Shown here in pieces: positions 1 to 64,000 of a stretch of 64,000 nucleotides of DNA. The notes beneath the pieces are model-generated. The model worked only from the letters and a program-made list of their open reading frames with translations. It did not search any database and was not told the origin of the DNA. Where the stretch lies: the NCBI GenBank assembly GCA_023269825.1, contig JAGDWI010000003.1:248001-312000 (forward strand), read 5' to 3'. Source of the stretch: Desulfurococcaceae archaeon. Its GTDB lineage: Archaea > Thermoproteota > Thermoprotei_A > Sulfolobales > Desulfurococcaceae. Within the stretch, counting starts at the first letter, position 1; the number at the start of each line of letters is the position of its first letter. The position numbers and the translations under genes are program-made.

Positions 1-441
1 CTATAGCTCAGTGGGTTTTCTTATAGGTATTATGTACTTGCGCATTATTAACAGTATGCTTGCGAAAGCAAGTGCTGAAACGGATGCTAAGATAAGGTCT
101 TGCGCTGAACCAGAAATAGATGCTTTAATAACTTCTCGAACCGCAATAATGAAACCTACTTCACCTATTGATCCTACATACATTTCAGGTTTTCGTCTAG
201 CTGCAATAACCGTTCTAAGCACCTCTACGTAAACGAATAAGAACACTATTTTATTCGCTTATTCTTGTATGAAAGCGAAATCATATGATCTCCCAGTAAT
301 TAATGGTGAATAAATATCATATGCTATCGTTCCCACAGTAATGACCGTAGCAATGGTCGTCAAGATCACTATGACTGAGTTTAGAATGTCCATTATTTTT
401 CTACCGAGAAAGAATATGGAAAATCCTTTCTCAGATGTCAC
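1..441 (-). pseudogene. PsiE-like membrane protein interrupted by an in-frame TAA
   Basis: Two minus-strand open segments lie in one frame. The upstream part (60 codons) carries a hydrophobic helix and ends YDFAFIQE at a TAA (259-261). The downstream part (from a GTG at 244-246) continues with VFLFVYVEVLRTVIAA, a VREVIK stretch and a last hydrophobic helix, ending at TAG in positions 1-3. Joined, they match the layout of the phosphate-starvation-inducible PsiE family, about 130-150 residues with four membrane helices. Only four sense codons separate the stop from the GTG. The simplest reading is a gene killed by one nonsense change. A sequencing error, or two separately translated halves, is also possible. 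The family call rests on pattern memory, not on a search. Confidence 0.55.
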
Positions 442-743
442 GCCTTCTCAGTCACGACCAGGTAAATCTATATGGCTCTCCACACTATTAATAATTATAC
501 GTAAACACCTTGCTTATATTATTTTTCATCCAACACATTCAAAACTGAAAAATTCACTATTCGTAGCTGAAGCAATATCTCAAATAGATGCAGTGAAGCA
601 GTGAACTATAAAATGCATTTAATCCATGGCTAAGTAAATACTAATGCTAATTTACCGCGTTGAATCGAAGGCTATTTGGGGGACTCTTAGTGAAAATTAT
701 TTTGGATTTGCGAGTGGGAGTTCGCTGAGGAGAGCTAGTTATT
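442..743. other. Intergenic stretch with no supported gene
   Basis: I see no convincing gene here. Open frames on both strands are short, lack homology that I recognise and overlap the PsiE-like remnant. A TATA-like run (ACTATAAAATG) lies near 604. No stable hairpin or tRNA-like element was seen. Confidence 0.5.
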
Positions 744-2201
744 TTATCCTTTTACAACTCCTATTGGTACTAATCTAGCAACTGGTTTAGCTATTTTTAC
801 TTTCTCGGCTACGAACACTACTCTATCTACGTCTTTGTAGGCTTCTGGGGCTTCCTCGCTTACAACTCTTTTTGTAGCAGCTCTTACAACTATTCCTCTA
901 TTACTTAGCTCCGCTATGACTCTGTCAGGTGAGTAAGATCTAATGGCTTCCCCTCTACTAAGCCATCTCCCAGCTCCGTGAGGAGCACTATACCATGTTC
1001 TAGCGCCCTCTGGTATTCCAACTAATATGTAACTTGCTGTTCCCATACTACCCGGAATTAATACTGGTTGACCAATGGACTTGTAATCTACTGGTATATC
1101 CGGGTGTCCAGGTGGAAACGCTCTCGTTGCACCTTTCCTATGCACTACTACTCTGTATCTCTCACCGTTAATTACGTGTTCCTCGATTTTAGCAATATTG
1201 TGTGCAACATCGTAGATTACCTCTAATCCGAGTTCCTCTGGATCCTGTTTATATACTTTCCTAAAGCTTTCCCTAACCCAGTGTGTTATGATCTGTCTAT
1301 TAGTCCACGCGAAGTTCGCTGCTGCCGCCATTGCCGCGAAGTAATTCTGTGCTTCAGGACTATTGAAAGGTAATGCTGCTAGTTCTCTATCTGGTACACT
1401 TATGCCATATTTCCTCATTGCTCGCTCCATGACCTGTAAGTAATCGCTTGCAACTTGGTGACCTAACCCTCTGCTCCCAGTGTGAATCATTATGGTGATC
1501 TGACCTAAGTGAGTTATACCCATAATTTTCGCTATGTGGGGATCATATATTTTATCAACCACTTGTATCTCGAGGAAGTGGTTTCCAGCTCCCAGTGTTC
1601 CAAGTTGTTCGTGTCCCCTCTGTTTAGCTACTTTACTGACTTTATCCGCGCTAGCGCCCTTCATTGAACCCTTTTCCTCGGTGTGCTCAGAGTCTCTTTT
1701 CCACCCAAAACCGTGTTCAATAGCCCATTTGACACCGTGCTCTAATACTTCATCTAGATCTCTAAACGTCAACTTCAATTGACCCGTGGAACCTACGCCG
1801 CTTGGAACATTTCTAAATATTGCTTCAACGAGATCCTTTAACTTATCTTTGACATCGTCAACGGAGAGATTAGACCTTAAGACTCTTACTCCGCAGTTAA
1901 TATCGTAGCCTACTCCTCCAGGACTTATAACGCCTTCTTCGACGTCGAATCCCGCTACTCCTCCAATTGGGAACCCGTAGCCCTGGTGACCATCAGGCAT
2001 TACGTACGAGTAAAGCCTTATACCTGGGAGACAGGCAACGTTTGCCGCTTGATCCACAGTTAAATCAGACTCCATTTTCTCCAGTAAGTATTCATCCGCG
2101 AATATGATGGCATCTGTTCTCATACATGGCTTCGCGGTCTTGGGTATCACCCATTCATAATCTCCGGTTTTCTCCAACTTAATCCTAGGCAAGACAATCA
2201 C
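744..2201 (-). CDS. rtcB: RNA-splicing ligase RtcB
   Basis: Seals tRNA exons (2',3'-cyclic phosphate or 3'-phosphate to 5'-OH) after intron excision, using GTP and Mn2+. The protein shows the whole RtcB signature: MPDGHQGYGFPIGG, SPGGVGYDINCG, GAGNHFLE, HTGSRGLGHQ, YDVAHN, IPGSMGTASY and HGAGR. The Mn-binding Cys and four His (C109, H214, H246, H340, H414 counted from an upstream TTG at 2219) keep the spacing of the Pyrococcus enzyme. H414 in HGAGR is the guanylated His. I prefer the GTG at 2199-2201 because it gives an N terminus of family length (MIVLPRIKL...); the TTG adds six residues. No intein is present. All five tRNA genes in this window carry introns, which fits its job. Confidence 0.97.
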   Translation of the reverse strand: MIVLPRIKLEKTGDYEWVIPKTAKPCMRTDAIIFADEYLLEKMESDLTVDQAANVACLPGIRLYSYVMPDGHQGYGFPIGGVAGFDVEEGVISPGGVGYDINCGVRVLRSNLSVDDVKDKLKDLVEAIFRNVPSGVGSTGQLKLTFRDLDEVLEHGVKWAIEHGFGWKRDSEHTEEKGSMKGASADKVSKVAKQRGHEQLGTLGAGNHFLEIQVVDKIYDPHIAKIMGITHLGQITIMIHTGSRGLGHQVASDYLQVMERAMRKYGISVPDRELAALPFNSPEAQNYFAAMAAAANFAWTNRQIITHWVRESFRKVYKQDPEELGLEVIYDVAHNIAKIEEHVINGERYRVVVHRKGATRAFPPGHPDIPVDYKSIGQPVLIPGSMGTASYILVGIPEGARTWYSAPHGAGRWLSRGEAIRSYSPDRVIAELSNRGIVVRAATKRVVSEEAPEAYKDVDRVVFVAEKVKIAKPVARLVPIGVVKG

Positions 2202-2293
2202 CAGTAATGATGTCTGCAAATATCTAAGTTATAATTGAGGCTATTAAATACACTTGATAATTCTTAACAGGGATCCTAGTTCAACGTATTTAA

Positions 2294-3586
2294 TTAAGAT
2301 AACATTAATAAAACTTGATCTAACACACTGTCAACGCTTGTTTTAACTTGTTCCCCTGTTTTCATGTTTTTAACTACAACACTGTTTTCTTTTAATTCCT
2401 TCTCACCAATTATTATAGCTAAATCTACGCCCACTTTGTTACAGTATTCTAGACCTCGCGACAATGAGCGGGGTTTATACACAAATCCCTGTACTTCAAT
2501 ATCCAGGTTTTTAGTTATTGTTCTCAGAATACTGTAACCAAGAGTTAACTGCGCGTTTCCCACTAGTATTAATGCTATTTTCCTCGTTGAAGGAGGTTTA
2601 TACTTACTCAACATAGATAAAGCTATCCTATCTATTCCCAACGCTAACCCTGTCGAGTACTCGTAGGGTCCACCATATATCGATGTTAAACCATCGTATC
2701 TACCTCCGCCTCCAATACTTGGGGACTCCTCGGCCCCTGAGAGTTTATACTCGAAGATCAAGCCTGTGTAATAAGCTAAACCTCTAACTAATCTGGGTTG
2801 ATATTTTGCCTCGAAACCTAGTTCTTTGAGTACCCCTATGAAGTTCTTTAATCTCTCGTGCTCAGATAATACCAAGTCGTATTGTTCTCCGAGGAGGTTT
2901 TTATAGTCGTTAACGATTTCCTCAACCTTGCTTAGATCATTCAAGGATATAAGTTCTTTGAATAACTCGACTTTATCTCCTACTACCTCCTCGAGTTTAA
3001 TCAACGCATCATCTATTTTACCCTTATCTATAAGGTGCAGTATGTAATCCTGCTTCTCCTCATTAACCCCTAGTTTACTCATAAAAACTCTATATGTTGC
3101 AACGTTTCCAACCTCGTATACGTGTTTTACTTGTATTCTATTTAGGAACTCGCTCGCCGTAAATGCTACGAGAATATCTGCATTGACGTCTGGGTCACCA
3201 ATGATCTCTAGGCCTCCTTGCCAGAACTCCCTGTACCTAGCGTACTGCGGCTCCTCGTACCTGAAACACTGCGCTGTATAATATAACCTAATGGGCTTAG
3301 GTCTCCCCCTCATTGATTTAAGATACGCTCTCACAACGCTTGCAGTTACTTCGGGTCTAAGAGCTAGTAAGCGACCGCTTTTATCTTCAAATACATACAT
3401 GGATCGCTTTATTTCCTCACCGCTTTTCGCTTCGAAGAGAGAGAAATATTCAACAGTTGGTGTTATTATTGGTTCAAAACCATGTCTTCTAGCAGTATCC
3501 CTGAACTCTGAGAACAAGTACTCGTAGAGCTCTGCCTCTGACTCCAATAAATCACGCATACCGCGAGGCGGGTTGTACTCGCTCAT
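2294..3586 (-). CDS. hisS: Histidyl-tRNA synthetase
   Basis: Class II synthetase that charges tRNA-His. Visible elements are the N-terminal PPRGMRD start, class II motif 2 (FRYEEPQYARYREFWQ), the histidine-binding LVRGLAYYTGLIFEY motif, the GGGGRYDGL loop, motif 3 (GLALGIDRI) and a C-terminal anticodon-binding domain. Length (about 430) is normal. An ATG (MSEYNPPRG...) fits the family N terminus better than a TTG three codons upstream at 3595. The gene start overlaps the end of the EndA-like gene by about 35 nt, so the two are probably in one minus-strand operon with translational coupling. Confidence 0.96.
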   Translation of the reverse strand: MSEYNPPRGMRDLLESEAELYEYLFSEFRDTARRHGFEPIITPTVEYFSLFEAKSGEEIKRSMYVFEDKSGRLLALRPEVTASVVRAYLKSMRGRPKPIRLYYTAQCFRYEEPQYARYREFWQGGLEIIGDPDVNADILVAFTASEFLNRIQVKHVYEVGNVATYRVFMSKLGVNEEKQDYILHLIDKGKIDDALIKLEEVVGDKVELFKELISLNDLSKVEEIVNDYKNLLGEQYDLVLSEHERLKNFIGVLKELGFEAKYQPRLVRGLAYYTGLIFEYKLSGAEESPSIGGGGRYDGLTSIYGGPYEYSTGLALGIDRIALSMLSKYKPPSTRKIALILVGNAQLTLGYSILRTITKNLDIEVQGFVYKPRSLSRGLEYCNKVGVDLAIIIGEKELKENSVVVKNMKTGEQVKTSVDSVLDQVLLMLS

Positions 3587-4115
3587 TTTTCTCAACCATT
3601 AAATTAGCTGACGTAATATCGTAATAAGTCAACTCTCCTTGCAGACTAACTATAGCTAACGTTGCTTTAAGATTATTTCGCATAGCTTCGCTAACGATGC
3701 TCTGCAGATAATCGATGTTTAAACTCATTTTCTCTTCTAGTACATAGACTACTCTGAGTTCACCTGTTTTATCTTTGACGAGGAATTTAAGTGGTTCAAC
3801 TACTCGAATTCTTCTCCCTCTTTCACGTAAATCTTTGAAAACAGATAGCATTGGCCAAAAGAACTTATCAAAGCATTTTCCATGATCCTTTACGAGTTCC
3901 TCAACGTTATCTATGTACTTGTCACCGCTTTTAACTATTATTTTATCCTGGGAAAGCAGGTACGCGACTTCAACTAGGTCTAACATCAACTTGTTGCCGT
4001 AGTACTTACCAAACCACCTTTCCTCGAGCTCATCAGTGAAAGATGATCTATAAGCGTAACCTTTACAGATTGATTCATCAAAGTATATTTCGGGAGCCTT
4101 TGTACTTCGACTCAT
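3552..4115 (-). CDS. tRNA-splicing endonuclease, probable structural (non-catalytic) subunit
   Basis: The N-terminal half (WFGKYYGNKLMLDLVEVAYLL) matches the EndA N-terminal domain. The C-terminal half (FKDLRERGRRI...PLKFLV) keeps the nuclease-fold start. The catalytic His of the HSxYLV motif and the final catalytic Lys are not recognisable; those places read SLNIDYLQ and ELTYYDI. This fits the structural subunit of the crenarchaeal two-subunit EndA, whose partner lies elsewhere. ATG at 4113-4115 is preferred over a TTG two codons upstream. It sits directly before hisS and 14 nt or less after a small gene, all on the minus strand. The family call is from motifs; loss of catalysis is inferred. 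Confidence 0.75.
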   Translation of the reverse strand: MSRSTKAPEIYFDESICKGYAYRSSFTDELEERWFGKYYGNKLMLDLVEVAYLLSQDKIIVKSGDKYIDNVEELVKDHGKCFDKFFWPMLSVFKDLRERGRRIRVVEPLKFLVKDKTGELRVVYVLEEKMSLNIDYLQSIVSEAMRNNLKATLAIVSLQGELTYYDITSANLMVEKNERVQPASRYA

Positions 4116-4129
4116 TAACAATCAACCCC

Positions 4130-4417
4130 TTAATCTTCAGGTATTCCACGCTCAACTAGCCTAATCATGAGGTGTTCTCTCGGAAAAACCTCTAACATTT
4201 CTTCAAACACTTCTTCGGAGTCAATTAAATCTAGCAATAAAACATTATTCCTCCTCTGAACATAAGCAACTCCTTTACCGCACTGATAAAGCATTACCGC
4301 GTCGTCTCCAATGCTTCCTCTGAACACCTGCTGGCACCTTTCACTGAGCTTACTCGTTATCGATTCCTCGATCAACGTATTTTCTCTTAGGATATCTATT
4401 AATATGTGCTTGATCAT
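4130..4417 (-). CDS. Conserved-looking small protein of unknown function
   Basis: A 95-residue acidic soluble protein with no membrane segment and no motif I recognise. It contains a central beta-like stretch (GVAYVQRRNNVLLLDLID). Two Cys (in SERCQQ and LYQCGK) are not in a metal-binding pattern. Its position between two small genes of the same strand, 16 nt from the gene upstream and 8-14 nt from the EndA subunit downstream, supports a real gene in the hisS operon. Confidence 0.6.
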   Translation of the reverse strand: MIKHILIDILRENTLIEESITSKLSERCQQVFRGSIGDDAVMLYQCGKGVAYVQRRNNVLLLDLIDSEEVFEEMLEVFPREHLMIRLVERGIPED

Positions 4418-4433
4418 TTAACGTACACCTACT

Positions 4434-4718
4434 TTAAACAAATACTTCGCTTATGTAGTCTTCGAGTTTGCCGCCATTCGTGATTTCTATTTTAACACCG
4501 ATATCTCTGAGAACCTCGGCGACCTCAGGTGACATTGATCCCGACACTATGATCCAGGGATCGTGTTCTTCGAGCAAATCCTCAATTAATGATGGGTCAC
4601 TTGGTTTCTTCAACCTAGCTACTATTTTCCTGCTATCCATATCATACACTACTAGTTCCTCGGCTTCATCGTAATCAACTATATTATTATTCTTAGTTGT
4701 TAGTATAATAGAGCCCAA
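4434..4718 (-). CDS. Small protein resembling NifX/NifB-type cofactor-carrier domains
   Basis: A 94-residue protein. The segment DPWIIVSGSMSPEVAEVLRDIGVKIEITNGG resembles the second half of the dinitrogenase iron-molybdenum cofactor family fold (a beta strand, a helix with a gly/ser turn, then a strand). The resemblance is loose and there are no Cys or His ligands, so a cofactor role is not shown. It is probably the first gene of the minus-strand operon leading to hisS, divergent from the glycosylase gene. Confidence 0.5.
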   Translation of the reverse strand: MGSIILTTKNNNIVDYDEAEELVVYDMDSRKIVARLKKPSDPSLIEDLLEEHDPWIIVSGSMSPEVAEVLRDIGVKIEITNGGKLEDYISEVFV

Positions 4719-4802
4719 GGGTCCCAGCTCAACGTCTAATCAACTGTGATTACTGTTAGGGTGGCTTATAAAGTGGTTACAATAGATAACGACAGAGTTC
4801 AC

Positions 4803-5627
4803 GTGGTTGCATCATTAATGGAATCCATTAAAGACGATGTACTGCGTTTAAAGCGGAGTGATCCCCAGTATGTTGCGTTGAAGAAACTCATTAATTCGGT
4901 GGGTGTAAACAATGCTTCAATATTAACGGTATTAAATAGCTTAATTAGTTATCAGCTGAGTATTCCAGGCGAAGAATATTGGGGACGTTTCGCAGATTTC
5001 TTCTCTAAACCCAATGTTCAATTAAACACTGATTATTTTAAGAAATTCCTACTAAATGTAAAGTGCACGAGACTCCTCGACCAAAAACTGAGGAGAATTA
5101 GCAGAGTTTTATCCTCTGATTTACCGGGTAAACTACTAAGTAATGGATTACGTTACTGCAATAACATAGAGGCATTTATGAGGGAATTATCCCGTATACT
5201 CAAAGTAAGTGAAGATAGTAAAACCATTGTTTTCTCCGCTAAAATGTACAGTTACCTCTGTGATGTTTCAGGTCAAGTAGTTGATCTCGGAAAAACACCT
5301 ATACCGGTTGATTACAGGAATTCTCTACTAGCGTTAACTAGTTGCATTATTACAGATTGCGGAGGCCTTCCTTTAAAGGAGTGCGCGTTAAAGCTTACTA
5401 GTAGCACATACTCGAAGTACGTTAGAAACGCTTGGATGAGTGTTTGTAATCAACTAGGGATCTCGTGCCTAGAACTAGATGCTTTCACATGGATATTTAC
5501 CGGTGTAGCAATAAGCAGTGATTTCAATGTATCTAAAATAGTTAAATTACTCAAGGAGAAATACAGTGTAAATATACGAGAAGACGTAGTGAGAATTCTA
5601 CTTGAATGCGTGGAGAAATATGTGTGA
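4803..5627 (+). CDS. AGOG-type N-glycosylase/DNA lyase (8-oxoguanine repair)
   Basis: Removes 8-oxoguanine and cleaves the abasic strand. The protein follows Pyrobaculum AGOG closely in order: RSDPQY near the start, LNSLISYQLSIPGEEYW, FFSK, a lysine-bearing SKTIVFSAKMYSY helix and the IPVDYR motif carrying the catalytic Asp, then LELDAFTWIF. The frame is open from a GTG at 4746, but a TATA-like TTATAAAG lies at 4766-4773 inside that extension. The GTG at 4803 would be leaderless and gives 274 residues, closer to family length (about 256). The following HD gene overlaps its stop. Confidence 0.88.
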   Translation: MVASLMESIKDDVLRLKRSDPQYVALKKLINSVGVNNASILTVLNSLISYQLSIPGEEYWGRFADFFSKPNVQLNTDYFKKFLLNVKCTRLLDQKLRRISRVLSSDLPGKLLSNGLRYCNNIEAFMRELSRILKVSEDSKTIVFSAKMYSYLCDVSGQVVDLGKTPIPVDYRNSLLALTSCIITDCGGLPLKECALKLTSSTYSKYVRNAWMSVCNQLGISCLELDAFTWIFTGVAISSDFNVSKIVKLLKEKYSVNIREDVVRILLECVEKYV

Positions 5628-6201
5628 AACACGTAAATTAGAGTTAATAACTGAGATAGCGAGATCACTCTACGATAGATCATTCGAGCACGGGATATAC
5701 CACGTGGAAAGAGTCTACAAGTGGTCGATTAAAATAATAGAAAACGAAAACATCAAAGTCGACCCCGTTCACTTGAAAACCGCGATATTTCTCCACGATC
5801 TTGGAAGATTAGTTGGAGAACCACATGCATATTACTCCGCTTTAATTAGCGAAATGCTGCTGAAGGAAGCTGGTTGCAACGATTTAATTATAAAGGGATT
5901 AGTCACAGCTATTAAATCCCACAGTTTCAGTTACTCGAAGAACGTTGAGCGAACAAGCGATCTCGGTAAAATTCTCAGCGATGCGGATAAACTAGATGCA
6001 CTTGGATTAATCGGGTTTCTAAGAGTATTCATATATAGTGAAAGAAGGGGCAGAAGCCTTAATGATACTCTGAAACATTTCCATGAAAAAATCCTCAAGC
6101 TACATACTCTCATGAACTATGATTATTCGAGGAAGAAAGCCATTGAGTACACTGAGAGAGTACGGGAGTTACTGAGTATTTTAGGAGGAGAACTCAACTA
6201 A
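5620..6201 (+). CDS. HD-domain phosphohydrolase
   Basis: A metal-dependent hydrolase of the HD superfamily. Visible metal ligands are the His in GIYHVERV, the HD pair in IFLHDLGRL, the His in AIKSHSFSY and the Asp in LSDADKLDALG, the usual order for this fold. At about 193 residues it is a single domain. The ATG at 5620 overlaps the glycosylase stop (ATGTGTGA), which indicates coupled translation; an ATG at 5602 is also open. The substrate is unknown. Nucleotides or cyclic nucleotides are typical for the fold. Confidence 0.82.
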   Translation: MCETRKLELITEIARSLYDRSFEHGIYHVERVYKWSIKIIENENIKVDPVHLKTAIFLHDLGRLVGEPHAYYSALISEMLLKEAGCNDLIIKGLVTAIKSHSFSYSKNVERTSDLGKILSDADKLDALGLIGFLRVFIYSERRGRSLNDTLKHFHEKILKLHTLMNYDYSRKKAIEYTERVRELLSILGGELN

Positions 6202-6208
6202 ACGGGGT

Positions 6209-7081
6209 TTACTTTAATCCCTCATAAGAACCGAGTGCTGAAATAAGAACAGTTATTTCACTAGCCCATTCGAAAGACAATTTATTCTTTCTGAACAACA
6301 TGTCTAATTCATACATTGACTTCGCGCATTCAGGCGTAGCCATGTATCTACATGCTTCAACTGCTTTAACTTTATCTTGGAAGACCTGGGGGATGTGTTG
6401 TTTTATTAAATCCATGTAAAACGCGATAACAGTGTTATCAAGAGCTCTGAATTCCTTGTTTAACTCAATGAATCTCTTAAGATACCCGAATACGAGGCTT
6501 TCACGGGAATCTATTATTGAGAACCCTCTCCATTTCGAGCTTAAGACTCTGTAAACATCGTTAAATGTTATGCCTGACTGTATTAACGCTATTTGCGTAT
6601 AACCAACTGATTGCAAGTGCTCATACATTTCACTTCTTTTAACAGCTCTGAGTACATCTATGAGTTGCTTTAAGTCACTCCATTTGCTCACTGCGTTCAC
6701 GGTATCCATGGCTTTCTTGAATTTATTGCTTTCCTCAAGAATACTCTCCACGTTGCTTAACCCTATTGTTAAACCCAGGACAGTTAGGGGAATAATGTAT
6801 TCTGGGTGCGTTGAGTCACATATACGGTAAACATCTCTTAAAGCACCTGAGTATAATTTACTGTAATCTACACCGGTAGCAGCGATTTTCCCCTCCCTTA
6901 TTTTTACTCCGAGATTCACGGCTTCAACAATGTAATCAATTGATGCAACAAGGTTACATGCTACTTCATCGAACATTTTACTCGGCATTAACCTATGTAA
7001 GCCACCTGGTTTAATGTAAGCGTTTAAGCCTAGTATAGCTCCCCTTAAGAGAGCTTTAGCGACGTGAATCTCCTCGCTCAT
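6209..7081 (-). CDS. CitG/MdcB-like triphosphoribosyl-dephospho-CoA synthase family protein
   Basis: An all-alpha protein of 290 residues. The N-terminal NAYIKPGGLHRLMP resembles the KPGNVHR signature of the CitG/MdcB family, and the later GLTIGLSNVESI helix also fits. Bacterial members make the prosthetic group of citrate lyase or malonate decarboxylase. Archaea carry homologues without those lyases, so the substrate here is unknown. No lyase gene is nearby. It is convergent with the HD gene and lies downstream of a phosphoesterase gene on the same strand. Confidence 0.6.
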   Translation of the reverse strand: MSEEIHVAKALLRGAILGLNAYIKPGGLHRLMPSKMFDEVACNLVASIDYIVEAVNLGVKIREGKIAATGVDYSKLYSGALRDVYRICDSTHPEYIIPLTVLGLTIGLSNVESILEESNKFKKAMDTVNAVSKWSDLKQLIDVLRAVKRSEMYEHLQSVGYTQIALIQSGITFNDVYRVLSSKWRGFSIIDSRESLVFGYLKRFIELNKEFRALDNTVIAFYMDLIKQHIPQVFQDKVKAVEACRYMATPECAKSMYELDMLFRKNKLSFEWASEITVLISALGSYEGLK

Positions 7082-7116
7082 TTCGAAAACCTACATAATC
7101 TAATCTCATTAGAATC

Positions 7117-7803
7117 CTATATCTTGATTTCAACCAGTTTCTTTCTAGCAGGCAACGATACATTATACACTGGTACATTTCTTATATTTAACACTTCTAT
7201 TGCACCCATGTGTACGTGTCCATGTATAACGGCATCAAATATTTCTCTTTTAATTATTTTTTCAAACTTCGAGCATGCAAGATAAGGGTATGATTCTTCT
7301 CTTTCACCTAGTAGGTTTCTATATGTGACACCGTAGTGTGATAGAAGAATTATTTTCCTGCAACCAGTTTTCCTTAATTCATTAGCCATTTGCTCTATTC
7401 TTAGAGGTAATTGCGAGTAATATTTTTCTATTCCAGGAATATTGCGTGCTTGCCACGTTGTCGGTTTATCTAGAGCACCACGGGTTCCAATTATGCATAG
7501 CTCATTGTTGTTTAGTGCAATATAGTTGTCATGCAACCATACTACCTCTCTGTATAATTGAACGTAGAGTTTCTCGTAGCCCCTGTACTCTTCGTTGCCG
7601 AAGACACTTATGATCATCGCTTTCGGATACTTCTTCACAGTTGCCTCAATAACAGGTTTAAACATGAATACCTTATTCCTGTCAACCATGTCCCCAGCGA
7701 AAAGTATTAAGTCTGGTTCAGTCGATGAGTTTTTCAATGCTTCAAGATATAGATGTAGGTTTTCTGGGCTGTGAACATCGGATGTTGATAAAATAATAGC
7801 CAT
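7117..7803 (-). CDS. Calcineurin-like metallophosphoesterase
   Basis: The five metal-binding blocks of the family appear in order: STSDVH (residues 7-11), FAGDMVDR (about 35-42), FGNEEY (about 68), LLSHYG (about 154) and HGHVHMGA (about 194). At 228 residues it is a stand-alone catalytic domain. The substrate cannot be told from sequence. It may share a promoter region with the divergent zinc-ribbon gene (GTTTAAAAAC between them). Confidence 0.85.
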   Translation of the reverse strand: MAIILSTSDVHSPENLHLYLEALKNSSTEPDLILFAGDMVDRNKVFMFKPVIEATVKKYPKAMIISVFGNEEYRGYEKLYVQLYREVVWLHDNYIALNNNELCIIGTRGALDKPTTWQARNIPGIEKYYSQLPLRIEQMANELRKTGCRKIILLSHYGVTYRNLLGEREESYPYLACSKFEKIIKREIFDAVIHGHVHMGAIEVLNIRNVPVYNVSLPARKKLVEIKI

Positions 7804-7854
7804 GAATACACCTCAGTTTAAAAACCCCTTTGCATTTAGTAATGAGGAGTAAGG

Positions 7855-8103
7855 GTGAAAAACTTGACGATAGGTTTGCTTAAAGGAGCAAATAAACCAG
7901 GTCACAAAGGATGGACAACTGAGAAGTGTATAATGTGTGCTACTACACTTGATTTCTTCCATGGATACGAGTTGAAAAACATATACTATTGCCCAAAGTG
8001 CTTATCAAATGGAATTAAAGCATATTTCTGCGCAGCGGATGCTAGGAAAGTACACTATAAGTGTCCATACTGCAAAAGTGATTTAAAACCATACTATGAG
8101 TGA
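7855..8103 (+). CDS. Small zinc-ribbon protein
   Basis: An 82-residue basic protein with a GTG start. It has CIMC (about 25-28), CPKC (about 46-49), a lone FCAA Cys and CPYC (about 70-73), which makes at least one CxxC-CxxC zinc ribbon and possibly two. A role in nucleic-acid or protein binding is likely for such proteins but not shown. Confidence 0.65.
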   Translation: MKNLTIGLLKGANKPGHKGWTTEKCIMCATTLDFFHGYELKNIYYCPKCLSNGIKAYFCAADARKVHYKCPYCKSDLKPYYE

Positions 8104-8220
8104 CCCTGCGAAAACATAGCACCGTTTTTAGTTCCACTCATAGGTGTACACTAAGTCTGTATTACAGAATATCTATGGTTTCTAGAAGTACTCAGAATAA
8201 TAATGAGCTAGGCCCCTCAC

Positions 8221-8448
8221 TTAGGGTTTAGTGAAGTCTTCTAAAGTTGCATCATTAATGATTTTAATGCTAATAGCGTTAACTGGGCATAATGGTATGC
8301 ATCCATAGCACTCAATGCATCTACTCTCATCTACTTTTATAGTATCTTGTTGCTTCGTGAAAACGCTGGAGGGGCAATATTCTACGCATAATCCACACAT
8401 ATTACATTTCTCTTTGCTGATTTCTATTCGAACCCTAATGATTAACAC
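8221..8448 (-). CDS. 2x[4Fe-4S] ferredoxin
   Basis: Two full CxxCxxCxxxC motifs are present (CNMCGLCVEYC and CIECYGCIPLC), the bacterial-type dicluster ferredoxin pattern, in about 75 residues. A TATA-like TTTATAAT sits just upstream, so the GTG at 8446-8448 is more plausible than the TTG at 8457, but the start is uncertain. It probably serves as an electron carrier for the anaerobic enzymes of this organism, such as oxidoreductases and radical SAM proteins. Confidence 0.85.
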   Translation of the reverse strand: MLIIRVRIEISKEKCNMCGLCVEYCPSSVFTKQQDTIKVDESRCIECYGCIPLCPVNAISIKIINDATLEDFTKP

Positions 8449-8509
8449 CTGTTTCAACTAATTATAAATTTACTGAAAATATTTGATAAACTACTTGGAG
8501 GAGATATTG

Positions 8510-9172
8510 TTGCGGGTATTAGCGGATTTACATATTCACTCCACACACAGCGATGGGAAATCTAGTCCTCTTGAAATCGTGCAAGTTGCATTAGAGAAAG
8601 GCTTAAGAGTCATATCTATAACTGATCACGACACATTCTCAGGTAGTATGTTTGCACAAAGATATGCATCAAATAGTGATGTCTTAGTTATACCGGGTGT
8701 CGAAGTTAGAACAGATAAAGGCGATATTTTGATGTACTGCGAGAAGGAAGTAGATTTCCCTAGAAAGATAGATTTATTGATCGAGAAAGCCCATAAAGAA
8801 AACTGCTTAATCGTCCCCGCCCACCCATTTGATATAATGCGGCTCGGAATAGGAGACTACGTCTTTGAAGTAAACGAGTGGGATGCCATTGAAGTATGGA
8901 ATTCCTCAGCAACCAAGGGATCTAATTATAAAGCTATAGAGGCAGCGAGAATGCTCGGTAAACCAGGTTTAGCTAATAGTGATGCTCATTTATCGGAAGA
9001 AATAGGATCAGCGTATAACATACTGGAAATAGAAGAATTCAATACTTCATCCGTGTTAGAGGCAATTAGGAAAAACAGAGTTAAACCAGTATTCGGGAAA
9101 ACCCCTTTTAAAACACGTATAAACAGGTTAATATGGAGCGCAGAGCGCTCCATTAAAACATTATTTAAGTAG
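8510..9172 (+). CDS. PHP-domain metal-dependent phosphoesterase
   Basis: The N terminus DLHIHSTHSDG, then ITDHDTFSG, IPGVEV, VPAHPFD and NSDAHLSEEIG, are the metal-binding blocks of the PHP family (DNA polymerase PHP and histidinol phosphatase fold). A strong GGAGGAG at 8497-8503 precedes a TTG at 8510 by about 7 nt and decides the start; the frame is open further up to 8483. Its 3' end overlaps the end of valS on the other strand by 8 nt. The substrate is unknown; the nuclease-like oligoribonucleotide hydrolases of this family are a possibility. Confidence 0.85.
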   Translation: MRVLADLHIHSTHSDGKSSPLEIVQVALEKGLRVISITDHDTFSGSMFAQRYASNSDVLVIPGVEVRTDKGDILMYCEKEVDFPRKIDLLIEKAHKENCLIVPAHPFDIMRLGIGDYVFEVNEWDAIEVWNSSATKGSNYKAIEAARMLGKPGLANSDAHLSEEIGSAYNILEIEEFNTSSVLEAIRKNRVKPVFGKTPFKTRINRLIWSAERSIKTLFK

Positions 9173-11609
9173 ATTCAATGAAGACCCCTGCTCCTACTTC
9201 AAGAGCATTTGCTGGTGCTGACTCCTCATAGAACTCTACTTGCTTCAATGCATGTAAGTCCACTAATTCTTCGGCAACGGGTTTAACGAATATTGGGAGA
9301 TACACTTTGTTTTCAAGCGGCATTGAGAGCTTTATTCCTTTCTCCTTCTTGTACTTCCATATTGCATGATTTATATCTTGGATTTTTAGTGCTAAGTCAG
9401 GTGATTCCTCTAAGAACTCTTCGTCGGGTTCAGGGAAGATCTCTAAGTGAACTGATTTACCATATAGTTCCCTATATATAGCGTCTGTTACGAACGGCAT
9501 TATTGGAGCAAGCATTTGAAGTATTCTCTTCAGAGTGTAGTGTAACACGTACCATGCTCCTTTCTGTTCAAGTGGAGTATATTTCCCCGCGAAATTGTAT
9601 GCTCTGTTCTTTGTGATCTCAACGTAGTGTGATGCAAAATAATTCCATGTGAACTGATATATCTCGTTTACTGGAACATATGTATCTAGTTCTCTGTATC
9701 CATTATCAACCGTTAATATTAACCTATTTACCAACGCGAGTGTTGATTTATCTATTTGCCTCAACTCGTATTCATCTGGTTCCGGGAAACTCGATATATA
9801 CCTAGCAATGTTCCATAATTTCGTCGCAAACAGTGAACCAGTTTTAACCATTGCCTCACTGTAACGGTAATCATAACCTAGTTTAGCGCTTGCCGCTGCC
9901 CAGTACCTGAAAGCATCCGCTCCATACTTCTCGAGAATAGGTTCGGGATCTATAACGTTACCCTTGGATTTATGCATTGCTTCTCCTCTCTCATCTAACC
10001 CCATTCCACTGATTCTAATCCACTTAAACGCTGGTTTACCAGTTAATTGATATACTCTTAGAATAGTGTAATACAACCATGTCCTAACAATATCTACTCC
10101 CTGAGGTCTCAGTGTTTTATCGAATGATTTCTCGAATAGCTCCTTGTTTCTCATGTACCCAGTAACATATAGAACAGATATACTGCTATCAAACCATGTA
10201 TCGAATACTTTCTTATCACCCTCAAGTGTGCTCGCCGGTGCCCCGCAAACCGGGCATTTATCCCATGGAGGGGGATCAATCCACGGTCTATAATATTTAC
10301 CGGGCTCGGGAACAAGTATTGACCCACAGTTTCTGCACCTCCAAACTGGTACCTCTGTTGCATAATACCTGTCTCTACTTATTGGCCAATCGGTACTAAC
10401 ACTCTTGATCCAGTCTATGAGTTTCACTTTGTGGAACTCCGGCTTAAACTCTATTTGGTTAACGATTTCAAGTAATTTATCCTTGAATTCAAGTTGTTTC
10501 AGGAACCACTCCTTCGCGTTGATTATTTGTATTGGCGTTTTACATCTCCAGCAGACTGGGACGTTGTGTTTTATTTTTTCCTTCCTAACCAAGTATCCTT
10601 TCTCTTCTAGTAGCTTTGCTGCCTTACTCCTCCCCTCTTTGATCGTTAATCCCGCTAATGGACCCGCTTCTTCGGTTAAAACCCCGTTTTTATCCACTAT
10701 TACGATGGGTTCCAGCTTGAGGTCTCTGAACATGATTACGTCATCGTGGTCTCCGTAACTACAAATCATTACTAAGCCTGTACCAAACTCTGGATCTATT
10801 ACATCGTGTTTAAGAATCGGCATTAAGTGACCGTAAAGGGGGTTAATAACGTTGCGTCCCTCTAAGTGTACATACCTTTGATCTCTTGGATTAAATGCTA
10901 GTGCTTTACATGATCTCAGGAGCTCCGGCCTAGTTGTCGCAACAACTACGTAATCATTTGAACCCTCTAATGGGAATTTAATATAGTATAAGTAAGCGTC
11001 TTCCTCAGTGTATTCTAGTTCTGCATCTGCAAGTGTTGTTTTACACCTTGGACACCAATTTACTGGTCTCTCAGCCTCGTAGATTAAACCTTTTCTATAT
11101 AGATCTATGAATGTTGCTTGCGTTATCGTTCTATACTCTACACTATCTGTCCCGTTCCTCCAGTACTGGAAACTGCAACCAAGTCTCTTCCATATTTTAA
11201 CTAATTCTTTCTCTGTTTCATCTAGGAAAGTTTTACATAGTTCGAGGAACTTTAATCTTCCTTCCGGTGTTTTAGCGTATTCTTGAGCATTTATCTTATA
11301 TGTTTTCTCGACTTGCACTTCTACAGGGAGACCATTGCGATCCGCGTAGAATGGAACCAGTACATTGACTCCCTTCATTCTAAAGTATCTTGAAACCATG
11401 TCTATTTGCGCGTAGTGAGCTGCTCCCCCAACATGCCATTTACCACTAGCATATGGCGGCGGTGTATCTATGGCTATTATTTCCCTTTGATCTCCCGGGA
11501 TAAACTTGAACTCGTACAGGCTTTCTTCTTCCCATTTCTTCATTAATTCAATCTCCTTATCGATAGTCCACCTCGTCGACGCTAGCTTTGGTTTAAATAC
11601 TGCCTGCAT
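9165..11609 (-). CDS. valS: Valyl-tRNA synthetase
   Basis: Class I synthetase for tRNA-Val. The HIGH motif appears as WHVGG (H59-G62) and the KMSKS motif as MHKSKGNVIDP. The editing domain (TTRPELLRSCKALAFNP), two CxxC zinc knuckles (CPRCKTT and CRNC...CPVC) and the anticodon-binding helical domain follow in order. At 814 residues it has archaeal size, without the long C-terminal coiled coil of bacterial ValRS. The ATG has a GAGGAG about 6 nt upstream. Confidence 0.97.
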   Translation of the reverse strand: MQAVFKPKLASTRWTIDKEIELMKKWEEESLYEFKFIPGDQREIIAIDTPPPYASGKWHVGGAAHYAQIDMVSRYFRMKGVNVLVPFYADRNGLPVEVQVEKTYKINAQEYAKTPEGRLKFLELCKTFLDETEKELVKIWKRLGCSFQYWRNGTDSVEYRTITQATFIDLYRKGLIYEAERPVNWCPRCKTTLADAELEYTEEDAYLYYIKFPLEGSNDYVVVATTRPELLRSCKALAFNPRDQRYVHLEGRNVINPLYGHLMPILKHDVIDPEFGTGLVMICSYGDHDDVIMFRDLKLEPIVIVDKNGVLTEEAGPLAGLTIKEGRSKAAKLLEEKGYLVRKEKIKHNVPVCWRCKTPIQIINAKEWFLKQLEFKDKLLEIVNQIEFKPEFHKVKLIDWIKSVSTDWPISRDRYYATEVPVWRCRNCGSILVPEPGKYYRPWIDPPPWDKCPVCGAPASTLEGDKKVFDTWFDSSISVLYVTGYMRNKELFEKSFDKTLRPQGVDIVRTWLYYTILRVYQLTGKPAFKWIRISGMGLDERGEAMHKSKGNVIDPEPILEKYGADAFRYWAAASAKLGYDYRYSEAMVKTGSLFATKLWNIARYISSFPEPDEYELRQIDKSTLALVNRLILTVDNGYRELDTYVPVNEIYQFTWNYFASHYVEITKNRAYNFAGKYTPLEQKGAWYVLHYTLKRILQMLAPIMPFVTDAIYRELYGKSVHLEIFPEPDEEFLEESPDLALKIQDINHAIWKYKKEKGIKLSMPLENKVYLPIFVKPVAEELVDLHALKQVEFYEESAPANALEVGAGVFIEST

Positions 11610-11706
11610 GTTGACTCCTCTATTGCCGAGCCGTTTATTATTAATTCAAACAGTGGAAATATATACGTGATTTACTTGTAATAAACATTGAAACAACTTG
11701 TTTAGT

Positions 11707-12084
11707 TTACTTAGTATTAGCTGAAACTTCTCCACTCGCTATTTTCCAAGAGTACTTGTAAATCTTCTCCATAACCTCGCGGCTAGGCTTACTGTTAAAA
11801 ACCCATTTCACGTTGACTGTTTCAAGTTTATCGTTGACTTTTACACCGATAATGAATATTTTTTCAACGCTTTGAAAGAGGGCTTTTACATCGTTAGGGT
11901 CGACTTCTTTTACGAGTAGACAGGTATTCTCTACGCATACTTCTTTTTGATCAATGCATTTCCACTCATTATAGTACACGTCAACGGATACAACGTATTT
12001 CTCGTTTTCACGTACTACTAGTACCCTGTAGAAGTTGTCGAAGTAGTATTCTTCTAAATAATAGGCTTCGCCTCCAGTGCTCAT
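11707..12084 (-). CDS. Hypothetical acidic protein
   Basis: A 125-residue protein that is aromatic-rich at the N terminus (YYLEEYYFDNFYRVLVV) and alternates predicted strands. No domain is recognised. Three Cys (KCID, VCVE, TCLL) are not in a metal pattern. It lies 25 nt downstream of no same-strand start and just upstream in coordinates of the radical SAM gene's stop; both are on the minus strand, so they may share a transcript. Confidence 0.5.
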   Translation of the reverse strand: MSTGGEAYYLEEYYFDNFYRVLVVRENEKYVVSVDVYYNEWKCIDQKEVCVENTCLLVKEVDPNDVKALFQSVEKIFIIGVKVNDKLETVNVKWVFNSKPSREVMEKIYKYSWKIASGEVSANTK

Positions 12085-12108
12085 AGGTCATGCACCCAAC
12101 AAACTACT

Positions 12109-13272
12109 CTATGATACTGGTTTGTAAATAATACCGAGTCCATCTGCTATTCGGTAAGCTAGCTCTATTTCATCTAGTTTAGGCCTTCTAGCTACGTCTG
12201 GGTATAGCTCGGGGTGTCTTGCAACTATGTGCTCGGGTCTATACTGATCCATTATATTGACTAAGGCCCTAGGAGTATTTCTCGCAATCCACTCGAGAAC
12301 TGGCCGAGTGCAACACTCAACATGGTTTGGTAGCACTAGGTGCCTAATTATTATGTCTCCCGCGTCATGTGCACGTTTTATGTTTCTCGTAGCGATCTCC
12401 CAGTAGTTTTTCACTTTACTAAGTCTCCATGCACAATTATCATTACCATACTTGAGATCAGGGAGCCATATATCTATTAAGTCTTCAAGCAGCTTCATGG
12501 CTTCAATTGTCATATACATGTTACTATTCCATAATTGAGGCACATTTATATCCAAGTACCTGAAGCTCTCCAGTATGAATGGAATATGCGGCGTTGGATC
12601 TCCACCCACGTGGTTGATGTTTCTTGCACCTTTTCTTCTAAGATACGCTTGTACCGTTGCTAACTCCTGAGGCGTTAACTTCTCTCCATCTCTTGGTCTC
12701 ACTTGACTTATATCGTAGTTTTGGCAAAAAACACACTTAAAGTTACATCCCCCGTAGAATATGGTGCCGCTGGGAACTAGTGGGGCTTCCTCCCCCATGT
12801 GGTGGAAGTAACTGTGAACTATTAACTCTTTATCAATTGAACATACTCCTGGTTTACCCTCTAACCGTAGAGCTCCACATTTTCGCTCACATATCCTACA
12901 TGGATTCATTAATTTGTAAGCTATAGATATTTTGACATCAAGGTAACTATAGCTTGGTTTCTCGAGTTTACTGAGTTTCTCTAAGCCCTCTGCGCATATA
13001 TCTTTATAAAATGACTTAAATTCCCCAGATGACTTATCATGAATACTCCATAAATCCTCTTGAGTTAAATCACTTGAGTAAGGGTTCGCATCCACAGGCA
13101 TATACTTGGCTACAATGAACCTCGCTGGTTTCTCATTCTTCATTACACTATAGTAATGCAAAAGCCTCTCCTTCACAACTGGGTCTAACCAAACTGATAA
13201 CGCGTCAGGTCTTACATTAAATAACGTTATAAACCAGTCAACCATCTCTGAGCCCAATAAGAGCTTTGTCAA
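12109..13272 (-). CDS. Radical SAM protein of the PflX type (COG1313-like)
   Basis: The radical SAM CxxxCxxC triad is GCNFKCVFCQN (C176, C180, C183). A Cys-rich block precedes it (C125, C128, C132, C144: PCRICERKCG...GVC), typical of the PflA-homologous PflX/AmmeMemoRadiSam relatives. HVGGDPTPH and LWNSNMYM match this subfamily. An N-terminal extension of about 115 residues has no domain I recognise. The start is a TTG. The substrate is unknown; no pyruvate formate-lyase gene is in the window. Confidence 0.82.
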   Translation of the reverse strand: MTKLLLGSEMVDWFITLFNVRPDALSVWLDPVVKERLLHYYSVMKNEKPARFIVAKYMPVDANPYSSDLTQEDLWSIHDKSSGEFKSFYKDICAEGLEKLSKLEKPSYSYLDVKISIAYKLMNPCRICERKCGALRLEGKPGVCSIDKELIVHSYFHHMGEEAPLVPSGTIFYGGCNFKCVFCQNYDISQVRPRDGEKLTPQELATVQAYLRRKGARNINHVGGDPTPHIPFILESFRYLDINVPQLWNSNMYMTIEAMKLLEDLIDIWLPDLKYGNDNCAWRLSKVKNYWEIATRNIKRAHDAGDIIIRHLVLPNHVECCTRPVLEWIARNTPRALVNIMDQYRPEHIVARHPELYPDVARRPKLDEIELAYRIADGLGIIYKPVS

Positions 13273-13361
13273 AAACCCTTCAAATCAACAACATTTATTC
13301 AAATCAATTAAAATATTTCTCTACGGAACCTAAACATTGAGATACAAGTGAGAAATACGTC

Positions 13362-14000
13362 TTAGATTAAACCAATAGCTAATATATCTAGTAGATCTTT
13401 CACCACGAATGATGCGTAATTACATGCTTTACCGCATGGTTCAACAGCTATTGATACTGGAACAGTTTTAAACACCTCTATGTCCCACTCACTGTCACCA
13501 ATGTAAATAGTGTTTTCTAAAGATACACCCAGCTCTGAAGCTAATTTCTCAATGATTCTTTTCTTTTCTTTCAAGGGAACGTTGACTACGCCGCCTGGGA
13601 TCAATTCGTCATTATGGAATAGTAATTCATTATACAGACACACGTTTACGCCTAGTTCTCTACACACTTTTCTAACCGCGATATCTACACCGCTACTTAC
13701 AACAGCTGGAATGTGACCCTTGGTTTTAATTTCATCTATTACAGTTCGCGCGTTTTGGCGAGTCCTCATATTGGATAAAGCTTTTTCAACTTCCCCGCGT
13801 GTTATTGGTTTTCCATAGCTATGAATCATTAAAGCTACATCTATTTTCATCCAATCCAAGTACGATATCAATCCACGTGCATAGAGATCCGCGAAGTATG
13901 AATTATCTCGGCTACCAAAGTGCTCGTGTAGTATTCCCCAACTACTTTTCTCATATGTTAAGACGCCGTCACAATCGAACACGAACAGCTTTCTCAGCAA
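13362..14000 (-). CDS. HAD-family phosphatase, phosphoserine-phosphatase-like
   Basis: The motifs are in order: FVFDCDGVLTYEKSSW (nucleophile Asp near residue 9), AVVSSGVD (motif II Ser/Thr), the Lys in VPLKEKKRII and IGDSEWDIEVF (motif IV). The helical cap between motifs I and II matches subclass IB enzymes such as SerB. Serine biosynthesis is the likely but unproven role. Its start overlaps the end of the gene upstream by about 30 nt on the same strand, which suggests coupling. Confidence 0.75.
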   Translation of the reverse strand: MLRKLFVFDCDGVLTYEKSSWGILHEHFGSRDNSYFADLYARGLISYLDWMKIDVALMIHSYGKPITRGEVEKALSNMRTRQNARTVIDEIKTKGHIPAVVSSGVDIAVRKVCRELGVNVCLYNELLFHNDELIPGGVVNVPLKEKKRIIEKLASELGVSLENTIYIGDSEWDIEVFKTVPVSIAVEPCGKACNYASFVVKDLLDILAIGLI

Positions 14001-14577
14001 TATCTGTCACCTTGTTGAATAGCGTGTGAAGGTTTTTCTTATCAATTGTTTTCTTGAATTTAACTTCGATTCTAACATGTTGTTTAAACACGCTTACTTT
14101 AAACTCTATTTCCTCATCAAGTGCAGCCTTAATAACGTTCTTATCTATTGCTACGTCTGGGAAGCCGAGTTTTTCCTTCACAATACTAGCTAGAGCCTCC
14201 ACGCTTAATTGTTCTTCTTCTACGTGGACTTTTTCGCTGGGCGCTTTCTCTTCACTTATGTATCTCAAAGCGTGATTCAAAGCCTCTAGCACTAATGGGT
14301 AATCCACGTATACTTCTCTCGCTCTCCCCAGAATCTCAGTTAAAACTTCAATTGCTTGACACGACTTCAAGAAATTAACGAGGTCTCTGAAATCACTTGA
14401 ATTAAGGTAATCCGCTAGATTAGATGGATCTCCACCATAAATACTGAACTTGTATTTTTCCTCTGCAGCGTGCAATAGTTTTTTCAACTCAATTGCATCC
14501 TTCGCTGTTAATACCCCTTTCTCAACGTATTCTTCAACCACGGGGTTAACAATGTGTCTCAAGAAATCCGATTTCAA
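13969..14577 (-). CDS. Hypothetical helical protein
   Basis: A 202-residue soluble protein. The N-terminal 110 residues look all-helical, followed by an acidic linker (SEEKAPSEKVHVEEEQ). The C-terminal 75 residues end in a basic beta-like segment (EEIEFKVSVFKQHVRIEVKFKKTIDKK). No family is recognised. Overlap with the HAD phosphatase gene implies that they are expressed together. Confidence 0.55.
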   Translation of the reverse strand: MKSDFLRHIVNPVVEEYVEKGVLTAKDAIELKKLLHAAEEKYKFSIYGGDPSNLADYLNSSDFRDLVNFLKSCQAIEVLTEILGRAREVYVDYPLVLEALNHALRYISEEKAPSEKVHVEEEQLSVEALASIVKEKLGFPDVAIDKNVIKAALDEEIEFKVSVFKQHVRIEVKFKKTIDKKNLHTLFNKVTDIAEKAVRVRL

Positions 14578-14638
14578 TATACCACCGAAAAGTTTTTAAG
14601 GCTATAACTGGATTTTTAACGTTGACGTACATATCGGC

Positions 14639-14953
14639 GTGTTATACGTGTCTAGAAATAACAATAAAAAACATAACTGGAATCCATACACTAGCAGTGT
14701 ACAGAGATTCAGTATATATCCAACAATTAAAGCCTCAGAGGATACATCTCTAAGAGTAGGCGATGTTTTAACAGTTGACATATATGATATAGATGATAAA
14801 GGCAACGGCGTAGTACACCGAGGAGACAAAAGAATAATTATTCCAAACGCTACTAGTGGATCAAAAGTTAAAGTAAAAATAATAAAGATCCAAGGTGATA
14901 TCGCTATAGGTCACGTCGTCAAAGTATTAAGTGAATCGAACAGTGAATACTAG
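14639..14953 (+). CDS. TRAM-domain RNA-binding protein
   Basis: A 104-residue protein. Residues 30-100 form a TRAM/OB-like barrel: LRVGDVLTVDIYDIDDKGNGVVHRGDKRIIIPNATSGSKVKVKI contains the GxG and GxxV turns of the fold (quoted in part: DDKGNGVVHRGDKRIIIPN). Stand-alone TRAM proteins are widespread in archaea and bind RNA, sometimes as RNA chaperones. The N-terminal 30 residues are basic and Asn-rich. Start codons GTG at 14639 or 14648 are both possible. Confidence 0.78.
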   Translation: MLYVSRNNNKKHNWNPYTSSVQRFSIYPTIKASEDTSLRVGDVLTVDIYDIDDKGNGVVHRGDKRIIIPNATSGSKVKVKIIKIQGDIAIGHVVKVLSESNSEY

Positions 14954-14988
14954 GAAGCATTTACCTGTATCACGTGGATTTTAATTCA

Positions 14989-15477
14989 CTACTTCTTATA
15001 ACCTATTTTTCTAAGAAACTCCTTTCTTTCACGTTTATCTTCATCTGTTTCAACTCCTAGTGGAGTATAACCATCTACAACTCCTATTATAGCTCTACCC
15101 TGAGTTGTTTCAGCTACTAATACCTCGAGGGGATTCGCTGTTGCAACATATATTGAAACTACTTCCTGAACGTTCTTTAACTGATTTAGAATATTTATTG
15201 GATACGCGTTCCTTATAAATAATACGAAAATGTGCCCTGCACCTATATTTAATGCTGTTTCAATCGCGGCTTTAACGAGCTCTTCATCGTTGCCTTCAAA
15301 TCTTACTAGTCTCTTACCACTTGCTTCGTTAAAAGCTAAACCGAACTTTACTCCGGGAACACTTGTTACGAGTACCTCGTAGATGTCTTCTACTGTTTTA
15401 ATGAAATGACTTCTCCCAATTATAACATTGGATCCCTCGGGTATTCTAACCGGTAACTTTAGTATTCTAACATCCAA
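14989..15477 (-). CDS. Adenosine-specific kinase family protein (COG1839)
   Basis: A 162-residue single-domain protein whose order of motifs fits the archaeal adenosine-specific kinase/AMP-binding family: the [23 protein letters not shown] start, [31 protein letters not shown], the CATANP-like [26 protein letters not shown] and a GVETDEDK tail (fragments quoted). It is thought to bind or phosphorylate adenosine. The length is normal. It is divergent from the gene for the basic-tailed protein. Confidence 0.85.
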
Positions 15478-15539
15478 TACTCATCCCCCGTAGAAATATA
15501 TTAATGAGCATATTTTAACAATTAATTGAATAGTGAACG

Positions 15540-16133
15540 GTGAAATCATTGAAGATCGTCGCTAAAGTTCTGAAATTACAGCAAAAAGAAGATGGAGATA
15601 GTAATGTAACAGTAAGCGGGTACTACGTTGAAGAAGAAAAATGGGACATGAGGGAGTTAGCCGAGGAGAACCTCGATAAAGACGTTATCACTAAGTTACT
15701 TGAAGTAGCCGCAGAGTACATGGTAAAGGAGAGAGCTGGCAACGAGTTCTTGTTAACTGAAGTTGAAACAACGGGTTTACGTGTTATGCTTGGAGAGGGA
15801 GGTAGATTCGAGTCTTCAACGGTGTTAATACCTAAACCATCATATCTTAGAAGAATACTTTTCGCTAAGTGCCAAGGTGAAAACAATTGCACTGTCGTAT
15901 ATGAATTCAAGCCTAGTTCACAAATAATACTATATGAGGGAACGCTTGCAGTCAAGAACATTGACTTCGACTTAGCTATATTGGAATGCGGGGATCATGT
16001 CAGAGTACTTTTCCCCCATGAACTAGTTCAACCGAGAACTAAACTCCGGGAGAAGTCGGTAAGAAAGAGGAAAACACGTAGAAAACGTAAAAAGAAAAAA
16101 TCATCATCTAGAAAGAAAAGGAAAAGCAGGTGA
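15540..16133 (+). CDS. Unknown protein with a strongly basic C-terminal tail
   Basis: A 197-residue protein with a GTG start. The first 160 residues are an acidic-to-neutral mixed domain with two Cys (AKCQGENNC) in a possible disulfide or metal pair. The last 35 residues are almost only Arg, Lys and Ser (for example RKRKTRRKRKKKKSSSRK). Such a tail would bind RNA, DNA or ribosomes electrostatically. The gene is followed after 7 nt by the nucleoside phosphorylase gene, so the two form a likely operon. No family is recognised. Confidence 0.62.
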   Translation: MKSLKIVAKVLKLQQKEDGDSNVTVSGYYVEEEKWDMRELAEENLDKDVITKLLEVAAEYMVKERAGNEFLLTEVETTGLRVMLGEGGRFESSTVLIPKPSYLRRILFAKCQGENNCTVVYEFKPSSQIILYEGTLAVKNIDFDLAILECGDHVRVLFPHELVQPRTKLREKSVRKRKTRRKRKKKKSSSRKKRKSR

Positions 16134-16140
16134 ATGATGT

Positions 16141-16872
16141 ATGCCTATTCACATAAAAGCATCCAGCGAAGATATAGCTAAAAACGTAATAGCATGCGGT
16201 GATCCTGGGAGAGTAGATCTGCTTTCAACGCTACTAACAGATGTTAAAATCGTGAATACTCATAGGGGGCTAAAAACCATAACCGGCTACTATAAAGACA
16301 GCAGGGTCACCGTTACAACTCATGGAATAGGGGGCCCAAGCGCTGCCATTGTGTTCGAAGAACTGCACCAACTCGGAGCTAAGAGGGTCACCAGGCTTGG
16401 AACAGCTGGAGGAATTCGGAGAGATACTAGGATTGGTGACATCGTGGTCGCGACAGCGGCTGCATACAATGTAGGCGGATGCAGTATGGGGCAATACATG
16501 CCGGGTATATGTGGAGCAACCGGTGCAGATCCAAGGCTTACAACTCGTATACTGAATGTCTTAGAGGAGAACAGTATACCATATAAATATGGGCCAGTGT
16601 TCTCAAGTGATGCTTTCTACGCCGAGGACCCTGGTTTCGCAACTAAAATGGAACACTACGGCATAGTAGCAGTTGAGATGGAGGCAGCCGTGCTTTTCTC
16701 ATTGGGGTGGATGAAGGGTTTTGAAACCGCTTGCGTATTAGTTATTAGCGATGTACTACATGGTGAGGAAGCATTTAAAAAATATTTAACAACCGAGGAA
16801 TTAGCCGAATTATTCATTAAAACTGGAAAAATTATATTGGAGGTGTACCAAAAGTACTATAGAGGTGGCTAA
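16141..16872 (+). CDS. Purine nucleoside phosphorylase family (PNP/MTAP/uridine phosphorylase)
   Basis: A nucleoside phosphorylase of the PNP-UDP family, hexameric type. Visible are the phosphate-binding ACGDPGRVD, THGIGGPSAAIVFEEL, the RLGTAGG strand, the VAVEMEAAVLFSLG block with the substrate-binding ME pair and the VISDVLHG catalytic Asp loop. It probably salvages purine nucleosides or methylthioadenosine, as the Sulfolobus homologue does. The length (243) is normal. It sits 5 nt before cysS. Confidence 0.9.
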   Translation: MPIHIKASSEDIAKNVIACGDPGRVDLLSTLLTDVKIVNTHRGLKTITGYYKDSRVTVTTHGIGGPSAAIVFEELHQLGAKRVTRLGTAGGIRRDTRIGDIVVATAAAYNVGGCSMGQYMPGICGATGADPRLTTRILNVLEENSIPYKYGPVFSSDAFYAEDPGFATKMEHYGIVAVEMEAAVLFSLGWMKGFETACVLVISDVLHGEEAFKKYLTTEELAELFIKTGKIILEVYQKYYRGG

Positions 16873-16877
16873 ACATT

Positions 16878-18326
16878 GTGTCACATGAATATAGTATAAA
16901 ACTATACGATACGTTGATGAAAAACGAAAAAGAACTTGAACCCGTTGAACCTCAAATCGTTAAAATGTATGTTTGTGGACCAACAGTATACGATTACACT
17001 CATATAGGACATGGAAGAACATACGTTGTGTATGATTCATTGAAGAGATATCTCACACTCAGGGGTTACAATGTAATACATGTAATGAATATAACTGATA
17101 TAGATGATAAGATCATAAGGCGTGCTCGTGAAGAAAATCGTGACTGGAGAGAAATAGTTGACGAGTATACTAGAGACTACTTAGAAGCACTTGAAAAACT
17201 TGGAGTAAAAGTAGATCACCATCCACGAGTGACAAACCACGTTGGAGAAATAATTGAGTTCATACAGGGCCTCATAGAGAGAGGCTACGCGTACATAGCA
17301 CCAAGTGGAAGCGTTTACTTCGAAGTAGACAAATATGATGATTATGGAAGATTATCGAGTAGACTGGAAAAAGAGTATTGGAGCCAGGAACCCGAATTCC
17401 TTGGTGAGAAAAAGAAACCATATGACTTCGCGCTCTGGAAAGCCGCTAAACCCGGTGAACCATACTGGGATAGCCCTTGGGGAAAGGGTAGACCTGGTTG
17501 GCATATTGAGTGCAGCGTTATGAGCTCTAGATACCTTGGAGACAGATTCGACATACACGGTGGAGGAACGGATTTGATATTCCCACATCATGAAAATGAG
17601 AGAGCGCAGAGTGAAGCGTACTATGGTAAAAAACCATGGGTATCTATATGGATGCACACTGGGTTATTAATGGTTGGCACTGATAAAATGAGTAAAAGCC
17701 TTGGAAACATTATTCCGTTAAAGGACGCTCTCAACAAGTGGAATCCTGGAACACTTAGATTATGGTATTTACACGTTCACTATAGAAAACCGTTAAGCTT
17801 CACGGATGAAAGTCTCGAGCAAGTCAATAAACTCTACAATAGAGTTGTTTCAGCTTACGAGTTGCTGCGTAAATTATTACCTGAGTCAAAGGAGTTATTT
17901 TACTTACGTGATGATGATGTGAGACTCGCAAAAGAGCTATTGAGGTTAAACACAGAGTTTCACAGAGCACTCAGCGATGACTTCAATACTCCGCAAGCAA
18001 TCGCGGTAATGAACGAGCTATTAACAATTATTTTCAGAGAAATACAGTATAATCCAAAATACTTGTTAACAACGCTTGCAACCAGGATCCTTAGATCCAT
18101 GAACTACGTTTTCGGGTTATTCGAGGAGAGAGAAATCAGAGAAGACTACGAGTCATTATTGAATGAAGTAATGCGAGTCCTAGTTGACACTAGAAAAGAG
18201 CTTCGTAGAAGAGGCATGTATGATTTAGCGGATAACATGAGAAACGAGCTACTCAAAGCAGGAATACAGTTAATGGATAAAGGACTAGAAACAACTTGGA
18301 TTATAACGAAAAAGAAGATAAGCTAA
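16878..18326 (+). CDS. cysS: Cysteinyl-tRNA synthetase
   Basis: Class I synthetase. [21 protein letters not shown] holds the zinc Cys and the HIGH motif (HIGH at 42-45); its halves are CGPTVYD and [39 protein letters not shown]-type zinc and adenylate motifs and [10 protein letters not shown] follow. The length (482) is normal. The start codon is GTG, 5 nt after the phosphorylase stop. Its presence shows direct Cys-tRNA formation, with no need for the SepRS route. Confidence 0.96.
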
Positions 18327-18553
18327 ATGCCTTTAATTACTTTAATTATCTCAGCTACATAATTTGCTACTTCTTCGCGAGATAGTAAAGAATTCACCTT
18401 TCTCTTATTCTTATATAGAACAACTCTTCTAGCTTGCTTATCATATAATCTAATAACATCATGTTCCCTGAAACTATAGATATCCAGCATTTCTATATTG
18501 TGTTTACTTAGTTCTTCTCTAAGTAAAACCGCCGGGTTCTTAGGCATAAACAT
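18323..18553 (-). CDS. Small hypothetical protein
   Basis: A 76-residue basic protein overlapping the 3' end of cysS by 4 nt, tail to tail. It begins MFMPKNPAVLLREELSKHNI and ends [16 protein letters not shown]. It has no motif I recognise. Coding is plausible from its amphipathic helices and AT-rich promoter region but is not proven. Confidence 0.45.
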   Translation of the reverse strand: MFMPKNPAVLLREELSKHNIEMLDIYSFREHDVIRLYDKQARRVVLYKNKRKVNSLLSREEVANYVAEIIKVIKGI

Positions 18554-18657
18554 TACACCAATACTGCATTTCTCTAAAATCCTTAAATATGATTAACTCG
18601 CCTTTATTAACTTAAAAACACATCGCTCCAGCCTCTCAGAGGAAAATACAGGTAAGG

Positions 18658-18690
18658 TTTATAAGTTCTCTATACTCGATTTGTTCTCGG
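18658..18690 (+). promoter_or_regulatory. TATA box and start-region module (copy 1)
   Basis: TTTATAAGTT (18658-18667) is followed, exactly 24 nt from its first base, by TGTTCTCGG (18682-18690). The same two blocks at the same spacing occur at 40111-40143. The spacing suits an archaeal TATA box followed by a transcription start in or near TGTTCTCGG. Confidence 0.55.
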
Positions 18691-18910
18691 TGAGAGATAC
18701 TAAGCTTTATGAGCTGTGAGCGATGATAAAAGCGGACATGGTCCCTACCCCTAACTCCCCGGGGGGAGTGAACGGATTGAAGCCTGGCTCTTATAATTAA
18801 GTAATAAGATAAATTACGATCCCAAACGCTACAAATCACCGAGTACATGTATCCCTTGGAGAGGTGAAGGATATTAGATTCGAAGAAGCTGTTCCAAGGG
18901 GGCATTTAAC
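18683..18910 (+). promoter_or_regulatory. Structured leader or ncRNA with a hairpin over the ribosome binding site
   Basis: After the TATA module there is about 225 nt without a gene before the next ORF. It holds GGAC-ATG-GTCC, a perfect CTCCCC-GG-GGGGAG hairpin in otherwise AT-rich DNA, and CCCTTGGA (18853-18860) pairing exactly with TCCAAGGG (18893-18900). The 3' arm of this last hairpin overlaps the purine-rich AAGGGGG that would serve as Shine-Dalgarno for the TTG at 18911. This layout fits a cis-regulatory leader. A free-standing structured RNA ending before the ORF is the alternative. No known riboswitch was matched. Confidence 0.45.
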
Positions 18911-19336
18911 TTGCAGAAGCATTATTTAAAATTCAATGATAAATGCTTAGAGATATTAATTGAATCCGGCTCGATCACGGTACATGGTAACTTTGATCTT
19001 GAGATACGCCAAAGAATAATAGTGACTTCAGGCGATGTGAAGACTGAGATTCACAGTATTAGAGGCGGTAAGAAAAAAGTAATCTACTTGCACTATGACA
19101 AGTTCATGGGCTCCGAGTGTGCTCCTGGTCATAGAGTGCTCGACGAGTTGCCAACGCATTTAGCACACATAAAGTATATTGAGAGTCGGCTGGGAGGATA
19201 CTTAACTATTATAACATCCGGGTATTTCCTAGTAGATTACATCGTGGTAAGTAGTGAAACCGTGGCCATTATTACATCTGGTAAAAGAGAAATATACATA
19301 GATAGAAACAGCAATGTTGCAATTTACATCGTTTAA
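18911..19336 (+). CDS. Hypothetical beta-rich protein
   Basis: A 141-residue protein that appears to be mostly beta strands (FDLEIRQRIIVTSGDVKTEI, YLTIITSGYFLVDYIVVSS), with no signal peptide or membrane helix. Its TTG start lies 8-9 nt after AAGGGGG. No family is recognised. Its long structured leader suggests post-transcriptional control. Confidence 0.5.
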   Translation: MQKHYLKFNDKCLEILIESGSITVHGNFDLEIRQRIIVTSGDVKTEIHSIRGGKKKVIYLHYDKFMGSECAPGHRVLDELPTHLAHIKYIESRLGGYLTIITSGYFLVDYIVVSSETVAIITSGKREIYIDRNSNVAIYIV

Positions 19337-19474
19337 CCAGTTTCCAAGTCCTTAAAATTAGTCATAACTAGATCTACGTAAAACCGTGTTCACAGAATTA
19401 TCTGCGCGAATAAAGATCGCGCTAACATAAGATTTGTTGATGTAAATCAACATGTTTCTGCGTATATGAGGTTT

Positions 19475-20260
19475 TTAATGATAAGTAATCAACGTTGCGT
19501 TTTTAGGGTAACCTCCTTTTATAGCTTCCACGGCTGAATCAACATCGAAACCAGATAAAACAAATACTTCTGTTCCAAGTTCAAATGAGAGCCTACTCGT
19601 CGACAAGATTTTACTGTAAATGCCTCCTGTAACATCTGATTTCTCGTGTTCTCTAAGCAGTGATAATACTTCATCAATATTTCGCGGAGTTATTTTGTTA
19701 ATTAACGTGGCTTCAGTACATTTCTTGGGATCACACGTGTAAACTCCGCTGACATCAGTTAACAATACTATTCTTTGAGGCTTAATGTATTTTGCTAAAA
19801 GCTCGAAAACTTTCTCGGTTGAAACAACTATGGGTTTTCCACGTGTTGGTATGCATTCACCGTATATAGCGGGTATTATTTTATTGCTTAATAGTGTTTC
19901 CAATGGTCTATAGAACACGGTGAACTCTTCTGTCGCCGGATCATAATGTATTATTGCACTTGTCTGCAGACTTGTCGCGTGAATACCGTTTTCAACCAAG
20001 TAATCCACTATTAATCTATTTAATGCGCGAGTTGCTTCATGGCACTTAACTAGTAGAGTTTTATCATCAGCTAAGTTATGCTTTAACACTGTATAATGAG
20101 CGAAACTACCTCCCCCATTACCCAAGATTATGCCTATTTCCTCATCCTTGACTCTATGTATGATTTCTCTTAGTGATCTTAATGCTTCATAATTAATCGT
20201 AACAGGCTTATCCTTAACAGTGATAAAGCTACCGCCTGCTTTCAAGTATATATATTTCAA
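19475..20260 (-). CDS. ipk: Isopentenyl phosphate kinase
   Basis: Phosphorylates isopentenyl phosphate to isopentenyl diphosphate in the archaeal mevalonate pathway. It is an amino-acid-kinase fold protein: N-terminal YLKAGGSFITVKDK, ILGNGGGSFAHYTV with the family's GGGSFGH-like loop, LLTDVSGVYTCDP and the KSDVTGGIYSK substrate/ATP loop. At 261 residues it matches the family. The start codon is TTG. The prenyl synthase gene in this window acts downstream in the same pathway. Confidence 0.88.
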   Translation of the reverse strand: MKYIYLKAGGSFITVKDKPVTINYEALRSLREIIHRVKDEEIGIILGNGGGSFAHYTVLKHNLADDKTLLVKCHEATRALNRLIVDYLVENGIHATSLQTSAIIHYDPATEEFTVFYRPLETLLSNKIIPAIYGECIPTRGKPIVVSTEKVFELLAKYIKPQRIVLLTDVSGVYTCDPKKCTEATLINKITPRNIDEVLSLLREHEKSDVTGGIYSKILSTSRLSFELGTEVFVLSGFDVDSAVEAIKGGYPKNATLITYH

Positions 20261-20320
20261 TTACCTAGCACCCTCTATTCCTACATATTTATATCTAAGA
20301 GAGGATTAGTATATTTACCG

Positions 20321-21715
20321 GTGTTAATGCTTTTGAATGACAATACGTGGAGTTCGCAGTTAATTGCTTTAAAAGTTAAAGTAAAAAATTTCGTTAAAAA
20401 CTACTTGTATATACTTGTCGCTAATATTGTTGCCTTATATTTGGCTCTAGCTGGCTGGAATTACTATGATGTAAGGTACTTTATTTCATGGCATGATGAA
20501 TACTTTGCTGTTAACAGAATACTCGAAGTTTACACCTCAACATCGAAGGTAGCTTATCCTCCTCTCGCAGTGTTAATATTTACTTTTACGCACTTGTTAG
20601 CTGTGAAAATTTCCAGCAATGTCATTGCTTGGAGGCTAATTGATAAACTACCATTAATAATCTCATTTAATGCCGTGTACTTTATATTGAGGAAACACTA
20701 CGGTAAATTCGCTTCATACTTATGGTTACTGAACTTCGTTGCATATGGTTTCATTTATGCATATCAGTTCGATTTAATAATGTCTCTCTTCATTCTCCTA
20801 GCGTTATTAAGCATTGAGAGAAATAGCTATAGATTTTACGCTTTGTGGTCGACTCTAGCGGCTTTAATCAAGTACCCTGTTGGAGTCATAGTACTGATCC
20901 CGGTGATAGACTTATTCAAGAAAAGAAACTACAAGAAACTCCTCGAATACCTCTTAATAGTTTTCAGTATTGCGGCAATTATTATTTTACCGTTTTTCGT
21001 CGTTAATCCCTGGGCTTTCATTGAGAAAGTGATATTATTTCATGCAAAAAGACCGCCACAGCAAATGAGTATATGGGCTATCCCAGTATACTTGGCGAAA
21101 TATGATCTAAGTATATTACCGGGTATAATTAATACGTTGTGGATTATTCCCTTCATTATATACTTCATCTACATGTTGTACTCAGCTTGGAGAGATGCAG
21201 GGGAAGAGAGACTACACTACTACACTAAATACATGGTTCTACTAATATCCGGTTTCCTGGTGCTAAGTAAAGTCAGCAATAACTCATATTTCCTCTGGCT
21301 AGCTCCTCCTCTGATAGTTTTCATAAGTATGGTCAGGGATTCAAACATACAATTAGCTAAAAAACTCTCAATATTATATTTACTCGCAGCGTTCACAGTT
21401 ACGCTATTATTTGGCATAGTGGCGATTCTTGTACAACTCGTAGCGGGTTACCCAGTCTTCATGTTCGAGGATTGGAACTGGGTTCCCATGGATAAATTCT
21501 TGGTTGAGGGATTGGGGTATGCTCCTTTCGATTACTTATACCTATTGGTGTTGTTTCTAAGAGCAATACCCCCATTTAGAGAAACCTGTAGATCCATTGC
21601 TGCAGTCCACTACTACCTGCTAATCGTACTATGCATAATATACAATGTCTCCCTCGCGTACTTTATATATATTGCTAGAAAATCCACATTTACTAGTACA
21701 GGCTCAAAGAATTAG
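20321..21715 (+). CDS. Polytopic membrane protein, probable lipid-linked-sugar glycosyltransferase (GT-C fold)
   Basis: A 464-residue protein with about ten hydrophobic segments. After the first helix an acidic loop SWHDEYFAVNRILEVY precedes YPPLAVLIF, resembling the Asp/Glu-containing first extracytoplasmic loop of GT-C mannosyltransferases and DUF2029-like proteins. FAKR-type basic loops and a central hydrophobic core fit the same fold. A role in N-glycan or lipid glycosylation at the membrane is inferred only from the architecture. GTG at 20321 or ATG at 20327 may start it. It is divergent from ipk and 20 nt before dphB. Confidence 0.6.
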   Translation: MLMLLNDNTWSSQLIALKVKVKNFVKNYLYILVANIVALYLALAGWNYYDVRYFISWHDEYFAVNRILEVYTSTSKVAYPPLAVLIFTFTHLLAVKISSNVIAWRLIDKLPLIISFNAVYFILRKHYGKFASYLWLLNFVAYGFIYAYQFDLIMSLFILLALLSIERNSYRFYALWSTLAALIKYPVGVIVLIPVIDLFKKRNYKKLLEYLLIVFSIAAIIILPFFVVNPWAFIEKVILFHAKRPPQQMSIWAIPVYLAKYDLSILPGIINTLWIIPFIIYFIYMLYSAWRDAGEERLHYYTKYMVLLISGFLVLSKVSNNSYFLWLAPPLIVFISMVRDSNIQLAKKLSILYLLAAFTVTLLFGIVAILVQLVAGYPVFMFEDWNWVPMDKFLVEGLGYAPFDYLYLLVLFLRAIPPFRETCRSIAAVHYYLLIVLCIIYNVSLAYFIYIARKSTFTSTGSKN

Positions 21716-21735
21716 ATTAAAGGGGCTTTGTCTAC

Positions 21736-22491
21736 ATGCTTGTCTTTATTGGAATAGGTTATTCCTACAAGCACTTAACACTTGAAGCTTTAGAGGAGCT
21801 TAAAGCAGCTGATATTATCTACGTTGACACCTATACTTCTCTTTACGAAGACTCCCTCAAAGATCTCAGCCGCATTAACCCAAGAGCTAAGTATATTTAC
21901 GCTGAGCGAAAACACCTCGAGGGATCAGCAATAAAGAGAATTATTGAGGAAGCCTTAGATAAGAAAGTAGCTATAGTTGTCCCAGGAGATCCCTTCATAG
22001 CGACAACTCACGACGCTATCTTGAGTGAAGCCTTAAAGCGCGGGGTACCATATAAGATAGTGAATGGTGTATCGGTTCTCACAATGGCATATAGCCGAGT
22101 TGGTTTACAGTTTTATCGATTCGGTAAACCTGTGACGCTAGTTTACCCCACGTACTTTAAACCACTCAGTACTATCGAAGTAATCTACGATAATCTAAGT
22201 AGAAACCTGCATACTCTTGTATTACTGGATCTCCGATTAGATGAATCCAGAGCTATGACTATTCCCGAAGCCGTAGATATAGTGCTAGAGCTCGATGAAA
22301 AAAAGTTGTTGGAGAATCATTTAACACTGGGATTAGCTAGACTCGGGTGGAGAGATGAGAAAATTTGTGCAGACACATTGAAGAACCTGAAAAAGTATGA
22401 GTATCCTCCACCACCGCATAGTTTAATATTTATTGGTAAACTTGACCCTGTTGAAGAAGAATTCATTACGTATTGGAGATCTAAGTGCTAA
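21736..22491 (+). CDS. dphB: Diphthine synthase
   Basis: A SAM-dependent methyltransferase of diphthamide synthesis on elongation factor 2. It has the tetrapyrrole-methylase fold: LVFIGIGYSYKHLTLEALE, DIIYVDTYTS, VVPGDPFIATTHDAI, VNGVSVLTMAYSRVGLQFYRFG and PHSLIFIGKLDPVEEEF are all typical of archaeal DphB. The length (251) is normal. It ends 4 nt into the convergent cysteine hydrolase gene. Confidence 0.95.
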   Translation: MLVFIGIGYSYKHLTLEALEELKAADIIYVDTYTSLYEDSLKDLSRINPRAKYIYAERKHLEGSAIKRIIEEALDKKVAIVVPGDPFIATTHDAILSEALKRGVPYKIVNGVSVLTMAYSRVGLQFYRFGKPVTLVYPTYFKPLSTIEVIYDNLSRNLHTLVLLDLRLDESRAMTIPEAVDIVLELDEKKLLENHLTLGLARLGWRDEKICADTLKNLKKYEYPPPPHSLIFIGKLDPVEEEFITYWRSKC

Positions 22492-23045
22492 GCTAATTTA
22501 TCTAGTAATTCAATAACATGACTAGTTGTCTTTAACTCCGCCCCTAGAACCTGGTGCATGTATTTAAGTGCGTACTCGTGATCCTCATTGCTGAAAGCTG
22601 CTACAGCATCTTTTACAACTATTAGTTTAAATCTCTCATAGTAAGCATCTATTGCTGTATGTAGTACACAGATATGTGTATGTATGCCTGTGAGTATAAG
22701 GGTGTCAACACCTAAGTCTCTTAGAATCGTTGCTAAACCTGTATCTCTGAATCCACTATAAGATCTCTTGTAGAGAACAATGTCCCTGCTTGAGGGTTTT
22801 AAATCCTCAATTATCTCGGCTTCCTCATCACTTATCATCGCATGCGGACCCCATATTTTAAGCTCGTGATCAAACGGATAGTGTTTATCAGCAAGATATA
22901 TTACTACTATATTTTTCTCACGTGCTTTTTCTACAAGCGTTTTTATAAATGGAATTATCGTGGTTGCACTTGGACTCTTCAACTTACCGTACACGAACTC
23001 CTTCAACATATCAATTACCAAGAGTGCAGGTTTCAACTTAGACAC
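22488..23045 (-). CDS. Isochorismatase-family cysteine hydrolase (nicotinamidase-like)
   Basis: The catalytic triad is visible: Asp in ALLVIDMLKEF, Lys in VIYLADKHYP and Cys in LILTGIHTHICVLHTA. This is the PncA/isochorismatase layout. The open frame extends upstream to 23147. However, TTATAAAG on this strand at 23070-23077 lies about 30 nt before a GTG at 23043-23045, which would be leaderless and gives 185 residues, the normal family length. Nicotinamide deamidation is the most common archaeal role, but the substrate is not proven. Confidence 0.8.
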   Translation of the reverse strand: MSKLKPALLVIDMLKEFVYGKLKSPSATTIIPFIKTLVEKAREKNIVVIYLADKHYPFDHELKIWGPHAMISDEEAEIIEDLKPSSRDIVLYKRSYSGFRDTGLATILRDLGVDTLILTGIHTHICVLHTAIDAYYERFKLIVVKDAVAAFSNEDHEYALKYMHQVLGAELKTTSHVIELLDKLA

Positions 23046-23210
23046 CCTATATAAGACTATTTCAGAATACTTTATAATCGATGATGAGCGACTTCGGTTC
23101 AGAAGCCAAGATAAATGAAGAGCCGTGTGAGGGCTGATCAGCATCATAGTATATATTGTATATACTTGAATATGCTTCTATAGATAAATTTAAAAACTCC
23201 TAATCGTATA

Positions 23211-24503
23211 ATGACATCGGGGATAGCATTGTATAGTGCTCCATACGAAAACGACCCTGTTTACCAAATGGCTGTAAAACAATTACGTGAAGCAGCGAGC
23301 ATACTGGGATTATCTGAAGACGTAGTTGAGGCATTAAGTCACCCCGAGAAATTAGTTCAAGTAAAAATCACGATTAGGAGAGATAATGGAAAAATAGCGA
23401 CGTTTATCGGGTGGAGAAGCCAACACAATAGCGCTCTGGGACCATATAAAGGAGGAATACGATATACACCAAACGCGACTGCTGGTGAAACAGTTGCTCT
23501 CTCAATGTGGATGACGTGGAAAAACGCTCTCGCCGGGCTACCTTATGGTGGAGGAAAAGGAGCTGTAAGAGTTAATCCCAAAGAGCTAAGTCAGAGGGAA
23601 TTAGAGGAACTGAGTAGAAAATACTTCGCTGCAATCGCGAAAGAAGTCGGCCCAGATATAGATGTACCTGCACCCGATGTTTACACTAACCCGCAGATAA
23701 TGGCCTGGTACTACGATGAATATAGCAAGATCGTCGGTTACTCTGCATGGGGTGTTGTAACCGCTAAACCCGTTGAACTAGGAGGATTACAAGCAAGAGT
23801 TATTTCAACTGGGTACGGAGTCGCATTAACGGCTAGAGAAGCAGCTAGAAAAGCCCTGGGTGGAATAGAGGGGAAAACCGTTGCTGTTCATGGATTTGGA
23901 AACGTTGGTATGTACGCTGCTAAGTACCTCGCAAAGTGGGGTGCAATAGTAGTAGCTATTAGTGATAGTAAAGGATATATATACGACCCGAAAGGATTAA
24001 ACATCGACGAAGTAATAAAAGTAAAAGAACAAACAGACAGCGTAGTAAACTATAGGGGCGGTGACGTAAAAGTAAGTAATAATCACATGGAGCTACTTGA
24101 ATTACCAGTAGACATACTAGTTCCAGCAGCTATTGAAAACGTAATTACGCAGGATAATGTTAGCAGAGTAAAAGCCAAGATTATAGCTGAAGGAGCAAAC
24201 GGCCCAACGACTCCCGAAGCTGATAAAATCCTCCACAATAAAGGAGTAATAGTAATCCCCGATATCCTCGCGAACGCTGGCGGAGTCACAATGAGTTGGA
24301 TTGAATGGGCGCACAACAGAATGGGGTGCTACCTAACGGACGATGAAGCTATTGCTAGACTAGATGAAATAATGACGCGTAACTTCCACAAGGTTTTCGA
24401 TGAATGGCAAAAGAAGTACTCAACGTATCCTATGAGAATGGCGGCTTACGCCATTGCTGTAGATAGAGTTGTTAAAGCAATGAAGCTACGTGGCTGGATC
24501 TAG
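23211..24503 (+). CDS. gdhA: Glutamate dehydrogenase
   Basis: A hexameric NAD(P)-dependent enzyme interconverting glutamate with 2-oxoglutarate and ammonia. GPYKGGIRYTPNATAGE, GLPYGGGKGAVRV with the catalytic Lys, the catalytic Asp loop PAPDVYTNPQIMAWYYDEY and the Rossmann VAVHGFGNVGMYAAKYL are all present. The length (430) is normal. AT-rich TATA-like runs at 23151-23166 and 23189-23196 precede the ATG. It is a likely major peptide-catabolism and ammonia-assimilation enzyme. Confidence 0.97.
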   Translation: MTSGIALYSAPYENDPVYQMAVKQLREAASILGLSEDVVEALSHPEKLVQVKITIRRDNGKIATFIGWRSQHNSALGPYKGGIRYTPNATAGETVALSMWMTWKNALAGLPYGGGKGAVRVNPKELSQRELEELSRKYFAAIAKEVGPDIDVPAPDVYTNPQIMAWYYDEYSKIVGYSAWGVVTAKPVELGGLQARVISTGYGVALTAREAARKALGGIEGKTVAVHGFGNVGMYAAKYLAKWGAIVVAISDSKGYIYDPKGLNIDEVIKVKEQTDSVVNYRGGDVKVSNNHMELLELPVDILVPAAIENVITQDNVSRVKAKIIAEGANGPTTPEADKILHNKGVIVIPDILANAGGVTMSWIEWAHNRMGCYLTDDEAIARLDEIMTRNFHKVFDEWQKKYSTYPMRMAAYAIAVDRVVKAMKLRGWI

Positions 24504-24748
24504 TCTCTTCTGTAAACTACTTCACCTTTTTTATTTCTTATTTCTTTAACTCTATGAAATGGTATTTGCTCCCCGCTCCTAGTGTAAATATAGCCTCCAC
24601 GAACATCGACAATTGTTTCACCGGGTATTGGTTTAAGTAGTTCCTCGTCATCTACCCTGTGCTTAATGAATACTGTGAACTCGCTGCTCGCACCGCTGAA
24701 GAAAATTTTCTTCAACCACTCTTCTACTTTTCCTTTCTTCTTACCCAA
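24500..24748 (-). CDS. DUF504/UPF0248 protein (MJ1316 RNA-repair domain family)
   Basis: An 82-residue protein whose C-terminal half, IPGETIVDVRGGYIYTRSGEQIPFHRVKEIRNKKGEVVYRRD (in part IPFHRVKEIRNKKGEVVY), is the family signature. In larger proteins the domain is fused to RNA ligases or phosphoesterases and binds RNA ends. The N terminus is very Lys-rich. It overlaps the stop of gdhA by 4 nt, tail to tail. Confidence 0.82.
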   Translation of the reverse strand: MGKKKGKVEEWLKKIFFSGASSEFTVFIKHRVDDEELLKPIPGETIVDVRGGYIYTRSGEQIPFHRVKEIRNKKGEVVYRRD

Positions 24749-24824
24749 GTATAATACCTCGCTGTCAAAGTAATCATCACACCCTAAGCTTCGGCTACGA
24801 GATACTGCAACAACACTGTAATAG

Positions 24825-25952
24825 TCACTTCTCTCTAAAAGCTAGCTTACTAGTTAACCGCTTAAGTGTCTCTTTGGCTTCTTCGCATATTTCCTTCGAG
24901 GACTCCACGGCATCTAGCGCGTAGTGAACATACTTGTTTATTAATTCCTCAGCGTAGTTAAGCGACCCTGATTCCTTGACTATTCTTCGTATTTCCTCAA
25001 CGTGTTTATCCGTTATTTCGCTTTCACTTAATTTATCGTAGACTAATTCAATTAATTCTTTATCCTTATATCTCGCTAACTCATATGCTTTAACGATGAG
25101 TAGTGTTTTCTTTTTGCTTTTAACATCGCTTCCAGCAGGTTTACCTGTGACGCTAGGATCTCCGAATAACCCTATTATGTCATCTCTTATTTGGAAAGCT
25201 ATACCAGCTGGCATAGCGTAAGATGAAAGCTCACTTAACAATTTACTATTAGACTTTCCAGATGCTATTGAACCTAAATGTAGAGGTAACTCAACGGTGT
25301 AAGATGATGTCTTAAAGTTATAGATTGACACGATGTCTTCTTCACGTACTTCGCTGATTGATAACTGAGAAAACATTACATCCAAGTATTGACCGTAAGC
25401 TACTCTTCGTAGCCCCCTCGAGTAGGCTAACATGAGGTCTCTAACTACTCTAGGTTCTAGTAACTTAGATGATAGTAACCCTACAGCTGAAGCCTCTAAC
25501 ATGTCTCCAGCCACTATGGCTTGCGATACTCCATAGTGCTCGCAGTTTCTCCACTTGTTTTCAGCGCATTTTCTTCGAAACACTATGTGAACTGTGGGGC
25601 CTCCTCTTCTTAGCTCGTCTTGATCCATAACGTCATCGTGGATCAGGAGGTAACTTTGAAGCAGCTCTATGGCCGCCATAACATCCGTTATTGCCTCAAT
25701 ACTGCCGCTTCTCCATTCCTTGCTCCAATACCCTATTAAGGCTAGGACCGCGCGTAATCTTTTACCACCTCTTAGAGTATAATCTCTAGATATTGTAACT
25801 AAATCCCTTGCTCTCGGCGCTTCTCTCACTACCTCTTCATCTATTTCCTTAAAGAACTCTTGTAACTTACTATTAACTGCTCTTACAACAAACTCCACTA
25901 TGTTCTCCTCAGTGATCCTCGTGGACAAGGCCTTAACACCTAGTTTTAACAC
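24825..25952 (-). CDS. Polyprenyl (farnesyl/geranylgeranyl) diphosphate synthase
   Basis: Isoprenyl chain elongation for archaeal lipids. The first aspartate-rich motif is LIHDDVMDQDELRRGGPTVH (DDVMD), the second is FQIRDDIIGLFGDP, and SLRGGKRLRA-like DYTLRGGKRLRAVLAL binds substrate diphosphate. The two residues before DDVMD (I-H) and bulky Y/L four to five positions upstream (SYLLIHDD) bear on product length; GGPP is usual in crenarchaea but is not assignable with certainty. The length (375) is slightly long, with a helical C-terminal extension. Confidence 0.9.
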   Translation of the reverse strand: MLKLGVKALSTRITEENIVEFVVRAVNSKLQEFFKEIDEEVVREAPRARDLVTISRDYTLRGGKRLRAVLALIGYWSKEWRSGSIEAITDVMAAIELLQSYLLIHDDVMDQDELRRGGPTVHIVFRRKCAENKWRNCEHYGVSQAIVAGDMLEASAVGLLSSKLLEPRVVRDLMLAYSRGLRRVAYGQYLDVMFSQLSISEVREEDIVSIYNFKTSSYTVELPLHLGSIASGKSNSKLLSELSSYAMPAGIAFQIRDDIIGLFGDPSVTGKPAGSDVKSKKKTLLIVKAYELARYKDKELIELVYDKLSESEITDKHVEEIRRIVKESGSLNYAEELINKYVHYALDAVESSKEICEEAKETLKRLTSKLAFREK

Positions 25953-25981
25953 ATGGTTTTCGTAGATAATTAAAGATGCTC

Positions 25982-26737
25982 TTATTGTTTACCTCTCCTA
26001 GTGATCTCCGCTAATTCTCTTATTACTCTTAGCTCCCTGAGTTGCGGAGTCAAGAGTTCCCAGAGTATTCCCCTCGGCCTATGCTTAAATTGAGACTCTA
26101 CTTTTACTAATCTTGTTGGAGTAGCGTAGTAATCAATGGTTAAATCATGTTTCTCCAGCGGGATGTCTTCATCAATTAACTGTAGATCGTGTATAGTAGT
26201 TAGTATAAGTGTATTATCGTCGATTACACCTAGTTCTCTGAGAATACCGTACTCTAGTTCAGCGAATCCGCCTCCTTTTCCAAGTCTGACGCCTCTTTTA
26301 TCAACGGCAACACACCCCGTTACGATAAGGTCCACTCTGGGTATTTGAGATAACTCCACGATTTTACCATATTTAAAGGCTCCACTAATGGTAGCTGCTT
26401 GAGTATACTTGCTTGAGGGTATGGTTTTAGGGTCTAAGAGTAGAAATCCATTGAGGAGTCTAGGTGTAGCCATTATTAAGAGCTTGCCTTCTCTTAAGGC
26501 ATGCAATCTTAAATGATACTGAGGAGAATCCGGGTTAGACTTCACAACTGTGGCACTCTGCCATTCCTTAAGCATAATCAACAAATTCGCGGCTTTATCA
26601 GCACCTTTAAAGTTAGGTATTCTACCATGTACTGGCCGTGGGAAAGAAGCGATATCTAGTCTTTCAAGGGTATCCCATACTTTTCGCCTTATTCGCATTT
26701 TTAACTGCTTGATTCCCGGATCACTCATCGAGAACAA
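25982..26737 (-). CDS. 5-formyltetrahydrofolate cyclo-ligase family protein (COG0212)
   Basis: An MTHFS-like fold: N-terminal MRIRRKVWDTLE, VVKSNPDSPQYHLR (phosphate loop region), and the diagnostic GVRLGKGGGFAELEYGILRELG followed by TTIHDLQLIDEDIPLEKHD. Archaeal members are often of uncertain substrate because folates are replaced by methanopterin-like cofactors. The length (251) is typical of the archaeal branch. It lies between the prenyl synthase gene and a divergent HPS-like gene. Confidence 0.8.
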   Translation of the reverse strand: MFSMSDPGIKQLKMRIRRKVWDTLERLDIASFPRPVHGRIPNFKGADKAANLLIMLKEWQSATVVKSNPDSPQYHLRLHALREGKLLIMATPRLLNGFLLLDPKTIPSSKYTQAATISGAFKYGKIVELSQIPRVDLIVTGCVAVDKRGVRLGKGGGFAELEYGILRELGVIDDNTLILTTIHDLQLIDEDIPLEKHDLTIDYYATPTRLVKVESQFKHRPRGILWELLTPQLRELRVIRELAEITRRGKQ

Positions 26738-26817
26738 CCGTGTCCCACTTATACTCGTTTACTAAACACCATTTATTATCTTGAGAATAATTGAATTTTA
26801 TTAATGGTGACATAGAC

Positions 26818-27471
26818 TTGTACCCTGTTTTACAGGTAGCTCTAGATTTAGATGAGCTTGTTAAAGCTGTTGATATAGCTTCAAAAATAGCCGCGATTAC
26901 TAAATGTGAACACGTTTGGATCGAGGCTGGTACACCGTTAATTAAAGCATGGGGAAAACTAGCTGTTAAATCACTCAAAGAGTTAACTAAGTGCTTCCTA
27001 GTTGCTGATACAAAAACCATGGATGTCCCCCTGGTAGAAGCTAAGATCGTGTTTGATGCAGGTGCAGATGCATTTACAGTTCTAGGCGTAGCTGATGAAG
27101 ATACATTAAAAGAAGCTTTAAGTGCGAAAGAACAATACGGTAAAACTCTAATAGTAGATCTCATAGGGTCAAAGGAACCCTACAAAAGAGCACTAGAAAT
27201 AGCCAAGTTTGAACCAGACATAGTATTATTTCACGTGGGAATCAGTGCACAAAGATCTCGTGGAGTAACTGGAGAGGAGTTAGTTAAAGAAGCTGCACGA
27301 GTTAAAAAAGAACTCGGAGTAAAAGTAGGAGTAGGCGGTGGATTAAAACCTGGTAGTATAAAATCCATTGTAGAACACGGCGTCGATGTCGTGATTGTTG
27401 GCTCAGCTATAACTTCTTCAAAGAACCCTGAAACCGTAACCGCTGAAATACTTAGAGAACTTGGTTACTGA
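26818..27471 (+). CDS. 3-Hexulose-6-phosphate synthase / OMP-decarboxylase family protein
   Basis: A (beta/alpha)8 barrel of the OMPDC suprafamily. LQVALDLDELVKAVDIA, IEAGTPLIKAWG, the FLVADTKTMDVPLVEA block with the DxKxxD-like DTKTMD motif, HVGISAQRSRGVTG and VGVGGGLKPGSI support HPS over true OMP decarboxylase. In archaea this enzyme makes ribulose 5-phosphate by the reverse RuMP route. TTG at 26818 has GGTGA at about the right distance; the open frame starts at TTG 26791. Confidence 0.85.
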   Translation: MYPVLQVALDLDELVKAVDIASKIAAITKCEHVWIEAGTPLIKAWGKLAVKSLKELTKCFLVADTKTMDVPLVEAKIVFDAGADAFTVLGVADEDTLKEALSAKEQYGKTLIVDLIGSKEPYKRALEIAKFEPDIVLFHVGISAQRSRGVTGEELVKEAARVKKELGVKVGVGGGLKPGSIKSIVEHGVDVVIVGSAITSSKNPETVTAEILRELGY

Positions 27472-27480
27472 AATGCAGAG

Positions 27481-28581
27481 TTAAAATGATGGTTTTTTAA
27501 CGTATTTCTCTACTTGATTTATTACTTCATTGTAGTTTTCACTATGAGTAATCATTAACTCTCTAAGTTTACTAATAGCTCTCCTCTTGCATTCACCACA
27601 CAGTATTTTACCATTTACGCATTCTGAATATATGTCTCTTAACTCATTGTCGTCTCTAACTAAGTGATACATGTAAAGCTCAAAGATCATGCATTTTAAT
27701 GGTTCTCCACCTAGTTTCCTCTGCTCCTCCGCTGTAGCTCGTCCACCAGTTAACGCGTTCATGAGTTTCTTCTCCGCGAGTTCGATTGGATCATCTAAGT
27801 GTATAGCGTACTCAGGTCTACTCTTACTCATCTTGTTTCCATCTAATCCACGTAGAAGTTTGTGATATATTGATGAGGGCCTCTTTAAACCAAGCTCGTT
27901 CTCGAATCTATCCGCTATATCTCGGGTTAATCTTAAGTGGGGATCCTGATCTATTCCAACTGGTACTAGTACGTATTTGAAACCCCCGTATTCTTCGAGC
28001 TGTAAGTGTAATATATCAGCAGCTTGTGTAAGTGCTGCCATTATTTTCGCTGGGGAAACATCCCCATATATTGCTCTCATCTCAGCTTCTGTTACTTTCC
28101 TAGAGAACATTTGTATGAGTCTATAGTAGGAGCTAGTCATATTGGTTTGAAAATAAAACTCAGCTTTCTCGGGATTCACCCCCCACGCTATAGCGTGCGC
28201 AATGAATTCTACTCCTCTCTTAATTAGATCACCTCTATCCTCGCGTCTAACAGCGTACGCTTCAGCATCAGCGATCGCGATTTTCACGTAAGCACCTTTC
28301 TGCTGAAAATACTTTAACTCCTCATAAACCATCGCTGTACCCAAGTGAGGACTACCACTAGGCATAAAGCCCGTTAATACTGCTACATTATCCTTAGCTT
28401 TTAGTTTCTCAAGCCATGTATCGAAATCTCTATGGCCAAAAATCACGTTGCGCGCGAAAAAGTGGTGATCTAGACTATATAAGCTAATCATATCCTTAAC
28501 TGGTTTAATTCCAAACTCTTCCAATAATTTCTCGTAATCCTCTATCGCCGCATAACCCCATGGATCAAGCGTTATACTCAA
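27481..28581 (-). CDS. trpS: Tryptophanyl-tRNA synthetase
   Basis: Class I synthetase. GFMPSGSPHLGTAMV is the HIGH region (PHLGT) and LRGLDGNKMSKSRPEYAIHLDD carries KMSKS with the archaeal/eukaryotic GxKMS context. VGIDQDPHLRLTRDIA is the Trp/ATP pocket strand. The length (366) is normal, and a C-terminal CxxC (CGECKRR) is present. A C/D box sRNA lies upstream on the same strand. Confidence 0.95.
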   Translation of the reverse strand: MSITLDPWGYAAIEDYEKLLEEFGIKPVKDMISLYSLDHHFFARNVIFGHRDFDTWLEKLKAKDNVAVLTGFMPSGSPHLGTAMVYEELKYFQQKGAYVKIAIADAEAYAVRREDRGDLIKRGVEFIAHAIAWGVNPEKAEFYFQTNMTSSYYRLIQMFSRKVTEAEMRAIYGDVSPAKIMAALTQAADILHLQLEEYGGFKYVLVPVGIDQDPHLRLTRDIADRFENELGLKRPSSIYHKLLRGLDGNKMSKSRPEYAIHLDDPIELAEKKLMNALTGGRATAEEQRKLGGEPLKCMIFELYMYHLVRDDNELRDIYSECVNGKILCGECKRRAISKLRELMITHSENYNEVINQVEKYVKKPSF

Positions 28582-28707
28582 GTCTTATCCCAGAGCAGAT
28601 TTCTATAAATTCATTAAAATTAAGATGCTTTAAATTTCCCCTAACTTCGCTATCTCCAAACATAATTAAATCCCCAATAGTAACCCTAGATCTTAGAGCT
28701 ACGTGAC

Positions 28708-28768
28708 AGAGCATCAGACCGGAGACCCCTATCATCAAGTCAACCTGGACTAGGATTCATCACAGGCC
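28708..28768 (-). ncRNA. C/D box sRNA (2'-O-methylation guide), between glmS and trpS
   Basis: Minus-strand order: box C GTGATGA (28757-28763), a 13-nt guide (28744-28756), D' TTGA (28740-28743), 2-nt spacer, C' TGATGA (28732-28737), a 14-nt guide (28718-28731), box D CTGA (28714-28717). Boxes and spacings match the archaeal kink-turn C/D sRNA. The first guide, ATCCTAGTCCAGG, is complementary to CCTGGACTAGGAT, which looks like a tRNA D-loop region; that target is inferred. The second guide target is unknown. Only the D' box deviates from CUGA. The ends are approximate. Confidence 0.82.
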
Positions 28769-28838
28769 TGAAACTAAGCTCACATAATTAATGGAGATGA
28801 ATTAATCACTATTTTATACTTTTCACTGAAAACCGTGT

Positions 28839-30659
28839 TTACGTTGTCACGGTTTTAGCTAGTCCCGGTGGTGTATCGACGGGTAAGCCTTTAGCTACTC
28901 CTGCATAATACGCGATCAACTGTAGAGCTGTTGAAGATGAAATTGGATACAAGTACTTGGATGATTGAGGTATCTCCATTGAACAATACCTTGTTTTAAG
29001 CTTAGATTCTATGGATATGATGTTCGCTCTCCTGGTCTCTAGTTCTCCGAGAACTTTTAGGAATAATGTATGTGCTTGCTCCTCGAAGGGCTCAATTACT
29101 ATAACCGGGTAATTTGGTGCTACTATTGAAAGCGGGCCATGTCGAAGTTCTCCAAGTTGGTAACCCTCAGCGTGTATAAGTGCAGCTTCCTTTAACTTAA
29201 GGGCCCCTTCTATGGCTATAGGGTATGTGATTCCACTACTAGCAACATATACGCCCATAGCGTCCTTTAGAGTATTAGCTGTCTTCACTGCTTTCTCCTC
29301 CATTACAGGAATATATTCCTTCAACTTCTTGCTGTACTCTTTAATTTCGTCAATTAGCAGCTTGTGATCATTTATTGTCCGCCTACCAGCAAATACGCCC
29401 GTGTAAGACGCTAATAGTAGTAATGCTGCTAGAGTAGATGTAAACGTCTTAGTTGCTGGAACAGCTAATTCGGGTCCTGCACCAACTGGTAAATATATAT
29501 TGGACTCTAACGCTAACCTTGAGCCAACATTGTTTGTAACACCTACGATCACAGCTCCTCTCTGCTTAGCTAATTTAACACTATTTATCACGTCGCTCGT
29601 TTCACCGCTTTGACTAATAGCAATTATAACTGTTCCTGTTTCAACATTCTCCAACATAGAGTACGGAAACTCCGCTGCGGATACAGGTATAATGCTGACT
29701 CCAGCTAATTCACTGAAGTAATACGTTGCCGTTAGAGCAGCGTGATAGCTTGTGCCGGTTCCAATAATGAAGACTCTTCGTGCTCCATGAACTATCATCG
29801 ATGATAATCTAAGATATTTCTCCATAATCGCTAAAGTCGTACCTATAAGTGCGTCGGGGACCTCGTGTATTTCTTTGACCATGAAATGCGGGTAACCTCC
29901 TTTCTCAACGTGTTCAACAACGTATTTTACTCTCTTGCTTTGCACACTAGTTAAATCTACTCTTTGCTTTGTTGTAACACTGTAGAATTCAATTGTGTCC
30001 AGTGAAACCACGCCAACAGTATAATCGTCAACTACGTACGCGGTGTCTGCGAAACCATAGAGAGACGGTATATCACTAGATAAATAAATACAATTTTTAT
30101 CGTAACTTACCCCGACCACTATTGGTTGACCGTGTTGAATAAAGTAGAGTTTCTTCTCGGGCGCAATAATGTAAACCAATGCGTAATTACCCGTGAGATC
30201 CGATGCCAGCGAGAGAAGAGAATCAATAATGCTTAACCTGTTTCTCACGTATTCTTCAAGGAGATGAACAGCTACCTCTGTATCCGTGCGTGACTTAAAC
30301 AAGTGGTTTTTCTTCTCGAGTTTAGACTTTACTTCCTCGTAGTTTTCTATGATTCCATCGCCTACTACAGCTATTTTACCACTACAATCAAGGAATGGGT
30401 GCGTGTTCTCGTAAACAGGCCACCCTCTAGAAGCATACCTAGTGTGACCAATAGCTAGCTGCGAGTTCACGTTTACAAAGTCCAATTGCTTAGACACGTT
30501 TAACAAGTGGCCGGGTGCTTTCCTAACTTCTATTTGTTCACCCCGTAGAATAGCTAGCCCGGCTCCATCATAGCCCCTATATATGAGTCTACGTAAACCC
30601 TCATAGATTGTGCCTGCAGGAATAACGTCTCGGCAAATCACACCAAATATTCCTCCCAT
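28839..30659 (-). CDS. glmS: GlmS-like glucosamine-6-phosphate synthase with degenerate glutaminase site
   Basis: It has an Ntn amidotransferase domain (1-240), then two SIS domains (about 285-600). The isomerase half is intact: FIIGTGTSYHAALTATYYF, AISQSGETSDVINSV, ELAVPATKTFTST, KLKEAALIHAEGYQLGELRHGP and the C-terminal LAKTVT Lys. The N terminus is MGGIFG instead of MCGIFG, so the essential nucleophile Cys is Gly. The oxyanion-hole NG of HNGIIEN reads DG (D101), and HTRWATHG reads HTRYASRG. The ring-opening/isomerase role on fructose 6-phosphate may use free ammonia or run towards deamination. The gene is full length (606). Confidence 0.88.
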   Translation of the reverse strand: MGGIFGVICRDVIPAGTIYEGLRRLIYRGYDGAGLAILRGEQIEVRKAPGHLLNVSKQLDFVNVNSQLAIGHTRYASRGWPVYENTHPFLDCSGKIAVVGDGIIENYEEVKSKLEKKNHLFKSRTDTEVAVHLLEEYVRNRLSIIDSLLSLASDLTGNYALVYIIAPEKKLYFIQHGQPIVVGVSYDKNCIYLSSDIPSLYGFADTAYVVDDYTVGVVSLDTIEFYSVTTKQRVDLTSVQSKRVKYVVEHVEKGGYPHFMVKEIHEVPDALIGTTLAIMEKYLRLSSMIVHGARRVFIIGTGTSYHAALTATYYFSELAGVSIIPVSAAEFPYSMLENVETGTVIIAISQSGETSDVINSVKLAKQRGAVIVGVTNNVGSRLALESNIYLPVGAGPELAVPATKTFTSTLAALLLLASYTGVFAGRRTINDHKLLIDEIKEYSKKLKEYIPVMEEKAVKTANTLKDAMGVYVASSGITYPIAIEGALKLKEAALIHAEGYQLGELRHGPLSIVAPNYPVIVIEPFEEQAHTLFLKVLGELETRRANIISIESKLKTRYCSMEIPQSSKYLYPISSSTALQLIAYYAGVAKGLPVDTPPGLAKTVTT

Positions 30660-30718
30660 AAAAATACCCCATTTAGCTTATAATTAATGCGGAATAAATA
30701 TCTAACGTGGAGTTCAAT

Positions 30719-31318
30719 ATGAGTAGATTTACTCTGATTATTCCAAGTAAAAGCGAGGAACCCTGGGGTTGTTTAACTCCGCTACGCCGGGATCTCTGCG
30801 ACTACTTGGGGGAACACGTAGATAAAAATTGTTGCTTTGAATTAATTCATTCACGACTACTAATACTTCTATCAAATGGGTTGAGTAGAGAAAAACACAG
30901 CGAGATTTTCAACGAGTTGAACAAAATATGCTCATATGTATCCATGGTATCCGTTTTACATGAAATACCTATATTTGCACTATATAAGGCATCTAAGTTG
31001 AGTAAAACACACAGTTTTTTCTACGAAGAAGGAGTTGAACGAGAATACTTAATCGGCTACTTCACTCTTCCCTCACACACTGAAGATATCCTCGGAGACG
31101 TTGCTAGAAGAATAAGTGTTTTCCACAACGTTGCAAATTTACTCCTAAATACTGGTTCGATACCTCTTCGATTGGACTTAAACGGTGTATTAGCAGTTTT
31201 AAATAGAAAAAGCATTCAACACTTAGAATACATTAAATCACAGGTAGTTACAGGAATCGCTTCAAATCTCAACGCAGCTAAAGCTGTGGAGGAGGCAGTA
31301 AGAAGTATCAACCTATAA
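30719..31318 (+). CDS. Hypothetical protein divergent from glmS
   Basis: A protein of about 199 residues, mixed alpha/beta, with no membrane helix and no motif I recognise (MSRFTLIIPSKSEEPWGC...). ATG at 30719 has GGAG 6 nt upstream; the open frame begins at 30707. It is divergently transcribed from glmS over about 50 nt, so co-regulation is possible. A link to amino-sugar metabolism is only positional. Confidence 0.5.
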   Translation: MSRFTLIIPSKSEEPWGCLTPLRRDLCDYLGEHVDKNCCFELIHSRLLILLSNGLSREKHSEIFNELNKICSYVSMVSVLHEIPIFALYKASKLSKTHSFFYEEGVEREYLIGYFTLPSHTEDILGDVARRISVFHNVANLLLNTGSIPLRLDLNGVLAVLNRKSIQHLEYIKSQVVTGIASNLNAAKAVEEAVRSINL

Positions 31319-31368
31319 TATCAGAGATACTTGCAACCCAGAAACCGGTTTCAGATCAAGGAGTCGGT

Positions 31369-31527
31369 TCATTTAATTTCATTTATTGCATATTGAGTAC
31401 GTGTTTTCTTATCTAATAGTATCACAGTAATGGAAACTATTATCGCAGTAAACAGTACAAGCACTATAGTGAACTCCAATGATGCAACTTCTAGTTGATG
31501 ATTAGTGCTAGTAATTGTTTTATTCAT
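31369..31527 (-). CDS. Possible small single-pass membrane protein (52 residues)
   Basis: An ATG-started frame with a hydrophilic N terminus (MNKTITSTNHQLEVAS), one hydrophobic segment of about 22 residues (TIVLVLFTAIIVSITVIL) and a basic tail (LDKKTRTQYAINEIK), which is a positive-inside pattern. It lies in a 366-nt gap downstream of a C/D sRNA on the same strand. No strong Shine-Dalgarno; a TTTTTAAT TATA-like run lies about 55 nt upstream. Homology is unknown. Confidence 0.4.
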   Translation of the reverse strand: MNKTITSTNHQLEVASLEFTIVLVLFTAIIVSITVILLDKKTRTQYAINEIK

Positions 31528-31592
31528 AGTAACATTCGTTTAAGGCACCCCATGGTACGAATTACGCGTTGGTGATTAAAAACCTTTTGTCT

Positions 31593-31648
31593 TAATCAGT
31601 ATTTGGGGCACGATCACTGCTCACTGGTAATACCGGTCATCATCAATA
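31593..31648 (-). ncRNA. C/D box sRNA with a guide complementary to the 16S rRNA 530 loop
   Basis: Minus-strand order: box C ATGATGA (31637-31643), guide CCGGTATTACCA (31625-31636), D'-like GTGA (31621-31624), 3-nt spacer, C'-like GTGATC (31612-31617), guide GTGCCCCAAATA (31600-31611), box D CTGA (31596-31599). GGTATTACC is an exact complement of the GGTAATACC of archaeal 16S rRNA just after the universal GCCGCGGTAA. By the D'+5 rule the predicted methylated base is the first A of that TAA (about A532 in E. coli numbering). D' and C' are degenerate. The second target is not identified. The ends are approximate. Confidence 0.75.
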
Positions 31649-31684
31649 ACCTGTGTTAAGCAAAATCGCTTAATATCTTTTTCC

Positions 31685-32032
31685 CTACTCCTCCATTCCT
31701 GTTGGCTCAGTTACTTGCAATTTACCTATTGCATTATTTCTCTTAGCTATATCGATGTAAACTCTGATTATTTTAACTGATTGTTGTACTTCATCCTCGA
31801 AGTAACATGTTGTGGAGACGGTGTCACCGTTGAAAAGTTTCACTATTATTTTCCTGAAGCGTTGGTTCTCGCAGTTCTCTGTATTAACATCTACAACTAG
31901 TCCTAGCATTGCTAGTGCTTCAACATGCTTCATGTTACAATTCTCTAAGCAATTAATGTAGTGCACTAAGCTCAAAGTTACACCCAAACCTTTATGAAGC
32001 CTCCTGGGCTTTATAAGCAGTTCCTGCTCCAA
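31685..32032 (-). CDS. Hypothetical small protein
   Basis: A 115-residue soluble protein that begins MEQELLIKPRRLHKGLG and has five Cys (NCLENCN, NCEN, TCYF) without a clear ligand pattern. No family is recognised. It is divergent from the CdvB paralogue across 21 nt, so the two genes share a promoter region. Confidence 0.45.
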   Translation of the reverse strand: MEQELLIKPRRLHKGLGVTLSLVHYINCLENCNMKHVEALAMLGLVVDVNTENCENQRFRKIIVKLFNGDTVSTTCYFEDEVQQSVKIIRVYIDIAKRNNAIGKLQVTEPTGMEE

Positions 32033-32053
32033 TAACGGTTACGGGATACCCGT

Positions 32054-32680
32054 ATGGCCTGGAGAAAGGAGGACACTATAGGAGATAAGTTGAGAAGACT
32101 ATTCACAAATGAGCAGGATACAATAGAGAAGAAAGCTATAATTGCGCAGTACAGGTTAAAAACAGCTATGGGTAGAATTGCAAACTACATTGAGAAACTC
32201 TCAGAGAGAGATAAAGTTCTCTTCGAGAACATTGTTGACGCTATGATAAAGAAGGATGAAATGAGAGCTAAAATGTATGCTAAAGAAGTAGCAGAAATAA
32301 GGAAAATATCTAAGCAACTATTAACTGTTCAATACGCTCTTGAACACGCTGCGTTGAAGCTGGAGACCTTTATAATCTACGGTGGAGCAGTTAGCGAGGT
32401 TGCACCAGTAGTAGGAGTTATGAGAGAAGCCCTAGGAATAGTTAAAAGTGTTGCACCCGATGTATGGATAGACTTACAGGTAGCAGTGAGAGAGCTTGAA
32501 ACAGCTATGGGAGGAAGCATAATAGACTTGAGCGTTGATGTTGGAGTAGATACTGAAGCGAAGAAAATACTCGAAGAAGCTAGAATTGTAGCAGAGCAGA
32601 AGATGAGAGAGAAGTTCGCAGAGCTACCGAAAGCCGTACCATTACCTGAAAACGAGGCACCTAAGACGGCGACGGCTTAA
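32054..32680 (+). CDS. cdvB: ESCRT-III (CdvB/Snf7-like) cell-division protein paralogue
   Basis: A 208-residue, mostly helical protein with the Snf7/CdvB core: a basic helix 1 (KAIIAQYRLKTAMGRIANYIEKL), helix 2 with alternating charge (EMRAKMYAKEVAEIRKISKQL) and an amphipathic stretch before a C-terminal helix ending in a Pro/Ala-rich tail (PLPENEAP). Crenarchaeal ESCRT-III filaments constrict the division neck. No CdvA or Vps4/CdvC gene is adjacent, and no winged-helix C-terminal domain is evident, so this looks like a stand-alone paralogue. Confidence 0.85.
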   Translation: MAWRKEDTIGDKLRRLFTNEQDTIEKKAIIAQYRLKTAMGRIANYIEKLSERDKVLFENIVDAMIKKDEMRAKMYAKEVAEIRKISKQLLTVQYALEHAALKLETFIIYGGAVSEVAPVVGVMREALGIVKSVAPDVWIDLQVAVRELETAMGGSIIDLSVDVGVDTEAKKILEEARIVAEQKMREKFAELPKAVPLPENEAPKTATA

Positions 32681-32696
32681 TCTCAGTAAAACACAA

Positions 32697-33230
32697 TTAT
32701 TTCTTAGCAACTTTTTGCTCAACTAAGGGCATTAGTCTCCTATACAGTGTTTTTTCGAAATCTCTCAACAAGATCCTGAGTTCATCTCTTCTCTCAGAGA
32801 AGTTTTCGATTGTTAATGGAGAGATACTAAACACCAACCCTCCAACTTTTAATGTCAAAGAGTTAGGTGTCACGGTTAAAGCAGAGTTTCTTAATTTCAT
32901 GGAAACAGAGTTCTCTTTAGGGTTAAAGGTTAAAGCAACGTGCTCCGGCCTAGTTCTCAGCAATATTATCTCACCCGGTGTCTTAAGCAAGTACAGGTAA
33001 GGAGATAACTCAACGATGTTTTCACTGATACCAGTAGTTTTCTTCGCTACAACATCCACCAAGTTCACTGTTTTTTCAAGCATCAGTGTTAGCCGTGAAA
33101 CAACACTGATAGTTTTCTTATCTACGTCTCTACCGGCTTTGATAACATTGTTCTCTAGATTAGTTATCGTAGATCTAAGTACCTTTATACATGTCTCTAG
33201 TTCTTGCCCAATAGTTTGCATTTTACTCAC
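32697..33230 (-). CDS. Hypothetical protein, helical N terminus and beta-rich middle
   Basis: A 177-residue protein. Residues 1-75 are predicted helical (IGQELETCIKVLRSTITNLE...), residues 80-150 alternate strands (ILLRTRPEHVALTFNP, SVSMKLRNSALTVTPNSLTLKV), and the end is helical and basic. No family is recognised. It is tail to tail with the CdvB paralogue (16 nt) and directly downstream of the PurM-like gene on its own strand. A division role is a positional guess only. Confidence 0.5.
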   Translation of the reverse strand: MSKMQTIGQELETCIKVLRSTITNLENNVIKAGRDVDKKTISVVSRLTLMLEKTVNLVDVVAKKTTGISENIVELSPYLYLLKTPGEIILLRTRPEHVALTFNPKENSVSMKLRNSALTVTPNSLTLKVGGLVFSISPLTIENFSERRDELRILLRDFEKTLYRRLMPLVEQKVAKK

Positions 33231-33243
33231 CTAAAGCGTTGAA

Positions 33244-34230
33244 TTACCTCCATAATTTATAAATCTCGTCTATTATATCCTCCTTTAATACTTCGATATT
33301 ACTTCCGTTTATAACTACTACTTCACCATTCCCTCTTTCAACGTATCCCACTAAGCTGTATTCTTTACCTAGGTTTTCCAGGGTTTCCTCGAACTCTCTT
33401 TTATTACGTTGTGGAACAGTTGCGACAATGCAACCACTGCTAAGCAATTTCAGCGGATCAACGTTCACTGCTTTCGTAATAACGTCTACAGTTTTATCTA
33501 AAACCATTTTTTCTCTGTAGGCAACTATTCTAGTATTGCTCGCTACGGCAACTTCTCTTAATGCTTGTAATACTCCTCCCTCTGTAGCATCATGCACAGC
33601 GTTAACGTAGTCCTTGATCTCAAGGGCTACATTTATAACGCTGACATCATAGATGTATTTTTTAGCGTTCTCGATGAATACCTTATCTACATTTTTTTCG
33701 AATAGTAGTTTTTCGAAATCCCAAGCTATTACACCTACTCCCTCACCAGCTATTCTACCCACGATGTAAACTAAGTCACCTACTTTAGCGTCACGCGTAA
33801 AAATAACTCTCGACGCCGTGTACCCAGCAGCTGTCATAGAAACTATGGGTCTATTTATGCTGGGCGTAATCTCCGTGTGGCCGCCTACAACTACTCCTCC
33901 TATTTCGCCAAGTGCTCTTGACATGTCTTTGAAAAACTCTAATACCTCTGCTTCGTTGAAATAACTCGGTAACAGAACCACGGGTATAAACCACTTTGGT
34001 TTAACTCCTCTTACAGCTATATCGTTACCAGCTACGTGCACGGATAAGTATCCAGCGTGCTTAACGCCTGTGGTTATGGGATCAGAGTGTATTACGAGGA
34101 ATCCGTCTCTTACTCTTATTACAGCGGCGTCTTCTCCCTGTGATGGCCCCATAACTACATCTACATCGTCTAATGGGAGTAGTGAGATAATGCTCATCAT
34201 TGACTTCCAGTCTAGTTTCCCCGTTTTCAA
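33244..34230 (-). CDS. AIR synthase-related protein (PurM/HypE/ThiL superfamily)
   Basis: A 328-residue ATP-binding protein. GEDAAVIRVRDGFLVIHSDPIT is the phosphate-binding DAAV/SD strand, followed by VHVAGNDIAVRGVKPKWF, GVVVGGHTEITPSI, VHDATEGGVLQALREVA and a C-terminal LLSSGCIVATVP. The order matches the PurM superfamily, closest in feel to HypE/COG1973 proteins. No hydrogenase genes are nearby, so the substrate is unknown. It overlaps the zinc-ribbon gene upstream by 4 nt. Confidence 0.8.
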   Translation of the reverse strand: MKTGKLDWKSMMSIISLLPLDDVDVVMGPSQGEDAAVIRVRDGFLVIHSDPITTGVKHAGYLSVHVAGNDIAVRGVKPKWFIPVVLLPSYFNEAEVLEFFKDMSRALGEIGGVVVGGHTEITPSINRPIVSMTAAGYTASRVIFTRDAKVGDLVYIVGRIAGEGVGVIAWDFEKLLFEKNVDKVFIENAKKYIYDVSVINVALEIKDYVNAVHDATEGGVLQALREVAVASNTRIVAYREKMVLDKTVDVITKAVNVDPLKLLSSGCIVATVPQRNKREFEETLENLGKEYSLVGYVERGNGEVVVINGSNIEVLKEDIIDEIYKLWR

Positions 34231-34463
34231 CTCGGCTCCCTGCTCATTATTCTCCTATAACACTCTATGCACACATATTCAATTAAAGATACTTGAATAA
34301 GGCAATCTTCGCACCCTATTCTTCCACAGTATTTACATGTACCTATTGATAGGTTTTTTCCACACAATTGGCAGAGAGCGCTCTTACACACCTTACATAC
34401 GTTTAACTCTTGATCGTAGTCCTCAGCACACACTTTCCTCCCACAGAGTTTGCACACGTACAC
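34227..34463 (-). CDS. Small multi-zinc-finger protein
   Basis: A 78-residue protein packed with CxxC pairs: CKLCGRKVC, CKVCKSALCQLC, CKYCGRIGCEDC and CIEC, at least two and possibly three or four treble-clef or ribbon sites (MIZ/HIT-like cross-brace spacing). The start has TATA-like DNA upstream, and the stop overlaps the PurM-like start (ATGA). The function is unknown; a role as a partner of the PurM-like protein is suggested by coupling. Confidence 0.68.
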   Translation of the reverse strand: MYVCKLCGRKVCAEDYDQELNVCKVCKSALCQLCGKNLSIGTCKYCGRIGCEDCLIQVSLIEYVCIECYRRIMSREPS

Positions 34464-34506
34464 GGCTTGCTTTGATTCACAGATCTCGCAGCTCGTTGAT
34501 AACCCC

Positions 34507-35364
34507 TCATGGCGGCTTTACTTTAAATGTTTTAACTACGTTATCTACGAGTATTCTGTAGGCTTGCTCCTCGCTTAAAACTTGTTTCTCAACGAGTTTA
34601 TCGATAACCTCCGGTATCTCCCATGGATACGCTGAAACACCTGGTCTAGATGGGTCATCTATGAAGTCGGATTCCATCATGCAATGTTTCCACTTGTTCG
34701 AAGCATATTTCTCATCGAAGTATTTCACTGGCGCTGTGAATACGATATCGTATAGTTCTGACCATGTAGCGGTTTCAAAGTTAGCGTGATGCATGATGGT
34801 TTTATCAGTGCTTATTCCAATATTACTTGCTAGTAGTTTAATGGAATAAGCTGTTGCTAACCCGCCTTGCTCTAAGTGTAGTTGAACTGGTACATCGTAG
34901 TCACGTGCGAGCATTAAAGCTCGAATCATCACTGACTCGGAGAAAACCAGTCTCTCGGGGCTAGTACCATAGTGTTGTCGACCCACTTCCCCTATTCCAT
35001 CAATTAAGTTGTCTCTTAGAGCTTGCTCTATTAGTTTAAATACTTCATCGATGAGTTTGAGTAATTTATCTGCTTTTACTCCTAGTTTATAATAGTTATC
35101 GATTTCCGCTGGGTGAAAGCCTATGAATTTCACTACTTCTAATTCATGCTCTTTAGCTTTCACAGCTTCCCTCGTAATTAAATCTAGTGTTTTCTTATAG
35201 GATTCAACGTTGACCTCGTTGAAACCATAATGATATGGAGGTAGACTAACTATTGAAATAAACCAGCCCCCTTTACTCTTAAACTTCTTACTTATTCTAT
35301 CCGCTCCAAGACCCTTCATTGGGTTAACGTGTAAATGCGCGTCACTGTAAAACAATAGAATCAC
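34507..35364 (-). CDS. TatD-like metal-dependent hydrolase (COG1831)
   Basis: A TIM-barrel amidohydrolase. FYSDAHLHVNP gives the HxH metal site, IGFHPAEID and IDGIGEVGRQHYG supply the metal-bridging residues (Glu in GEVG), VQLHLEQGG and MHHANFE follow, and ESDFIDD carries the last Asp. The length (285) is normal for the archaeal branch related to TatD DNases. The substrate could be nucleic acid or a small molecule. Confidence 0.82.
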   Translation of the reverse strand: MILLFYSDAHLHVNPMKGLGADRISKKFKSKGGWFISIVSLPPYHYGFNEVNVESYKKTLDLITREAVKAKEHELEVVKFIGFHPAEIDNYYKLGVKADKLLKLIDEVFKLIEQALRDNLIDGIGEVGRQHYGTSPERLVFSESVMIRALMLARDYDVPVQLHLEQGGLATAYSIKLLASNIGISTDKTIMHHANFETATWSELYDIVFTAPVKYFDEKYASNKWKHCMMESDFIDDPSRPGVSAYPWEIPEVIDKLVEKQVLSEEQAYRILVDNVVKTFKVKPP

Positions 35365-35434
35365 CTGGAGTACTGTATTAGTAGAAACATCTTTTAGCCA
35401 TATTTAACTTATAATTACAAGGAGACACTGCATC

Positions 35435-36130
35435 ATGAAAAACGAAAAACAAGTTAAAGAAATCAAAATAAGAATTCCGGAGGATGCCTACCAGGTTCTA
35501 GAGAACCTTGCGTTCAGAGAAGGGTTCTCTAGTTTATCCGATTACTTGACATACGTTGTTCTAAGTGTTGTTAGAGAACGCGGTATAAGCATAGATTTCG
35601 GTGAAAAAATAAGAAGCAAGCTTGAGAGATACCTGCAAGATGAATTAAATAAACGTTTATCCGTGGTTGAGACTCTTAGGCGTCAAATTGTTGAAGTTTA
35701 TGAGAAAGTAGAGGAAATCGAGAAGAGGATTAACAGTATCGAATCTAGTCTCAAGGAGAGTAGAAAAGAAGAGAAACCTAAACCGGAAGCACCGCGGAAA
35801 ACAGCTGTTGATAGACTACGCGAGGAGAAAATAGTGTATGAAAGTAAACTACCTAGTAGAATACAGAGAGACCGTTTATTCTCATATTTTGAGAGAATGG
35901 GTGTCACTGTCCTTAAACTAAGTCGTGAAAGAATAGCCGTGGACCCCGATTTCTGGCGGGATTTTAAACATAAATTATTAAATGAATTAAACTCCAATAA
36001 AGAAGAAGATATTTTATCTGTTCTTGGAGATAAAGGTTACGGGCTTTGGAAAACACTATACACAGATAACATGTTAGTCTTCGACCCTAAGGCCAAGAAA
36101 TGGAGGTTTGTACATGGAGAAATACCATGA
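35435..36130 (+). CDS. Ribbon-helix-helix DNA-binding protein with coiled coil
   Basis: Residues 8-50 (KEIKIRIPEDAYQVLENLAFREG and SLSDYLTYVV) match a ribbon-helix-helix domain. Residues about 55-115 are a charged coiled coil (VETLRRQIVEVYEKVEEIEK). A Lys/Pro linker follows, then a C-terminal domain of about 90 residues ending with aromatic and basic residues (DPKAKKWRFVHGE). It probably forms dimers or tetramers on DNA. It is separated by 3 nt from the nuclease gene downstream, so the two are probably co-translated. Confidence 0.68.
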   Translation: MKNEKQVKEIKIRIPEDAYQVLENLAFREGFSSLSDYLTYVVLSVVRERGISIDFGEKIRSKLERYLQDELNKRLSVVETLRRQIVEVYEKVEEIEKRINSIESSLKESRKEEKPKPEAPRKTAVDRLREEKIVYESKLPSRIQRDRLFSYFERMGVTVLKLSRERIAVDPDFWRDFKHKLLNELNSNKEEDILSVLGDKGYGLWKTLYTDNMLVFDPKAKKWRFVHGEIP

Positions 36131-36133
36131 TGG

Positions 36134-37186
36134 TTGATTAATTTGGCGACCTCGCTATGCGTATACAAGTATAAAGAGTACTTGGAATCAGTAAACATAG
36201 AGTTGAATGGTGCAATAGTCGTAGGTAAAAGTTTCACAATTGATGGATTCGCTGAGAAACCGGTGAGAATAGTTACTCACGCACACTCAGATCACTTACA
36301 TGGTTTAGAGGAAAGTATTAGGTACTCGAAGCACGTGTTAGCATCACCAATAACCCTGGATTTAATTGAAGCACTAGGATACATTAACTCCGATCTTTTA
36401 CCTTTCTTCAAGTTGAAATCAATACCATTAAATTACCACCAAGTCTACGTTTACGAGGATGAAGAAGTGGAGTTTTACGATGCAGATCACATACCGGGAT
36501 CAGTTCAAGTTCTTATTAGATTAAAAGACAAGAAGTTGATGATTGGTTATACGGGAGATTTCAAGCTAACGAGCAAAACAGAGATCATGAGAAACCTTAA
36601 TGTCTTAATAATAGAAGCTACTTACGGGAACCCTTACTATAATCGCCCCTTCAAAGAAAGCGTGCCACAAATACTATTGGACCTTGTAATAGAGGGCTTA
36701 TGCAAGTATAAAAGAGTTTACATTTACGCTTACCACGGAAAAATACAAGAAACAATGAGTATTCTAAGAACCGGGGGAATAGATGCACCATTCATCTTAC
36801 CTGATAGAGCATACCGAGTAGCTAAAATACTTGAAGAAAAACATGGATACAATTATGGCAGGTATTTCAAGGAAAAAAATGCAGTTTTCAACAAAGAAAA
36901 ATACATTGTATTCAAGCACTTTAACTCCGCGAAAGATAGGCGTTTGGATGGAAAAGGATTACACATTGTTCTAACTGGGAGATTAACACATGAACCATTC
37001 ATGAAAGTAGATGAATATACTTATGTTGTATCGTTAAGTGACCACGCTGATTTCAACGACTTAGTAAAATACGTTGAGTACTCTAATCCGGAATTAGTTA
37101 TAGTTGATGGTTCCCGCCAAGGTGAATCTGAGGCATTGAAAAACACTCTGCTCGAGAAGGGCTTCTGCAGCATAGTATTACCGTGA
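36134..37186 (+). CDS. Metallo-beta-lactamase-fold nuclease (COG1236/SNM1-like exonuclease family)
   Basis: The HxHxDH zinc motif is VTHAHSDHLHG. DADHIPGSVQVLI, YTGDFKL, LIIEATYGNP and a late VSLSDHADFNDLV (beta-CASP-type A/B motif) follow, then IVDGSRQGE. At 350 residues with a short insertion between motifs it fits small RNA/DNA exonucleases of the YSH1/SNM1 branch rather than full archaeal CPSF. The start is TTG at 36134 or 36143. The coupled RHH gene suggests a regulated or DNA-targeted activity. Confidence 0.82.
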   Translation: MINLATSLCVYKYKEYLESVNIELNGAIVVGKSFTIDGFAEKPVRIVTHAHSDHLHGLEESIRYSKHVLASPITLDLIEALGYINSDLLPFFKLKSIPLNYHQVYVYEDEEVEFYDADHIPGSVQVLIRLKDKKLMIGYTGDFKLTSKTEIMRNLNVLIIEATYGNPYYNRPFKESVPQILLDLVIEGLCKYKRVYIYAYHGKIQETMSILRTGGIDAPFILPDRAYRVAKILEEKHGYNYGRYFKEKNAVFNKEKYIVFKHFNSAKDRRLDGKGLHIVLTGRLTHEPFMKVDEYTYVVSLSDHADFNDLVKYVEYSNPELVIVDGSRQGESEALKNTLLEKGFCSIVLP

Positions 37187-37278
37187 CAATTAACTAGCGA
37201 TAAACCAAATGATCTTCAGCTAGATATGCGACAATAGTTTCTACGTGTTGTGAAATAAATTATTGATCCAGGAAGAAG

Positions 37279-37363
37279 TCCCGCCGGGGGGACTTGAACC
37301 CCCGACCACCCGGTAACTGCTCCCTCACTACAGCCGGGCGCTCTACCGCTGAGCTACGGCGGG
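37279..37363 (-). tRNA. tRNA-Tyr (GTA) with intron
   Basis: Acceptor CCCGCCG/CGGCGGG with the C1-G72 pair typical of archaeal tRNA-Tyr, anticodon stem CCCGG/CCGGG, T stem GGGGG/CCCCC around TTCAAGT, and discriminator A. The anticodon loop CTGTAG is followed by about 13 nt before A38, a canonical 37/38 intron. No CCA is encoded. Confidence 0.93.
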
Positions 37364-37450
37364 TAACATCATTTTTAATTGTTACTGAAGCACCTTAAAA
37401 GTTTTGTTAATAGTTTTCCCAACCATAGTTTATACTGTGAAATAAGAGTG

Positions 37451-38095
37451 ATGAATATGCATCTAGATGTAAACACTGTTTACAATACGATTTTAAAAGA
37501 CATTATGTACGTTGATAGTGTTCTCAGAGAAAAAGACTCGATAAGAGAAGAAGTAATTAAGTTAACGCGCGATATCGTTAGATTATCTGGAAACGTTGTT
37601 CACAGCGTTCACCAAGGAAAATACCAAGAAGCCCGTGAACAGTTAACGAAAGCAAGGGAGCTTGTCGACAAACTCATGGCGATAACTGAATCTCACCCCG
37701 ATCTAAAGTACTCAGGACTAGCTTATAATGGGCTTAGCGAGTACGTTGAAGCTTACATGTTTTACTCAATAATAGTCGAGAAAACTATTCCTTCTCTAAA
37801 TGAGTTAAAAACACCTATCATACCATACTTGCAGGGACTCGGAGACCTGGTTGGAGAATTGAGGAGATATGTCGTAAAATTGTTAAATGAGCTAAAAGTT
37901 AATGAAGCAGAAGTATTGCTTGAAGCCATGGAAGCCGTATCTGATAATCTAAAAATAATAGATTACCCTGAACCCTTGATCCCGGGCGTAAGGCATAAAG
38001 TAGACGTAGCATTTAGACTAGTAGAAGATACAAGGGTTCTCTTACTGAACACGAAGAATTCCCTGAGATGCCTTGAATCATCTTCCCATAAGTAA
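37451..38095 (+). CDS. Translin/TRAX family protein
   Basis: An all-helical protein of about 214 residues. The EKDSIREEVIKLTRDIVRLSGNVVHSVHQG helix region (fragment: LTRDIVRLSGNVVHSVHQ), SGLAYNGLSEYVEAYMFY and QGLGDLVGELRRYVVKLLN match archaeal translin-like proteins (COG2178), which bind RNA and in eukaryotes form the C3PO nuclease. The open frame begins at 37379, but GTTTATACT at about 37428 is a TATA box for a leaderless start at 37448-37457; I chose ATG 37451. It is divergent from tRNA-Tyr. Confidence 0.85.
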   Translation: MNMHLDVNTVYNTILKDIMYVDSVLREKDSIREEVIKLTRDIVRLSGNVVHSVHQGKYQEAREQLTKARELVDKLMAITESHPDLKYSGLAYNGLSEYVEAYMFYSIIVEKTIPSLNELKTPIIPYLQGLGDLVGELRRYVVKLLNELKVNEAEVLLEAMEAVSDNLKIIDYPEPLIPGVRHKVDVAFRLVEDTRVLLLNTKNSLRCLESSSHK

Positions 38096-38156
38096 ATAAA
38101 TTTCAGCAACAGTAATGCTTTTAAAACCGTTACTCCTAGTTTACTAAGGGTATATG

Positions 38157-38244
38157 GGGCCCGTCGTCTAGCCTGGTTAGGACGCCGCCCTTACAAGCCC
38201 ACTAGGAGAGGCGGAGGCCCGGGGTTCAAGTCCCCGCGGGCCCA
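38157..38244 (+). tRNA. tRNA-Val (TAC) with intron
   Basis: Acceptor GGGCCCG/CGGGCCC, D arm with TAGCCTGGTTAGGA, anticodon stem CCGCC/GGCGG, T arm CGGGG-TTCAAGT-CCCCG, discriminator A. The anticodon loop reads CTTACA, then about 13 nt, then A, giving anticodon TAC and a canonical 37/38 intron. CCA is not encoded. Confidence 0.93.
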
Positions 38245-38445
38245 CTAATAACATGGTTCTAATGAATGGCTGTGAATATTTTTATTATACTTGACGCGTA
38301 TTTATATGTTTATATTGAAACTATGTCTTTGTAGTGTATAATTTGTTTTTCGATCCGTATAAACGTTATCTTTATAAGGTTTTATTAGTCATGATTAATA
38401 TGGTTACATAAGATTTAATTACACATATTCGTGGGTGATAAAGTA

Positions 38446-39483
38446 ATGGTTGGAATAGAGAAACGTAGAGTTCAAAGAACTGGTTCATCTTCGTTCATAA
38501 TTACTCTACCGAAAGAGTGGGTTGAAGCTGTTAAATTGAAGAGTGGTGACTACGTTATAGTTGAAAAACTCGGAGACAAGTTAATTCTAATTCCACCAGC
38601 AGCTGAGCCTGCTCAACTTAAAATAACGCTAAGAGTTTACCCTGGAGTAGATGTAATGCAGGTATTTAGAGCAATTATTGCTGCGTACATATCGGGTTAT
38701 AATATAATTAATGTTTTATTCGAGAAATCTATACCCGATCTCGCTAAATACATAAGTGAAGTTAAAAACATAGTTAGAGTAAAATTGCCGGGAATAGAGG
38801 TTATTGAAGAAACATATAATAGTGTAACCTTCAAAGTCCTACTCAATATACAGGAAATACCTTTAATTAATGCTATTAGAAGACTCCACTTGATTGTTAA
38901 CAGCATGCTACAAGACTGCATAAACCTAGTTAAAACAAATGATTTAAGTATTGCTCATGGAATAATACAAAGAGATGATGAAGCAGATAGATTCCACCAC
39001 ATGATTGTTAGAGAACTCTCAATGGCTTTACTAGATGTTAAAACACAACACGAGCTAGGTATAACAAACATTACTGAGACTCTAAGCTATAGAATCATAG
39101 CGAGAAATCTCGAAAGAATAGCTGACCACGCTGTAAACATTAGTAAAAGAATACTTGTAGTTCAAGGTTTAAAGAACGGGGTTAACGTTGTACTAGACTT
39201 CTTAGTAAAAGACACAGAGTTATTCAATAAAGCTATGAACGCGCTTTATACATATAGCAGAAGAGAAGCCGAGGATGTAATACTTGAAAGCAAGAAAATA
39301 GTGAATGAAATAGAAGACGTACTCCATAATAAAATAATAGCTGCCTCACTAGAAGCCAAGGAAAAAGTATCTATAACCTTAATACTAGATAGCGTGAAAA
39401 GAATAGCTAGATATTCGAACGGTATAGCTGAAGCTGTATTAAATATAAAAATAGCTAAAACAAGCGAGCTAGACGTAAAGTAA
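38446..39483 (+). CDS. PhoU-like phosphate-uptake regulator with N-terminal AbrB/SpoVT domain
   Basis: Residues 1-45 (KRRVQRTGSSSFIITLPKEW, LKSGDYVIVE) are a swapped-hairpin AbrB/SpoVT DNA-binding domain. The rest holds two PhoU three-helix repeats, with DDEADRFHHMIVREL and ARNLERIADHAVNISKRI being the metal-binding E/DxxxD signatures. Archaeal proteins of this architecture regulate phosphate uptake. No pst genes are adjacent. GGTGA 7 nt upstream selects ATG 38446 over the GTG at 38431. Confidence 0.88.
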   Translation: MVGIEKRRVQRTGSSSFIITLPKEWVEAVKLKSGDYVIVEKLGDKLILIPPAAEPAQLKITLRVYPGVDVMQVFRAIIAAYISGYNIINVLFEKSIPDLAKYISEVKNIVRVKLPGIEVIEETYNSVTFKVLLNIQEIPLINAIRRLHLIVNSMLQDCINLVKTNDLSIAHGIIQRDDEADRFHHMIVRELSMALLDVKTQHELGITNITETLSYRIIARNLERIADHAVNISKRILVVQGLKNGVNVVLDFLVKDTELFNKAMNALYTYSRREAEDVILESKKIVNEIEDVLHNKIIAASLEAKEKVSITLILDSVKRIARYSNGIAEAVLNIKIAKTSELDVK

Positions 39484-39517
39484 AAGTATTTATTCCAATA
39501 AACACATATCAATTAAA

Positions 39518-39577
39518 GACCCCGGTGCCTCCACAACACCTCCGTGGTACCGGAGGAGAGTGAGTGGAGGCCGGGTC
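39518..39577 (+). ncRNA. Very stable GC-rich hairpin, candidate structured RNA
   Basis: In an AT-rich gap GACCC (39518-39522) pairs with GGGTC (39573-39577), GCCTCCAC (39527-39534) exactly with GTGGAGGC (39564-39571), and CCTCCG (39539-39544) exactly with CGGAGG (39551-39556) around a 6-nt loop. An asymmetric internal loop (AACA/AGAGTGA) separates the upper stems. GC-rich islands of this kind in hyperthermophiles usually mark functional RNA. It is not a tRNA, C/D RNA or recognisable H/ACA RNA. The strand is not certain; plus is assumed, between the PhoU-like gene and tRNA-Cys. Confidence 0.45.
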
Positions 39578-39696
39578 ACCCCCGGTTCACAACATGTTTT
39601 CATGTATATGTTCAATCACTGGTTACGAGTTCCTCCTATAGTTTCCCTAGAACTTAGACTTTATAAGATACGTTTTCTAGAGTTTAATAGTGAAAA

Positions 39697-39782
39697 GCCG
39701 GGGTGGCCGAGCGGTCTAAGGCGGCGGGCTGCAGGGCTAGCTGAAACCCGCTTTACCCGGGGTTCGAATCCCCGCCCCGGCT
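39697..39782 (+). tRNA. tRNA-Cys (GCA) with intron
   Basis: Acceptor GCCGGGG/CCCCGGC, anticodon stem GCGGG/CCCGC, T arm CGGGG-TTCGAAT-CCCCG, and discriminator T, which is a Cys identity element. The loop CTGCAG is followed by about 11 nt and then A38, a minimal 37/38 intron. The Ser/Leu-like D-arm sequence was considered, but there is no long variable arm. Confidence 0.92.
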
Positions 39783-39804
39783 TTCCATTTTACTTTCAAT
39801 AAAA

Positions 39805-40011
39805 CTACTCGATGAACTTTATGTTTTGACATTTAAGTTTCTTTAGGAATTCCTCGAGTTCATTTAGTGGAATCTTGATAGTATACAAGTATCTAGAAGT
39901 TCTAGCTTTTACTTTTGCTACACCCTCTTTCTCTAGTTTTACAACTCTGCACTCTGACGCTCTCTCACTTATCTTTATGAATTCATCCTGGTTCATTATT
40001 TCTTTAGGCAT
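39805..40011 (-). CDS. rpl38e: Ribosomal protein L38e
   Basis: A 68-residue basic protein aligned by eye with eukaryotic L38e: the MPKEI start, a DEFIKISERASE helix, the VKLEKEGVAKVKARTSRYLYTIKI core with the invariant RYLYT, and LEEFLKKLKCQNIKFIE at the end (fragments). L38e occurs in eukaryotes and only some crenarchaea, so it supports the taxonomic placement. It is a monocistronic-looking gene, tail to tail with tRNA-Cys. Confidence 0.85.
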   Translation of the reverse strand: MPKEIMNQDEFIKISERASECRVVKLEKEGVAKVKARTSRYLYTIKIPLNELEEFLKKLKCQNIKFIE

Positions 40012-40110
40012 GGAGTAAACACCTCCTATTTCACGGACATATATTTTTCTGGTTTTTAAACTCTACGTTACAAATTAAACTTGCTCCTGGAGCTGATTCA
40101 ATGGAGAGAG

Positions 40111-40143
40111 TTTATAAGTTTTCTAGTACTCATATGTTCTCGG
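40111..40143 (+). promoter_or_regulatory. TATA box and start-region module (copy 2)
   Basis: TTTATAAGTT (40111-40120) and TGTTCTCGG (40135-40143) repeat the blocks and the 24-nt spacing seen at 18658-18690, with most of the 33 nt identical. It is about 155 nt upstream of the DtxR-like gene. The DNA after it can form GGTT...AACC inside a CCCCTTAT...ATATGGGG arm, so a structured leader or small RNA may start here. Confidence 0.5.
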
Positions 40144-40297
40144 CTATGAAAACTCTGAAAGCGCTTGATTGCTCATGGTGCTACTATGTGTTTAACCCCT
40201 TATGGTTTTACAATTAAGAACCCTGCATCTCATAACTCGAAGAGGTCGATATGGGGAAAGTGGAAGTTATCAGTTTTGATCACTAGTAGGTGTATAA

Positions 40298-40951
40298 ATG
40301 ACTAGTTATAAGCCCGAATACGCTAGAATGGAGGACTACTTAACCACTATCTATAGACTCGAAGAAGCTTTAGAGGAAGCGAGGATATCCGATATATCCC
40401 GTGAGTTAAGGGTTTCACCAGCTACTGTATCTAAAATTATCGGTAAATTAGAGGAGAAAAGCTTAGTTATCAGAGTAAAGTATAAAGGAGTAAAATTAAC
40501 TGAGAAAGGTAGGAATCTAGCGGAGAAGATTATTCGAAAACACAGGATAGCAGAGGTTTTTCTACTGAAAATCCTGGGTTTCAACGAAGTAGAAGCTCAT
40601 CGATACGCTCACCACCTAGAACACTTGCCTGATATTGTCGTGGAGAAAATATATGAAGCAGTTGGAAAACCCCCAGTGTGTCCACACGGTAACAGAATCC
40701 CAGGTGCATCCATCGCTGCGTCTAAGTTAACACGGTTAATTAATGCTCAACTACTCAAAACATGTGTAGTTAAAAGAATTGCCGGCGAATTCACGGATGT
40801 ACTCGAATACGTGTACAACGCTGGAATCAAAGTAGATGAGGAAATAGTTGTTTTAAAGCTCACAGATAAAAGTGTTATGGTTAAATTATCCAATGACTCA
40901 AGGCACGAGATTCCTACTTATATTGCTAGATTTATATACGTTGAATGCTGA
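40298..40951 (+). CDS. DtxR/MntR-family metal-dependent transcriptional regulator
   Basis: A winged-helix N terminus (YARMEDYLTTIYRLEEA, ISDISRELRVSPATVSKIIGKLEEKSLVI), then the metal-binding dimerisation domain (KHRIAEVFLL, EAHRYAHHLEHLPDIVVEKI, PPVCPHGNRIPG) and a short FeoA/SH3-like C-terminal domain. The CPHG and HxxxH ligands are those of iron or manganese regulators. It lies immediately before feoAB on the same strand, so it probably controls ferrous iron uptake. GGTG 8 nt upstream supports the ATG. Confidence 0.92.
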   Translation: MTSYKPEYARMEDYLTTIYRLEEALEEARISDISRELRVSPATVSKIIGKLEEKSLVIRVKYKGVKLTEKGRNLAEKIIRKHRIAEVFLLKILGFNEVEAHRYAHHLEHLPDIVVEKIYEAVGKPPVCPHGNRIPGASIAASKLTRLINAQLLKTCVVKRIAGEFTDVLEYVYNAGIKVDEEIVVLKLTDKSVMVKLSNDSRHEIPTYIARFIYVEC

Positions 40952-41032
40952 TGAATTATTCCACCGATCAATATTTTAGACGCGTCAAAATTTATTATCC
41001 TTCAAAATCTATTTTACAACGGTGCTTTCACC

Positions 41033-41269
41033 GTGCCAGAGATAGCAAGCCTAGATATCGTTAAAGAAGGATCAAAGGTGATCGTTCAAGAGATTCGGGG
41101 AGGAGGATGGGTACGTAGACTCTACCAAATGGGTATACTGCCTGGGTCACGTATCGAAGTTGTCTTTAATAAAGGTTGGGGACCAATAGTGATCCGCGTA
41201 GGTGACGTAGAAGTATCTATAGGGAGAGGAATAGCTAGGCGGATCCTCGTAAAGGCGGATACAGCGTGA
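41033..41269 (+). CDS. feoA: FeoA, ferrous iron transport accessory protein
   Basis: A 78-residue SH3-like protein: KVIVQEIRGGGWVRRLYQMGILPGSRIEVV carries the family's RL..MGI.PG motif (RRLYQMGILPG), ending with IGRGIARRILV. The start codon is GTG. It overlaps feoB by 4 nt (GTGA), so translation is coupled. Confidence 0.93.
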   Translation: MPEIASLDIVKEGSKVIVQEIRGGGWVRRLYQMGILPGSRIEVVFNKGWGPIVIRVGDVEVSIGRGIARRILVKADTA

Positions 41270-43344
41270 AACCCCATTTAAAAATAGGGTTAATTGGGCA
41301 ACCCAACGTAGGTAAATCAACTCTATTTAACATCCTCACGAAAGGCAACGTTATTGTAACTAACTGGCCTGGTACCACCGTTGAAAGAAACGAAGCCCGT
41401 ATCACTTATAAAGATCGCGAATTGCTGATTGTTGATTTACCTGGTATATATGGGTTATCATATCTAACACTTGAGGAGAAGATTTCTAGGCGTTTCATTG
41501 TCGAGGAGAACCCCGATTTAATAATTATATTAGTTGACTCGCTGATACTGGAGAGATCTCTCTACTTGGCAATCGAAATCCGAGAGTTAACGGGTAAAGC
41601 AATTATAGCTATTACAAAAGTAGACGAAGCACATAGTAAAGGAATACATATAAACTACGAGTTACTTGAGAAACATCTAAGTACCCCAGTCATCCCGGTA
41701 TCAGCTATTAAGAACATGGGTATAGATACCTTACTGGAAGCAGCACTTAACTACGCGGGTAAAGAAGCGCCAATTCTAAAAATTGATTACGGTGAACTAG
41801 AACCCTTTATAGGTTCCATTGAGTCGATTATAGTGCAGCAATTACACGGTGAGCTTAAGTATCAGCCACGTTGGCTCGCATTAAAATATCTTGAGGGAGA
41901 TATTGAAGTCGAGGAATTTCTAAGGAAAAACCTTGGATCACATTACCTGGAACTCGAGGAAGTTCGCAACGAGGCTAAACGTAGAATTGGTTTAGATATC
42001 GCAGCTTTCACATCAATGAAGAGAATGAGCTACATACGTGAACACGTGGTTAAAAACACCGTTATAAAAGCTGATATTCGTAAACGTGGATCGCGAGTAG
42101 ACTTATTATTCTACAACCCTTACATAGCTCCCATTGTTTCACTAGGATTGATTCTCGCGCTATTTCTACTTGTTTTCATCATTAACACAGGGTATCCCTT
42201 AACTTCTCTCCTGGAGAGTCTTGGTTACACTGATTTAGCGTCGAGGATAGAAGAGTACACGTTCTCTAGTTTAATGGAGAAGTTATTTGAATTTATTGAA
42301 AACGTTATCAGCCACTTCATGGGTAAAAGTGCATTAGAATCATTTATAGTTAACGGAGTTCTAGGTGGAGTAGCATCAGTTGTGATATTCATACCACTCA
42401 TAGCTATAATCATGGCTACTCTAGGAGCACTCGAGGACTCAGGATTATTCCCGAGACTAGCTATTGGTACACACGCTTTATTCCAGAAAATAGGTTTATC
42501 CGGGCATTCATTACTCCCCATCACGTTATCTATGGGTTGCAACGTACCCGGTATAATGTCTACACGTGCATCTCCCAACTACTTTGAAAGACTAAAACTA
42601 ATCCTGTTGACTCCTTTTATACCGTGTCAAGCACGCTTAGTGGTGTTACTTGCAATAGCTACTGCTATTGGTGGATTCGCTGGGTCCATGCTTGTACCGT
42701 TAATCTACTTAATCTCTTTCTCGGTTTTCATACTTCTAAGTTACATTATATACGAGTTCTTCGAGAAAAAACGCGATATTGAAGTAGAAATTCTCCTCGA
42801 GATCCCGCCGCTTCATAAACCATATCTCCGTGTTATCTGGTGGTTTACGTGGAATCAGTTAAAACACTTTTTGAGAAAAGCAGGTGTAGTGATCTTCCTT
42901 GTGAGTGTTTTTTCATGGGGATTACAGCATTTAACTCTTCAAGGAGCATACACGGATAACGTGAGTGAAAGCATTGTCGCAGAGTTCTCCAAGTACATTA
43001 CGCCGCTCTTAAAACCCATAGGTGTAACTAGCGAGAAATCATGGATAATTGCATACGCTATCATAGTTGGTTTTCTAGCTAAAGAACTCGTAGTTAGCGC
43101 GGTAGTAACTGCAACAGGAGCTTTATCCCCTCAGGAAGCATTCAGATTAATAGGTTTAACAACTCCATCCGCTATAGCACTAGCATTATTTGTAGCTCTC
43201 TATATTCCCTGCGCTCCTACGATTGCAACCATATATAGCGAGACACGGAACATTAGGTACGTGTTGGTTTCCATCGCATTAATGCTTATTACTGCTTACT
43301 TACTAGCAATATTCGCGTATAGTGTAGCTGTACTACTAGTCTGA
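41266..43344 (+). CDS. feoB: FeoB, ferrous iron transporter with G-protein domain
   Basis: An N-terminal GTPase (G1 GQPNVGKST at 11-19, G2 region NWPGTTVER, G3 DLPG, G4 ITKVDE) is followed by a helical GDI-like linker and about eight membrane helices. Both gate regions show the conserved Cys: TLSMGCNVPGIMSTR and YIPCAPTIATI. The length (692) is normal. The start codon is GTG. It forms an operon with feoA and probably the DtxR-like regulator. Its 3' end runs straight into a heavily structured region. Confidence 0.96.
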   Translation: MKPHLKIGLIGQPNVGKSTLFNILTKGNVIVTNWPGTTVERNEARITYKDRELLIVDLPGIYGLSYLTLEEKISRRFIVEENPDLIIILVDSLILERSLYLAIEIRELTGKAIIAITKVDEAHSKGIHINYELLEKHLSTPVIPVSAIKNMGIDTLLEAALNYAGKEAPILKIDYGELEPFIGSIESIIVQQLHGELKYQPRWLALKYLEGDIEVEEFLRKNLGSHYLELEEVRNEAKRRIGLDIAAFTSMKRMSYIREHVVKNTVIKADIRKRGSRVDLLFYNPYIAPIVSLGLILALFLLVFIINTGYPLTSLLESLGYTDLASRIEEYTFSSLMEKLFEFIENVISHFMGKSALESFIVNGVLGGVASVVIFIPLIAIIMATLGALEDSGLFPRLAIGTHALFQKIGLSGHSLLPITLSMGCNVPGIMSTRASPNYFERLKLILLTPFIPCQARLVVLLAIATAIGGFAGSMLVPLIYLISFSVFILLSYIIYEFFEKKRDIEVEILLEIPPLHKPYLRVIWWFTWNQLKHFLRKAGVVIFLVSVFSWGLQHLTLQGAYTDNVSESIVAEFSKYITPLLKPIGVTSEKSWIIAYAIIVGFLAKELVVSAVVTATGALSPQEAFRLIGLTTPSAIALALFVALYIPCAPTIATIYSETRNIRYVLVSIALMLITAYLLAIFAYSVAVLLV

Positions 43345-43346
43345 CC

Positions 43347-43484
43347 TCTCCCCCGCCATAAAGGGCTAGGTTCTTGCTATTGCGGGGAGGTTTGAGATTA
43401 CATTCCCTCTTCCTGAGGGTTCAATCCCGGGCCGGGTCTCCGGCCCATTACCCCTATCCCAAACGGGACTTGGGGTTATGTAAT
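43347..43484 (+). ncRNA. GC-rich multi-hairpin element downstream of feoB, candidate RNA
   Basis: Three hairpins follow the feoB stop at once: CCCCGC near 43351 with GCGGGG at 43382-43387; GGGCCGG-GTCT-CCGGCCC (43429-43446), perfect; and ATTACCCC (43447-43454) with GGGG and GTAAT (43472-43484), enclosing CCC-AAAC-GGG. The GC content contrasts sharply with the surrounding DNA. It could be an independent small RNA or the feo 3' UTR. GGGTTCAATCCC inside looks like a T-arm, but no tRNA fold was found. The strand is assumed. Confidence 0.45.
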
Positions 43485-43594
43485 AAATGAGTGAAAGCGA
43501 GTACGCTAGGTTACTAGACTAGTTTCATTAATTCAGCAGAATACTAATTGCTTAAATACCCCTATTGTAGCTCTAAAAACTAGGATAAGTAGCT

Positions 43595-43690
43595 GGGCCC
43601 GTCGCCTAGCCAGGATAGGGCGCCGGCCTCCTAAGCGCCGGTGGGTTCGTGGAAAGCCGGAGGCCCCGGGTTCAAATCCCGGCGGGCCCG
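43595..43690 (+). tRNA. tRNA-Arg (CCT) with intron
   Basis: Acceptor GGGCCCG/CGGGCCC, anticodon stem CCGGC/GCCGG, T arm CCGGG-TTCAAAT-CCCGG, discriminator G. The loop CTCCTA is followed by a 21-nt intron and then A38; the anticodon is CCT. Its intron end and 3' half (GTGGAAAGCC...GGCGGGCCC) resemble the 3' half of the chimeric relic at 49488. Confidence 0.93.
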
Positions 43691-43753
43691 CTATCCCTAA
43701 ATTTAAGAGCATCTAATACTTCTACTCGATTTATTCTAGGAGATCTTTCACTG

Positions 43754-44683
43754 TCAAGTTATAAGAGTAAGGAGTTTATTTAGGTAAAAGTTTAGAATAA
43801 TTTGAGATATAGTTGCAACTAGTATGAGCAGTGTGACCCAATAATTACCTGTAATAATAGTTAGAGCGATTAGAAAGAGTATAATTAGCGTTATCGACAT
43901 GTTTATTCTTGTCAATAACTCGCCTATTAAGGGTGTCTTATATAACTTAACTAGGAACCTGTATACGGGTTTAGATAAGTAAGCTTGGTAATGAGGTGTT
44001 TTCTTAAGTAACTCTAAACCTGTTTCACTCAGTGCTAATGCTTCGTTTTCCCCAGAGACAACTACTTTAAATACTCCGGTGGGATTCACCGCGTGATATC
44101 GAAGCATTTTCTCCGAGATCACGCCATCTCCAAAAACTTTATTGAAGTCATCAACGGTGATAACACGGGAAGACGGTAAACCAGATTTCACTACTAGCTT
44201 TAGTAGGTTACATGATTCTATGAGTTCTTCTACCATATTTAACCTGTTAGGTGCTTCAAGCAAGTTGTTTTCTTTGTGGTTAATTGGTTTCACTAATTCA
44301 AGGATTCTATCTACGTATTTTTTACCTTTCTCACTTAACTCTACGTAGGTTTTTCCCTCTATTTCTCTTCTAATAATGAGCTTTTTCTTCTCGAGTTTTC
44401 TAATTGAATCTAAAATACTTCTCCTAGTCTCAGATAGATCCCTAGATAGTTCTTCCGTTGTTACTGGTTTATCTGATGCATATAAGTGGAGAACTAATGA
44501 TAACTGATTACTGGATCTACCGAAATCGATCACGCTATCTAGTTCCTTTAAAACATATATTTTGTCCAGAAAATCCCTTATAGTTTCACTATGCAACGTC
44601 AAGTGAGCACCACAACTATTATCCAATGAAATATGCTTATAAAGCAGGAGCATGTGTGAGTTGTTGTTAATCAATGCTCTCAA
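43754..44683 (-). CDS. Winged-helix regulator with C-terminal membrane anchor
   Basis: A 309-residue protein. Residues about 60-125 (LVLHLYASDKPVTTEELSRDL, RRSILDSIRKLEKKKLII, LSEKGKKYVDRILELV) form a MarR/PadR-like winged helix. The last 50 residues contain two hydrophobic helices (ITLIILFLIALTII and WVTLLILVATISQIIL). A membrane-tethered transcription regulator is the inference. The start is uncertain; ATGs near the given start and later TTG codons are possible. It is divergent from the large helicase gene over about 80 nt. Confidence 0.65.
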   Translation of the reverse strand: MRALINNNSHMLLLYKHISLDNSCGAHLTLHSETIRDFLDKIYVLKELDSVIDFGRSSNQLSLVLHLYASDKPVTTEELSRDLSETRRSILDSIRKLEKKKLIIRREIEGKTYVELSEKGKKYVDRILELVKPINHKENNLLEAPNRLNMVEELIESCNLLKLVVKSGLPSSRVITVDDFNKVFGDGVISEKMLRYHAVNPTGVFKVVVSGENEALALSETGLELLKKTPHYQAYLSKPVYRFLVKLYKTPLIGELLTRINMSITLIILFLIALTIITGNYWVTLLILVATISQIILNFYLNKLLTLIT

Positions 44684-44762
44684 ACTCAGTCCCCTAGTTG
44701 AAACTGTTTAAATTACATTCAAAGATAATATGGCTAAGATGATTGCTTAAACGGGCTAATGT

Positions 44763-47700
44763 ATGGCAAGAGTTTTCACGGAGTCTATTTTAATGGAGAA
44801 GGGATATAGTTACGTGAAATTAGTTGAACCTCCTTCAGAGCCACGTTACGTTGAATTAAGGTTCAAGGATATTGTTCCAGAGTTTTCTGCTTTAAAGCTA
44901 GGAGATCTCAAGTTATATGAGCACCAATACAAAGCTTTCACAGCTTTAAGAAACAAGTTAAATATAGTTTTGAAGGCTGGAACTGGTAGTGGTAAAACAG
45001 AGGCATGGGCATTATATCTCCTCAGCGAAGTCAAGGAAAGTAGCGATTTCTACGTTATGGCGCTATATCCTACTTTAGCACTAGCAAATGATCAAGTTAA
45101 ACGCTTAGAAAAATACATGGGTTTAGTTGGCAGAAAAATAATGCAAATAGACAGCGTTAAGAAAGATGAATTTCTGAAGAAAGACAATTTAACAGCGTTA
45201 AGAATGACCACTGTTTCCTCTAATTTAATAATAACAAATCCAGCTTTTCTACTTCATGATTTCAAGAAATTCATTGTTAAAAAGGAAAGCGCTATATTGG
45301 CCCCTGTGTACAGTAAACTTGACTTATTGGTCATAGATGAACTTGATTTCTATAGTCCGCGAAGCTTAGCTTTATTACTAGCAATGGTTAAATTGATCGC
45401 GAAGATTAGTGAGAAGAAACTGCAAATCGCTGTATTATCTGCGGGTATAGCTAATCCCATTGATCTATGTAAATACCTTGAAGATGTAACTGGAAGAGAT
45501 TGCGAAGTAATAGAAGGAGAACCTTTCAGAGTTGAAAACTACACGTACATAATTCTAGGTAAAAACCTTGAATTAATATGGAAGAATATTCGCGACCAGT
45601 GGAACATGATTACCAGTAAGCACCCCGAGTTAAACTCGTATACTAACACAGTATACGATTTCGAGGAATTCAAGAAACAAGCTTACAAAATAATATCTAT
45701 CCTCGAGAGCCTTGGTTACAATGTACCCAGTATTAGTGTTGACCCCGTTGAACTCCTATCAGAGTACTTCAAAGATGAATACGTATCCTTAATTTTCACG
45801 AGGAGCATTGGATCAGCTGAAGAATTGGTGAAATCACTTAAAACAAGGTATGAAGAGAATGCGCCAGTAGCAGCACACCATCACTTGGTTTCAAAGAAAA
45901 CCAGGATAGAGGTGGAGGAGAAAGCTCGGCGTGGAGAGATAAAAGTCATTGTTTCTCCTCGCACTCTTTCACAAGGTATAGATATAGGGTTAGTGGCGAG
46001 GATCATCCACCTCGGTTTACCCGACAATGTGAGAGAGTATTATCAACGCGAGGGAAGAAAAGGTAGACGAAGGGAACTCGGCTTCTCTGAAACCATTATA
46101 ATACCTTACTCTAGATGGGATAGGGAGCTACTAAGCAATGGATTAGATGCTTTCAGATCCTGGCTTAACCTTGGGTTAGAGAGAACTCTTGTAAACCCTG
46201 ATAACCTATACATTCATTTATTCACGGGAGTAATTAAGCTTAGATCTCCATGGTTTAAGGAGGAGTTAAACAATAAGGAAATAGAAGCGTTGAGAAGCAC
46301 GGGAATATTAACACCCGAGAACAGTATCGACGAGAAAAAACTTCGAGAAGCATTAGAGAAAATAAACTTCTACGAGTATGCTCCACCTTACGGTATTAAA
46401 AGATACTTGGAGAGAAATAGTGAACTAATACCGCTAGAACCTATTGGACACGTTGACCTCGTCGAGAAGTTTCAACCTGGGTGCATTGACTACGGTGAAG
46501 AAGCAATTGTCACTGCTTTGAACTACGGGAAATCAACTAGATACGTGAGAAGTGTTATTGAGAAAAAGATACGCGACATAGACTTCAGGTCTAATGATGC
46601 ATTAGCACAAGCATTAGAGGAGTATAGGTACATTAAGTTAAAGTGGGGTGAATCCCCTAACGTAATGCGGGATCTCCTATCAGGTAGAATTACGAGTGAG
46701 GAACTATGCATCGTGTATACGCCTAGACATGGCTTTGGAAAATATGTTAAAATACCTGAAAGATGTATTTGGACTGTTCGTTCCGAGAAACCTAAGTACG
46801 CGTTAATAAGGGGAGAACCATCAGTTTACTACGATAAGAGAACAATATATATTCCAACTCCGACTGGTGGAGAATACCGGGATTTCACTTATGGTTACAC
46901 GTATTCCGTTGACCCTCGTGAGAACGCTGAGCTGATTAGGCTTGCTTTATCTTACATTATAGTACTACTTAGACGCTACCTGGGTATTCCACTAGATACT
47001 ATACTATACGATGTCGTTAAACTCGGCGAATACAAGTACTTCAACCTGCATGAGCCAGAAGCAGCTGGTATCATTGAAAAACTGGATTGGCTAAATGTGA
47101 GGAAAATCGTGGAATCTCATAAGCCAGACGACCTGGATAGAGTGCTGATCTCCGAAATAGATGATATAGCTTATTCAACTTTGGTAACAATAGAGTTCAA
47201 CTGGGATCTTGTGAAAACTCATGCCGTGAAAACTATTGACTATATCTTAGCTCGCGATAAAGTGAAGACTTTAATTCAAGGTAGAGAACTATACATCCCA
47301 CGTCCTAGTCCAGCCTTGAAGATACTGTCATACATAATCCTCAGCGAGGTACTAGATGAGGAGTCGCTAACACCGACCTTGATCACTGCTCACGGAGTTT
47401 TCGATGGAGAGAGATTCCATGGATCCGTAGATTTATATCCTCCTTTACCTTTAATTAAGCCTCCTCAGCAATTAATCGAAACAGAGAGCTTTATCCTTGA
47501 CAAAGTCTTCTACGAGGATTACAAACTAATAGTGGAAAACCTTGAAGCAGTCTTAACTCAGTTAAAACAAGCTAATTTAAGGAGGCTTGTTTCACTCCTT
47601 GAAAACAACAGAAACCTCATTATTGATGCTTCAACTCTCATAGATAAGTGTGATATTAAAACTCTAACTACCGAGGAGCTTGCCTCTGCATTAGGCTTTA

Positions 47701-47864
47701 ATCCCTCAGTTAACTATGCTAGTGTAGTCAACGTGTTCAGGAAAATAAGAGAGTATGGGAGAATACTCGATAGGGAGCGCGAGTTAATCCTAAAGTACCT
47801 TGAGGATAAATCAAGAATGCTCTACGTTACATACCTGGTTTTAAAGGAGTTATCGAAAAAATAA
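44763..47864 (+). CDS. Large superfamily 2 DEAD/DEAH-type helicase
   Basis: A 1033-residue protein. Motif I is AGTGSGKT (72-79), Ia is ALYPTLALANDQ, II is DELD (192-195), III-like is LSAG, IV is SLIFTRS, V is VSPRTLSQGIDIG and VI is YYQREGRKGRR (427-436), matching the COG1205/Hrq1-like branch, which acts on DNA repair substrates. The C-terminal 550 residues have no cysteine cluster and no domain I recognise, though HxxxP/beta-rich stretches (YAPPYGIKRYLE, IPTPTGGEY) are visible. It is probably a crenarchaeal-specific helicase. Confidence 0.85.
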   Translation: MARVFTESILMEKGYSYVKLVEPPSEPRYVELRFKDIVPEFSALKLGDLKLYEHQYKAFTALRNKLNIVLKAGTGSGKTEAWALYLLSEVKESSDFYVMALYPTLALANDQVKRLEKYMGLVGRKIMQIDSVKKDEFLKKDNLTALRMTTVSSNLIITNPAFLLHDFKKFIVKKESAILAPVYSKLDLLVIDELDFYSPRSLALLLAMVKLIAKISEKKLQIAVLSAGIANPIDLCKYLEDVTGRDCEVIEGEPFRVENYTYIILGKNLELIWKNIRDQWNMITSKHPELNSYTNTVYDFEEFKKQAYKIISILESLGYNVPSISVDPVELLSEYFKDEYVSLIFTRSIGSAEELVKSLKTRYEENAPVAAHHHLVSKKTRIEVEEKARRGEIKVIVSPRTLSQGIDIGLVARIIHLGLPDNVREYYQREGRKGRRRELGFSETIIIPYSRWDRELLSNGLDAFRSWLNLGLERTLVNPDNLYIHLFTGVIKLRSPWFKEELNNKEIEALRSTGILTPENSIDEKKLREALEKINFYEYAPPYGIKRYLERNSELIPLEPIGHVDLVEKFQPGCIDYGEEAIVTALNYGKSTRYVRSVIEKKIRDIDFRSNDALAQALEEYRYIKLKWGESPNVMRDLLSGRITSEELCIVYTPRHGFGKYVKIPERCIWTVRSEKPKYALIRGEPSVYYDKRTIYIPTPTGGEYRDFTYGYTYSVDPRENAELIRLALSYIIVLLRRYLGIPLDTILYDVVKLGEYKYFNLHEPEAAGIIEKLDWLNVRKIVESHKPDDLDRVLISEIDDIAYSTLVTIEFNWDLVKTHAVKTIDYILARDKVKTLIQGRELYIPRPSPALKILSYIILSEVLDEESLTPTLITAHGVFDGERFHGSVDLYPPLPLIKPPQQLIETESFILDKVFYEDYKLIVENLEAVLTQLKQANLRRLVSLLENNRNLIIDASTLIDKCDIKTLTTEELASALGFNPSVNYASVVNVFRKIREYGRILDRERELILKYLEDKSRMLYVTYLVLKELSKK

Positions 47865-47885
47865 ATCACATGTAAAGTTGAGACT

Positions 47886-48221
47886 TCAACCCCATTTCTG
47901 CTTTTTCATATGTGTTTCAAGCTCTGCTTTTATCTTCTGCATTGTCATTAGTGCAAATTCCTTTTCTTCAACGAATATTTTATAGCAACCCGGGTCTAAG
48001 TTATCCTGTATACCTTTCTCAGCTACCTCGAGGAGCTCTTGTAGCAAAGTATAAGCTTCCATGTGTAAGTAATTGGAGAACCTGGATCTATTCACTAGTT
48101 TCTCTTCTTCATCGCTTAGTTTTCTGAACTTCTCCCTGGGGGCACCACATTTTGGGCATTTTTCAGGTGGCTCAGGGCCCTCGTATATTAACCCGCAGAC
48201 TTCGCATTTCCACATCGTCAA
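47886..48221 (-). CDS. Rubredoxin-like domain protein with helical tail
   Basis: Residues 1-35 form a rubredoxin/rubrerythrin-type knuckle pair (WKCEVCGLIYEG and CPKCGAPREKF), and the rest (about 75 residues) is helical (NYLHMEAYTLLQELLEVAEKG, EFALMTMQKIKAELETHM), resembling half of a rubrerythrin bundle but without the ExxH iron ligands. It may serve in electron transfer or in oxygen or peroxide defence. It is tail to tail with the helicase. Confidence 0.72.
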   Translation of the reverse strand: MTMWKCEVCGLIYEGPEPPEKCPKCGAPREKFRKLSDEEEKLVNRSRFSNYLHMEAYTLLQELLEVAEKGIQDNLDPGCYKIFVEEKEFALMTMQKIKAELETHMKKQKWG

Positions 48222-48371
48222 GTTGCTTCACCTTATCCATCACTGTTTTATATAAAAGTCTAGGGTTTATAACCTTTACATTAGAAAACCTAACTATTCG
48301 AGTATTTAACATGAGTGTAAAATAAATACCTAAGTGCACTAAGAAATACGCATTGAGAGGTGTAACATGGT

Positions 48372-48746
48372 TTGATATACCTCAGTGAAGACATTCTATC
48401 GTTAAGTAGGTTAATCGCTGTACTTATATTAATACTAGCGTTCATTTATGCTTTGTTTGAAACCAGGAGAACCCCTAGATTAATTATATCTATTCTCCTG
48501 GTACTGATTACTTTAATGCACTACATTATATTACTACATGTCTCAAGCTACGTGGAGATCTATTTTTACCCCTTAGTGATAGTTGAGTCAACGAGCAATG
48601 GCTCAGTATTCTACGTGGATTTTGGTCAATTATCAGTGATCCTGCTTATTGCTCTTTGGCGTGATAAAGCAAAACTATTAATCAATAAATTCAGAAGAGG
48701 TTGCAGAATTGAAGGTGAACACGGTGGAAGTACTGAGGGATCTTGA
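48372..48746 (+). CDS. Small membrane protein with three predicted helices
   Basis: A 124-residue protein with hydrophobic segments at about 12-30 (LIAVLILILAFIYALF), 36-55 (LIISILLVLITLMHYIILL) and 82-98 (LSVILLIALW), then a basic tail rich in Gly and Ser. The start is a TTG with GAGGTG about 10 nt upstream. No family is recognised. It overlaps the sfsA start by about 38 nt, so the genes are in one transcript. Confidence 0.55.
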   Translation: MIYLSEDILSLSRLIAVLILILAFIYALFETRRTPRLIISILLVLITLMHYIILLHVSSYVEIYFYPLVIVESTSNGSVFYVDFGQLSVILLIALWRDKAKLLINKFRRGCRIEGEHGGSTEGS

Positions 48747-49455
48747 ATTACTTGAATGCACTATTATTGAGAGAACGAGTTTACTTACTGTTAAAGTGGA
48801 TTTTAATGGTGTTCAGGAAGTAGTTTACATCAATAACACTGGTAGATTGAAGGAAATCCTAGTTAGAGGTAAGAAGTGCTACTGTACTAAAACCCGTGGA
48901 GGTAAACTAAGGTATAAGTTGATAGGAGTCGAAGATGAACACTACGCTTCACTCATAGATACACATTTACAGGAAGAAGCATTTATCACTGCGCATAAAC
49001 TTGGCTACATTGACTGGTTGAGAGATTATAGTTTAATCAAAAGAAATGTGAAGGTTTCATCGGAAACTATAGACTTCTTGTTTACTAGTATGAGAGGAGT
49101 TACATTAGTTGAAATAAAAAGCGCAGTCATGAAGCTCCCTGGAAATTACGCTGGATACCCGGATGCTCCAACTCCTAGAGGAGCAAGGCAGATCAGGGCC
49201 CTCGCTGTTCACGCTTCTAAGGGAGGCGAATCAATAGTAGTTTTTATCGCTGGAATTCCTCTGGCTAAAGGTTTTCAACTATACTGTTGCGTGGATAAGG
49301 AAATAGAGAAAGCAGTGAAACATGCGGTGAGAATGGGAGTATTATTTAAAGCACTAAACTTTTACCTAGATCCAATTACAAAGAGTGTGGTATTGGGGGA
49401 GACGAATTTACCGGTTAAATTAGAATGCTATAACACATGTACAAATAATGCTTGA
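48709..49455 (+). CDS. sfsA: SfsA homologue (sugar fermentation stimulation protein family)
   Basis: An N-terminal OB-like domain (VYINNTGRLKEILV) and a C-terminal restriction-endonuclease-like domain with the family core VEIKSAVMK...YPDAPTPRGARQIRAL (VEIKS is the PD-ExK-like motif). The length (248) is normal, and the start codon is TTG. DNA binding or a nuclease role is assumed for the family; the biological role is unclear even in bacteria. Confidence 0.88.
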   Translation: MKVNTVEVLRDLELLECTIIERTSLLTVKVDFNGVQEVVYINNTGRLKEILVRGKKCYCTKTRGGKLRYKLIGVEDEHYASLIDTHLQEEAFITAHKLGYIDWLRDYSLIKRNVKVSSETIDFLFTSMRGVTLVEIKSAVMKLPGNYAGYPDAPTPRGARQIRALAVHASKGGESIVVFIAGIPLAKGFQLYCCVDKEIEKAVKHAVRMGVLFKALNFYLDPITKSVVLGETNLPVKLECYNTCTNNA

Positions 49456-49487
49456 AAACCCTATATATTCCTTGGATATTATGGACA

Positions 49488-49514
49488 CCGCCGTAGTATA
49501 GCCCGGTCAAGTAT
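49488..49514 (+). repeat. Left copy of a 27-bp direct repeat flanking the MutS-like island
   Basis: Identical to 53446-53472. It covers the 5' acceptor strand and D arm of tRNA-Glu. The pair encloses about 3.9 kb containing the two MutS-like genes and a gene fragment, as attachment sites would. Confidence 0.8.
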
Positions 49515-49574
49515 TCCCGCCCCATGTCCTCCGTGGAAAGCCAGAGGCCCGGGGTTCGAATTCCAGCGGGCCCG
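49488..49574 (+). pseudogene. Chimeric tRNA relic: tRNA-Glu 5' half joined to tRNA-Arg-like 3' half
   Basis: The first 27 nt (49488-49514) are identical to positions 2-28 of the intact tRNA-Glu (53446-53472), and the DNA just before is also similar, promoter included. From about 49530 the sequence (GTGGAAAGCC, GAGGCCC, GGGGTTCGAATTCC, GCGGGCCCG) follows the intron end and 3' half of tRNA-Arg at 43595. The two acceptor halves (CCGCCG and CGGGCCC) cannot pair, so it cannot fold as one tRNA. A split-tRNA gene pair is unlikely, since both parents exist intact in the window. Confidence 0.8.
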
Positions 49575-49912
49575 TGTCCCTGTAAACCCTTGAGTAAATC
49601 ACACTAGGTTGTTTTATATGCTCGCATGTCCACAGAGGAAACGAATTGAGTCCTCTCGCATTCGACCATGTGTCCCAGGTAGCAGGTCAATACTTTATAT
49701 TAGTGAGCGCTGAGTATTAACGTTAATCGCTAGAAATAGTGTTTGCATTCCGTCTACTAAACTGCCTGGGAAAATATGATTAAGCACATAGTGCTCCTGA
49801 TATCAGGCAATGAAGAATCATTATGTCTACAAATGAGGTATGAGCTACTGCGTCTATCTCACTGCTTGCATTGATTATATCGTAGTGCGGTTGGAGGATG
49901 CTGCGGGTTGTT
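49575..49912. other. Non-coding stretch at the left edge of the island
   Basis: No gene is supported. It contains a perfect 12-bp palindrome CCTGATATCAGG (49796-49807) and a minus-strand open stretch of about 47 codons without a start, out of frame with the MutS-like gene that ends at 49913. I found no integrase or transposase remnant by eye. Confidence 0.45.
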
Positions 49913-51379
49913 TTATCGGTTTCCAGTCATTTTTCTCCATAGTTCTAGCGCGTAGCCTGGTTGTATGGATCCTTTAACTAATCTATATGTTCTTGTTCCA
50001 TCGCTCAGTCTCTCAGGCACTAGTAGCACTGCTTTTTTGCTGTTCTTTGGTATAAACCTGTAGAGGAAGTCTTGGAGGAAAGTGACGTAGAACACGTTGA
50101 TACCTGAGTCAAGAAGTGCTGAGACAACGTTTTCAGCTACTACTGAGGCCTCAACATGGTTTGTCGAGACAAAACTCTCATCCATCAGCACATAGTCTCC
50201 CCTCTTGAGGCATTCCACTAGTCTTCTAAATCTTTTCACCTCCTCCTCGAACTTTCCATAAGAGAACGTTCTCTCCTCCTCTTTCAGGAAATGTGTGAAC
50301 ACTGCACCAGTTGATGGAATAATAAACCTCTCCGCGGGCACAAATAACCCCGCTCTAGCTAACAGTATTGCTTGGCCAACACTCTTCAAGAAAGTTGTCT
50401 TTCCACCTTTATTGACACCAGTGATTATAACCGTGAAAGAGTCATCAACATCTAGGTTGAGGCTACTTGGAACAGGCTTCTTTGTAGACGATATCGCCAT
50501 GGATAACGGGTAGAGATTTTCGAAGAATAGCTTCCTTGAATTCACCTCGGGGTACGTCCCGGGAATTCCAAGCCCATTGAGGAAGTCACTAAGGTTTATA
50601 GCGCCAACAAAGAACGATAATTGCCTCGCTAAGTCCTCGAAGAAATCCATTAGCTTATCAAAAGCATTTAGAAGAGTTGTTGCTATTCTTGATAATACCC
50701 ATTTCTCCATATCATCTAAGATCATGGAGCCTGCTTCATCCCTTGGATCAAGCCTATAAGTATACTTCTTCTCCAAGGGCAACAATCTACTTATCAAAGA
50801 GCCCTCGTTTTTAGGTAGCAGGAGAATCGGGTTAGCCAAGTTATTCAAGGGCCCTATCTCAACGGCGAAGTCTACGCCGTTTCCAAACCTTAGTATCTCA
50901 CTAATCTCTCTAGCTCTAGCTATAAATCTCCTATCGATGTTTAATTTAAGGGACTCCGCCAAGCTCTTGAAAGCTCTTGATGTAAACCTCGTGTTGTTTA
51001 CAACGTCTAGTAGTTTCTCTAGGTAGTTAGTGAGGATCCTGATGCCATTTGAGGCCTCGTAGACCACGAGCTTTGGATCATCTAGTCTAAATATGAATAC
51101 CTCTCTATTCGCTGTTTCATAGCCCTCTCTAGTTATTTGATACATTCTCAACACTGCATCTTTGTTCTCGAGGGCATCCATAACAGCTTCCTGTCTATAC
51201 CTGACATCTTCTACAGATGACTCCCTAGACAGTAATACGTCAAACCACGTCTTGGCAACGAGTTCATCTCCCCTAGATGCAACATTAACTATTTTATCGA
51301 GCTCTAGGTCTACCCTCACATCCTCCGCGATACCTATCTTCTGCTGAGAGCCGAGTTTTAACAAGTCGTACTCTATCAT
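49913..51379 (-). CDS. MutS-like ATPase, second gene of a pair
   Basis: A 488-residue protein with MutS core (domain III) features at 28-75 (DKIVNVASRGDELVAKTWFD, VEDVRYRQEAVMDAL), a helical lever/clamp region, then the MutS ATPase: Walker A GVNKGGKTTF (321-330), DYVLMDESFVSTN with Walker B D400-E401, and an aromatic-rich end. The N-terminal mismatch-recognition domain is absent, so it is not canonical MutS1. Codons are GC-richer than in neighbours. It overlaps the partner gene by 4 nt (ATGA). Probably it heterodimerises with its partner on DNA. Crenarchaea usually lack MutS/MutL repair. Confidence 0.85.
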   Translation of the reverse strand: MIEYDLLKLGSQQKIGIAEDVRVDLELDKIVNVASRGDELVAKTWFDVLLSRESSVEDVRYRQEAVMDALENKDAVLRMYQITREGYETANREVFIFRLDDPKLVVYEASNGIRILTNYLEKLLDVVNNTRFTSRAFKSLAESLKLNIDRRFIARAREISEILRFGNGVDFAVEIGPLNNLANPILLLPKNEGSLISRLLPLEKKYTYRLDPRDEAGSMILDDMEKWVLSRIATTLLNAFDKLMDFFEDLARQLSFFVGAINLSDFLNGLGIPGTYPEVNSRKLFFENLYPLSMAISSTKKPVPSSLNLDVDDSFTVIITGVNKGGKTTFLKSVGQAILLARAGLFVPAERFIIPSTGAVFTHFLKEEERTFSYGKFEEEVKRFRRLVECLKRGDYVLMDESFVSTNHVEASVVAENVVSALLDSGINVFYVTFLQDFLYRFIPKNSKKAVLLVPERLSDGTRTYRLVKGSIQPGYALELWRKMTGNR

Positions 51380-52806
51380 CTCAACATCTCCATCAAATCC
51401 CTGTATAAGAGCCCATGCTTAGATGCTATTCTGACAGCCATGTACTCTGATGGTGGTGAACCTGGAAGTATCTTATAAGAGGGCTTTAAGGGGTCCTCTG
51501 GGAATGGCTGTGCAAACAGGCTTATAACGAAGTCTAGTGAGGCTACGCCGGGTATAAAAGTCACGAATATACAGTAGCTCCTCCTCTTGTTAAGCTCATC
51601 GAGGAACATCTTCGCTAATTGATATCCCTCATCAGAAGTTGTAGTGGAGAAGAGCTCGTTGGCTATGATGAGTGTTGAGCTATCGGCTCTACGCATTATA
51701 TTCACGGTCCTTATAATGTCCTGCTCTAGCCTACTCAGACTCTCCCTTGGATCCTCTCTAGCCGGGTAGGCAGTTATTATTGCCGTGAAAAACGGTATCT
51801 CTGCACTCTCAGCTGGAACAGGTACTCCTAGTTTCGCCAAGTACACTAGTTGACCAAAAGATGTAGCGAAAGTAGTTTTCCCACCACTATTCATCCCTGT
51901 AACAACGAATATCCTTTTCTCGCCATCTGTAGATATATCGTTTGATACTGCCCCGCCCTTCTCAGCTAGGAGAATATTGTAGAAGCCCCTGACATTTATT
52001 CTCCCATCACTCGTAAACCTCGGTATAGTAAAGCCATACCCCTTATTCATCAAGCTCTTCATGAAGTCTATGTATGACAAGTAGAACCTGACCTCACTGG
52101 CAAAAGCCGCCACGCCATCATCAACTATCCTCGGGAATTCATCATAGAACTTCTTCATAGCTTCATACTCGCTATTAAAGAACTTGAAAGCTCCTTCAAG
52201 AATGGCCGCGTGGATATGGCTCATGCTACTACCAGTGGGGATATATCTAACCTTTTTTATTTCGCCACCTTTAAACCCGGCAAATAACTCCCCGATAATA
52301 CTTTCCATGTCTTCGCCTCCATCAAACCTCCAAACAATTAACCTGTCACCAGCTATCCTAACTCTAACCCTAATCCTATCTCGCGCTTTCTTAGCCTCCA
52401 CGGCCTTCTCCTTCATGGCTTTAAAGTACTCGCTCCTGATAATGCCCTCAACATAGTTCAGGAAGCCCCTGAGGCCCTCGGATTTCACACCCAGCGATGA
52501 TATCTCGCTGTGAAATCTCTCTAGTGCATATATGTAGGTTAAAGCAGCATCCAAGTGGAGGCCTAGCTTATGGGGCTCATAAGCCTCTTTCTCCATATCC
52601 AAGTAGTTGAGGGCTTCTCTCACTCTTCCAATAAACCTTTCAACAGCCATGTAGACGTCTTCCCGCATTAAGTCAGAGAAGACGTTGAGTCTATAAACCA
52701 CTGCATCAACGCTGCCGAGTGGCTCCAGGAACAGGCTCCACAGGAACTCATCTCTCTCCCTGCCAAGAATCACGCTAACAAGCTCTCGAATCCTCAGATC
52801 GCTCAA
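51376..52806 (-). CDS. MutS-like ATPase with altered Walker B, first gene of a pair
   Basis: A 476-residue protein of the same layout. Walker A is GMNSGGKTTF (304-313). The Walker B region reads TLIIANELFSTTTSDEG, so the magnesium-binding Asp of the usual DE pair is Asn (N383) while Glu (E384) stays. Residues 145-160 are basic (RIRVRVRIAGDRLIVWR). No mismatch-recognition domain is seen. It is translated first and coupled to the second ATPase, an arrangement like the asymmetric MSH heterodimers of eukaryotes. A 7-bp inverted repeat and a TTTTTAAA run lie upstream. Confidence 0.83.
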   Translation of the reverse strand: MSDLRIRELVSVILGRERDEFLWSLFLEPLGSVDAVVYRLNVFSDLMREDVYMAVERFIGRVREALNYLDMEKEAYEPHKLGLHLDAALTYIYALERFHSEISSLGVKSEGLRGFLNYVEGIIRSEYFKAMKEKAVEAKKARDRIRVRVRIAGDRLIVWRFDGGEDMESIIGELFAGFKGGEIKKVRYIPTGSSMSHIHAAILEGAFKFFNSEYEAMKKFYDEFPRIVDDGVAAFASEVRFYLSYIDFMKSLMNKGYGFTIPRFTSDGRINVRGFYNILLAEKGGAVSNDISTDGEKRIFVVTGMNSGGKTTFATSFGQLVYLAKLGVPVPAESAEIPFFTAIITAYPAREDPRESLSRLEQDIIRTVNIMRRADSSTLIIANELFSTTTSDEGYQLAKMFLDELNKRRSYCIFVTFIPGVASLDFVISLFAQPFPEDPLKPSYKILPGSPPSEYMAVRIASKHGLLYRDLMEMLR

Positions 52807-52869
52807 TACCTGCTCTTCTACTCTAACACCTCTAGAACCAAGAATACTCGTATAACTCGTTTACCACAC

Positions 52870-52901
52870 CCCTAGTCCTCACTGCGTTGCCAACACTAGG
52901 G
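52870..52901. repeat. Inverted repeat upstream of the MutS-like pair
   Basis: CCCTAGT (52870-52876) and ACTAGGG (52895-52901) are exact inverted copies separated by 18 nt. They lie between the predicted TATA-like TTTTTAAA and the first start codon of the minus-strand operon. This could be a repressor operator or a leader hairpin. Confidence 0.4.
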
Positions 52902-52972
52902 AACTACATTGATTAGTGGTTTAAAAATAGTGCATTATCCCAATGAAAAGAGCGTATTTCACATCGTTAAAC

Positions 52973-53218
52973 CTAGGATTGAGCATACACTGCTATGAAT
53001 AAAATTATTACTAATAACAGAATCTCATACCATTGAAGTAATGGTATACCTCCTTTAGCAACTCCGTGCTCATACAGGTGATCTCTCTGAGCATGAACCT
53101 TTTTCTCCCTTAACTTGCTTGGTAGTTCCTCCCCCGTCAACTCAACGACTCTCCTGTCTCCGGGGTAAAGGTATATCTTTGGAACCGCTACTCCCCAACT
53201 TATTTTCCTTCTAATAGG
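52973..53218 (-). pseudogene. Gene fragment: C-terminal end of a membrane-anchored protein
   Basis: The minus-strand frame is open for 81 codons from a TGA to a TAG but has no ATG. It encodes SWGVAVPKIYLYPGDRRVVE, a charged stretch (ELPSKLREKKVHAQRDHLYE) and one hydrophobic helix (YEILLLVIILFIAVYA) at the end. It looks like the tail of a larger surface or membrane protein cut off at its 5' side. An intact small protein starting at an internal TTG is the alternative. No family is recognised. Confidence 0.5.
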
Positions 53219-53444
53219 TCAACGGGACAAAAACAAGGTAGATCACCATGTATGCCCGTTGTAGTAGATGCTTTGAAAGCGAGGGCTCTCCTTGAGGCGT
53301 TGTCTTTAAGTCGATCCGCACTTCCTCGAGCCATTATTGAATTGAGTTGTTCTCAGAGATGTTGATTTAAACCCGGATCTAGAGTGTGAAATGGCCTGGA
53401 CATAAATGCTTAAAAAACCCGTAATCTACTTAAACATAATAGAC

Positions 53445-53544
53445 GCCGCCGTAGTATAGCCCGGTCAAGTATGCGGGCCTCTCGAGCCCCGTTTAAGGGA
53501 GGTGTGGACAGCCCGTGACCCGGGTTCAAATCCCGGCGGCGGCA
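53445..53544 (+). tRNA. tRNA-Glu (CTC) with 25-nt intron
   Basis: Acceptor GCCGCCG/CGGCGGC, anticodon stem CGGGC/GCCCG, T arm CCGGG-TTCAAAT-CCCGG, discriminator A. The loop CTCTCG is followed by an intron at about 53485-53509 and then A38, the canonical 37/38 site; the intron GGGAGG can pair with the anticodon region. Its 5' half is duplicated at 49488. Confidence 0.94.
53446..53472 (+). repeat. Right copy of the 27-bp direct repeat, inside tRNA-Glu
   Basis: Exact match to 49488-49514. If the island entered by recombination at the 5' half of tRNA-Glu, this copy rebuilt the gene and the left copy is the displaced original. Confidence 0.8.
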
Positions 53545-53584
53545 TAATTTCATCTTTTAAAGTCACTTACTTGCAGACGAGTAG

Positions 53585-53638
53585 GCGCTATCTCTGCTCC
53601 CTACTGGGATAAGTTTGCGTGGCGCTTGGAGATAGTGC
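53585..53638. other. Long hairpin downstream of tRNA-Glu
   Basis: GCGCTATCTC (53585-53594) pairs with GAGATAGTGC (53629-53638), ten pairs with one G-U, around a 34-nt loop that can form CCC-TACT-GGG. It lies between tRNA-Glu and dcd. It is a candidate small RNA or a processing/termination structure; no ACA or C/D boxes were found. Confidence 0.35.
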
Positions 53639-53673
53639 TTAAGCTGCTTAGAGGATAAAAATCTAGTGTTACT

Positions 53674-54210
53674 TTAATTGTTTTGATCTGGTTTAGGGGG
53701 TGTTACGTTAATTTGGCCTTGATATTTTCCTTGATATGGTTTAAACACCGGACTACTAGTTCTTAGAAACACAACGTGTAAGAACCTTTGCTCTGGATAG
53801 ACTCTAACAGGGTGGGGGCCGCCTATTAGTTCTATTGTAATGTTTCCTTTGAAACCGGAATCTATTATGGTTGGTGGAATGTATATACCTGCTCTAGCGA
53901 AACTACTTCTAAGGTTCACTAATCCCGCGAGATCGTGTGGGAGTTCAACCCATTCAAGAGTTGTAGTCAATACGTGCTCATATGGGTTTATTATGAACCC
54001 TTTTTCTTCAGTTACATCTAAGCATTCTAGTACTTCAGGTACGTTCATGTACTTAGTGTCTATGATAGTGTTTCCTCCTTTGAATCGACAGAACCTATAC
54101 CCGAAGCGTAAGTCGACTCCGTTTTCTCTCACGGTATCATCGAAGAGCGGGTTAATGATTAGTAGCTTCTTCTCTAAGTATACTTTTATATCCCAGTCGC
54201 TGAGAATCAC
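53674..54210 (-). CDS. dcd: dCTP deaminase
   Basis: A 178-residue trimeric deaminase: the MILSDWDIKVYLE start, NGVDLRFGYRF, LRSSFARAGIYIPPTIIDSGFKGNITIELIG with the catalytic Glu in TIELIG (fragments), and a late PYQGKYQGQ. It makes dUTP for thymidylate synthesis. Length and motif order are normal. It is probably in one minus-strand group with nrdG and nrdD, so the whole segment serves dNTP supply. Confidence 0.95.
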   Translation of the reverse strand: MILSDWDIKVYLEKKLLIINPLFDDTVRENGVDLRFGYRFCRFKGGNTIIDTKYMNVPEVLECLDVTEEKGFIINPYEHVLTTTLEWVELPHDLAGLVNLRSSFARAGIYIPPTIIDSGFKGNITIELIGGPHPVRVYPEQRFLHVVFLRTSSPVFKPYQGKYQGQINVTPPKPDQNN

Positions 54211-54267
54211 GATGCTACACCTTGATTAAAATACTATGTTTTCGTGTTTTAAGCAGTAATACTGTGT

Positions 54268-55032
54268 TCAAGATTTTTGGAAACCCGGTATGGATTTAAC
54301 GACTATTCTCGAAAAACCTTTAGATCTAAGCAAGTCCACTATGTTATTTAATACTTCTTCCTGGGCACCACAGTTCTCTCTACACCAATCAGGATTACGT
54401 GGATTTGTTAATGGTTCACCTAAAAGCGGGTTTAATAATATCGTTGTAGTTGAAGTATTCAAATTACTTAATACTTCGTCGAGGTGCACGCTAAAAACAG
54501 CGACTGTGAGTTTTTTGTGTAAGGGTACTCTTAACTCTAAGGGTATGTCATGGTCTTTTATGATCTTGAGGGATTCGAGGAAGTTCCTCCACAAGATTAA
54601 AGTAGCTTCCCTACTTAACCCAAATAACTCTATTGGCGGTATCTTTAAATCCGTGGCAACGTGATCCACAAGGTTTTTCTCAACTAGGTATTTTAGTTGC
54701 TTGGGTAGAGTTAAATTGGAGTTTAAACTACGCTTTATACTTAACTCGCCGGTTTCCATGAAAAGATCACTTATTTCAATGAACTGAATTAATGGCTCTC
54801 CCCCTGTTACATGCAAGTAGTCGATGAGGATCCTGCTCGCTTCTAGTTCCTCAATTATTTTCTCAACCTCTACATGCTTACATATCGATGTATCACCGTT
54901 CGCTATTCTCCAGTTATGGCAAAATGGGCATTTCAGGTTACATAAGCATGTCCATAATGTGAAAGAAGGGTGACCTAGAACATCTATTAGTGAAACGTTC
55001 TTCCATCCCGCTACTAGCAATTTTTTACTCAA
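54268..55032 (-). CDS. nrdG: Radical SAM activating enzyme, probable NrdG
   Basis: A 254-residue radical SAM protein. CLCNLKCPFCHNW carries the CxxxCxxC cluster motif, LHVTGGEPL is the SAM-binding GGE motif, and LKIPPIELFG-type strands follow. Its position 45 nt after nrdD on the same strand identifies it as the glycyl-radical activase of the anaerobic ribonucleotide reductase. Cys in WCRENCG near the end may be extra ligands. Confidence 0.85.
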   Translation of the reverse strand: MSKKLLVAGWKNVSLIDVLGHPSFTLWTCLCNLKCPFCHNWRIANGDTSICKHVEVEKIIEELEASRILIDYLHVTGGEPLIQFIEISDLFMETGELSIKRSLNSNLTLPKQLKYLVEKNLVDHVATDLKIPPIELFGLSREATLILWRNFLESLKIIKDHDIPLELRVPLHKKLTVAVFSVHLDEVLSNLNTSTTTILLNPLLGEPLTNPRNPDWCRENCGAQEEVLNNIVDLLRSKGFSRIVVKSIPGFQKS

Positions 55033-55077
55033 TCTTCATCACTATTGTAGATTGGAAAGTAGAGAGTAAGTGTTACT

Positions 55078-56961
55078 TTAAAAAGTGTAGTGTCTCCTCG
55101 TCCAAAACTCTTTTCTTCTCTGCGGGTTCCAGTTTCTTAGTGGCCGGTAATAACCTATTATCCTACTCCACACGTCGACGTTTTCGCTTCCGCAAGATGG
55201 GCACTTCATATATATCCCTGTAAAGGTTTTTTCGCAGACATTGCAGTGAGTTATTGCTGGAGTATAACTCCAGTACACTAGATCTGTTTGCGAAAGCTTA
55301 TTCGTTAGAGATGCGAGTGCATCAGGCTCTGCTTCCTCACCTAGAAATATGTGCATCATTACTCCGCCTGTGAAGTATCTTTGCACCCTTTGTTCAACTT
55401 CTATTCTATCCGGTAATTCCATGGGTGCATAATATGGTGCTATGCTCGTTGAGTAAACGGGGTTCTCTGGATCAGGTAGGAACTCCCTCAATGTGGGGTC
55501 TCGCTTCAAGTCAAACATTGCAAGTTTCGGTGATGCTGATTCACCAGGTACCTCCTCCACGTTCCACGGCACACCTTCTTCAGTCATCCATTTACGCGCA
55601 TGGTTTGTAGCGAACTCCACGATTTTCCTCATTAGTTCAGCTGCTCTAAACCAGTCTCTCCTCGACCCATCTAACCATAGCTTCGGTTCACCCATTAAAA
55701 TAGCGGCTGCTTCAGGTAATCCTATTAACCCAATGGTGTTAAAGTGCGTGCTCGGGAACTCAGGCATGTATTCAATTATCATCGCGTAGAAGTTAGGGTA
55801 GTTCTTCATTATATCTATGTACCTGTTCCTAAACCAGTCAACTCCTTCTTTAACTAGTTTCAATGCTTCCTCGTATTTCTCCCAGAAAATACTCTCATCT
55901 TTCCTAGATTCAAGAGCTAGTCTAGGCAAGTTTACGTCCACGATGTTCACGGAGCCCGTTATATCGGGCATCGCCCATAAACCACCGAATCTCTGTCTTT
56001 CCATGGTTTTCCAGTAGTCCTCTTTCAGCTCTTCAACATCTTTTCTAAGAGCACTAAGCGAGAACTTACTGTTACGGTATGCATTAACCAATTCGTCTCT
56101 CTGAATAGTTAGCCTGCAACACATTGCGAAAGTTGCATCTGGGTCAACTAGTCTCGTGTTTAACCAGTAGAAACTTCCACGTTTTGAGGCCGTTTTATAC
56201 ACGGCTTCATGTATTTCAGGGTCTTCCCAGAGCCACTTAGCTGTAGTCATTAGTGTGGGTATCGGGAACGTGAATGGTTGTCCTACGGAGTCTCCTTCAT
56301 AGTAGAGTTCTATTAGGGCTTTAAAGAATATTTTGGCTTCATCCTCGTAGACGCCTAAGGGGCCGGCGTCTTCTCCGCCGTGAACAGCTCTATCTCCCTC
56401 AATCATTTTTCTCGAGGCATTCATCGTTATCGTGAAGTTCGTGAATGGTGTTTGTAACCCTATTCTAGTAGGGTAATTTAAGTTGTATAGTAGTCTCTGT
56501 ATTTGCTGCTTAACTTGTTTATATGTTGGTTTATCATGCCTTATGAAGGGCCCCGCATACCATTCCACGCTGGAGAGTGCTTGTGCACCCGTGAAGTAGT
56601 GCTGCATTGTTATCAGGAAGTTGGCTATGTGATCAACAAACGTGTCAAAGTGCCTTGCTGGTCTTGAAACAATAGTTATTGTTCTAAGACCCTTCCTCAG
56701 TAACCTTGAAATACTGTGACCAGTACAGTAAGGTATGTAAACGCTGTGAGGTAGTTTATGAACGTATATTATTCCATCTAGGTGTGCTCTCAGAATACGG
56801 TTAGGCAAGAGATTCGGTGCATCTTTCTCCATGTATTTATCGAGCAACCACGCGAAGAAACTACTTGGTCCTTGATACCTGTTAGCATTCTCATTTACAT
56901 CGAGCCTGTTCCAGTTAGCATATTCCTTTAAGGGATCTCGTGGGTGAATGGTTTCCTCCAA
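55078..56961 (-). CDS. nrdD: Anaerobic ribonucleoside-triphosphate reductase
   Basis: Reduces NTPs to dNTPs using a glycyl radical. The C terminus shows a four-Cys zinc site (CNVC, CPSC) followed by RIIGYYRPLRNWN with the radical Gly near residue 603. Core motifs IPYCTGHS, QTPFTNFTITMNAS and GSFYWLNTRL support NrdD. The family's N-terminal ATP-cone is missing: the protein starts directly in the catalytic domain, at 627 residues. Strict anaerobic growth is implied. It is followed by nrdG and dcd. Confidence 0.93.
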   Translation of the reverse strand: MEETIHPRDPLKEYANWNRLDVNENANRYQGPSSFFAWLLDKYMEKDAPNLLPNRILRAHLDGIIYVHKLPHSVYIPYCTGHSISRLLRKGLRTITIVSRPARHFDTFVDHIANFLITMQHYFTGAQALSSVEWYAGPFIRHDKPTYKQVKQQIQRLLYNLNYPTRIGLQTPFTNFTITMNASRKMIEGDRAVHGGEDAGPLGVYEDEAKIFFKALIELYYEGDSVGQPFTFPIPTLMTTAKWLWEDPEIHEAVYKTASKRGSFYWLNTRLVDPDATFAMCCRLTIQRDELVNAYRNSKFSLSALRKDVEELKEDYWKTMERQRFGGLWAMPDITGSVNIVDVNLPRLALESRKDESIFWEKYEEALKLVKEGVDWFRNRYIDIMKNYPNFYAMIIEYMPEFPSTHFNTIGLIGLPEAAAILMGEPKLWLDGSRRDWFRAAELMRKIVEFATNHARKWMTEEGVPWNVEEVPGESASPKLAMFDLKRDPTLREFLPDPENPVYSTSIAPYYAPMELPDRIEVEQRVQRYFTGGVMMHIFLGEEAEPDALASLTNKLSQTDLVYWSYTPAITHCNVCEKTFTGIYMKCPSCGSENVDVWSRIIGYYRPLRNWNPQRRKEFWTRRHYTF

Positions 56962-57068
56962 TATGAAAACCTCTTTTCAATATCACTATCTTACATGGTA
57001 TATATTTAAAGCTGTTTGAAACGTTTAATTAAAAGTTCAAGTAGTTTAACAATTGAACCTCGCTTGGA

Positions 57069-57761
57069 TCATAGTTCTAGGATACGTAGTAATTTCTCCG
57101 CAGAAGCCAAAACTCTTGAAACAACTATGTGAGTAGTTAAAGGTTCACCGTAAATTGAGTAGCAGTAGTTAGCGTGCTTCAATGTTTCATCTTCGAAGTC
57201 TCCATGTGGAAACGCACCTATACCTATCGCTAAATTCTCTTTCAGAGCTTTTTCAACTACAGTGTTCAATGACCTATATTCGCATTTTTCGCTCAGAATA
57301 ATTAATCCACTTGCACGTGTTTCTTTGAGTAAATCCATCAACTTAATTGTCTTAATATACATTAATGGCTCTTTTCCCCCTGGGGGGACTCTGCTTAGTT
57401 TAAACAACTGCTCCATGAGGCCAATGAACCTATTATAGTTCTTAGGTATACGAGTGATTGGATCGATGAATATTGCGTGGCCCTCAATAGTATACACGTA
57501 TACCTCGAGCATCCCTTCTCTACATAAGGGGCTCTCGAGTGCTTCAAGTAAAGCAATGTGAACAATATCGGGTCTGCCTCGCTTCTCAGCCCTGGGTAAC
57601 TTCTTCATTGCGTGGTAATGTATACTTGAGTCAAGTATTATTTCCGCGGGTTTTTTACGGCGTTTAATCGCTGATTTCACAACAGCTGGATGGTTTACAA
57701 TAGCTGGAGGAATAGTCTCCAGCGCTGCTTCCAGCAGTAATAACTTCAATTTCTCACTCAT
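57069..57761 (-). CDS. nep1: Nep1/Emg1 rRNA pseudouridine N1-methyltransferase
   Basis: A SPOUT methyltransferase that modifies a pseudouridine in 16S rRNA helix 35 during small-subunit assembly. LKLLLLEAALETIPP, EIILDSSIHYHAMKKLP, KRGRPDIVHIALLEALESPLC and IGIGAFPHGDF are the family blocks, and the basic RRKK patch binds RNA. GAGGTG 5 nt upstream selects the ATG at 57761; the frame is open to 57788. It is divergent from the rnp4 cluster. Confidence 0.92.
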   Translation of the reverse strand: MSEKLKLLLLEAALETIPPAIVNHPAVVKSAIKRRKKPAEIILDSSIHYHAMKKLPRAEKRGRPDIVHIALLEALESPLCREGMLEVYVYTIEGHAIFIDPITRIPKNYNRFIGLMEQLFKLSRVPPGGKEPLMYIKTIKLMDLLKETRASGLIILSEKCEYRSLNTVVEKALKENLAIGIGAFPHGDFEDETLKHANYCYSIYGEPLTTHIVVSRVLASAEKLLRILEL

Positions 57762-57825
57762 GAAAACACCTCGCACGTAATCAACCAACTCTGTATTTAT
57801 CCCATGGCAACGATATTAATGCATT

Positions 57826-58191
57826 GTGAGAAAAACCATGAAAAAACGAGAGACATTAATGAGAAATATTGCACACGAGAGAATAATACTACTGCTCAAT
57901 ATGGCTTTCGAGAGAGCGCGAAAAGGCGATTTTGACTTAGCTAGAAGATACGTTGAAATAGCTTTAAGAATAGCTGGTAAAGCTAAAATTAAAATTCCAG
58001 TAAAATATAAAAGAAACTATTGCAGAAAATGCCTTATACCTCTAATACCTGGCTTAACGCTCAGGATCCGTATTCACAGCGAGGGTAAAGGTTCAAGAGT
58101 TGTATACAGGTGTCTTCTTTGCGGGTGGACGAGGAGATTTATGATAAAAACATCGAGGAAAAAATCAAGGAGAGAGCTGCGGGGAAAATAG
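57826..58191 (+). CDS. rnp4: RNase P protein component 4 (Rpp21/Rpr2)
   Basis: A 121-residue basic protein. The N-terminal helix pair (ERIILLLNMAFERARKGDFDLARRYVEIA, part: AFERARKGDFDLARRYVE) precedes a zinc ribbon with CRKC and CLLC. This is the archaeal Rpp21 order. It helps RNase P RNA process tRNA 5' ends. The 3' end overlaps the YhbY-like gene. Confidence 0.92.
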   Translation: MRKTMKKRETLMRNIAHERIILLLNMAFERARKGDFDLARRYVEIALRIAGKAKIKIPVKYKRNYCRKCLIPLIPGLTLRIRIHSEGKGSRVVYRCLLCGWTRRFMIKTSRKKSRRELRGK

Positions 58192-58409
58192 ATGTTCAAC
58201 TAGGTAAAAACGGTATTACTGAAGGTTTCATCAATGAGCTTAAAACGAGGCTCAAGAAACACGGCGTTGTAAAAATAAGGGTTTTAAAATCTTTTAGAAA
58301 AACCTATACTGATGACGTTGATTCATTAGCAAACACTCTAGCTGAGAAGACAGAGTCGAGAGTTTACGAAATTAGGGGGTTTACAATCATACTTATAAAG
58401 GAAAAATAA
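58110..58409 (+). CDS. YhbY/CRM-domain RNA-binding protein
   Basis: A protein of up to 99 residues with the CRM fold: KIDVQLGKNGITEGFINELKTRLKKHGVVKIRVL includes the LGKNGIT GxxG-like loop, and it ends YEIRGFTIILIK. Such proteins bind the large-subunit rRNA or pre-ribosomes. Start codons GTG at 58110 or 58125 both overlap rnp4, so coupled translation is likely. Confidence 0.85.
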   Translation: MSSLRVDEEIYDKNIEEKIKERAAGKIDVQLGKNGITEGFINELKTRLKKHGVVKIRVLKSFRKTYTDDVDSLANTLAEKTESRVYEIRGFTIILIKEK

Positions 58410-58448
58410 ACTAAAATGTCTAGGTATACTGAGTATTGGTGTTAAGTA

Positions 58449-58955
58449 ATGGTTACTGCACTAGAAGTACCTGCAAACATGCTAATTGAAAAATTAGCAG
58501 TGTACATTAAGGAGAATATACCGGAAGTGAAGCCACCATACTGGGCTAGGTTTGCTAAAACTGGGTGTTTCAAAGAGAAGCCTCCGCAGAACCCTGATTG
58601 GTGGTATTATAGAGTAGCAAGTATTCTGAGGAAACTGTACAAAGCCAGTAAACCAGTAGGGTTAAGTGAGCTTAGGAGAGAATACGGCGGTAGAAAACGC
58701 CGTGGAACTAGGCCTGAAAGAGCTTACTGGGCACCTGGTAATGCTATTAGGAAAATACTTCAACAGCTGGAGCAAGCACAATTAGTTAGAAAAACTAGAG
58801 GAGGAAGAACGCTGACTCCGCAAGGTAAAGCATTACTCGATCGAATAGCCATAGAGGTAGTCTTAGAACTAGCTAAAGAAAAACCGGAAATAGCTAAGTA
58901 CCTCCCATTATCTCTAAGGCTTAAAATATCTCCAGAGCAGAGTGGTGGTTCATGA
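58449..58955 (+). CDS. rps19e: Ribosomal protein S19e
   Basis: A 168-residue winged-helix ribosomal protein: [38 protein letters not shown], the [32 protein letters not shown] core (fragment [14 protein letters not shown]) and [10 protein letters not shown]. The length is slightly over the usual 150. Its 3' end overlaps the PDCD5 gene (ATGA). Confidence 0.96.
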
Positions 58956-59287
58956 GCGACGAGTACACAGAGTACGACGAAGAACTCGAAGCAATTAGAA
59001 TGCGTAAATTAGCTGAATTAAAGAAGAAGATGGAGGAAGAGAAAGAGAGAAGGGCTCGTATTGAAGCTGTATTAAGACAGATCTTGACTCCAGAAGCACG
59101 AGAGAGATTAAATAATCTTCGCCTCGTAAAACCCGAGTTAGCTGCAGCACTCGAAGAACAATTAATTCTACTCGCCCAAAGCAGGCGTGTACCCATACCT
59201 ATAACAGATGATTTTTTAAAGAAATTACTATCAGAACTATATGAGCAAACTCGTAAAGAAACAAAAATCACGTTTAAGAGAAAATAG
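58952..59287 (+). CDS. PDCD5-family DNA-binding protein
   Basis: A 111-residue helical protein: an acidic N terminus ([19 protein letters not shown]), a long charged helix, [22 protein letters not shown] and a C-terminal basic ITFKRK. The family has a three-helix core that binds nucleic acid in archaea. It has a fixed place between S19e and L39e in crenarchaeal genomes. Confidence 0.92.
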
Positions 59288-59296
59288 GTGGTAAAT

Positions 59297-59455
59297 ATGG
59301 CTAGAGCTAAACATGTTGCTCGTAAATTAAGGCTTGCAGCAGCTCATAACAGCAATAAACCCGTCCCAGTATGGGTTACGATGAAAACAAGACTTAAAGT
59401 CAGAAGAACATTTAGGTTAAGACACTGGAGAAGAACAAAACTCAAGAACATATAG
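59297..59455 (+). CDS. rpl39e: Ribosomal protein L39e
   Basis: A 52-residue, very basic protein read directly from the DNA: the MARAKHVARKLRLAAAHN start, then VPVWVTMKTRLKVRR and RHWRRTKLKNI at the end. This is the L39e pattern, which lines the ribosomal exit tunnel. GGTGG precedes the ATG. It is the first of a tight run of translation genes. Confidence 0.96.
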   Translation: MARAKHVARKLRLAAAHNSNKPVPVWVTMKTRLKVRRTFRLRHWRRTKLKNI

Positions 59456-59465
59456 AGGTGATCAT

Positions 59466-59759
59466 ATGAGTGAGCGCCGCGGAGTAGATGTAGCTCTACA
59501 TGTCATTCCCCTTAAAAGACTTTATTTTGGGCGAAGAGCAAACCGAGCTGACCGAGCTATTAGACTTGTAAAGAGTTATATTGCGAGACATTATAAAGAA
59601 GCCGAGAAAATCGTAATTGAGCCAGCTGTCAACGTTTACCTATGGTCGAGAGGAAGAGAGAAACCGCCTCGAAGAGTTATCGTTGAAGTTAAATTTGATA
59701 AAGAATCTAGAATCGCTAAAGTTCTACTAGTGAGACGCAGCAAGTACGAGCGCAAGTAG
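59466..59759 (+). CDS. rpl31e: Ribosomal protein L31e
   Basis: A 97-residue basic protein: HVIPLKRLYFGRRANRADRAI, VKSYIARHYK, EPAVNVYLWSRGREKPPRRV and a VEVKFDKES tail, as in archaeal L31e. GAGGTG lies 7 nt upstream of the ATG. It surrounds the tunnel exit. It is 10 nt after L39e. Confidence 0.96.
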   Translation: MSERRGVDVALHVIPLKRLYFGRRANRADRAIRLVKSYIARHYKEAEKIVIEPAVNVYLWSRGREKPPRRVIVEVKFDKESRIAKVLLVRRSKYERK

Positions 59760-59776
59760 GTAACGAGGTGTTTTCA

Positions 59777-60475
59777 TTGGTTGAAATAACCAAGATGAGT
59801 TTTTTCGGTAATCCAAATATTGGAATATATGCTTATGCAAACGATAAATTACTAGTGGTTCCACCTGGAATAGGTAGAGACGATGTAGATGAAATGAACA
59901 GTGTTCTGAAAGCAACACATATCGAGGTAAAGATTGCTGGAACGATTTTAAATGGTGTTTTTATAGCAGGCAATAATAATGCCATAATATTACCTCATAT
60001 AATTTTCGAAGAAGAATTAGAACACATAAAAAGAACAATTAGAGAACAAAATTTAGATGTTGAAGTAGTGGTTTCAGAGAGTAAGTATACTGCTCTAGGA
60101 AATCTAATTCTATGTAATAGCTATGGATGCATCGTAAGCCCGCTCCTCGAAGAAAACGAAGTTAGAAGGTTAGAAGACTTTCTAGGAGTAGAAGTAATTA
60201 AAGCCCGCTTAGTTAACTTAGATGTCCCGGGAAGCGTTGCAGCAATTAATGATCAAGGCGGCGTAATTCACCCTGATGCAAGTGAAGATGACCTAAAAAT
60301 AATAAGAGACATTATGAAAGTTACAGTTGAACACTCCACGGTGAATGGAGGAATGCCTTACGTTAAAAGCGGCTTATTAGCAAATAATAAAGGAGTGGTT
60401 GTTGGTGGAAATACTACGGGTCCAGAAGTGCTTAGAATAAAAGCAGGGTTTGAGAGAGGTGGAAACCATGAGTAG
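59777..60475 (+). CDS. eif6: Translation initiation factor aIF6
   Basis: An anti-association factor on the large ribosomal subunit. It is a pentein fold of five repeats: FFGNPNIGIYAYANDKLLVVPPG, GVFIAGNNNAIILP, LGNLILCNSYGCIVSP, VAAINDQGGVIHPDAS and GLLANNKGVVVGGNTTGPE, each with the GN/NxxG turn. GAGGTG 7 nt before the TTG at 59777 sets the start (MVEITKMSFFGN...); a GTG at 59768 is also open. Confidence 0.95.
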   Translation: MVEITKMSFFGNPNIGIYAYANDKLLVVPPGIGRDDVDEMNSVLKATHIEVKIAGTILNGVFIAGNNNAIILPHIIFEEELEHIKRTIREQNLDVEVVVSESKYTALGNLILCNSYGCIVSPLLEENEVRRLEDFLGVEVIKARLVNLDVPGSVAAINDQGGVIHPDASEDDLKIIRDIMKVTVEHSTVNGGMPYVKSGLLANNKGVVVGGNTTGPEVLRIKAGFERGGNHE

Positions 60476-60731
60476 TGAGGTAAAAATATATAGAGTAACC
60501 GGGTACATGTTAATAAGCCACGATCGACTCCCCACCTGGCAGAAGTTTACGCAAGAAGTAACTGCACTAAACGAGAAGGATGCACTAGAAAAAGTTTACT
60601 CTCTTCTAGGTAGTAGACATAAATTAAAGAGATACCATATTAGGGTAACTAAAGTTCAAACAATTATGCCCGAGGAGGTAACTAAACCCGAGGTTCATGG
60701 ATTACTAAAAGCGAAGAGGCTTGTTAAATAA
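60468..60731 (+). CDS. rpl18a: Ribosomal protein L18Ae (LX)
   Basis: An 87-residue protein: KIYRVTGYMLISHDRLPTWQKFTQEV, YSLLGSRHKLKRYHIRV and ITKVQTIMPEEV-like strand order match archaeal LX/L18a. GGTGG 5 nt before the ATG at 60468 picks this start over 60450. It overlaps the aIF6 end by 8 nt and the prefoldin start by 1 nt. Confidence 0.93.
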   Translation: MSSEVKIYRVTGYMLISHDRLPTWQKFTQEVTALNEKDALEKVYSLLGSRHKLKRYHIRVTKVQTIMPEEVTKPEVHGLLKAKRLVK

Positions 60732-61195
60732 TGAGCGATACCTCCACTAGAGAGCAGAGGAGAGTCGTGAGCTTAGATGAGCTATTGACTCGAGTAAATG
60801 AGCTCAGAGAACGCATAGAGATACTTGATACTACATTAAACACTTATCTGAGTCACTATAGAGAACTCCAGTTAGCCGTAGAAACAATAAAGAATCTATC
60901 AGAGAAATCAGTTGAAGGATACGTGATCCTCGATAGATTATCGAGCTTGATGATCCCAGCGAATATCAGCGAGAACTGGTATAACAATATCCTAGTAAAC
61001 TTAGGACTAGGTTACTACGTTAAATTAAACAAAGACAAAGCAGTGGAGATCCTAACAAAGAGAATACAAGAATTGGAGAAAACAATTAACAGTGTTCAAG
61101 CCCAACGTAGAACCCTAACAGAAGAGTATGCCGGGTTACAGAGAGTGCTAAGTCAAGTTATTGAATCACAGCAAGCACGTCAACAAAGTGGATAA
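60731..61195 (+). CDS. pfdA: Prefoldin alpha subunit
   Basis: A 154-residue protein with two long coiled-coil helices (LLTRVNELRERIEILDTTLN, KRIQELEKTINSVQAQRRTL) flanking a beta hairpin region with SSLMIPANIS and VNLGLGYYVKL. This is the alpha-class prefoldin layout. It captures unfolded chains for the thermosome. It lies immediately before ftsY. Confidence 0.93.
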   Translation: MSDTSTREQRRVVSLDELLTRVNELRERIEILDTTLNTYLSHYRELQLAVETIKNLSEKSVEGYVILDRLSSLMIPANISENWYNNILVNLGLGYYVKLNKDKAVEILTKRIQELEKTINSVQAQRRTLTEEYAGLQRVLSQVIESQQARQQSG

Positions 61196-61198
61196 AAA

Positions 61199-62089
61199 GT
61201 GTTTTCTAAACTAAGAGATGCCTTTAAGAAATTCGTAGATACAACCTCCTCGTTGTTTACTTCCAAAGAGAAACTAAGGGAATCTGTCGAGGAGTTTAAG
61301 CTCGAGTTAGTGAGCAGAGATGTAGCATTCGAGGCAGCGGAGGACATTGCAAAGAAATTAGTGGAGATGATCGAAGAGAAAACTATTAGAGATAAAAAAC
61401 AGTTAGTGAAAGCGCTTCGCGAGATCCTTCTCAACTATTTCAATGAAGCTGGTTCAGTGAACATTGATGAATTAGTGAAAAACAAGAAACCATTCATAAT
61501 AATGTTCATGGGTGTTAACGGAGTAGGTAAAACAACAACTATAGCTAAGGTTGCGGTGTATTTCAGGGATAAAGGACATAGACCACTCATGGTTGCAGCT
61601 GATACATTTAGAGCAGCTGCACAAGAACAGCTGAAAAAGCACTCCGAGAGAACACAGATACCTGTATTCATGGGAAAATATGGTGCTGATCCAGCGTCCG
61701 TTGCATACGATAGTATTCAATACGCTTATTCAAGGGGATTAGACATCGTGTTAGTAGACACTGCTGGAAGAATGCACACAGATGTGGACTTAGTGAACGA
61801 GCTACGTAAAGTAGCCAGAGTCATTAAACCGGATTTAAAGCTACTTGTGGTAGATGCTTTAACAGGTAACGATGCGATAGATCAAGCTAAATTCTTCCAC
61901 GAGGCTGTTGGATTAGATGGATTTATTGTTACCAAGTTCGATGCATATGAGGAGGGCGGAGTCCCCATCTCTCTCATCTATGTGGTGAAGAAACCAATAT
62001 TATTCATTGGTACAGGTCAAGATTATAGAGATTTAAAGCCCTTTAATCCCTTAGAATACCTAGATAAAGTGCTTCCAATAGAGAACTAG
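61199..62089 (+). CDS. ftsY: Signal recognition particle receptor FtsY
   Basis: An SRP GTPase. A short N domain (residues 1-95), then G1 GVNGVGKTT (105-113), DTFRAAAQEQL, DTAGRMHTD, TKFDAYEEGGV and FIGTGQDYRDLKPFNP. The acidic A domain of bacterial FtsY is nearly absent, as usual in crenarchaea. The start codon is GTG. It receives SRP-ribosome complexes at the membrane, beside secE. Confidence 0.96.
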   Translation: MFSKLRDAFKKFVDTTSSLFTSKEKLRESVEEFKLELVSRDVAFEAAEDIAKKLVEMIEEKTIRDKKQLVKALREILLNYFNEAGSVNIDELVKNKKPFIIMFMGVNGVGKTTTIAKVAVYFRDKGHRPLMVAADTFRAAAQEQLKKHSERTQIPVFMGKYGADPASVAYDSIQYAYSRGLDIVLVDTAGRMHTDVDLVNELRKVARVIKPDLKLLVVDALTGNDAIDQAKFFHEAVGLDGFIVTKFDAYEEGGVPISLIYVVKKPILFIGTGQDYRDLKPFNPLEYLDKVLPIEN

Positions 62090-62096
62090 GTGTAAA

Positions 62097-62279
62097 TTGA
62101 TGAATTTAAGGGAATTAATTGATTCGTGGAGGAAAATATTTCAAATATCAAGTAAACCAAGTAAAGACGAGTACTTAGCGGTATTGAAGATTACAATGCT
62201 TGGTTTAGTCTTGATCGGGGTTATAGCGTTTATTATTAGACTCATATTTTACACATTACTGTTTCCATATATGGGCTGA
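62097..62279 (+). CDS. secE: Protein translocase subunit SecE/Sec61 gamma
   Basis: A 60-residue protein with an amphipathic N-terminal helix (RELIDSWRKIFQISSKPSKDEYLAV) whose core is KPSKDEYL, then one transmembrane helix (GLVLIGVIAFIIRLIFYTLL). This is the SecE pattern. It lies 7 nt after ftsY and 6 nt before spt5, the conserved archaeal order. Confidence 0.93.
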   Translation: MMNLRELIDSWRKIFQISSKPSKDEYLAVLKITMLGLVLIGVIAFIIRLIFYTLLFPYMG

Positions 62280-62285
62280 TCATTA

Positions 62286-62756
62286 ATGAGTGCCGAGCAG
62301 TCTCAACCATCCATTTTCGCAGTGAGAACAACCTCGGGTAGAGAGCTAGACGTAGCATTCATAGTTGAGAGAAGAGTTCTAGACAAAATCAGTAAGGGCG
62401 AAGAAACAGGAGTAACCAGTATTCTCGTTGCACCAGGTGTTAAAGGCTTCGTCTTCATAGAGACAAGTAAGCCAACAGAGATTTATAACCTGCTTTCAAA
62501 CATAAAATATGCTTCAACCCATAAATTATTAAAGGTTTCTTTAAATGACCTTTTAAGTATGCTTAAACCAAAATCAGTTATCGAGGAGATCAACGTGGGA
62601 GACGAAGTAGAAATCATGAGAGGACCCTTCCGTGGTATGCGGGCGCGAGTTGTATCAATCGATAAAACTAAAAATACTCTTACAGTTAACCTATTAGAGG
62701 CCGCTTTTTCCATACCTATAACTATACCAATCAATTATGTAAAGAAAAAGGGTTGA
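62286..62756 (+). CDS. spt5: Transcription elongation factor Spt5 (NusG family)
   Basis: A 156-residue protein: an NGN domain (FAVRTTSGRELDVAF, ILVAPGVKGFVFIETSKPTEI) and a C-terminal KOW domain (VGDEVEIMRGPFRGMRARVVSID). It binds the RNA polymerase clamp with Spt4, and its KOW domain may touch the ribosome. It sits directly before rpl11. Confidence 0.95.
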   Translation: MSAEQSQPSIFAVRTTSGRELDVAFIVERRVLDKISKGEETGVTSILVAPGVKGFVFIETSKPTEIYNLLSNIKYASTHKLLKVSLNDLLSMLKPKSVIEEINVGDEVEIMRGPFRGMRARVVSIDKTKNTLTVNLLEAAFSIPITIPINYVKKKG

Positions 62757-62761
62757 TGTAA

Positions 62762-63271
62762 ATGGTGAAGAAAACACTGAGATTTATAGTAGAGGGAGGG
62801 AAAGCAACACCAGGGCCGCCCCTGGGTCCAGCTCTATCTCCATACAAAGTGAACGTTGTAGAAGTTGTAAATAAAATAAATGAAGCCACTAAAGAATATG
62901 AGGGTTTACCTGTTCCAGTTGAAGTAATAATTGATACTGATACTCGTGGATTCGATGTCAACGTCGGTATTCCAACTACGACGGCTTTATTGATGAAAGC
63001 AGCTGGCGCGAAAGAACCCACTGGAGACCCTATTCACAAAAAGATAGGTGATCTGAAGTTCGAAGAAATAGTTAAAATATCCATTCTTAAAAAAGAACAG
63101 TTGACAGCGAAAACCCTGAAATCAGCTGTAAAAACCATTTTAGGAACCGCGCGCGCTATTGGTATAACTGTGGATGGTAAAGACCCCAAGGAGGTTACTC
63201 GCTTAGTCGACGAGGGGTATTATGACGATGTTATCTCCAAGTATGAGGAAGAATGGGAAAAAGCGGGGTGA
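62762..63271 (+). CDS. rpl11: Ribosomal protein L11
   Basis: A 169-residue protein: KTLRFIVEGGKATPGPPLGPALSPY is the N-terminal signature (core GKATPGPPLGPALSPY), and the RNA-binding C-terminal domain contains LKSAVKTILGTARAIGITVDG. It forms the GTPase-associated centre with L10. It is 5 nt from spt5. Confidence 0.97.
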   Translation: MVKKTLRFIVEGGKATPGPPLGPALSPYKVNVVEVVNKINEATKEYEGLPVPVEVIIDTDTRGFDVNVGIPTTTALLMKAAGAKEPTGDPIHKKIGDLKFEEIVKISILKKEQLTAKTLKSAVKTILGTARAIGITVDGKDPKEVTRLVDEGYYDDVISKYEEEWEKAG

Positions 63272-63275
63272 TTAG

Positions 63276-63923
63276 ATGTCTCTACCAAGTAAGGATGTAT
63301 TAGCTGGATACATTGCAAAAGCAATAGAACTAGGTAAAGGCAGAAGATTCAAGCAGAGTGTTGAGTTAATAATAGTACTGAAAGACGTGGACATTAAATC
63401 TCAGCAATTAAAAATAAGGGAAGTTGTACATCTACCTAGAGGGAGAGGTAAAGAAGCTAAAGTATGCGTAGTATGCGATCCAGATGTAGCTGAGAGCGCT
63501 AAGGAAGCTGGAGCACACAGAGTTATACTGAGTAGCGAGCTACGTGAATTAAATAAGAAACAAGCTAAGAAAATCGCTTCTGAATGCGACTGGATACTAG
63601 TTAAACCCGATTTAATGGGTACTGTTGGAAAAGTCCTGGGTCCTGCGCTTGGACCTAGAGGTAAGATACCGGTGCCCATGCCTTCAGGTAGCGCTGTTAA
63701 AGCATTAATAACTAGGTATAAAAACACTGTTTTAGTCAGAATAAAAGATCAACCGATAATAATGACCACCATAGGATCTGAAGACATGAACCCAGAAGAC
63801 TTAGCGGAGAACGCTGTGGCTGTTCTCTCAGCCATTGAGGGTAAGTTACCTGCCAGGTTCGCCAATATAGGTAAACTGATATTTAAGGCAACCATGGGTA
63901 TACCTGTAGAAGTATCGCTTTAA
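63276..63923 (+). CDS. rpl1: Ribosomal protein L1
   Basis: A 215-residue protein: QSVELIIVLKDVDIK, DPDVAESAKEAGAHRVI, DLMGTVGKVLGPALGPRGKIPVPMPSG (core GKVLGPALGPRGKIPVP) and TIGSEDMNPEDLAENA. It builds the L1 stalk and in archaea represses its own operon through an mRNA site. A candidate for such a site in this leader was not sought in detail. Confidence 0.97.
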   Translation: MSLPSKDVLAGYIAKAIELGKGRRFKQSVELIIVLKDVDIKSQQLKIREVVHLPRGRGKEAKVCVVCDPDVAESAKEAGAHRVILSSELRELNKKQAKKIASECDWILVKPDLMGTVGKVLGPALGPRGKIPVPMPSGSAVKALITRYKNTVLVRIKDQPIIMTTIGSEDMNPEDLAENAVAVLSAIEGKLPARFANIGKLIFKATMGIPVEVSL

Positions 63924-63937
63924 CTGAGGTGTAATAG

Positions 63938-64000
63938 ATGAGTATAGCCAAGGCTCAACAGAGGAAAATACCGGGGTGGAAACTAGAGATAGTTACCGAG
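63938..64000 (+). CDS. rpl10: Ribosomal protein L10/P0, 5' end only
   Basis: Only the first 21 codons are in the window: MSIAKAQQRKIPGWKLEIVT, the usual acidic-stalk base protein start, with GAGGTG 7 nt upstream of the ATG. The gene runs off the right edge. Its place after L11 and L1 supports the call. Confidence 0.85.
   Translation, partial: MSIAKAQQRKIPGWKLEIVTE

What the first reader, a model, noticed from the sequence alone, without database searches (positions are those of the whole stretch)
49488..53544. MutS-like ATPase pair enclosed by tRNA-Glu direct repeats: a probable integrated island
Two coupled MutS-like genes of GC-richer codon use lie between an intact intron-bearing tRNA-Glu and a 27-bp exact copy of its 5' half, 3.9 kb away. 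Inside are a truncated gene fragment and non-coding debris. Repeats of tRNA sequence at both ends are the hallmark of site-specific integration, here unusually at the 5' rather than the 3' half. Neither protein has the mismatch-recognition domain, and crenarchaea mostly lack MutS/MutL, so the pair may do something other than mismatch repair, for example recombination control or defence. No integrase was seen, so the island would be fixed.
Basis: partly seen in the sequence, partly recalled or inferred. Interest (0 to 1): 0.85.

Follow-up and report, generated by a model that had tools for sequence, protein, structure and literature searches.

The report
Fluoride-linked gene pair at tRNA gene
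A foreign piece of DNA inserted at a tRNA gene of a heat-loving archaeon carries two partner genes that look like DNA-mismatch-repair proteins but belong to a travelling two-gene module that, in many relatives, is placed under a fluoride-sensing switch.

Summary
The insertion is real: all seven congeners have one tRNA-Glu here and no MutS-like genes beside it. The left "repeat" is not a simple att copy. It is a dead chimera: native promoter and 27 bp of tRNA-Glu 5' half, fused to the 3' half of a tRNA-Arg(CCT/TCT); an intact tRNA-Arg(CCT) lies 10 kb upstream on the same strand. The right edge carries the decayed tail of a second sfsA plus a tRNA-Glu promoter 39/39 identical to G004/G006, whose neighbouring genes are only 62-74% identical. 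So it is imported DNA joined at tRNA genes, best explained by unequal tRNA-Arg x tRNA-Glu exchange. The two genes (B then A) are an inseparable, co-evolving pair (16 of 229 class genomes; bacterial plasmids) without mismatch-recognition domain. In seven related loci a fluoride riboswitch lies directly upstream of B, and plasmid copies sit among CrcB, enolase and CLC genes: a fluoride-responsive module, not defence or recombination control. The window copy has lost the riboswitch and its old start codon, so its present role is less certain. A crcB-motif/"mutS" link was published in 2010; the paired, mobile, tRNA-associated form is the new part.

The parts
43595..43690 (+). intact tRNA-Arg(CCT) with intron; same strand, 9.9 kb upstream of tRNA-Glu; the type of tRNA fused into the left chimera
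   Evidence: Rfam tRNA 51.2 bits; ARAGORN's tRNA-Pyl label is an intron artefact
48709..49455 (+). native sfsA gene (left flank)
   Evidence: Pfam SfsA 84 bits; same place in G003-G007
49447..49486 (+). native tRNA-Glu promoter region, diverged from the right copy
   Evidence: 79% over 68 bp to the right copy including the tRNA part
49488..49514 (+). 27-bp exact copy of the tRNA-Glu 5' half; left end of the island
49532..49574 (+). decayed tRNA-Arg 3' half with 11 nt of its intron end, following the Glu 5' half
   Evidence: 38/43 to own tRNA-Arg(CCT) and (TCT); best outside hit 89% in another genus, G119
49913..51379 (-). gene A: MutS-like ATPase, 488 aa, Walker B DE
   Evidence: Pfam MutS_V 1.4e-13; model pLDDT 81, MutS/MutS2 core fold; dN 0.12, dS 1.0 to G004
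51376..52806 (-). gene B: MutS-like ATPase, 476 aa, Walker B NE in place of DE; overlaps A by 4 bp
   Evidence: Pfam MutS_V 1.2e-15; NE in 23 of 23 homologues
52807..52860 (-). original N-terminal codons of gene B still readable, but the start codon is now ACG after a stop; no fluoride riboswitch upstream
   Evidence: compare TTG start in G004
52976..53197 (-). remnant of the C-terminal part of a small membrane protein gene
   Evidence: one homologue in G014 (46%, 7e-8)
53296..53404 (+). decayed 3' tail of a second, G004/G006-type sfsA
   Evidence: continuous with promoter and tRNA, 85% over 253 bp to G004 and G006
53405..53444 (+). imported tRNA-Glu promoter, 39/39 identical to G004 and G006
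53445..53544 (+). intact tRNA-Glu(CTC) with intron; right crossover placed within its 5' half; intron most like the genome's own tRNA-Glu(TTC)

Best explanation
Origin: DNA from a G004/G006-like relative, running from a tRNA-Arg 3' half through the MutS-like pair to an sfsA tail, promoter and tRNA-Glu 5' half, was joined into this genome at tRNA-Glu. The left join is between native tRNA-Glu 5' half and donor tRNA-Arg 3' half; the right join lies inside the 27-bp tRNA-Glu 5' half. Because tRNA-Arg(CCT) and tRNA-Glu(CTC) are neighbours on one strand in the genus, unequal exchange between them (linear DNA, or a circle closed at the two tRNAs) gives exactly this structure; redundant genes between were then lost. 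Function: genes B and A encode the two subunits of a probable heterodimeric MutS-fold ATPase that works outside mismatch repair. The family is a horizontally moving, fluoride-responsive module that helps cells tolerate fluoride, I think as an ATP-driven clamp or remodeller relieving a fluoride-caused block. Shown: insertion, chimera, imported promoter, pair integrity, riboswitch in front of relatives, plasmid fluoride clusters. Inferred: the exchange route, the heterodimer, the substrate, and that this riboswitch-less copy still serves fluoride tolerance.
For: Empty sites in all congeners. Chimera. Neighbouring genes (helicase, TM gene, sfsA, DCD) match G004/G006 at 62-74% while the promoter is 39/39 identical and sfsA tail plus promoter 80-82%. 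tRNA-Arg lies about 5 kb from tRNA-Glu on the same strand in G004 and G006. The pair's nearest relative is in another family (window+L085 support 1.00 against same-genus G004), and L085 also has a tRNA-Arg 3'-half repeat 34 bp from gene A's stop. tRNA 3' ends also face gene A's stop in G035, G075, G100, G123: 5 of 18 loci other than the window, p=0.038 each, P about 5e-4. All genomes with ~500-aa copies have two adjacent ones, apart from G035, which is cut by its contig end; A and B distances correlate at 0.986, 0/2000 permutations. Fluoride riboswitch directly upstream of B in G046, G047, G073, G122, two Thaumarchaeota MAGs and Desulfosporosinus, 37-63 bits vs cut-off 34, and at the head of the antiporter-usp-B-A cluster in Klebsiella and Citrobacter plasmids with CrcB, enolase, DHHA2 protein and CLC nearby. 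crcB motif in front of mutS genes reported in PMC2864571; a related crcB/eno/ppaC operon gives fluoride resistance in Enterobacter (PMC5533749).
Against: The window copy has no fluoride riboswitch, the genome has none, and no CrcB or CLC exporter was found. Gene B lost its ancestral start codon. More than half of the archaeal loci also lack the riboswitch. No donor locus with tRNA-Arg, the pair and sfsA in one piece was found; in G004 the pair lies elsewhere. No experiment links these proteins to fluoride tolerance.
Confidence: 0.68

Rival explanations
1. Integrase-driven island: an integrative element whose att core is the 27-bp tRNA-Glu 5' half, carrying a promoter-bearing flank so that tRNA-Glu stays expressed; the integrase was later lost.
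For: 27-bp exact core, imported promoter upstream of the intact tRNA, empty sites in relatives; related pairs sit at tRNA 3' ends with 45-49-bp repeats typical of tRNA-targeted elements.
Against: No integrase or fragment recognised; the left end is fused to a tRNA-Arg half and the right flank holds a chromosomal sfsA tail, which an att core alone does not explain.
Confidence: 0.25
2. Internal tandem duplication of the sfsA-tRNA-Glu segment in this lineage, into which the MutS-like pair later moved.
For: Two tRNA-Glu 5' halves and two sfsA ends in the same order.
Against: The right promoter and sfsA tail resemble G004/G006, not the native left copy; left and right show no detectable sfsA similarity.
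Confidence: 0.05
3. The pair acts on DNA (repair, anti-recombination or defence), and the fluoride control seen in relatives only reflects a DNA-damaging stress.
For: MutS-fold core, closest solved structures are MutS and MutS2; HEPN-MNT and PIN genes near some copies; PMC2864571 proposed a DNA-damage stress for the crcB motif before its ligand was known.
Against: No mismatch-recognition domain; Walker B Asp replaced in all B proteins; only weak PADLOC hits; copies lie among fluoride exporters and fluoride-target enzymes.
Confidence: 0.3
4. The pair works as an enzyme reactivase, as KamC is named for lysine 5,6-aminomutase, freeing fluoride-blocked enzymes by ATP-driven remodelling.
For: KamC is the best NCBIfam profile for all A proteins tested (66-84 bits); plasmid copies lie among fluoride-target enzymes.
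Against: All KamC scores are far below its cut-off of 300 bits; similarity is mainly the shared ATPase domain; no substrate known.
Confidence: 0.25

Closest known systems
Fluoride (crcB) riboswitch-associated 'mutS' genes (Weinberg et al. 2010, PMC2864571)
   Same: Tandem MutS-like genes homologous to the window pair lie directly behind this riboswitch in archaea and bacteria
   Different: The window copy has no riboswitch and lies at a tRNA-Glu/tRNA-Arg junction; the published note speaks only of mutS
Fluoride-resistance gene clusters of enterobacterial plasmids and of Enterobacter cloacae FRM GI3 (PMC5533749)
   Same: Plasmid clusters contain the same B-A pair beside antiporter, USP, CrcB, eno and a DHHA2 protein
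   Different: The six-gene operon tested in E. cloacae did not include the pair; the archaeal island has none of the other genes
MutS2 (core region, PDB 7vuf, 9kce)
   Same: MutS core and ATPase fold without mismatch-recognition domain
   Different: About 480 aa, no Smr domain found by Pfam, always two unlike subunits, Walker B NE in B
KamC, lysine 5,6-aminomutase reactivase ATPase (NF052383)
   Same: Similar length (508-position profile); best NCBIfam profile for gene A
   Different: 66 bits against a cut-off of 300
tRNA-targeted integrative elements of crenarchaea
   Same: Foreign DNA at a tRNA with tRNA fragments at the ends
   Different: No integrase, 5' half of tRNA-Glu involved, chimeric left end

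Membership tests
Mismatch-repair MutS | Mismatch-recognition domain I | tested here: not met
   Pfam finds only MutS_V in both proteins at E<=0.1, apart from a sub-threshold AAA hit
Mismatch-repair MutS | MutS ATPase domain V with Walker A | tested here: met
Mismatch-repair MutS | Walker B DE in the ATPase | tested here: not met
   NE in all 23 B proteins; DE in A of the window clade, NE in many other A proteins
MutS2 | Smr nuclease domain and NCBIfam cut-off 400 bits | tested here: not met
   no Smr hit; 52 and 87 bits
KamC | NCBIfam NF052383 cut-off 300 bits | tested here: not met
   66 and 79 bits
Fluoride-responsive MutS-like pair | Two adjacent, overlapping MutS-like genes in order B-A, full-length homology to riboswitch-bearing pairs | tested here: met
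   about 60% identity to the G122 pair, which has the riboswitch
Fluoride-responsive MutS-like pair | Fluoride riboswitch upstream of B | tested here: not met
   none in the window or genome
Fluoride-responsive MutS-like pair | Induction by fluoride, effect on tolerance | not testable with these tools
   needs experiment
tRNA-targeted integrative element | Empty site with one tRNA in relatives | tested here: met
   G001-G007
tRNA-targeted integrative element | Direct repeat of tRNA 3' half as att site | tested here: not met
   repeat is of the tRNA-Glu 5' half; the 3' part is from tRNA-Arg
tRNA-targeted integrative element | Integrase gene | tested here: not met
   the only intact genes inside are the two MutS-like ones; debris shows no long ORF

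The most novel reading that the evidence does not exclude
The pair is a heterodimeric MutS-fold machine that does not act on mismatched DNA at all but uses ATP to free fluoride-blocked enzymes or ribosomes: a new kind of fluoride tolerance that spreads between archaea and bacteria, in archaea by insertion at tRNA genes.
Probability: 0.2. Interest if true: 0.85.

Novelty: new variant of a known kind. Interest (0 to 1): 0.55.

Why it matters
In the 2010 paper that described the crcB motif, 'mutS' was listed among the genes behind it and read as DNA repair. The copies met here are an inseparable two-gene module, without a mismatch-recognition domain, shared by hyperthermophilic archaea and enterobacterial plasmids; that makes their true role a testable question. 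The window also gives a clear fossil of DNA import joined through two different neighbouring tRNA genes, leaving a chimeric tRNA.

Tried and rejected
Split or trans-spliced tRNA: rejected because the left copy has position 1 mutated and a G-A mismatch plus a G-T pair in the T-stem, and intact tRNA-Glu and tRNA-Arg genes exist. Pure att duplication of one site: rejected, since the promoters are orthologous and the left end is chimeric. Defence system: only weak PADLOC ATPase hits. Viral carriage: no relative in viral contigs; phage hits are mostly partial MutS_V matches. Decayed fluoride riboswitch in the window: a covariance model built from 11 riboswitches finds nothing above noise. Association of the pair with presence or absence of CrcB: none of the pair-bearing genomes has CrcB, but numbers are too small. 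The model of gene B from three sequences was poor (pLDDT 45) and was not used. An apparent tRNA-Leu beside the pair in L094 was not confirmed by Rfam and was dropped. KamB/KamC literature was not found in the open library. A first tree run with iqtree2 failed; FastTree was used instead.

Full report
Setting. The window is bases 248001-312000 of contig 3 of a 1.5-Mb, three-contig genome. Named relatives carrying the closest pairs are Desulfurococcales and Desulfurococcaceae MAGs. Seven other genomes of the same genus are held (G001-G007).

Observation. The intact tRNA-Glu(CTC) with intron is at 53445-53544. Its first half, minus the first base, is repeated exactly at 49488-49514. After that the left copy does not continue as tRNA-Glu: 49532-49574 matches the intron end and 3' half of the genome's tRNA-Arg(CCT) and tRNA-Arg(TCT) at 38 of 43 positions, with a clearly lower score to any Glu tRNA. 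The left copy is thus a dead Glu/Arg chimera. ARAGORN calls the intact tRNA-Arg(CCT) at 43595 'Pyl' because of its intron.

Empty sites. In G003, G004, G005 and G006 the order is sfsA, tRNA-Glu, dCTP deaminase with nothing between. In G001 and G002 a small membrane gene takes the place of sfsA next to the tRNA. In G007 a PEP-carboxykinase-like gene lies between tRNA-Glu and the deaminase. None has MutS-like genes there. G004 has the pair on another contig, and G006 has an internally deleted remnant with a stop.

Source of the right edge. From 53296 to the end of the tRNA the window aligns without a break to G004 and G006 at 85%. This covers the last part of sfsA, the promoter and the tRNA. The promoter is 39/39 identical to both, while helicase, membrane gene, sfsA and deaminase are only 62-74% identical to them and no closer than to other congeners. 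The sfsA at the left edge is intact and native. The tRNA-Glu intron on the right resembles the genome's own tRNA-Glu(TTC) more than G004's (sequences, compared by eye). So the right crossover is most simply placed within the 27-bp 5' half: donor promoter upstream, native tRNA downstream.

How it was joined. In G000, G004 and G006 a tRNA-Arg and tRNA-Glu(CTC) are on the same strand; they are about 5 kb apart in the empty loci. A donor fragment running from tRNA-Arg to tRNA-Glu, recombining with native tRNA-Glu at both ends (Arg 3' half on the left, Glu 5' half on the right), produces every junction seen; a circle closed at the two tRNAs would do the same. The genes between Arg and sfsA, now redundant, would then have been deleted. 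This route is inferred. Site-specific integration into the 5' half remains a rival.

Why tRNA-Arg. Other copies of the pair have tRNA 3' ends facing the stop of gene A: L085 (decayed 45-bp tRNA-Arg(CCG) 3' half 34 bp away, intact gene 2.1 kb further), L100 (49-bp and 19-bp pieces of tRNA-Arg(GCG) and the intact gene), L101 (tRNA-Arg(TCT), 0.9 kb), L104 (tRNA-Val, about 90 bp), L095 (tRNA-Gly, 34 bp). Leaving out the window and counting orthologous places once, 5 of 18 archaeal loci have such a tRNA within 2.5 kb against an expected 0.7, P about 5e-4 (assuming 46 tRNA genes per 1.5 Mb). In the tree of the joined proteins the window copy is sister to L085, from another family, with support 1.00.

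The proteins. Both match Pfam MutS_V only. NCBIfam profiles for MutS, MutS2 and KamC hit far below their cut-offs. The model of A is good (pLDDT 81, pTM 0.82) and resembles MutS and MutS2 cores (TM about 0.5, with large rmsd because domains are placed differently). In 23 pairs the Walker A lysine and the catalytic Glu are kept throughout, and B always has NE where MutS has DE. dN/dS of about 0.11 against G004 shows long-term purifying selection. In the class, 27 of 229 genomes have any MutS_V gene: 16 hold exactly two, adjacent, about 500 aa each; G035 holds one cut by its contig end; the other ten, one family, hold a single gene, mostly of 700-740 aa. A and B distances correlate at 0.986. No other neighbour is shared by all; an MFS transporter recurs next to A in several.

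Function. Rfam finds a fluoride riboswitch just before gene B in seven loci: four genomes of three families of the window's class, two MAGs named Thaumarchaeota, and Desulfosporosinus. In Klebsiella and Citrobacter plasmids the riboswitch heads antiporter, universal stress protein, B, A, with a P-type ATPase beside them in both and, on the Citrobacter plasmid, CrcB, phosphoglycerate mutase, enolase, DHHA2 protein and a CLC channel. PMC2864571 already listed mutS among genes behind this motif, and PMC5533749 showed fluoride resistance by a related six-gene operon that lacks the pair. The family is therefore very probably fluoride-responsive. What the proteins act on is unknown; KamC similarity suggests enzyme reactivation, MutS2 similarity suggests DNA or ribosomes.

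State of the window copy. No riboswitch, the ancestral start of B replaced by ACG after a stop (L085 shares the ACG), no CrcB or CLC in the genome. The reading frames of both genes are otherwise intact. Whether it still serves fluoride tolerance is open.

Noticed in passing
L030 (G006:C135) about 2843-3391: A congener holds a remnant of the pair: start of B joined to end of A with a stop, so the module is being lost there.
   Followed up: partly
L047 1890-3812 (G007): A PEP-carboxykinase-like gene sits between tRNA-Glu and dCTP deaminase at the same place, so this tRNA may be a repeated insertion point.
   Followed up: no
L066, L070-L078: One family (f8) carries a single MutS_V gene, mostly of 700-740 aa, and most of those genomes also have CrcB; its nature was not studied.
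   Followed up: no
L111 17105-18256: Two further fluoride riboswitches on opposite strands flank a PAP2 phosphatase gene on a Citrobacter plasmid, one ahead of the DHHA2-usp-eno genes and one ahead of a CLC channel gene.
   Followed up: no
window 39696-39783: ARAGORN reports a tRNA with a four-base anticodon (gcag); possibly an intron-bearing tRNA misread.
   Followed up: no
L096 6765-6837: A second, reverse-strand fluoride riboswitch-like match (35 bits with the session's model) lies near the Desulfosporosinus pair.
   Followed up: no
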